Virus record (IMG/VR): IMGVR_UViG_3300047312_000203
Coordinates: 1-23,988 of that record
DNA from: a virus
Length of the DNA stretch: 23,988 nt
Strand: one strand, 5' to 3'
How positions within the stretch are numbered: the stretch's first letter is position 1; each line of letters starts with the position of its first letter. The notes under the pieces were generated by a model. That model was not told where the DNA came from. It saw only the letters and a program-made list of their open reading frames with translations, and made no database searches. Both the position numbers and the translations under genes were made by a program. Below, piece by piece: positions 1-23,988 of the stretch.

Positions 1-663
1 CTCGGGTAGAAGCGCGTTCCAGGCCTTGGCGTCCTCTTTGATGCGCCCGGTGGCGCGCAGCATGCGGAAGAGCAGCACGTCTGTGCCGGCGGCCCCCGTC
101 GTCATTTGGTTGATGTCGCGCGCGGCTTGCTTGAAGTCGACGCCGAGCACCGAGGCCGCCGCCACCGTGTCGTTGGTCACCTGGCGGATGCCGCTCAGCT
201 TCTCGCCCGCGCCCGCGAGCGGGCCCACGATGCTCGAGTAAATGCCGAACATCTCTTGCGACGTCGCCACACTCTTGAGGGCGTCGTCTTGCAGCTGGCG
301 GAAGATGGCGCCGCCCAGGATGCCGGCTTTGTTCATGCGCTCGGCGCCGTCAGAGATCCCCTGATACATGGGCTGCGTCGCCGCGAGCACGGCGGCGAGA
401 CTGGTCTTCTGCGTGTCGAGCGCGGTGGCGTATTCGAACGACGCGCCGACCAGCCCACGGATCCCACTCGTCAGCGTGCGCACGCCCAGGTAGGCGCCAG
501 CAAAGCCGAGCGTACCCTTCAGGAGAGCGCTGATTCCGCTTCCTGCGACGTGCGCCTGCTTCTGGACGCCGAGCAGGCCCCGTACAAGGCCCCCCACGCC
601 CTGGGAGGCGGTGAGGGCCTTGACGTCGATCTTGGCCTCTACGTCGTATGTTTCGTCGGCCAC
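1..663 (-). CDS. Tail tape measure protein, N-terminal part (runs off window)
   Basis: Probable tape measure protein, which sets tail length and sits inside the tube. Only the first 221 residues are present; the frame stays open to the left edge. It starts at a GTG (663-661), because a stop codon in the same frame lies only five codons upstream (678-676) and a GAGGTGA ribosome site sits just before the GTG. The N-terminus reads VADETYDVEAKIDVKAL and is followed by Gly/Ala/Leu-rich helical sequence with hydrophobic patches, as is usual near the start of tape measures. The identification rests mainly on position: it directly follows the frameshifting tail chaperone, the classic order tube, chaperone, tape measure. 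The sequence alone is not diagnostic. Confidence 0.8.
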   Translation of the reverse strand, partial: MADETYDVEAKIDVKALTASQGVGGLVRGLLGVQKQAHVAGSGISALLKGTLGFAGAYLGVRTLTSGIRGLVGASFEYATALDTQKTSLAAVLAATQPMYQGISDGAERMNKAGILGGAIFRQLQDDALKSVATSQEMFGIYSSIVGPLAGAGEKLSGIRQVTNDTVAAASVLGVDFKQAARDINQMTTGAAGTDVLLFRMLRATGRIKEDAKAWNALLPE

Positions 664-675
664 AGAGAGGTCACC

Positions 676-1367
676 TCACGTCGGGGTCTTGTTCTCTTCG
701 GCCACGATATCACTGAGCGCTCGGTGAAACCGCCGCATGAAGCGCATATCCCAGTCCATCGACTCTTCCGGCGAGGTGTTGCCGTAGCGCGCTACATACG
801 CCACGCGAGCAAAGAGCGCGTCCTCCCAGCGGCTACAGATCCACTTGTCCTTGGCCATCTGGCAGAAGAAGCCGAAGTAAATCCCGAGCCGGTCCGCCTG
901 CGTCAGATTAGGACGGCGGACTCTTCGAATTTTTTTGTCGCTTCCTCGCCGGGATTGTTCATCTCTTTCCACTTGAGCATGACCAGGTTTCGCCCGGTGA
1001 ACCCGAGCGCGTCCCAGAGCGCATCACGCGACAGATCCATGTCGCTGAGCGGCTCGCCGTTCAGGCTCACCAGGCAGGCCTTTACGAGCTCGAACCCGAG
1101 CCGGATGCCATCACCCTCGGCACGCGAGATCGCCGCGTACTCGTCGGAACTCGAAGGTGACGTGAGGATCAGCGTGAAAGGCTCGTCGAAAATGCCATTC
1201 TCGCAAATCTCGGGGGCGATCGTGAGCTTGAAGCGGCGCCGGCGGATCTTGCCGCCCTGGCCTCCCTGATCCGTGGTCGTGCGCGCGAGCAGGCGCGCGA
1301 TGGCGCCCCCAGTCGGTTTGGCAGGCGCTTCCTTGAGCATGTCCTGAATGGGCTCGATGGGTTCCAT
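676..1367 (-). CDS. Tail assembly chaperone, -1 frameshift fusion (gpG-GT type)
   Basis: This is the predicted 230-residue fusion made when ribosomes slip back one base on the A-AAA-AAA heptamer at 936-930. Residues 1-146 come from the upstream frame and are followed by 84 residues of the -1 frame, beginning IRRVRRPNLTQADRLG and ending at the stop at 678-676. In lambda and many other tailed phages a similar pair (G and G-T) is made in a fixed ratio; the long form binds the tape measure while tube subunits assemble. The -1 frame extension has no convincing start of its own (only a GTG at 972 without a clear ribosome site). It is rich in Trp, Phe, Tyr and Arg and ends 13 bases before the tape measure start. 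The frameshift is inferred from sequence. Confidence 0.82.
892..936 (-). promoter_or_regulatory. Programmed -1 ribosomal frameshift signal
   Basis: The slippery heptamer A-AAA-AAA lies at 936-930, in the correct zero-frame register (ACA AAA AAA TTC). After an 8-base spacer there is a perfect 7-bp inverted repeat, GTCCGCC (921-915) and GGCGGAC (898-892), with a 16-base loop that contains the zero-frame stop. A heptamer of this type plus a stem 5-9 bases downstream is the standard bacterial -1 frameshift design. Confidence 0.82.
903..1367 (-). CDS. Tail assembly chaperone, short form (gpG-like)
   Basis: This is the 154-residue zero-frame product of the chaperone locus. It starts at ATG 1367 with a CGAAGGACA ribosome site upstream, the same leader motif seen before the scaffold (9951) and Acb2/Tad1-like (5735) genes. 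The protein has a charged N-terminus, a mixed alpha/beta centre and a LKWKEMNNPGEEATKKFEE end where the slip occurs. Its stop (905-903) lies inside the loop of the proposed frameshift hairpin. It follows the tube gene after a strong terminator and precedes the tape measure. I recognise it by position and by the frameshift, not by a conserved motif. Confidence 0.8.
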   Translation of the reverse strand: MEPIEPIQDMLKEAPAKPTGGAIARLLARTTTDQGGQGGKIRRRRFKLTIAPEICENGIFDEPFTLILTSPSSSDEYAAISRAEGDGIRLGFELVKACLVSLNGEPLSDMDLSRDALWDALGFTGRNLVMLKWKEMNNPGEEATKKFEESAVLI

Positions 1368-1396
1368 GTGATTTGTCCTTCGTGTGGGCGAGACGT

Positions 1397-1441
1397 GAAA
1401 ACGCCTCGGCCCGGTGGTTATACCGGAGCCGAGGCGTTTTC
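1397..1441 (-). terminator. Intrinsic terminator after tail tube gene
   Basis: A 14-bp perfect outer stem (1397-1410 with 1428-1441), extended by CCGGT/ACCGG with one bulged base, closes a 6-base loop. Read on the minus strand the stem ends in GCGTTTTC, a short T-run. The near-symmetrical A/T ends mean it could work on both strands, but all neighbours are on the minus strand. It separates the tube gene from the chaperone gene. Confidence 0.85.
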
Positions 1442-1469
1442 GTGTCGCGCGCGGAAGACCCTTAGGGGG

Positions 1470-1901
1470 TCAGAGCTTTCGGAAGGTCGAGCCGTTGGCG
1501 GTGAACTTCATATCGCCGTACTGGTCTCGCTTGCCGAAGTTGGCGCCCATCTCGCCAAACTTCAGGCCCGGGAAGGCCATGCGGCGGCGCTCACCGTTGG
1601 GAAACTGAAGCGCGGACACAGCGTTGATGGACGCCGAAGCCGCGGTGCGGCGCTGCGCGCGGTCGACTACCGCTGTCACGAAATCGAACGTCTTGGCGCT
1701 CGACATGTCGATCGTGAACTCGAGCTTCACGCCGCGGAAAATCTCATCGAACTGGTCAGCGACCTGGCCGAGGTAGCCTTCCTGGATGATGTCCAGCATG
1801 AAAGTGAACGTGTGATCCTTGATGTGGTCGAAGTACGTCACGAGCCCGCTCGGAAGCGTGAGGCTCAGCCGCACTTCTTGACCTTTGATCGGCAAATCCA
1901 T
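1470..1901 (-). CDS. Tail tube protein
   Basis: Probable tail tube subunit of a contractile tail, 143 residues. The tube is the inner pipe through which DNA passes, surrounded by the sheath. Support comes from size (about 140-170 residues is usual), its place directly after the sheath gene with a 12-base gap, and its place before the chaperone and tape measure. The sequence is mostly beta-type, with a basic middle (DRAQRRTAASASINAVSAL) and a GDMKFTANGSTFRKL end. The ribosome site is strong (AAGGAG, 9 bases before ATG 1901). A terminator follows at 1397-1441, consistent with a separately tuned, abundant product. Confidence 0.78.
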   Translation of the reverse strand: MDLPIKGQEVRLSLTLPSGLVTYFDHIKDHTFTFMLDIIQEGYLGQVADQFDEIFRGVKLEFTIDMSSAKTFDFVTAVVDRAQRRTAASASINAVSALQFPNGERRRMAFPGLKFGEMGANFGKRDQYGDMKFTANGSTFRKL

Positions 1902-1913
1902 GGTGCTGGCTCC

Positions 1914-4064
1914 TTAGGCGGCTTCTGACTCGGTGACAGTGATCACGCCCTCACCGATCTCGGTGCGAACTTCGATAGCGTCCATGCTCGACAAGGTGCG
2001 CACCTTGAAGACCATCACGAAGATCCCGAGCGCTTCGAGCGCGTCAGAGTTGGCGTCGAGGCTTCCCGTGTAGCTCGCGATCCGCTGGCGCTCGGGGTCG
2101 TCGGTGCTCAGGAGCCCGGACAAAAAGCCGTCGGAGCTCACGTAGCAGGCGTCGCGCCGAGAATCGGTCATGAGCTTTTTCACGAACGGCACGAGCCCGC
2201 GCGCCAAGCTGTCTTGGATGAAGTCGGCCATCTTGCGGCGCGCCTGCGTCTTGCGGCCGTTGATCGAGCTGGTCGTGACGCCGCTCTGGAAGACCATGCC
2301 CGCCGTGCGGTCGAGCCGCGGCGCGCAGATCCCCGAGGCCTTCAGGTCGGCGTAGTCGGTCGCCGTAAGCACGGTGCCGCCGGCCAAGGTTTCGATGGCG
2401 AAAAAGTTCGTCAGCAGCTGGGTTGCCTGACCCGCGTTCTCTTCGGGCGGCAAGAGCGCCGAGACCTTCGCCAGGCCCGCATGGGCGCGCAGCGTCACGA
2501 TCCCGGAGTCGTTGAAGCCGAGGCCGCCAGAGACGCCGCGTGCCTGGATCTCGGGGATCACCACCTGCCAGCCGGGCCAGGTGTACCAGACACGATCAGA
2601 GCGCAGCAGCGCGGCGTCGACCTTGGCCTGCGCCTTGGTCAGCCCGAGCGCGCCAGAGCGCAAGAACTTGCGCCCCGCCGAGCCCGTATTGCTCGCGTCC
2701 TCTGCGTTGTCGGAGGCGTAGGTGTCGATCGCGATCGAGCGGCGTGCGCTGTACAGGTAGTTGATGTCGATCGCTTCGTTCGTGGTGTCCTTGGTCTTGT
2801 CGAGCGCCGCCGTGTAGCGCGCGTCGAGCTGACCTTCGGTGAGTGCAGCCGTGAGCGCCGCCGGGTTCGTGGCGCTCATCGTCGCAAAGCTCGGCTGATC
2901 GATCAGCACGTTGACGGCGTTCGCGCTCTGACCGACCGCGGTCCCGTCGTCGTACGCAGGGCGCACCTTGATCGAAAAGGGGCCGATGTTCGGCGCCGCG
3001 TTCGTGCCGGCCGCCACCGTGGTGGTGACCATCGTCACGAACTCGACCGCGCCAGACGTGCGGATGCGCGTGCCGGCCTTGATCGTGCCGCCGGCGTTCT
3101 CGCCCGCCTTGACGGTGGTCGCCGTGATCGTGATCCCGAGCGCCGTGGCCATCGCGCTCGCTGCGATCAGGATGGTGCCGGCGCCCGCGGTGCTGTCGTA
3201 GATGGACAGAAGCCCAGACGCGTCCACCAGCGCCTTGCCGTTGATCGAGGCGAGGCCCGCGGTGCCGTTGATGATCGTGGCCACCTCGGCCGCGGTCACC
3301 ACCTGAAGATTGGCGACGTTGCCAGTGCCCGCCGTCGTGCCACCCGTCAGCTGCAAAACCGCCAGGACACCCGCGGTGCCATCGGCAAGCGTCAGGCTTC
3401 CGCCCGTGCCCTTCTGCAGACCCTTGATGGTGATCACGTTGGCAGCCTGCGTGGCGACGACGGCGCCGACCGCCGCATTGATGCGCGACACGACTGCGGC
3501 CGCCGTCTGATCGGAAGCTGCGAAGGTGACGACGATCATGGGCAGCGCGTCGATCGTGACGTTGAGCTTCTCGCCCCCGAGGAAGCCGGTACTGACGACC
3601 GCGCCGCCGCCGCCCGTGCTGGTGGTCAGCGTGATTTGCTGGCCGACGATCAGGTTGTAGGGGCCCTTGGTTCCCTTGATGACCGCGAGCGGCGAGAAAG
3701 CGACCTCGCCGACGCTCGAGTCCACGCGTACGACCAGGAAGCGCGGCGCGCGAATGAACTTCGTGTAGAGGAAGCCGTTCCCGTTCCACACCTCGCCGTT
3801 GCGCTGGCGCGCGCACGGGTTGTTGCCGGTGATCCCGGCGTAGGTGTAACCGAGGGTTCCGAACTGGCGCGTGATGTCGCCGCCCTCGACCTCGGTGAGC
3901 ACGCCGATCGGTCCGTCATCGAGCTCGCCCACCATGCAGACGACCCCGGTACCGATGCCCGTAATACTGGCGCTCGGATCGAGATCTTCGACATACACGC
4001 CCTCAAGGGCGGTCATCTCTTCGATGGTGAAAACACGACGCGCGCGGAAAATGTAACCAGCCAT
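1914..4064 (-). CDS. Contractile tail sheath protein
   Basis: Probable tail sheath subunit, 716 residues, which contracts during DNA injection. I place the start at ATG 4064 (MAGYIFRARRVFTIEE), with GGGGG 6-10 bases upstream; the open frame continues further upstream but that part looks like unconstrained GC-rich sequence. The N-terminus has the usual PGVYVEDLDP-like opening (here EGVYVEDLDP, residues 21-30). The C-terminal third, with DTYASDN, VWYTWPGWQVV and the ARRKMADFIQDSLARGL helix, resembles the conserved sheath core. Residues of about 130-330 form a Gly/Ala/Thr-rich beta insertion holding two diverged copies of a 60-residue module (near 175-238 and 255-315). The next gene is the tube. 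The family is known for variable inserted domains on the virion surface. Confidence 0.9.
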   Translation of the reverse strand: MAGYIFRARRVFTIEEMTALEGVYVEDLDPSASITGIGTGVVCMVGELDDGPIGVLTEVEGGDITRQFGTLGYTYAGITGNNPCARQRNGEVWNGNGFLYTKFIRAPRFLVVRVDSSVGEVAFSPLAVIKGTKGPYNLIVGQQITLTTSTGGGGAVVSTGFLGGEKLNVTIDALPMIVVTFAASDQTAAAVVSRINAAVGAVVATQAANVITIKGLQKGTGGSLTLADGTAGVLAVLQLTGGTTAGTGNVANLQVVTAAEVATIINGTAGLASINGKALVDASGLLSIYDSTAGAGTILIAASAMATALGITITATTVKAGENAGGTIKAGTRIRTSGAVEFVTMVTTTVAAGTNAAPNIGPFSIKVRPAYDDGTAVGQSANAVNVLIDQPSFATMSATNPAALTAALTEGQLDARYTAALDKTKDTTNEAIDINYLYSARRSIAIDTYASDNAEDASNTGSAGRKFLRSGALGLTKAQAKVDAALLRSDRVWYTWPGWQVVIPEIQARGVSGGLGFNDSGIVTLRAHAGLAKVSALLPPEENAGQATQLLTNFFAIETLAGGTVLTATDYADLKASGICAPRLDRTAGMVFQSGVTTSSINGRKTQARRKMADFIQDSLARGLVPFVKKLMTDSRRDACYVSSDGFLSGLLSTDDPERQRIASYTGSLDANSDALEALGIFVMVFKVRTLSSMDAIEVRTEIGEGVITVTESEAA

Positions 4065-4103
4065 GCTCAACCCCCAACGGGTTCCACGGCTTCGCGCGAT
4101 TCG

Positions 4104-4133
4104 GACAGTAGCACGGGGCGCGCCGCCCCTGTC
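4104..4133 (-). other. Hairpin in the leader of the sheath gene
   Basis: Between the 226-aa gene (end 4139) and the sheath start there is an inverted repeat: GACAG/CTGTC outer arms (4104-4108, 4129-4133) and GGGGCG/CGCCCC inner arms (4115-4120, 4124-4129). The two pairings compete at one base. No T-run follows on the minus strand, so it is not a clear terminator. It may shape the mRNA leader or mark a processing site; function unknown. Confidence 0.35.
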
Positions 4134-4138
4134 TAGGC

Positions 4139-4819
4139 CTAGCCCTGCGAGCTCGTGAGGGTGTGGACTGCGCGCGGCCAGAAGTGCCGCCCCGCCCTCA
4201 TCTCGAGCATGGGCGCGTCCCACGTCACGAGCGCGCGCAGCTCCCATTCATTCGTATAGGCCTTGGCCGGGATGTTGACGCGCTGCGCTGGCTGCTTGAG
4301 CGTGAAGCGCCCTGTCGCGCAGGCATAGATCTCGGGCAGGCGCAGCAGCACCCCGCGCACCTCACGCGGATTGAAGATCCACGAGAGCGCCGTCGCCATG
4401 GCGTCGCGCAGGGGCTTCGAGTCGGCCCAGAAGCTGACCTGAAACACACCCTGGGCGTCCCCGAGATTCCAAATTACCGTGCCGCGCGCTTCGTCCCACG
4501 TATCTTCGAGCGCGTGCGGCAGAGCCTCGCTGAGGGCCGCGTCCGAACGCGGGAAGATGGACGCCGACGGGTAGAGCAGCTTCTGTTGGGCGGTGGGGTA
4601 GTCGTCGAGCACGTCCAGCAGGGTGACTTCCCGATTTCGCGGCCGATCCTGTGCCGGGTCAGCCGGCTCGCCGCCCCAGACCGAGAACGTCTGACAGCGC
4701 AGATAGGCTTCGAGCGCCATCGCGCACGCTTTCTCGGCGTCGATCTGCACGCTGAGGCTATCGATGTGCGGCGCGGCCGCGTCCCCTTCCTTGCCGATCA
4801 CGACGTCACCAGTAGCCAT
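4139..4819 (-). CDS. Putative tail terminator / tail completion protein
   Basis: This is a 226-residue protein between the HK97-gp10-like gene and the sheath. In contractile-tailed phages this slot usually encodes the tail terminator, which caps the tail and provides the head-joining surface. The sequence has an early helix (IDAEKACAMALEAYLRC), a mixed middle with SFWADSKPLRDAMATALSWIF, which fits the helix-strand pattern of tail terminators, and a C-terminal strand pair (TNEWELRALVTWDAPMLEMR). The start at ATG 4819 follows the previous stop by 5 bases, suggesting coupled translation. The assignment is by gene order and general pattern only. Confidence 0.5.
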   Translation of the reverse strand: MATGDVVIGKEGDAAAPHIDSLSVQIDAEKACAMALEAYLRCQTFSVWGGEPADPAQDRPRNREVTLLDVLDDYPTAQQKLLYPSASIFPRSDAALSEALPHALEDTWDEARGTVIWNLGDAQGVFQVSFWADSKPLRDAMATALSWIFNPREVRGVLLRLPEIYACATGRFTLKQPAQRVNIPAKAYTNEWELRALVTWDAPMLEMRAGRHFWPRAVHTLTSSQG

Positions 4820-4824
4820 GCGAG

Positions 4825-5325
4825 CTAGCGTGACCCGCGCGCGCGCTCGGCCGCCATCTTTTTGAGCGACTTACGGATCTCACTATCGAGCACGCGGTTT
4901 TTCTTCCAGCGGCGCAGCGCGCGCGAAAAGTAGCGCTTGGGCGCGATCCCATGCTGCTGGATGCTGCGCCGCACCGCCCACGCCATCGCTACGGGGTCGG
5001 TGGCGCCCTTGCGCGTGGCCCAGGCGATCAAGGGCTCGATCGGGGGCGTAAACGGCCGCGTGCCGCCTTCCATCATGGCCGCGTAGGGCGCGCCCATCGT
5101 CACGAAGGCGCCCGTCTTCAGATAGATCACGCCGACGCTGTTGCGCATGATTCCGCGGTCAACGACGGGGTAAGGCTCGTTTTCCGAGATCTCTTCGACC
5201 ACGTAACCCTTGAGGCGCTCGGCGGCGCGCCGGCTCGCAATGACCGCGGCGTGCTGAAGGTCGGCCGGCAGGCGCTGCACGAGCCCCACGAACTGCGAGA
5301 TCGTGACCTTGCGCCGCTGCCCCAT
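4825..5325 (-). CDS. HK97 gp10-like neck / tail completion protein
   Basis: A 166-residue protein resembling the HK97-gp10-like family, small proteins of the head-tail neck. Typical features are a basic N-terminal helix (LQHAAVIASRRAAERLKGYV), then ENEPYPVVDRGIMRNSVGV, then GAPYAAMMEGGTRPFTPP, the Gly-x-x-Tyr-Ala-x-x-x-Glu-x-Gly-Thr pattern that marks this family. The C-terminal third (KRYFSRALRRWKK to the end) is strongly basic. I choose ATG 5325, 2 bases after the previous stop (5330-5328), over starts further upstream, which would overlap the preceding gene. No strong ribosome site is visible, so translation is probably coupled. Confidence 0.75.
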   Translation of the reverse strand: MGQRRKVTISQFVGLVQRLPADLQHAAVIASRRAAERLKGYVVEEISENEPYPVVDRGIMRNSVGVIYLKTGAFVTMGAPYAAMMEGGTRPFTPPIEPLIAWATRKGATDPVAMAWAVRRSIQQHGIAPKRYFSRALRRWKKNRVLDSEIRKSLKKMAAERARGSR

Positions 5326-5327
5326 AG

Positions 5328-5735
5328 CTAGACGGTATGCGTGCCTTCGACGCCTCGTGCCTCGCGCGCGCGCGTACGGTCGTGCAGCCGGCGCAGCGCG
5401 GCCTCGGTGCACTCAAGCGCCTCGGCATTCTCCTGGCACGCGTAGGGGCTGCTCTGGAAGCCGCGCAGGCGGTCCGCCACGATGGCGAGCAGCACTTCAT
5501 TCGTGATGCCGTTGACGCCCACTTCCTTGATTGGCCCGTTCTGGAAGCAGATCAGCGTGCAGACCAGCGACGGGGTGCCTTCGGGGGCATCGGGGGGCGC
5601 GATCGAACCCGGTGGGCCTTGATACAGGATCGTGTAGACGTGGCTCGCGTTCCCGTTCTTGGGGTTGCGCTCGTCAGCCTCGATCGTGATCTCATGGTTC
5701 GCTGCGTTGATTTGGTGCTCGGTGATCTCTGGCAT
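5328..5735 (-). CDS. Acb2/Tad1-like domain protein (possible CBASS/Thoeris inhibitor)
   Basis: A 135-residue protein. Residues of about 63-135 match the pattern I remember for phage proteins annotated as having an Acb2/Tad1 hairpin domain: FQNGPIKEVGVNG (64-76), an ADRLRGFQ helix (87-94), then a second helix ending LRRLHDRTRAREARGVEGTH (115-133 region). Acb2 and Tad1 are phage sponges that bind the nucleotide signals of CBASS and Thoeris defence. Whether this longer version binds a nucleotide is not shown. Residues 1-62 add an extra domain with NPKNGNASHVYTILY, which often accompanies this C-terminal pattern in phages. The start is ATG 5735 with GAAGGA upstream. It lies inside the neck gene cluster, 2 bases from the gp10-like gene, so a structural role is the main alternative. 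Confidence 0.6.
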   Translation of the reverse strand: MPEITEHQINAANHEITIEADERNPKNGNASHVYTILYQGPPGSIAPPDAPEGTPSLVCTLICFQNGPIKEVGVNGITNEVLLAIVADRLRGFQSSPYACQENAEALECTEAALRRLHDRTRAREARGVEGTHTV

Positions 5736-5761
5736 GGCGTGTCCTTCGCTTCGCTGGGGAT

Positions 5762-6319
5762 TCAGCGTTGGCCAGGGTACATCACCGCACCCGATCGATC
5801 CCGCCCCTGCGCGAGCTCGGTCAGCGTCACCTTCCAGTCGAACTGTTCGGGGCGCCGCACGGGCATGTCCTCGACCACGAACGGGCGCCGATCAGTCTTG
5901 CCGTCGCGCGCGTCGACAAACACTTCGATGAAGCCCTCTTCATTGGGAGGCAGCGGACGCCGGTGGAAGAGGTCGAGGATCTCATCCTCCGTCAGCTGAG
6001 GGTTGAGCTCGGTCAGCACCACCACGCCGCGCTCGACGTAGCCGCCGTCGCGCAGCTGGCGCTGCACCTTGGGCTCGACCTTCGGCCGTGGCAGAAACTC
6101 GCGCTCCCAGACGCGCGTCACGTCGCCGCGCCCCGCCTGGTTGCCGTTCCAGCGCAGGCGCACCGAGAGCACGCGATAGGGACGCATTCCCAACGTCGTG
6201 TTGAGCTCGCGCGCGCTGTTCACCGTGCACGCACGCTGCGCGGCCCGCCCGCACGGGCCCGGGTCGACTACGACCGGCACAGCGGGAAGCAAGAGCCGCG
6301 GATTTCCGCTGTTATCCAC
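5762..6319 (-). CDS. Unrecognised neck-region protein
   Basis: A 185-residue protein of unknown function, lying between a connector candidate and the Acb2/Tad1-like gene. I choose GTG 6319 (read as Met-DNSGNPRLLLPAVP), because AGGGGG lies 7 bases upstream; the open frame beyond it overlaps the previous gene. Visible features are a Pro/Val-rich N-terminus, a Cys pair (CGRAAQRAC), an arginine-rich middle (RVWEREFLPRPKVEPKVQRQ) and an acidic helix (QLTEDEILDLFH). The position suggests a head closure or neck protein, but no signature supports this. Confidence 0.6.
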   Translation of the reverse strand: MDNSGNPRLLLPAVPVVVDPGPCGRAAQRACTVNSARELNTTLGMRPYRVLSVRLRWNGNQAGRGDVTRVWEREFLPRPKVEPKVQRQLRDGGYVERGVVVLTELNPQLTEDEILDLFHRRPLPPNEEGFIEVFVDARDGKTDRRPFVVEDMPVRRPEQFDWKVTLTELAQGRDRSGAVMYPGQR

Positions 6320-6329
6320 AGCATGCCCC

Positions 6330-6782
6330 CTAGGTGTTGGTAACGCGCATGCCGCCGTTGAAGGTCTGGCTATTCGGGTTCGGGAACACGCCCAGATCAT
6401 CGGCGAGGATGCTGATCAAACGCCGACGCTCGGCCAGCAGCTTCGTGCGCCCGAGGCGCGCGTCGAAGGTAATGCCGCCCGTGCTGGTGACGCCGCCCCG
6501 CTTGTTGTCGGAGCGGATCAGGCACTCGACCTCATCCAAGTCGCACAGGTCTCGGCGCACCTGGTTACGCCCATCGGGGCTCAGACGCTTGAAGGCATCC
6601 TCGGTCACGTAGAGCGGCTGAATGGCCGCCGGGTAGCCGAAGGCAATCGCGGGCGCGAGCGCAAACCAGCGCGGGTAGCCTAGGAAGTGCAAGATCTTGG
6701 TCTTTTCCTCTTCGGAAAAGCCTCCGACGCTCAGCGCTTTCGCGAGTGCGGTCTCTTCTTGCTCGAGCGATGCATCCGCCAC
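6330..6782 (-). CDS. Putative head-tail connector (adaptor) protein
   Basis: A 150-residue protein. The early helix followed by KTKILHFLGYP resembles the Arg/His-x-x-Leu-Gly-Tyr-Pro element found near the start of many head-tail adaptor proteins, which bind under the portal. Later helices (RNQVRRDLCDLDEVECLI and AERRRLISILADDLGVF) fit the all-helical adaptor fold. The start appears to be GTG 6782, 13 bases after the previous stop; the ribosome site is weak. Neighbours (capsid upstream, gp10-like and sheath genes downstream) support a neck role. The call is tentative because the motif is short. Confidence 0.55.
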   Translation of the reverse strand: MADASLEQEETALAKALSVGGFSEEEKTKILHFLGYPRWFALAPAIAFGYPAAIQPLYVTEDAFKRLSPDGRNQVRRDLCDLDEVECLIRSDNKRGGVTSTGGITFDARLGRTKLLAERRRLISILADDLGVFPNPNSQTFNGGMRVTNT

Positions 6783-6795
6783 GTCAGGCAGCCTA

Positions 6796-7509
6796 TCACG
6801 GCAGGATGAGCTCGGGAGCCTCGCAAGGTTCCAACTGCACCCCCTGCTTCTGCAAGTGCTCGGGGTCGTAGCTGCGATTCGTGAGGATCTGCCCCGCCTT
6901 GAGCGTGGTCAAAAATCCGTCGCTCATGAAGCGCACCTCGCGCACCACGCGGTAATGACGCAGGTCGGGTTCATCGCGCTTGATGGGCTCGAGCGGGCGA
7001 TTCTGCTCGTTCACCACCGACACAGGGGCGGACACCGGGAGCACTTCGGGCTGTTTGATGTCGAAGTCTTCGGGGTTCACGGGCTCGGCCGGGGGTTGCT
7101 CGGCGCGTGCGTTCGGGTCCACGGCGGGCTCGTCGGCGCGCGCGCGCAGCTTGGCCAGCACATCGAGGGCCTCGGCCTCGCTCTGTGGGTTCGCTTCCTT
7201 GAGCGCAAGCGCCTCTTCCGTGGTCAACACGGGGGCGGCATCGGGCGCGAACTGGCCGCCCGATGGATCCGTCTGGGATCCCTCGGCTCCGAAAGGGATC
7301 CGATCGGGATCCGTTTCGAGGGCGGTCACGAGCGGATCGGGAGCGCTCGCCGCGGGCTCTGCCGGCGCTTGCTCAGGTTCGGGCTCGGGCGCCTCGGCTT
7401 CCTCGGCGTCTGAGCCCTCTTCGGACTCGCCCTCGGCTTCCTCGGCGTGCGGTTCGGTGGGGTCGCCAACGGCGACCGTGCTCGACTGCTTTGGCTTCTT
7501 TTTGCTCAT
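6796..7509 (-). CDS. Unrecognised acidic Pro/Glu-rich protein following the capsid gene
   Basis: A 237-residue protein with a basic start (MSKKKPKQSS), then about 60 residues rich in Glu, Ala and Pro (EAEAPEPEPEQAPAEPAA), a middle with Ala/Glu helices, and a compact C-terminal domain (HYRVVREVRFMSDGFLTTLK to the end) that looks folded. I choose ATG 7509 because the longer starts lie right against the terminator T-run. No strong ribosome site is visible. The gene follows the capsid terminator, so it depends on readthrough or on an unseen promoter. A minor head or connector role fits its place but is not shown. It contains the GGATCC cluster described separately. Confidence 0.6.
   Translation of the reverse strand: MSKKKPKQSSTVAVGDPTEPHAEEAEGESEEGSDAEEAEAPEPEPEQAPAEPAASAPDPLVTALETDPDRIPFGAEGSQTDPSGGQFAPDAAPVLTTEEALALKEANPQSEAEALDVLAKLRARADEPAVDPNARAEQPPAEPVNPEDFDIKQPEVLPVSAPVSVVNEQNRPLEPIKRDEPDLRHYRVVREVRFMSDGFLTTLKAGQILTNRSYDPEHLQKQGVQLEPCEAPELILP
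7265..7312. repeat. Cluster of four GGATCC sites in a 31-base imperfect repeat
   Basis: GGATCC occurs at 7265, 7276, 7296 and 7307. The spacing 11-20-11 shows two imperfect 31-base units. In the protein it corresponds to the repeated Thr-Asp-Pro of ETDPDRIPFG and SQTDPSGG. It lies within the acidic protein gene. Confidence 0.6.
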
Positions 7510-7537
7510 GCCGCGCACCATACCGCTGGGCCGCATG

Positions 7538-7603
7538 AAAAAAAACCGGCCAGGGTCCCCCCCGGTCTTCCGCGCGAAGCCATTACGGGTAAGACCCTGG
7601 CCG
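7538..7603 (-). terminator. Intrinsic terminator after major capsid gene
   Basis: An 11-bp perfect stem (7547-7557 with 7593-7603) encloses a 35-base loop that can form smaller stems. On the minus strand it is followed by eight T residues (7545-7538). It lies 78 bases after the capsid stop and only 28 bases before the start of the next gene, leaving almost no room for a promoter, so partial readthrough is likely. Confidence 0.85.
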
Positions 7604-7680
7604 TGCCAGCGGTGACGGGCGCGTCACGAGAGCGAAGGACATCCCCCCCGCTTCGCGCACGCCACCGCGTGCGCCTTGGG

Positions 7681-9060
7681 TTAGCCCGCGTGCTCGATAA
7701 CCAGCGCGCGCTTGAACATCGCGCCGTTGCCGGAAAGCAAGTCCGTGGGCACCGCGAATCCGCCCGACCACGACCACGCGTGATCGACGATCTGCTGCAG
7801 CACATCGAGCGGCGCGCGGATGGTGTACCGAATGCGATCGGTCAGCACCGTCACGCCGTTGTTCGTCACCTGGAAGTTGCCCACCTTGCCCATGATCCCT
7901 GCCTCGGTGATGTAGTCGGACTCGGGGATGTAGTGCTCGTAGATCGAGCCACCACCCGTGATGATCGTGCGGCCGATCGGCGTGCCGCCGTCGTTGATGA
8001 CTTCCGCGCCGATGTACGGGGCCGCGCGCGCGCTGCCCGAGGGCTCAGCGAACAGGGTCCCGACGTTGAACTGATTCGGGCACTCCGTGTTGCTGTAGAA
8101 GTAGCAAGCGAAGTTGGCGCCGATGGCCATCGACCGGTAGGGCATCGCGTCCGGGATCGATTGGTAGATGCGCTGCCATGCGTTGTCCTGCATGAGCTGC
8201 GCCTCACCCGCTTGCGGGATATGCACGTGATACATGCCGTCCGCGTGCGGGGGCACGTTCTGCGAGCGCAGCAGCGCCACCGCCTGGGTGATGTCGTTGA
8301 GCGTGAGCAGCGAAGTGCCCGAGAGCGCGTCCACCGTCGCCACGTTGCCGGCGCGCAGGATGCGCGCGCGCTGAAGTGCGCGCACGCGCGAGCGCGCCGC
8401 CAAGTTGGCGCCCAGGTTCGCAGACAGGGTCAGCGTGCCGGGGCCGTTCGGGAAGTCGGTGTTGTCGGGAGTCGCCGCCACCACGTTGGCCGCGATATTG
8501 GTGTTTCCGAGCTCGACCGCGATGGGGGCCGCGGGCGAGACGGGCACCAGCTGGCCGAGCAGCACGCGCTGCCGGAAGCCGTTGATGCTCGCGACCCGGA
8601 TCGCTGCCGTGCCGCTGCTGGCCAGCACCATCGACATGGTGTCGCCAGACAGATAGGCGGTGAAGAGCTCGTTCCGCGTGACGCGGTTCATGGTGTCGCC
8701 CGCGAGCTCGCCCAGCTTCTGGGTGTCCTGCGAGAACTTGCTGGCGATCTGCACGCGGCTCTGCGGCATGTAGGTCTGCATGCCGTCGCCGCGCTGCACG
8801 GCCTCGACGCGCCATTGCTCCGTGCCGTAGGTGCGTACCGTCGGGTCCTGGCCGGGCGTGAGCGGCGTCATGTTGGGTTCCATGCGGCCCGTACGCGTGA
8901 AGATCTGCGCTTCGCCGATGTTGGCCGCCCAGCGGAAGGACTCGACGTCGGCGCGGAAGAGCAGCCGCGGGTAGAGCGCTTCGTAAAACGTACGCACCAG
9001 GGCGTTCTGCTGGATGATATTCGCGAGCTCGGGTCGAAACCCTACGAGTGAAACAGTCAT
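7681..9060 (-). CDS. Major capsid protein
   Basis: Probable major capsid protein, 459 residues, the main shell subunit. Support: it follows a scaffold-like gene, precedes neck genes, has the longest leader and best ribosome site in the window (GGAGG at 9074-9070, 9 bases before ATG 9060), and is flanked by two strong terminators. The N-terminus (MTVSLVGFRPELANIIQQNALVRTFYE) fits an N-terminal arm; the central MNRVTRNELFTAYLSG and the C-terminal GRTIITGGGSIYEHYIPE and TDRIRYTIRAPLDVLQQ segments resemble coat proteins of the HK97-fold N4-gp56/P22-like type. The fold assignment is from memory of the pattern. No protease gene is visible nearby, and the protein may not be cleaved. Confidence 0.82.
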   Translation of the reverse strand: MTVSLVGFRPELANIIQQNALVRTFYEALYPRLLFRADVESFRWAANIGEAQIFTRTGRMEPNMTPLTPGQDPTVRTYGTEQWRVEAVQRGDGMQTYMPQSRVQIASKFSQDTQKLGELAGDTMNRVTRNELFTAYLSGDTMSMVLASSGTAAIRVASINGFRQRVLLGQLVPVSPAAPIAVELGNTNIAANVVAATPDNTDFPNGPGTLTLSANLGANLAARSRVRALQRARILRAGNVATVDALSGTSLLTLNDITQAVALLRSQNVPPHADGMYHVHIPQAGEAQLMQDNAWQRIYQSIPDAMPYRSMAIGANFACYFYSNTECPNQFNVGTLFAEPSGSARAAPYIGAEVINDGGTPIGRTIITGGGSIYEHYIPESDYITEAGIMGKVGNFQVTNNGVTVLTDRIRYTIRAPLDVLQQIVDHAWSWSGGFAVPTDLLSGNGAMFKRALVIEHAG

Positions 9061-9181
9061 GGGAAAAGGCCTCCGAAAAATCGGTGGGGTTCTTCCCGCC
9101 TGTTCGCCCGTTGACCGCTCGGCGTCGCGTGGTGGCGGTGCCGCGAAGTGGTGCGGCTATGTTTGTGTCGCAAGTATGATC
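9061..9181 (-). promoter_or_regulatory. Leader of the major capsid gene
   Basis: About 120 bases separate the scaffold terminator from the capsid ATG. The only clear element is the GGAGG ribosome site (9074-9070). A weak TTGATC...CATAGC pair next to the terminator could be a promoter, but three of six matches at the -10 position is poor support. No other gene is seen here. Confidence 0.4.
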
Positions 9182-9220
9182 AAAAAAAACGGGCCGCGTG
9201 AAGGTTTTTCACGCGGCCCG
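9182..9220 (-). terminator. Intrinsic terminator after scaffold gene
   Basis: A 13-bp perfect stem (9190-9202 with 9208-9220), loop of 5 bases, then eight T residues on the minus strand (9189-9182). It starts 56 bases after the scaffold stop codon and is the cleanest terminator in the window. Confidence 0.93.
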
Positions 9221-9276
9221 TCTCACCCGTTACCCCAAAGAGCCCACCCAGGGCGCCTCAGCACGCTTGCAGCCTA

Positions 9277-9951
9277 TCAGCGAATGCCCTGCTGCGCCTG
9301 GTAGTCCGACCATTCCTGAGCGGTCATCTCGAGACAGTTCTTGCTCGCGGGTGGCGTAGGAGCTGGCGCAGGCGCGGGCGCGCCCGGATTGGTGGGCGGC
9401 ACTGGCACCGGCACGGTCGGCACGGGCGCGGCGCCCAGCGTGGCGCGGTTCTCGGGCGTGGCTAGCAGCCCGTCCAGCAGCTTCCCAAAGTCGGCGTCCT
9501 TGGCCTCGCCGCGCAGGAGAAAGTCGGCGTAATCGACCTGCTTGATCCCGCGCGCAGCGGCCGCAGACAGCAGCGCGCTACGGCGCTCGTGCGCATCCGA
9601 GCGTGCAGTCGCCGTGCGGTTCGCAGCCTCTGCCCGCTCAGCGCGCTCTCGCTCGCGCTGCGTCTCGGTCAGGCTGGCCTGACGCGCGGTCTCGGCTTGC
9701 CGTTCCATCTCGGTCAGAGCCGCAATGCGGGCCGTCGCTTCCTCGGCCGTCTCGACGCCCAGGTGCCGCTTCAGGATCGTGCGCTCATGTTGGGCGAGCC
9801 GCATGGGCAGCCAGTTCGGATCAGTCTGGTCGGTCGGCGCGGGTGCGGGCGGCGCGGGTGCGGGCGGCGCAGGTGCCGGCGCAGGTGCCGGCGCGGGTGC
9901 GGGCGCAGGTGCCGGCGCAGGCGGTGTAGGAGCAGGCGCGGGTAGTGTCAT
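9277..9951 (-). CDS. Putative head scaffold protein
   Basis: A 224-residue protein, likely the assembly scaffold lost from the mature head. Residues 1-40 are almost only Pro and Ala. Residues of about 52-125 form a long charged helix with many Glu, Arg and Ala (EMERQAETARQASLTETQRE), which predicts a coiled coil. Residues of about 130-165 (GIKQVDYADFLLRGEAKDADF) resemble the folded part of phage scaffolds. A second Pro/Ala tract and a short KNCLEMTAQEWSDYQAQ tail follow. Its place just before the capsid gene is typical. The start is ATG 9951 with GAAGGACA upstream. The two Pro/Ala tracts are unusual in scaffolds. It lies between two strong terminators. Confidence 0.72.
   Translation of the reverse strand: MTLPAPAPTPPAPAPAPAPAPAPAPAPAPPAPAPPAPAPTDQTDPNWLPMRLAQHERTILKRHLGVETAEEATARIAALTEMERQAETARQASLTETQRERERAERAEAANRTATARSDAHERRSALLSAAAARGIKQVDYADFLLRGEAKDADFGKLLDGLLATPENRATLGAAPVPTVPVPVPPTNPGAPAPAPAPTPPASKNCLEMTAQEWSDYQAQQGIR
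9837..9942. repeat. GC-rich tandem repeat coding for the Pro/Ala tract
   Basis: Imperfect 6- and 12-base units built on GGCGCAGGTGCC repeat through this stretch and encode alternating Pro and Ala at the scaffold N-terminus. Unit number could vary by slippage. A shorter similar tract lies at about 9350-9430 near the C-terminal end of the gene. Confidence 0.85.
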
Positions 9952-10010
9952 GGTGGTTTGTCCTTCGCTGTGATGGGTTCTGGTCGTTGTGCTGCGTAGG
10001 TGCGCGGGTG

Positions 10011-10059
10011 AAAAAACGGGCCCCTCGTTTGCGCCCCTAGGAACGCACCCGAGGGGCCC
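10011..10059 (-). terminator. Intrinsic terminator before scaffold gene
   Basis: A 10-bp perfect stem, GGGCCCCTCG (10018-10027) with CGAGGGGCCC (10050-10059), encloses a loop with an extra TGCG/CGCA pairing. Six T residues follow on the minus strand (10016-10011). It starts 27 bases after the stop of the 222-aa gene. Confidence 0.88.
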
Positions 10060-10086
10060 TCGCTTTTTAGGTCAGCTTTTCGGCGC

Positions 10087-10755
10087 TCAGGTGAGGTTGG
10101 TATCAGCGTTCAGCGCCGTGCCATTGGTCAAGCCAGTCCCGGTGCCGACGCCGGGAAGGGCGATATAGCGGACCGTCGCGCGCGTCACCGCGTCGGCGAC
10201 CGCAAAGGCGATCTTGGTCTCGTCATTCGTGGCGGTGCCGGCGATTGCCGCCTGACCCGTAGCCGGCGCGCTCGAGCTGCGCTTGATGGGCGTGAGCGCG
10301 CCCGTCAGGGTGCCCGTCACGGAAATGGCGCTGATAAGCACCTGGGCGCGGCGCGAGCCGAGCAACGTGCCGAAGTTCGTGGTCACGTCGATCGTCTCTT
10401 CGAAGATCAGCAGGTCGCCCTGGTAAGGCACGTAGATCACGGTGCAGGCCGTGATCGCGTCGGCCGCGGCGAACGTGATATCTCCGGCGCCGTTGATGCT
10501 GACCTGCCCGGTGGTGGGCGTCGCGTTCGAGCCGACGGCAAGGGGCGTGAGCCAGCCATTGAAAGTGCCCGTCGCATAGATCGCGACGATGCTTGCTGCC
10601 TTGGCGTTCTCCGGCAACACCATCTTGTCGCTGGCGACCACGCCGAAGCGCGTGCGCGTGATCGTAGCGAGCTGCTGCCCGATCAGCCCCTCTTTGAGCA
10701 GGGCCGGGATCGAGTTGGGGTTGCCGTTGGCGAGAGCCTGACGAACGGTGGTCAT
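10087..10755 (-). CDS. Virion protein with two internal repeats (possible decoration protein)
   Basis: A 222-residue protein of probable structural role. After an N-terminal helical part (to about residue 50) it contains two diverged copies of one beta-rich unit, near residues 57-113 and 143-202. Shared points are ATGTFNGWLTP against VTGTLTGALTP, PTTGQVSI against PATGQAAI, and ITFAAADA against IAFAVADA. Such units occur in phage proteins coded beside the capsid gene. I choose ATG 10755 (MTTVRQAL), with AAAGG upstream, over a start 27 bases earlier. A terminator follows, as expected for an abundant virion protein. Decoration or capsid-associated function is inferred. Confidence 0.6.
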   Translation of the reverse strand: MTTVRQALANGNPNSIPALLKEGLIGQQLATITRTRFGVVASDKMVLPENAKAASIVAIYATGTFNGWLTPLAVGSNATPTTGQVSINGAGDITFAAADAITACTVIYVPYQGDLLIFEETIDVTTNFGTLLGSRRAQVLISAISVTGTLTGALTPIKRSSSAPATGQAAIAGTATNDETKIAFAVADAVTRATVRYIALPGVGTGTGLTNGTALNADTNLT

Positions 10756-10814
10756 GGAAAAGCCTTTCTCGTGCGCGAGCACGATGGGGCCCGCGTGGCG
10801 CGAGTCTACGTGTC

Positions 10815-11516
10815 TTACACGCCCGCTGCCAAGACACTGAGCGCGCTCGAGCCGCTCACCTCAAGGCGCGTCACCGCGTTCGGGTTGCGCCCGAACTGTT
10901 GGATCAAGAGCCCAGAGACCGGAACATCAGCCCCCGTTCCCACCTGCGCCGCTACCGTGTCGAGCCCGAGATCGTCCGCCGCCGTGCCCGTAAACACGCT
11001 CAGCGAGCCTTGGCTGCCCGTCTTCTTGCCCGAGATCAGCACCTGGCCAAGCGTCGTCACGCTCGCCGGCAGGTAGGCGCAGCCTGCGAGCATGGCCGCG
11101 GCGTTGATGCGCGCCGCCACCTTGAGCGCCGAATCGTCGCCCGTCACAAAGGCAACGCTGACCGCGATACCGTCGACCGTGAAGAGCAGCGTCAGGGCAT
11201 TGAGGCCCGAGATCGGAAAGACGGCGCTCGACGTCGCGCGCGCCGGCACGCCGTTGACGCGCAGCGTGATCGGGGCCTGCGAGCGCAGCGCGAGAAACTC
11301 GATCTGCGTGAACGAGCCCGGCGCCAGCAGGTCAGCGAACTCGCCCGGCAGGGTTTGGATCGTGATGTCCGCCTGCCTGACCTGGGAATAGGTCTCGGTG
11401 CCGCATTGCCCAAAGGTCAGGTCCCACGGGCACCCGCTCGGCGCCGCGCCTGCGCAGCCATCGGCGCAGCCGGACCCGACGAGCAGGTAGCCCTTTACCG
11501 AAAGCTGTTGGCTCAT
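10815..11516 (-). CDS. Virion-type protein with a sheath-like module
   Basis: A 233-residue protein that is probably structural. The N-terminus has four Cys (17, 21, 29, 38), GSGCADGCAGAAPSGC and nearby. Residues of about 106-190 (ALKVAARINAAAMLAGC, then a strand pair with GKKTGSQGSLSVFTGTA and DDLGLD) share the layout of the two inserted modules in the sheath protein: a helix with Arg-Ile-Asn, a strand, Lys-x-Thr-Gly-Ser/Gly, strand, then a leucine-rich end. The start at ATG 11516 overlaps the previous stop as ATGA. The function is unknown; a virion surface or neck role is possible. Confidence 0.6.
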   Translation of the reverse strand: MSQQLSVKGYLLVGSGCADGCAGAAPSGCPWDLTFGQCGTETYSQVRQADITIQTLPGEFADLLAPGSFTQIEFLALRSQAPITLRVNGVPARATSSAVFPISGLNALTLLFTVDGIAVSVAFVTGDDSALKVAARINAAAMLAGCAYLPASVTTLGQVLISGKKTGSQGSLSVFTGTAADDLGLDTVAAQVGTGADVPVSGLLIQQFGRNPNAVTRLEVSGSSALSVLAAGV

Positions 11517-11755
11517 TTGGCGGGCGTCTTCCCCGAGCCATAGGTGGGATCCATGTACGCGGGCGTGAGCTTCTTGCCCTCTTCGTACACGACCTGACCG
11601 AGGCGCGTGTTGCTGCCCCCCGAGACGCTCGGCCCGATGCCGTCGGCGAGACTCTCACCGCCCTCGCCGGGCGCGCTCTTGCCGATGACTGGGGGCGGCG
11701 TGACGGCCACGGGGACTGCGGAACCGCGAGAGCTGCCGGATGCGGGATTGGCCAT
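11513..11755 (-). CDS. Small Gly/Ser/Pro-rich protein
   Basis: An 80-residue protein of unknown function. It is rich in Gly, Ser and Pro, mostly disordered in appearance, with a more ordered end (TRLGQVVYEEGKKLTPAYMD). The ribosome site is excellent (AAAGGAGT, about 8 bases before ATG 11755) and the stop overlaps the next start as ATGA, so this is a real gene translated together with the 233-aa virion-type protein. It is the first gene of the head-protein group after the accessory block. Confidence 0.65.
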   Translation of the reverse strand: MANPASGSSRGSAVPVAVTPPPVIGKSAPGEGGESLADGIGPSVSGGSNTRLGQVVYEEGKKLTPAYMDPTYGSGKTPAK

Positions 11756-11806
11756 TGGGTGACTCCTTTCGGGGGAGTCTAGGCCATTCCCGGGGCAGCC
11801 GTCACG

Positions 11807-12361
11807 CTACGTCGAGAGCGCGCTTCGTAGCCGTGTACGAACAAGTACGCCCACCAGCATGGGCGCGGGTGGGCGGTACAGGGCGGCGCATTCACCGATT
11901 ACGAAGCTCGTGTCGGTCTGCGCTCGGATCTCGACGGTATTGGCCCCGTAGCCTTCCCAGAGCTCGCCGCGTAGGTGGTCGCGGTCCGGGTCGCCATCGG
12001 CACAGTTGGCGATCGCGTGGATCCACTCGTGCACGCTGCTGTCGACCAGCTGAATATCCGGGCGGCCATCGAGCAAGTAGATCGTACGTTCCTCGACCTC
12101 GGTGCAGCCGGTGGTGAGCTCGTCGGGGCCTCGATCGAGCGCACACGGAATGTCGGCTTCGGCCGATAGCTGGATCGTGTACTCGCGGTCGAGCGTGTCG
12201 CAGCCGTCGGGCACCCGCCCCACCTGGTCGGTCCATGCGTTGAGCGTTGCCACGTAGCTGCGATAGCAGGCGCCGAACACGTGTTGTTCCGTGTCGGGCT
12301 TGGGCGTCGAATCGCAGGCGTAGAGCAGGAGCAAGGCGATCAGCGGGATGAGGTATCTCAT
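11807..12361 (-). CDS. Lipoprotein with HExxH zinc-metalloprotease-like motif
   Basis: A 184-residue probable lipoprotein. The start MRYLIPLIALLLLYAC gives a signal peptide with a lipobox ending at Cys16, so the protein should be anchored on the cell envelope. HEWIH at residues 111-115 is the classical zinc-binding and catalytic motif of zincin proteases; Asp128-His129 and Glu133, in DPDRDHLRGELW, are candidates for the third zinc ligand. Six further Cys could form disulphides. No protease family is recognised with certainty, and activity is inferred. The gene sits between small accessory genes and the head block, not with tail lysins. The ribosome site is weak, and the gap to the previous stop is 31 bases. 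It could equally be a receptor-blocking or envelope-modifying protein. Confidence 0.65.
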   Translation of the reverse strand: MRYLIPLIALLLLYACDSTPKPDTEQHVFGACYRSYVATLNAWTDQVGRVPDGCDTLDREYTIQLSAEADIPCALDRGPDELTTGCTEVEERTIYLLDGRPDIQLVDSSVHEWIHAIANCADGDPDRDHLRGELWEGYGANTVEIRAQTDTSFVIGECAALYRPPAPMLVGVLVRTRLRSALST

Positions 12362-12392
12362 GCGCGTAGGAGATCACAGCTCCCTGCGCGCT

Positions 12393-12671
12393 TCAATGGA
12401 AGATGTCGCGAAAGAAGCGCGATACCAGCCCGTGAAGAACTGACAGGAACTCTGACCAGCTGAGCCTGCACCCCGCGCGCCGCCCGTGGACGTGGCTGAA
12501 GTCGATCGTTCCTTCGCCATCGCCCTTCGGGAAAGCCCATATGATCACCACGCGCTCACCCTCGCGCAGCGCCTTTTCGAAGTCGGCGCGCAAGCTGGCT
12601 TCGTCGCCGTCGCCGTCCTCATCCTTTTGCCAGGGGCGATCTTCCGGCTTTAGCTCGCGGAGATTCGTCAC
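12393..12671 (-). CDS. Unrecognised small protein downstream of methyltransferase
   Basis: A 92-residue protein of unknown function, starting at GTG 12671, which overlaps the methyltransferase stop as GTGA. AAGGGATG lies just upstream. The N-terminal third is acidic (KDEDGDGDEASL), followed by VVIIWAFPKGDGEGTIDFSHVHG and a hydrophobic C-terminus (WSEFLSVLHGLVSRFFRDIFH) that forms an amphipathic helix. The compact size and overlap suggest it is made with the methyltransferase. The open frame continues far upstream but only the part from this GTG looks real. Confidence 0.6.
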   Translation of the reverse strand: MTNLRELKPEDRPWQKDEDGDGDEASLRADFEKALREGERVVIIWAFPKGDGEGTIDFSHVHGRRAGCRLSWSEFLSVLHGLVSRFFRDIFH

Positions 12672-13294
12672 AGCAGCATCCCTTGCGCGAGCTGGCCGCG
12701 CGCGAGCTCGCAATACGCCGGGTTGATGTCCCAGCCTTCCGCGTCTCGGTGGTGGTTCTTGGCGGCTACGAGCGTGGTGCCCGAGCCGCAGAATGGATCC
12801 AGCACAAGCTCGCCCGGCAGCGAAAACCAGCGCACGAGCCAGCGCACGTGGCCGATCGAGCGCGGGCATGGGTGCCCGATCCGGCCTCGACCCATGCGGC
12901 CACCGTCGATCGTCTTGCCGGGCACAACGCGTGTTCCCTCGGGATAGCGCTCGCGCCCGTAGACATAGGCGAGATCGCTGCCCACAAGCACCGTGCCGCG
13001 CTTCGACGGTACGTAGTACTCGAGCCAGCACGTGCGCCAGAAAGGCCAGTAGCTGGGCACTGCGCTGAGAAAGCGCGGATCAGTGCCGCACCCGACGTGC
13101 AGCACGACGTGCGAGACCTTTCCCACCAGGTGACCAAGCGTGTCGTGTAGGAGCTTGCCGGCGTCCACGCCTGGAAAGAACTTGGCGCCGCGGTTCGGCC
13201 ACACGGGATCGGTGATCACCACCGTCGGCTGCGTGGGCTGGAAGGCGCGCGCGAGCTCGATCGCGTCGCCGCACACGACGGTTTGCCCGCTCAT
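12668..13294 (-). CDS. DNA methyltransferase (beta class, N6-adenine or N4-cytosine)
   Basis: A 208-residue methyltransferase that would transfer a methyl group from S-adenosylmethionine to the amino group of a base in phage or host DNA. The catalytic motif comes first (TDPVWPN, residues 28-34, at the place of Asp-Pro-Pro-Tyr/Trp), and the cofactor motif comes late (LDPFCGSGTT, residues 165-174), followed by GWDIN (187-191). This order defines the beta class. The second Pro of the catalytic motif is replaced by Val, which is unusual. At 208 residues it is short, with a small target recognition region. It has no cognate nuclease in the window, so it looks like a solitary phage enzyme, perhaps to avoid restriction. 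The start overlaps the previous stop (ATGA). Confidence 0.85.
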   Translation of the reverse strand: MSGQTVVCGDAIELARAFQPTQPTVVITDPVWPNRGAKFFPGVDAGKLLHDTLGHLVGKVSHVVLHVGCGTDPRFLSAVPSYWPFWRTCWLEYYVPSKRGTVLVGSDLAYVYGRERYPEGTRVVPGKTIDGGRMGRGRIGHPCPRSIGHVRWLVRWFSLPGELVLDPFCGSGTTLVAAKNHHRDAEGWDINPAYCELARGQLAQGMLL

Positions 13295-13494
13295 GCGCGC
13301 TCGTCTTGAACGTACTTGAGCGCGCGATCGATCTGCTCGTCACTACAGAGCTTCCCCACGCGCATTGCCGCGAGCCCGCTCCATAGGAGCGCGGCGATCA
13401 GGCCGTTCTCGCCGGGGTCGTACAGCGCAGACAAGGCATAGGTGAGAGCTTCGCGCGCCTGCTCTCGCGCGCGATCTCTCAGAACCCGTGACAT
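13291..13494 (-). CDS. Unrecognised small helical protein
   Basis: A 67-residue protein with no recognised domain. It is almost entirely helical in appearance (DRAREQAREALTYALSALYD, then LIAALLWSGLAAMRVGKLCSDEQIDRALKYV). I choose ATG 13494, which shares one base with the previous stop (TGATG); an ATG three codons earlier (13503) is also possible. Its stop overlaps the methyltransferase start by four bases, so it is probably a translationally linked partner. Confidence 0.55.
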   Translation of the reverse strand: MSRVLRDRAREQAREALTYALSALYDPGENGLIAALLWSGLAAMRVGKLCSDEQIDRALKYVQDERA

Positions 13495-13793
13495 CAAGGC
13501 CATTCGCCGGGCTCGTAGCTGTCGCAGCGTCCTAGGTCGACCTTGTGACGCGAGCAGCCGCACGGGTAAAGCTGCGGCCGCTTGGGCGCTTCACCACCCG
13601 ACAGCTGCGCAAGACGCTCGAGCGTCATCACGTGCAGCGCCGCCGACTTCACGACGTCTTTGCTCGCCATGACCGAGCCCGGCACGCGCTGTGCGGCGCG
13701 CTCCATGTCGTCGCGCGCGCCTTCTCTCAAGACGCGGCCCTTGGTCGTGTCGTCGTCGAGGGTGAGCACGAGCACGAGGAAATGGACGCTCAC
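13494..13793 (-). CDS. Unrecognised small protein with C-terminal Cys cluster
   Basis: A 99-residue protein of unknown function. It starts at GTG 13793, overlapping the previous stop as GTGA, with a strong AAAGGGG 8 bases upstream. The N-terminus is VSVHFLVLVLTLDDD, the middle is charged and helical, and the end holds three Cys and a His (YPCGCSRHKVDLGRCDSYEP), which could bind a metal. The open frame extends upstream through the previous gene, but that part is a shadow. Confidence 0.55.
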   Translation of the reverse strand: MSVHFLVLVLTLDDDTTKGRVLREGARDDMERAAQRVPGSVMASKDVVKSAALHVMTLERLAQLSGGEAPKRPQLYPCGCSRHKVDLGRCDSYEPGEWP

Positions 13794-14185
13794 CTGAACA
13801 TCCCCTTTGCGCGCACACACCACGCGACATCGTCCACGTTCACCATCTTCGCCGTATCTGCGATCAAGGTGGAGTCGAAGCCGCCCTTCTCCCTGAGCAC
13901 AAGCACTGCCTCGCCAGCCATGTAGAGACCGTGAGGCCCAAAGTCGGCTTCGAAAAAGCTCTGCCGCCGCGCCTCGTGCTTCATCTGCCCGAAGAACGAG
14001 AGCCCGTTGCCGTCCAGAAGACACACGAAGTAGATGCCTGTGACGGTGCGCGGCGAGATCCACGCGCGCAGGGCAAGGAATCGTGCGCCGGGGAGCGTCG
14101 GTTTCGTGTGTCCAACGCTCCACACCGGCGGCGCACTCCACAACGAAGACTCAAACAGCTGCCTTTCGATGTTCGCTACGTCCAT
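13790..14185 (-). CDS. Unrecognised 131-residue protein
   Basis: A 131-residue protein of unknown function. ATG 14185 shares one base with the stop of the lipoprotein gene (TGATG), which argues for translational coupling. The protein appears globular with many aromatic residues (ESSLWSAPPVWSVGH, then GIYFVCLLDGNGLSFFGQ) and a C-terminal half with MAGEAVLVLREKGGFDSTL. No signal peptide is seen, so it should stay in the cytoplasm. It opens a chain of five overlapping genes that includes the methyltransferase. Confidence 0.6.
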   Translation of the reverse strand: MDVANIERQLFESSLWSAPPVWSVGHTKPTLPGARFLALRAWISPRTVTGIYFVCLLDGNGLSFFGQMKHEARRQSFFEADFGPHGLYMAGEAVLVLREKGGFDSTLIADTAKMVNVDDVAWCVRAKGMFR

Positions 14186-14916
14186 CAGAGCCAGCGCCCG
14201 GCGACCGCGAACGTAGTGAAGCCGCACGTGTAGCCTAGCAAAGAGTCCTGCTCGGGCGCCTTGGCGTTGGCCTGGTAGTCCACCGCGAAGCCGCTTTGGC
14301 TGTCGAGCGCGACCGAGAACTGCGAGCCGTCCGCGGCCACGTCCCAAAACCAGAAGCGCCCGTTGCGGTACTCGCGGCTCTTCTGATCGGGGAAGCCAGG
14401 GCGAACCAGCGTCACGCCGTCGCCGCTACGCGCGAACGACCAGCGCTGCACCGCGAGCCCGTTCGCCGCGTACGGGTTCGAGCACCAGATCGTGCTGGGT
14501 AGTGGGGTCTGCACGGCCTTGAGCACCGTCGTTGCGATCGTGACTTCGACCGTCTTGCCCTCGTACCAGAGCTTCGCGGGGTCTTGCGCAGGCGCGCCGG
14601 CATCGGCCTTGGGCTCGGCCGGAACAACCGAGCCGGCGTCCGGCGTGGCGCTCACAGGCGTGCCGGCGTCAGCCGTGAGAAGGGTGGCGGTGGCGGGGAG
14701 GGCGTCAGCTTCGGGCGTGGTGGGCATGTGGGGCATGCTACCCGCGTCGGGTTGCTCAAGCACCGCCGGCTCATCGTCGTAGGGCTTGGCAAACGCGGTT
14801 TTCGGCGCGCCGGTCTCTTCGGTGGTGTCTACCTGGTCGTAGTCGTGTGCGCCCGCGCAGCCCGTCAGCGCGAGAATGAACCGGATCCAGCCGATGATGT
14901 TTCGAAGCTTCTTCAC
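14185..14916 (-). CDS. Lipoprotein with DAG-rich linker
   Basis: A 243-residue probable lipoprotein. I choose GTG 14916 because GGGAAAAG lies just before it and because it aligns with the start of the neighbouring gene in a duplicated leader; an in-frame ATG at 14928 is the alternative. The lipobox LTGC places the lipid anchor at Cys20. Residues of about 45-115 form a disordered linker with four Asp-Ala-Gly units (PDAG twice, ADAG twice), a style I associate with myxobacterial envelope proteins. The C-terminal 120 residues look folded and beta-rich with two Cys (TIWCSNPYAANGL, LLGYTCGFTTFAVAGRW). The likely place is the host envelope; superinfection exclusion is a speculative role. Confidence 0.65.
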   Translation of the reverse strand: MKKLRNIIGWIRFILALTGCAGAHDYDQVDTTEETGAPKTAFAKPYDDEPAVLEQPDAGSMPHMPTTPEADALPATATLLTADAGTPVSATPDAGSVVPAEPKADAGAPAQDPAKLWYEGKTVEVTIATTVLKAVQTPLPSTIWCSNPYAANGLAVQRWSFARSGDGVTLVRPGFPDQKSREYRNGRFWFWDVAADGSQFSVALDSQSGFAVDYQANAKAPEQDSLLGYTCGFTTFAVAGRWL

Positions 14917-14995
14917 GTCTTTTCCCATCTCTGCCGCGCTTGGCGGCCCCGTAAAGAGATCGTCGCGCGGTTCGTTTCCGACCGCAAGCGGAATC
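14917..14995 (-). repeat. Duplicated gene leader, copy B (before DAG lipoprotein)
   Basis: This 79-base leader matches copy A (15270-15350). A 31-base core (14924-14954) is identical to 15278-15308, and both copies begin with GATTCCG and end in a G/A-rich ribosome site just before the start codon. The core contains GCCGC-CAAGC-GCGGC, a 5-bp stem with a 5-base loop, in both copies. It may be a translational control element or a mark of duplication. Confidence 0.8.
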
Positions 14996-15269
14996 AGGCG
15001 GCGCGCTGGGCCGCGTAGGCCGCAATCATCGCTTCGTGCGATTCGTAGCGGGTCGGCCCCCACACTGTCGCCGGTATCCAGCGCACGCCGCGGCCGCGGT
15101 GGCTGTTGTGTTTGATCCAGACCTCACCAGCCACCGCCGTGTGGCCGCACACCGCCCAGCGCTTGATCTCGAGCGCGGGAACCTCGGTCGTGACCGCAAG
15201 CACCCTGCAAAACTCAGGGTTGAAGGTGTTTCCAGAAACGTAGACCTGACCGACTTTTGCGTTTTCCAT
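14994..15269 (-). CDS. Unrecognised small protein
   Basis: A 91-residue protein of unknown function. I choose ATG 15269 (MENAKVGQVYVSGNT), with GGGGAAG upstream; longer starts run through the duplicated leader. The protein looks globular and beta-rich at first (GQVYVSGNTFNPEFCRVLAV, AVCGHTAVAGEVWIKHN), with two Cys, and ends with an Ala-rich helix (HEAMIAAYAAQRAA). It has no signal peptide. It is the first gene of the accessory block after the head morphogenesis gene. Confidence 0.6.
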   Translation of the reverse strand: MENAKVGQVYVSGNTFNPEFCRVLAVTTEVPALEIKRWAVCGHTAVAGEVWIKHNSHRGRGVRWIPATVWGPTRYESHEAMIAAYAAQRAA

Positions 15270-15350
15270 CTGTCTTCCCCATCTCTGCCGCGCTTGGCGG
15301 CCCCGTAAGAACAATCTTCAGCTATCCCAATACCGTTTGCAAACGGAATC
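15270..15350 (-). repeat. Duplicated gene leader, copy A
   Basis: An 81-base stretch between the head morphogenesis gene and the 91-aa gene, sharing a 31-base identical core (15278-15308) and flanking similarity with copy B at 14917-14995. It carries the same small hairpin and, at 15333-15346, a perfect 14-base palindrome. Confidence 0.8.
15333..15346. promoter_or_regulatory. Perfect 14-base palindrome, possible operator
   Basis: CCGTTTGCAAACGG is a perfect inverted repeat with no central spacer, in the intergenic leader upstream of the accessory block. Copy B has a related but degenerate sequence at the same place. Perfect palindromes in leaders are often repressor sites; no regulator gene is in the window. 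Confidence 0.4.
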
Positions 15351-15368
15351 GTACGCGCGCGAGCAAAC

Positions 15369-16616
15369 CTACTTTGCCTTGCGCTTCCGCGTCTTGCGCC
15401 GCTTGGCTTCTTCCTCGGCCTGCGCTGCGCGCGCGCGGATCCCCGCCGTGGTCGCGCTTTTTGCAAGCTGCATTTCTTTCAGCTGCGTGCGCGCCGCGGT
15501 CTCGCGCTCGAGCGCGCGCGTCGCTTCCTCCCGATCAGCGTGCTCACCTACCAGCCGATCGGGGATGGGCTCGCCCCCCGTGCGCGCAGGTTCGGCAAGC
15601 TCCATGGCCGCCGCGCGCTCGCTCTCGGTGGGCGGTTCCGAGCTCGGCGTCTCTGCCCAGTGATCAAACCAGCCCAGCACCGTCTCGCGGTCGTGCGGGC
15701 GCGCTGGCGGGTGCTGGTACACGCGCCCCGCGCCATCGACGAACGGCTGATCGAGCTCGCGCACCTGGCCATGCACCGCGATCGAGTCCGCTGCTGTGCG
15801 CGCGTCAAAGGTGGCCACGATCTTCTTTTTGACGGGCTCGCCCTCCTTTTTCAACGCGTGCAGCCCTTCCATGGCTGCGCCGTTGTACGCATACGCGACC
15901 TCGGTTCGCACGATGCGCTCGGCCCAGTACTTGCGCTCAACAAAGAGCCCCTGCTTGAAGCGGCCCTCGCGGATGCGCTGCACCACGCCCGGCGCCACTT
16001 CCTTCGCCACCAGGCTTACGCGCAGGCCCTTTGGCCCGCCGTGCGCCACCAGGCTCGCCACCATCTGATCCACCGTCGCGCCGCTCGTGAGCCCGACCTG
16101 AATGATCCGCGAGAACTGTTGAGCCATGCGCTGGCCGTACCGATCGAAGCTCGTAGCGACCCGCGTGGTCAGCGCCGCCTGAGGCCCGCGCCGCACATGG
16201 CTCTGCTGCATGGCCGCCAAGATGGACGGCGAGAGCGCAACGCCGCGGTAGGTCTGTTCGAGCTTGTCGAGCGTCTTGGCGCCGTCCCGTACGGCCTTGC
16301 CGATCGCGCGCTTGCCCGTGCGGGTGGTGATGCCGCCTGCCTTCTGCTTCACCGCTTCGATCGTGACGCCGATCTGTGTCTGATAGGCCTGCGCCTGCGC
16401 CATCGAAAAGGTTTTGCCCTTGTCGTTGCGCGCCAGGTACGCCAGGCGCACCGCCAGCTTCTTGTCAGCCTCATTGAGCACCGAGTGAAGGTCGCGCCTG
16501 GCGCCGCGCCCGTCGCCATCTTCGAGCGCCACGATGTGATCGGCCTGAACGATAGCCGCTTTGATGATCTTCTCAGCATCAAGCAGCATCGCGCTCGAGC
16601 GCTTCTTGGGCGCCAT
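15369..16616 (-). CDS. Phage head morphogenesis protein (Mu gpF-like)
   Basis: A 415-residue minor head protein of the Mu gpF/SPP1 gp7 type, which associates with the portal during head assembly. The signature lies at residues of about 235-315: ERIVRTEVAYAYNGAAMEG, then KKKIVATFDARTAADSIAVHG, then VYQHPPARPHDRETVLGWF. This follows the family order of Arg-x-x-x-Thr-Glu, Asp-x-Arg-Thr and His-Pro. The Cys residues found in many members are replaced here (Ala-Ala in DARTAADS, Ala in HPPARPHD). The C-terminal 100 residues are charged and helical, ending in a Lys/Arg tail. It starts 6 bases after the portal stop, and portal followed by gpF is the standard order. Confidence 0.88.
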   Translation of the reverse strand: MAPKKRSSAMLLDAEKIIKAAIVQADHIVALEDGDGRGARRDLHSVLNEADKKLAVRLAYLARNDKGKTFSMAQAQAYQTQIGVTIEAVKQKAGGITTRTGKRAIGKAVRDGAKTLDKLEQTYRGVALSPSILAAMQQSHVRRGPQAALTTRVATSFDRYGQRMAQQFSRIIQVGLTSGATVDQMVASLVAHGGPKGLRVSLVAKEVAPGVVQRIREGRFKQGLFVERKYWAERIVRTEVAYAYNGAAMEGLHALKKEGEPVKKKIVATFDARTAADSIAVHGQVRELDQPFVDGAGRVYQHPPARPHDRETVLGWFDHWAETPSSEPPTESERAAAMELAEPARTGGEPIPDRLVGEHADREEATRALERETAARTQLKEMQLAKSATTAGIRARAAQAEEEAKRRKTRKRKAK

Positions 16617-16622
16617 GCGCGC

Positions 16623-18245
16623 TTACTCGTCGCCGTCTTTGTCGTCGCCGCCGGCGCCCTCGATGCCCACCTGGGTTTTGAGCGCCTCGGCCGTGCGCTC
16701 TGCATCCTTGTCGGCGTCTGCTTCGATCTCTTGCAACTCGAGATCGGTGTCGACCACGCCGAAGAGGTGCCCCACGTAATCGACGCCGCTCTTTTGGCTG
16801 AGCAGCGGCTTTCCGCCCGTGGCCGCTTGCGCGATCGACACCGTGTCTTTCACGTCCTGGCTTGTGGGCTGGAAGTACGGGGGCCACTTGAGCGTGACCG
16901 ACTCGACCTCGCCCGGGTCGAGATCCGGGGTCAGCGTCTCTTTGTGCTCCATGACGACGGCGCCCATGTCGTTCATGATCTGCAGCGCCGGCTTCGCACG
17001 CACCTTGCGCGCGACCTTGAGCACATCCTCAAGGATGCGCGTCAACGTGCTGCCGTATTGCGGGCGCAGCCGATTGCAGCGGGCGATCATGGGCGCGTAT
17101 TGAAGCCGCTTGGCGGCCGCGCTCTGCGCCATCCCGCTCTTGGCCTCTTCGTCACGCGGGCGCACCACCTGGCACTCTTCGAGGATCGACACGCGTAGCT
17201 CGCTCATGAGCTCGAGCGCGGCCTTCACGCTGCCGCCCGCGAGCTCTAGGAACTCGGCGCCGCCCGGCGAGTGGATCACCGCGCCCGACCCCTTCGTCAC
17301 CGGCTGCTCGTCGTCTTCGCTCTTGATCACCAGCGTGGGGTCGACGTTGAAGGTGGTCCCTTTGGTCGTCGCGCTCAGCAGGCGGTTGTATTCGTCGAAC
17401 TTGTCTTCTAGGCCCTCGTAGTCGCCGTCGCCGTCTTCCTCTTCGGAGTTGGGCAAGTTCTGCGTCCAGTAAAACGGGCAGAAGCCAAAGCCGTGATCGC
17501 CGACGAACGAGGGCGCGATCTTGTCCATCCAGTCGGGTTGCTCAGCGAGCTCGGCCGGCACGGCTTCCCACGTGATGTCGACCGACATATCCCAATAGCG
17601 GACATACCAGAAGTCTTTGACCTTCCGCTCACCGCCTTCGAACACGGGCTTCTTGAACAGGTAGGCCTTGAGCACGCGCGCGGGCAGCAGCTTCTGCCGG
17701 TTCGCCCACTCGAGCACCGTGCAGTGCTTGGCGTTGTGGACGTCCACCGCAAAGGCGTTCGCGATCACGCCCAGGCTCAGGCAGGCGGTGCCATGCTGGC
17801 CCCCGTTGTCGCGCGCCTCGCCCATCTTCTGCGGCAACAGCATGAGCTTTGACCACTCACGCAGCGCCTTCTGCGCCGCGTCGTCGCCATCGACGTTGAT
17901 CTCGGGGAAGGCGTCGCCGTCGACCGACATCTCGGTCAGGCTCGCCGTCACCAGGCGCGCGAAGCGCTTGCGCGTGCTCGGCCGCCGGCGGTCGAGCGAC
18001 ACGTAAAAGCCAGGCGCCATCGGCAACGGCTCAAGGCCGCCCATGCCGCGCGGCGAGCCGTTCCAGTCGTAGCGCTTGCCATCGTCCTGCGTGCCCCTGA
18101 AGTATTGCTCGAGCCGGTCCATGTAAAAGAACCGGTCGTTCTCGCAAAGCTTGCGCAGCGGCACGCGTGGCAGGAGCATCAGGGCCACTGACGCCATCGT
18201 GGAAGCCGGCGCGGGTGGCACGGTCGGAACGAGCGCTACGGACAC
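16623..18245 (-). CDS. Portal protein
   Basis: A 540-residue probable portal, the dodecameric ring at the head vertex through which DNA is packaged. I choose GTG 18245, with GGGGG 6 bases upstream; an in-frame ATG 16 codons later is possible. Residues 55-120 (LDRRRPSTRKRFARLVTASL) and the segment KFDEYNRLLSATTKGTTFN (residues of about 286-304) resemble portal proteins of the SPP1/Mu group, and an acidic stretch (SEEEDGDGDYEGLED) precedes the latter. The C-terminal part has LKWPPYFQPTSQDVKDTVSIAQ and an acidic tail (GGDDKDGDE). The Mu gpF-like gene next to it supports the call. A large terminase would be expected further upstream, outside the window. Confidence 0.82.
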   Translation of the reverse strand: MSVALVPTVPPAPASTMASVALMLLPRVPLRKLCENDRFFYMDRLEQYFRGTQDDGKRYDWNGSPRGMGGLEPLPMAPGFYVSLDRRRPSTRKRFARLVTASLTEMSVDGDAFPEINVDGDDAAQKALREWSKLMLLPQKMGEARDNGGQHGTACLSLGVIANAFAVDVHNAKHCTVLEWANRQKLLPARVLKAYLFKKPVFEGGERKVKDFWYVRYWDMSVDITWEAVPAELAEQPDWMDKIAPSFVGDHGFGFCPFYWTQNLPNSEEEDGDGDYEGLEDKFDEYNRLLSATTKGTTFNVDPTLVIKSEDDEQPVTKGSGAVIHSPGGAEFLELAGGSVKAALELMSELRVSILEECQVVRPRDEEAKSGMAQSAAAKRLQYAPMIARCNRLRPQYGSTLTRILEDVLKVARKVRAKPALQIMNDMGAVVMEHKETLTPDLDPGEVESVTLKWPPYFQPTSQDVKDTVSIAQAATGGKPLLSQKSGVDYVGHLFGVVDTDLELQEIEADADKDAERTAEALKTQVGIEGAGGDDKDGDE

Positions 18246-18248
18246 GTC

Positions 18249-18575
18249 TTACCCCCTGCGCGTGGATTCTTTGGCGTCTCGTAGGTCTTCGGCCTGCATG
18301 GGTCGATCGCTGAGCATTTCGCCTTCACCGCCCCCTTGAAGGGCGAGCTTGCGCTGGGCTTGGGCGGCGACCTTTTCCTCGGCCTCGACCTTCGTCAGCC
18401 GGGCGTCGATGTCGGCTTCGCCCTTCAGCCGCCTTTGCCAGTCGATGCGGATCGTACGCAGCTCGACGGTGGCCTTTTCGGCGTCGCCGTGGAAGTGCTC
18501 GAACAGCACGCGTCCGAAGCGCACGGCCTCGACACCGACCTTCGCCCAGAACTCAAGCCATTCTGTGCCCATCAT
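18249..18575 (-). CDS. Unrecognised charged helical protein
   Basis: A 108-residue protein of unknown function directly before the portal gene. I choose ATG 18575 because it overlaps the previous stop as ATGA; a start 33 bases upstream would overlap more. It has an aromatic N-terminus (MMGTEWLEFWAKVGVEAVRFGRV), then long charged helices with coiled-coil character (DIDARLTKVEAEEKVAAQAQRK). It stops 4 bases before the portal start, so these genes are probably translated together. Confidence 0.6.
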   Translation of the reverse strand: MMGTEWLEFWAKVGVEAVRFGRVLFEHFHGDAEKATVELRTIRIDWQRRLKGEADIDARLTKVEAEEKVAAQAQRKLALQGGGEGEMLSDRPMQAEDLRDAKESTRRG

Positions 18576-19006
18576 GATCCTGGCCCTTTCGGTGAGAGGC
18601 CCTGCCAAGTGACCTTGAGCTGCGCGAGCAATCGATCGAGCTCGCCGCTGTTGCCGGCACTATATGCGGCCTTGGCCAGTTCGTGCACGCGCACGACTTC
18701 AGTGAATTGCGCGTCGACCCGATCGCACTGCGCTCGGATGCCTGTCACCTGCGCTCGAGCGTCGGCGGCCGTGAGATCGTGGGCCTCGGCCTGCTTCGTG
18801 ACCGCGTCTTGCTTGAGCAAGCACAGGTCGGTCGCGAGATCGTGTGCGGGCGGGATGCTGTCCGCGTAGAAGTCGAGCGCGGCATGGCTTAGGTCGAGTG
18901 CGCTCTTCGCGTCTTTGTTGATGGCAGCGCAGCCCTGGACGGCTTCGTACCCTGTGGCGACGACTCCCGCCCAGAGCCACAGGGAAATTGCAATTACGAC
19001 GCGCAT
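18572..19006 (-). CDS. Small exported or membrane-anchored helical protein
   Basis: A 144-residue protein. The first 25 residues (MRVVIAISLWLWAGVVATGY) are a membrane anchor or signal peptide; VQGC at 23-26 is a weak lipobox. The rest is helical with Cys residues in the pattern of periplasmic coiled coils (LATDLCLLKQDAVTKQAEAHD, VTGIRAQCDRVDAQF). AAGGGGG precedes ATG 19006. An N-terminal membrane segment plus a periplasmic coil is also the plan of inner-membrane spanins, but no partner or lysin is nearby, so I leave it unnamed. Confidence 0.6.
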   Translation of the reverse strand: MRVVIAISLWLWAGVVATGYEAVQGCAAINKDAKSALDLSHAALDFYADSIPPAHDLATDLCLLKQDAVTKQAEAHDLTAADARAQVTGIRAQCDRVDAQFTEVVRVHELAKAAYSAGNSGELDRLLAQLKVTWQGLSPKGPGS

Positions 19007-19069
19007 GGTCTGGCCCCCTTGGATTTGGGCCAGTGTGGCGCAGTCAGCGCGGCTTAGGCAACGCGGCTA

Positions 19070-19591
19070 TTAGGCGTCGAGGGGGCAGCAGTAGCCAGCT
19101 TCCTGGCAGATCGCAGGCCACCATTCGGCCTCAGTGCCGCAAAACAGGTCCTGGAAGTACACTTGGCAGATCATCGGTGCGTCTTCGATGCTCACCGCCT
19201 CGGCATAGGTGAAGGTCTGCACCTCTACGCCATCGATCGTGGCGTACTGACCGAGATACATGCCGTAGCCGTCGTTCCAGGCCGTGGCGTTGAGTCCATC
19301 GGACTGGGTGCAGTCCACTTCTTCGCTGATGTAGTAGGGGTCGCTGAAGACCTGCCGCGCGGCGTACGGGGCCGAGTAGGAGGCCGGGGTAAGGCCCGCC
19401 CAGCCATGCGCGAGGGATTGTGCCGAAAAGAGCTTGGTGGCGGCTGCGCGGCGCGCGAGCAGCTCATCATGGGTGCCCGTGAACACTTCCCAGTTGACGT
19501 CGGGAAGCGTGAGGGTCCGGTCTTGTGCGCTGGCCTGCACACACAGCGCGAGAGTGACGGTGAATACAAACAGATTTGCGAGCTTTCTCAT
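19070..19591 (-). CDS. Secreted Cys-rich protein
   Basis: A 173-residue secreted protein of unknown function. A clear signal peptide (MRKLANLFVFTVTLALCVQA) ends with ASA before Gln23, a standard cleavage site. The mature part has many Tyr and Trp and, in its last 85 residues, six Cys (one in VDCTQSDG, then ICQVYFQDLFCG, then ICQEAGYCCPLDA), suggesting three disulphides formed outside the cytoplasm. The ribosome site is excellent (AAGGAG). It lies between an unrecognised gene and the membrane-anchored protein. Export by a phage suggests action in the host envelope. Confidence 0.65.
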   Translation of the reverse strand: MRKLANLFVFTVTLALCVQASAQDRTLTLPDVNWEVFTGTHDELLARRAAATKLFSAQSLAHGWAGLTPASYSAPYAARQVFSDPYYISEEVDCTQSDGLNATAWNDGYGMYLGQYATIDGVEVQTFTYAEAVSIEDAPMICQVYFQDLFCGTEAEWWPAICQEAGYCCPLDA

Positions 19592-19636
19592 AGGTTTGGC
19601 GACTCCTTTTTCGCCTTGCCATGGTTACGCTCGCTG

Positions 19637-19660
19637 CCCGCGATCTCTTGATAGCGCGGG
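19637..19660 (-). other. Intergenic hairpin
   Basis: CCCGCG (19637-19642) and CGCGGG (19655-19660) form a 6-bp stem, with an extra ATC/GAT pairing inside the loop. It lies between the 216-aa gene and the secreted protein gene. No T-run follows on the minus strand, so it is not a standard terminator; it may protect the mRNA end. Confidence 0.35.
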
Positions 19661-19664
19661 TGGG

Positions 19665-20315
19665 TTATTTTGCAGCGCCGAAGCCCGCTACCCGCGCGAG
19701 ATCATCCTGGGCGAGCTTGGCTTTGATGCGCTGGATACCGGCCTTCACGCGCACGGCGCCCCTCAGCTTTCCCACCACGTCTAGGAGGTTGTCGCGCGTG
19801 ACCATGTCCAGCTTGGAGGGGTCGTCCACGTCGGCGGCCGCGAGCAGGAGCTGGCGCTTGAGCTTCGTGGGGTCTTGCGGATCTGGCAGATCGGCGGTGA
19901 GCCGAGCCCGCAAAAAGGCGTCGTCGAGCACGCGCATTACGCCGGCGGGCAGCTTGTCGTAGTCCTTCTCGCTATCGACCTGCACGAGGTCGCGCAGCTT
20001 GGGAAAGGCCACGCCACGCACGTTGCCTTTGGCGGCCTTTGCGAGCGTCTGCGCGATGATCGGGATGTCGCCCGGCAGCTTGAGCACGCTTGAGCCGTCG
20101 TCGCCATCGATCACGGGCCAATGCTGGCTTGGCATGACGAAAAGCGTACCCGGGTCATAACGCGGGTCTCCTGTTACCTCGACGCCGTCTCTGTAGACGC
20201 GCTGGCGGAGCGGCGTCGCGTCGCCTGCCGCGTTGCGCAAACCAGCTTCCTGATCGAGCACGACTTGGAGCAGGAGAAGCGTAGCGGATGCAGCTTGATG
20301 GTAGAGGTCAGGCAT
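19665..20315 (-). CDS. Unrecognised 216-residue protein
   Basis: A 216-residue protein of unknown function. The N-terminal helix is hydrophobic (LYHQAASATLLLLQVVLDQE) but not a clear signal peptide. The middle has DGVEVTGDPRYDPGTLFV, and the C-terminal half is helical and basic (KLRGAVRVKAGIQRIKAKL). The ribosome site GAAGGAGT precedes ATG 20315, and the gene follows the last lectin-like gene by 14 bases, suggesting one transcript with it. A virion or assembly role is possible, but nothing in the sequence proves it. Confidence 0.55.
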   Translation of the reverse strand: MPDLYHQAASATLLLLQVVLDQEAGLRNAAGDATPLRQRVYRDGVEVTGDPRYDPGTLFVMPSQHWPVIDGDDGSSVLKLPGDIPIIAQTLAKAAKGNVRGVAFPKLRDLVQVDSEKDYDKLPAGVMRVLDDAFLRARLTADLPDPQDPTKLKRQLLLAAADVDDPSKLDMVTRDNLLDVVGKLRGAVRVKAGIQRIKAKLAQDDLARVAGFGAAK

Positions 20316-20329
20316 GGGTGGTGACTCCT

Positions 20330-21088
20330 TCAGGGTGTGATGCCGGTGTCTGCCAGGATCCAGGTTTGCTGCGCCGCGCGCTCTGCGGGACCGAGGTAGT
20401 CACCCAGGACAAGCGCCCTGTACCTGAACGCGGCCAGGTTTGCACCGTTTGACTGGCCGCCTAGGGAAAGGGTGTTGGCCGGCGCTGCGCCGCTGGGCGC
20501 TGTCGTGCTGGTGATGCTCACCGCAAGCGCGCTCTTGATGTACACGGCAGCCCCGGGCGAGATCCCGAGCCTGTACGACACCAGGTAGTAGGTGGCGACG
20601 TTCTGCACCTGAGCGACGCCGATACTGACGAACGCGCCCGCGGCATTGGAGACGTACAGACCCACGTTTCCCGCGCCGGCAACGTCGAATGCCAGGCCCA
20701 CGCCAATCGTGGCCCCCACCGTGCGCGTGCAGACGGGCCTGCCGCCGGCCGCGGTGTTCGTCGGCGTGCACACCAGCAGGATCGAGCCGCCGTTTCCATC
20801 GTGCTCGAAGGTGTAGTAAGCGGCCGGCTTGTTGCTGACGTAGTATTCCGCGCCGGTGAAGGTTGCGCAGAGCTTGCCGCCGAAGTCCGCGTGCGCCGCC
20901 GGCACCACCACTTGGTTCGAGTTGGAGGCCTGCACGAGCTGGTGCGCCGCGTCGTTGTAGTCGATCCACGCGCTCACCTTCCCCGTGATGCCGTCCACCG
21001 CGTAGTAGTCCGCCACGAACACCGGACGGTTGAGCGCGACCGTGAGCACGTCGCCGAATGGGGTGATCGGGTTTCGGTCGAAGTTCAT
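20330..21088 (-). CDS. LamG/ConA-like lectin-domain protein, third copy
   Basis: A 252-residue protein, the last of three tandem paralogues of exactly equal length. Residues of about 22-80 (PVFVADYYAVDGITGKVSAW, IDYNDAAHQLVQ, then ADFGGKLCATFTGAEYY) follow the start of the jelly-roll LamG/concanavalin-A-like fold common in phage receptor-binding and decoration proteins: Lys-Val-Ser-Ala-Trp-x-Asp, a short strand, then a Phe-x-Gly strand. The end QQTWILADTGITP matches the usual last helix. ATG 21088 overlaps the previous stop as ATGA. Two segments are identical in DNA to the second copy. Carbohydrate or surface binding is inferred from the fold pattern. Confidence 0.65.
   Translation of the reverse strand: MNFDRNPITPFGDVLTVALNRPVFVADYYAVDGITGKVSAWIDYNDAAHQLVQASNSNQVVVPAAHADFGGKLCATFTGAEYYVSNKPAAYYTFEHDGNGGSILLVCTPTNTAAGGRPVCTRTVGATIGVGLAFDVAGAGNVGLYVSNAAGAFVSIGVAQVQNVATYYLVSYRLGISPGAAVYIKSALAVSITSTTAPSGAAPANTLSLGGQSNGANLAAFRYRALVLGDYLGPAERAAQQTWILADTGITP
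20862..21025. repeat. Near-identical tract shared with second lectin-like gene
   Basis: Two stretches, 20862-20906 (45 bases) and 20950-21025 (76 bases), are identical to 21614-21658 and 21702-21777 in the second copy. They flank a diverged 43-base segment. Confidence 0.93.
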
Positions 21089-21843
21089 GGCGCGATCCCT
21101 GTGTCCTGCTGGATGTAGCTATATACTGCCGCGTCCTCTTGAGCCCCGAGATCAGGTGTCACGATCAGGAGATGGCGCACACGCGCTTTCAGTGGCAGCG
21201 AATCGTTTGAACTGCGCGCGCCAAAGCTCAGCGAAGAAGAGGTGTTGATGTTGTTATTTAGAAGTGCGCCAGTCTCGGCCGCGATTCCGTTCTTTTTCAT
21301 ATAGCGCCGCGGGTCATATGCCGAGACTGCTACCACCACGCTGCCCGCGACATTGGTGGTGAACGCGGTTGAGACGCCAAGAAACGCTGACCCTCCCGAG
21401 CGAAAGAGAGCCCAGCGAACCACGTTCGTCGCCGATAGCTCATTTGTTGCGCCGCCGGAACCGGTGTTGTCGGTCTCCCAGATCAGCTGGGCCGCGCCCG
21501 CGGCGGTGACTGTCAGCGTTGAGTAGGCGCGACTCGGCCCGTTCACAAGATAGTTCCAAGACACCGCTGTGCGATTCGACTGATACCAGCGCGCAGCCGT
21601 GGCGCCGTCGAACGTTGCGCAGAGCTTGCCGCCGAAGTCCGCGTGCGCCGCCGGCACCGCCACCTGCCTGGCATTCAAGGTCTGCGCGAGCTGGTGCGTG
21701 ACGTCGTTGTAGTCGATCCACGCGCTCACCTTCCCCGTGATGCCGTCCACCGCGTAGTAGTCCGCCACGAACACCGGCTGCTGCTGCGCCATCGCGCAGA
21801 TATTGCCGAAGATCGTGGCAGGCACGCGTGCGGGGATCGTCAT
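21085..21843 (-). CDS. LamG/ConA-like lectin-domain protein, second copy
   Basis: A 252-residue paralogue of the genes on either side. I choose ATG 21843 (MTIPARVPATIFGNICAMAQ), which overlaps the previous stop as ATGA and gives exactly the same length as its relatives; the open frame continues upstream but without a better start. It carries the same N-terminal module (PVFVADYYAVDGITGKVSAW, IDYNDVTHQLAQ, ADFGGKLCATFDG) and the ending VYSYIQQDTGIAP. The C-terminal two thirds differ strongly from the third copy. The role is probably virion surface binding. Confidence 0.65.
   Translation of the reverse strand: MTIPARVPATIFGNICAMAQQQPVFVADYYAVDGITGKVSAWIDYNDVTHQLAQTLNARQVAVPAAHADFGGKLCATFDGATAARWYQSNRTAVSWNYLVNGPSRAYSTLTVTAAGAAQLIWETDNTGSGGATNELSATNVVRWALFRSGGSAFLGVSTAFTTNVAGSVVVAVSAYDPRRYMKKNGIAAETGALLNNNINTSSSLSFGARSSNDSLPLKARVRHLLIVTPDLGAQEDAAVYSYIQQDTGIAP
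21614..21777. repeat. Near-identical tract shared with third lectin-like gene
   Basis: Partner of 20862-21025: blocks 21614-21658 and 21702-21777 are identical, and the 43 bases between them have diverged. The identity covers the N-terminal lectin module of the encoded protein. Confidence 0.93.
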
Positions 21844-22598
21844 GGCGTGATCCCCGTGACTTGCTGGATCCATGTCGCGACGTTCCCGGCCCGGGTGTCG
21901 AGGGGCGGACTCAACATGAAGGAGTGCCAATCACCGATAAAGGCATTTGCGCCACCGGGAAGCTTTCCCAACACGAAGGTACTTGGTGGGTTTGCAATCG
22001 ATGGGCTCGAAAGCGTGCCTGAAAACTTCAGCGTGCTCTTATGAAAAAACTTCGTCGTAAGAGTGCCCGCGAGCACCGTGGCTCGAATCCATGTGGGAGT
22101 GCCTAGCGCTGCAATCGCTTGGTCCCCCACGCCGATGGCTGAGCCAGACGCGTTGTTGACGTTCATCGAAGCTGTTGCACCGGTTGTCGTGAGAAGCAGC
22201 GACTGATAGTTGGTAGTCCCAGTTTGCGTGCCTGCCAAAACCGAAGCGCCACCCGCGATCCCCGTGGCCCTGAAGCACAAAAATTCATCCATCCCGCTTC
22301 CAGAATGGAGATACACCCAATCACGAACCGGCCGGTTGCTCGTGTAGAACATCGTGGCCGCGAACGTCGCTACGATCGCGTTGTTGAAGAGCGCGCTCGC
22401 CACGGGGACGGGCACCTGATTGGCGCTGACCGTCTGCGACAGCACATGACCCGTGTCGCTCCAATCGATGAAGCTCGCGACTTTGCCGCTCACTCCGTCG
22501 ACAGAATAGTAGCTAGCCGTGAATAGCGGCCGACCTTCCGCGAGGCAGCGGATATAGGAGAACAGCGGATCGAGCCGCGCTACCGCTACGCGCGGCAT
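21840..22598 (-). CDS. LamG/ConA-like lectin-domain protein, first copy
   Basis: A 252-residue protein, the first and most diverged of the three paralogues. Matching points are PLFTASYYSVDGVSGKVASF, IDWSDTGHVLSQ, then TFAATMFYTSNRPVRDWVY and the ending VATWIQQVTGITP. ATG 22598 lies one base after the previous stop. The DNA of its last half has visibly lower GC than the window: 66 of 120 bases (55%) at 21901-22020, against 81 of 120 (67.5%) at 20461-20580. This suggests a segment acquired from another phage or host. Probable role: surface or receptor binding on the virion. Confidence 0.62.
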   Translation of the reverse strand: MPRVAVARLDPLFSYIRCLAEGRPLFTASYYSVDGVSGKVASFIDWSDTGHVLSQTVSANQVPVPVASALFNNAIVATFAATMFYTSNRPVRDWVYLHSGSGMDEFLCFRATGIAGGASVLAGTQTGTTNYQSLLLTTTGATASMNVNNASGSAIGVGDQAIAALGTPTWIRATVLAGTLTTKFFHKSTLKFSGTLSSPSIANPPSTFVLGKLPGGANAFIGDWHSFMLSPPLDTRAGNVATWIQQVTGITP

Positions 22599-22599
22599 C

Positions 22600-23694
22600 T
22601 TACTTGTACAGCACCGAGTCGAGCTTCAGCGAAGCCTGAGCGCCGATCGTGAGCGTGAACTCCGTGGTGATGCCGAGCGCGAACACAAGCCCCGACGCGA
22701 AATAGACGCCGTTCCTGAAGTCTTTGCTGAAAGGCACGTCTACCTGAACCGCGGGCATGATGAGCTTTGTGCTCCACACGATCGTCACCGCGCCGTTGGC
22801 CGGCAGCGAAGCCGCGTCCATCGCCAACAGCCAGTAGTTGGCCGCGGCCGCGCTGATGTCCATGCGCCCCGAGACACTGAAGAGCACGCCTGGCGAGGCC
22901 TTCACCACAGCGTTCGTGGCCAGCGCCGCGCTCACAAACTTCGACATGGCGAAGGTCGGGCTGACGACCGGCAACATCTGAACCTGGGTAACGTTCAGGA
23001 CGTTGTTTTCGGACTGCGCGGCGAACTGTTCGGCGCTCTTGTCGTTGCCGCTGACGTCGACCTGAGGCAGCAGCAGCTGCGTATCGGTCATGACCGGGGG
23101 CGTCACCCGGTACTGGCGCATAGCTAGGACGTTGGCGTTGTCGGCGAACGTCGCGAGCGCGGCCGCACCTGCCTGGCCGCGCGCGCCCGGCAGCACCACC
23201 GGAAGCGAGGCTGCCGGCGTCTGCGGGCCGAGCGGCGCCGTGATCCCCGTGACCACCACATTGGCCGCTGGGCCGCCGCTTGCCCCGGGCGAGCTCGAGC
23301 TGGGCACCGCGTTTGCGAAGAGTCGACGCGCAGCGGTGGCGAGGTTGTTCGTCACCACGCGTGGGTAGATCAGGCCAGGCGCCGGCAGGTCCACGACCTT
23401 GAGCGTGCCGCCGACGATCACGATCCCGCTCGCGATCAGATAGAAGCGCTCCTTCGGCAGCACCGCGAGCGGGTCCTGGCCTGGGGTTACGTGCTCTTCG
23501 CGCACCGCCCAGAGGTCGATCGTGATGTTCTGCGCGGCGGCGGCTTCGAGCGCGAAGCACACGCGCGAGTTGGTGACGTCGCTCTGCGGGGAGCGCACCC
23601 GGGTGCTGATGAGCAGCGTGGTCCCGATGTCGGTGGACACGGGGTCCGGGTCCACGGTCGCTAGGTCGATTCGTCGGGAGGCTTCAGGCTGCAT
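22600..23694 (-). CDS. Probable virion structural protein
   Basis: A 364-residue protein, probably part of the virion. I choose ATG 23694 (MQPEASRRIDLATVDPDP), with AAAGGGG 7 bases upstream, over an in-frame start 51 bases earlier. The middle has a Gly/Pro/Ser-rich linker (SSSSPGASGGPAANVV). Residues of about 265-364 form a beta-rich domain (VVKASPGVLFSVSGRMD, then LLAMDAASLPANGAVTIVW, then FSKDFRNGVYFASGLVFAL) resembling a C-terminal domain often seen in phage structural proteins near capsid or fibre genes. It is immediately followed by the lectin-like genes, so it may be the anchor to which they attach; this is inference. Confidence 0.6.
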   Translation of the reverse strand: MQPEASRRIDLATVDPDPVSTDIGTTLLISTRVRSPQSDVTNSRVCFALEAAAAQNITIDLWAVREEHVTPGQDPLAVLPKERFYLIASGIVIVGGTLKVVDLPAPGLIYPRVVTNNLATAARRLFANAVPSSSSPGASGGPAANVVVTGITAPLGPQTPAASLPVVLPGARGQAGAAALATFADNANVLAMRQYRVTPPVMTDTQLLLPQVDVSGNDKSAEQFAAQSENNVLNVTQVQMLPVVSPTFAMSKFVSAALATNAVVKASPGVLFSVSGRMDISAAAANYWLLAMDAASLPANGAVTIVWSTKLIMPAVQVDVPFSKDFRNGVYFASGLVFALGITTEFTLTIGAQASLKLDSVLYK

Positions 23695-23754
23695 CAGTGC
23701 CCCTTTCCGGGCGGAGTATGGCAGCGGGCCCCCGCGCACCGCCATAGCCGAGTG

Positions 23755-23988
23755 CTAGGCGTCGTGCTGGCCGGCGAGGTCTCGCAGGTTCTCGATGAAC
23801 AGCGAGAGCGCGTAAAGGGCGTGCTCGGCGCGCAGGATCTGCACGGGCAGCGGCGTCATTTCGAGCGGATTGCCCACCAGGATATGGGCTTCCTGCTTCG
23901 TTTCGTCGAGCGCGATCAGCACCGTGAGCAGGCTCGAGTCGACGCGGGCGAGCGAATCACCCAGGGCCTTGTAGATCTCCTGCCGTCG
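23755..23988 (-). CDS. Unrecognised protein, C-terminal end
   Basis: The last 77 residues of a gene that begins beyond the right edge; it stops with TAG at 23757-23755. The fragment is helical and Leu/Glu-rich (EIYKALGDSLARVDSSLLTV, then VQILRAEHALYALSLFIENL). No domain is recognised. The frame is open to the edge and codon use matches its neighbours, with a 60-base gap to the next gene. Confidence 0.6.
   Translation of the reverse strand, partial: RRQEIYKALGDSLARVDSSLLTVLIALDETKQEAHILVGNPLEMTPLPVQILRAEHALYALSLFIENLRDLAGQHDA

Follow-up and report, generated by a model that had tools for sequence, protein, structure and literature searches.

The window analysed here is the whole 23,988-nucleotide stretch of the viral record IMGVR_UViG_3300047312_000203, and all of its identifiable structural genes are coded on the minus strand. 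They form a block with a portal gene, a MuF-like protein, a scaffold-like protein, the major capsid protein, small genes in the position of the neck, a sheath and a presumed tube gene (Table 1). Between two of the small genes, g5762 and g4825, lies a homologue of tad1, tightly packed and on the same strand as the rest of the block, with only 2 bases separating its stop codon from the ATG of g4825. A fold search with g4825 gave no significant match, the similarity to a SaPI1 neck-structure chain being weak (E 1.1, probability 0.63), and its "neck" label is based mainly on position and synteny. The structural block also holds a lipoprotein-like ORF (window positions 11807-12361, minus strand) and a DNA methyltransferase-like ORF (12668-13294, minus strand). 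Three tandem paralogous ORFs with a common segment like FVADYYAVDGITGKVSAWIDYND are found at 20330-22598 on the minus strand, and a Pfam scan of one of these three gave no match.

Table 1. Features of the window discussed in the text, with the evidence for each assignment.
Feature	Position	Strand	Evidence or remark
Portal protein	16623-18245	minus	phrog_64, E 4e-22; SPP1_portal above the Pfam cut-off
Major capsid protein	7681-9060	minus	phrog_1357, E 1e-14
g5762, conserved neck-cluster gene upstream of tad1	5762-6400	minus	function inferred from position; homologues in 71 viral loci; synteny with sheath relatives
Shine-Dalgarno-like AAGGA	5742-5746	minus	6 bases before the tad1 ATG; from sequence
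tad1 homologue	5328-5735	minus	135 aa; ATG start; stop codon TAG at 5328-5330
N-terminal beta domain (about residues 1-64; A30 and H32 near-invariant)	5544-5735	minus	AlphaFold2 secondary structure; profile alignment to the CmTad1 and CbTad1 N-domains; conservation
C-terminal helical hairpin (about residues 64-132; F93, N103, R120, T121, R124, GVEGT tail)	5340-5546	minus	conservation and AlphaFold2
g4825, conserved neck-cluster gene downstream of tad1, probably tail-completion-type	4825-5325	minus	synteny; weak fold similarity to SaPI1 neck-structure chain
g4139, neck/tail-terminator position gene	4139-4819	minus	synteny
Contractile tail sheath	1914-4058	minus	weak Gp18 domain III match; 25 related viral loci

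A preliminary description of this DNA had pointed to the ORF as a probable sponge of the Acb2/Tad1 type, and the ORF was found exactly where it had been placed, with all three of the motifs quoted for its 135-residue product (FQNGPIKEVGVNG, ADRLRGFQ and RTRAREARGVEGTH) confirmed. The GC content of tad1 (0.654) and its GC3 (0.837) are like those of the neighbouring neck genes, and recent horizontal transfer, considered on the basis of composition, was therefore unsupported. Where a late-gene ribosome site had been described, a generic Shine-Dalgarno-like stretch is seen. A sigma-70-like promoter was sought between 4700 and 7700 and none was found, which says little, as the phage may use other sigma factors. 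Two further IMG/VR contigs (53.9 and 18.9 kb), referred to here as siblings, also contain this region; they are 99.9% identical to the window there, and tad1 is free of differences.

Sequence comparison places the protein in the Tad1 family, with similarity well above anything chance would give. Searched against PDB sequences with phmmer, the window protein alone matched CmTad1 (1.4e-17), phiKZ gp184 (2.4e-16) and CbTad1 (6e-9), and a family profile built from a 38-member alignment (the window protein and 37 relatives) matched the same three at 2.8e-41, 7.8e-22 and 1.5e-25, respectively. Of the 124 profile positions, the alignment covers 4-123 in CmTad1 and 18-123 in CbTad1, spanning both the N- and the C-terminal domain. 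Homologues of the window protein occur in at least 80 viral-contig loci and in 145 phage records. The protein also matched PHROG 2428, a group of unknown function, at 3.6e-31, as well as PHROG 22140 and 23843. In contrast, Pfam and NCBIfam scans with the window protein alone gave no match. The profile check proposed in the preliminary description thus came out divided: taken literally, the Pfam model for Acb2 and Tad1 spoke against the assignment, while the PDB comparison with the family profile spoke for it. Since that model, PF24729 (Acb2_Tad1_hairpin), matches 24 of the 38 aligned family members, yet at E<=1 passes over 13 of the 37 relatives in the alignment as well as the window protein itself, its silence is best read as a failure of sensitivity.

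The predicted structure agrees with this assignment. AlphaFold2, run as a monomer on the 38-row alignment, gave a model (pLDDT 89.6, pTM 0.79) with beta strands at residues 17-20, 33-39 and 57-64 and long helices at 79-94 and 101-127. When the model was compared with the PDB by Foldseek, 20 matches reached E<=0.001, every one of them a Tad1 chain (TM 0.65-0.80), and the next best match had an E-value of 0.68. Chain I of entry 8y6v, phiKZ gp184, was not among the 50 fold matches listed, perhaps because its Tad1 domain is disordered in that entry. The first 62 residues had previously been described as an extra domain; both the model and the profile alignment identify them as the standard beta domain of Tad1 and not as an addition. 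Conservation in the hairpin points the same way: F93, N103, R120 and R124 align with F82, N92, R109 and R113 of CbTad1, which we take to be ligand contacts, and across the 38-member alignment they are retained in 37, 37, 38 and 38 sequences, respectively. The possibility, raised earlier, that pocket residues had been lost can be set aside, as all four putative ligand residues are present. With profile, fold and residues in agreement, the original call of an Acb2/Tad1-family sponge holds and can be narrowed to Tad1. The window gene very probably encodes a Tad1 homologue, and as a type of protein it is ordinary.

Among characterized proteins, CmTad1 (PDB 8kbb, 8kbc and 8kbd) is alike in both domains and in predicted fold, and has the motifs FQ-GPIKE-G-NG and RT-RE--G-EGT in common with the window protein. 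The two are about 33% identical over the structural alignment, and the window protein differs in having a longer proline-rich loop at about residues 40-56. CbTad1, from a Clostridium botulinum prophage (PDB 7uav, 7uaw, 8smd and 8kbe-8kbh), has the same fold (TM 0.7-0.8) and presumably uses the same four residues for its ligand, but it is about 31% identical and lacks the VNG and VEGT consensus, having QHG and VLGT instead. Agrobacterium phages OLIVR5 and OLIVR6 and Rhizobium phages IC12, IG49 and LG08 code for unannotated Tad1-like proteins that are 45-47% identical over 97% of the length.

The unusual aspect of this gene is its location. The major capsid protein and g4825, used as single-sequence queries, recovered only the two siblings; the comparative set came from the sheath and from an alignment-based search with g5762. 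Relatives of the sheath, 35-51% identical and spread over about 20 other contigs, show with few exceptions the order capsid, g6330, g5762, g4825, g4139, sheath and tube, and in these g5762 and g4825 are as a rule directly adjacent or share a few bases. The g5762 search yielded 71 viral loci; among genome contigs, scanned for a prophage host, it matched a single fragment, which belongs to an Armatimonadetes MAG. With the two siblings set aside, both flanking genes are present in 68 loci, a number that includes near-duplicates (52 were distinct after a crude check). They lie within 60 bases of each other in 64 of the 68, the remaining four carry other inserts (1459, 734, 393 and 110 bases), and Tad1 is found between them in none. 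A profile search for Tad1 in 35 of these contigs was also negative, with a sibling contig as positive control (6e-49); many of the contigs compared are fragments, so the absence is established for the slot. Because none of the 68 loci with the same flanks carries Tad1, we consider tad1, on this comparison of sequences, to be very probably a lineage-specific accessory insertion and not a part of the neck.

Other genes have entered this region in related phages. The slot holds an unrelated ORF of 481 aa, without a Pfam match, at L089:5293-6738 (on the same contig as L126), and loci L170 and L182 have other small inserts between the two neck genes; given these three cases, the neck slot may be a recurrent site for cargo. 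At L106:4798-8001, a neck gene is separated from the sheath by two inserted ORFs, one collagen-like with GAQGAQ repeats and one glycosyltransferase-like.

The relatives of tad1 are themselves found in different surroundings. Apart from the siblings, none has homologues of the neck genes of the window nearby, and the neighbours that can be named code for terminase, portal protein, RNase H or functions in DNA metabolism. The copy in Rhizobium phage IC12 is flanked by SbcCD and DNA ligase genes and, unlike the window gene, is outside the structural genes. This variety of neighbourhoods marks tad1 as mobile cargo, inserted in many different settings. A further Tad1-like ORF, diverged in sequence (E 2e-4), was seen at L004:5479-6081, about 2 kb upstream of an intact copy, with a hairpin that lacks the RT--RE--GVEGT motif.

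Taken together, the locus is explained with high confidence as a complete gene for a Tad1-family sponge, carried as accessory cargo by an uncultured contractile-tailed phage and placed between two of its conserved neck genes. Late expression was one of the options offered in the preliminary description, and the position of tad1 in the operon argues for it: the gene is probably transcribed with the late genes, and its product would then be made together with the late proteins. Since a sponge of this kind works by stoichiometry, it makes sense for its gene to lie in a late operon that is strongly expressed. The protein is predicted to assemble, like Tad1, into a hexamer of three dimers and to bind gcADPR of Thoeris and/or the cyclic nucleotides of CBASS without degrading them; the CBASS ligands would probably include cyclic tri- and dinucleotides. 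Homologues of Tad1 vary in their ligand range, and the preferred ligand is not readable from sequence. The pockets of Tad1 combine conserved loops and the C-terminal tail with helices from the partner chain and bind gcADPR and cyclic dinucleotides, whereas cyclic trinucleotides bind at separate sites at the trimer interface (review, PMC12043709). Late structural proteins are known to trigger some of these systems, as in the sensing of capsid by Thoeris (PMC12043709). Sequestration of the signals would keep effectors of the ThsA or Cap type from aborting the infection at the time when capsid and tail proteins appear.

A different role would follow if the protein were packaged, for example via the neck region, so as to be delivered into the cell along with the DNA and to act ahead of all phage gene expression. 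Delivery of Tad1 by the virion is already known from gp184 of the jumbo phage phiKZ. This homologue, which was found with the window protein as query, carries a structural-protein annotation; its injection has been validated (PMC10449902), and phiKZ is described as injecting a Tad1 that blocks both CBASS and Thoeris (review, PMC13282480). The C-terminal Tad1 domain of gp184 matches residues 16-134 of the window protein with 34.5% identity, and the location of tad1 among virion genes would suit such a route. However, gp184 has 230 aa, with about 110 residues ahead of its Tad1 domain, while the window protein is a bare Tad1 of 135 aa in which no N-terminal extension or packaging segment is visible. 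The homologue from Burkholderia jumbo phage FLC9, gp131 (L113:3377-4393), has 338 aa and carries a peptidyl-prolyl isomerase domain of the cyclophilin type (residues 3-162; PF00160, E 2.5e-44) in front of a C-terminal Tad1 domain that is 47% identical to the window protein; the whole fusion of this type is covered by one phage record only. The tree groups the window protein with those of loci L005 and L015 (support 92/76), apart from gp184. Moreover, accessory genes of late operons are not necessarily parts of the virion. We therefore regard virion delivery of this protein as unlikely, and the same judgement applies to what it would entail, a stand-alone Tad1 carried by virions outside the jumbo phages without a dedicated packaging domain. 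If true, it would extend the delivery of a signal sponge by the virion beyond the jumbo phages.

Still less probable is that the protein serves as a structural neck or tail-completion component that re-uses the Tad1 fold and has lost nucleotide binding, an option that had been raised alongside the sponge. Its place between two conserved neck genes, with short intergenic gaps, would fit such a role, but the absence of Tad1 from this slot in all 68 other loci having both flanking genes makes it very improbable, as do the intact putative ligand residues and the fact that the nearest sequence relatives belong to unrelated phages, some of them beside terminase or RNase H genes. Finally, the hairpin family PF24729 is common to Tad1 and Acb2, but that the window protein is a minimal, hairpin-only sponge like Acb2 of PaMx33 and its relatives is hardly credible, given that Acb2 lacks the N-terminal beta domain present here and that profile and fold searches returned Tad1 chains, with no Acb2 chain among the significant matches.

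Reading the gene as a late-made Tad1 sponge, we describe here a new member of the family in an unusual but explicable place, the location within the structural gene block being its only unusual feature. This sponge goes undetected by the current Pfam model, and since PF24729 fails on 13 of the 37 aligned relatives as well, surveys of sponges based on Pfam under-count them. The locus also indicates that anti-defence cargo can sit inside an otherwise rigid neck operon. If tad1 is indeed expressed late, its position bears on when the signals of Thoeris and CBASS need to be neutralised, as any sensor that responds to late structural proteins would be triggered at the very time the sponge is being made.
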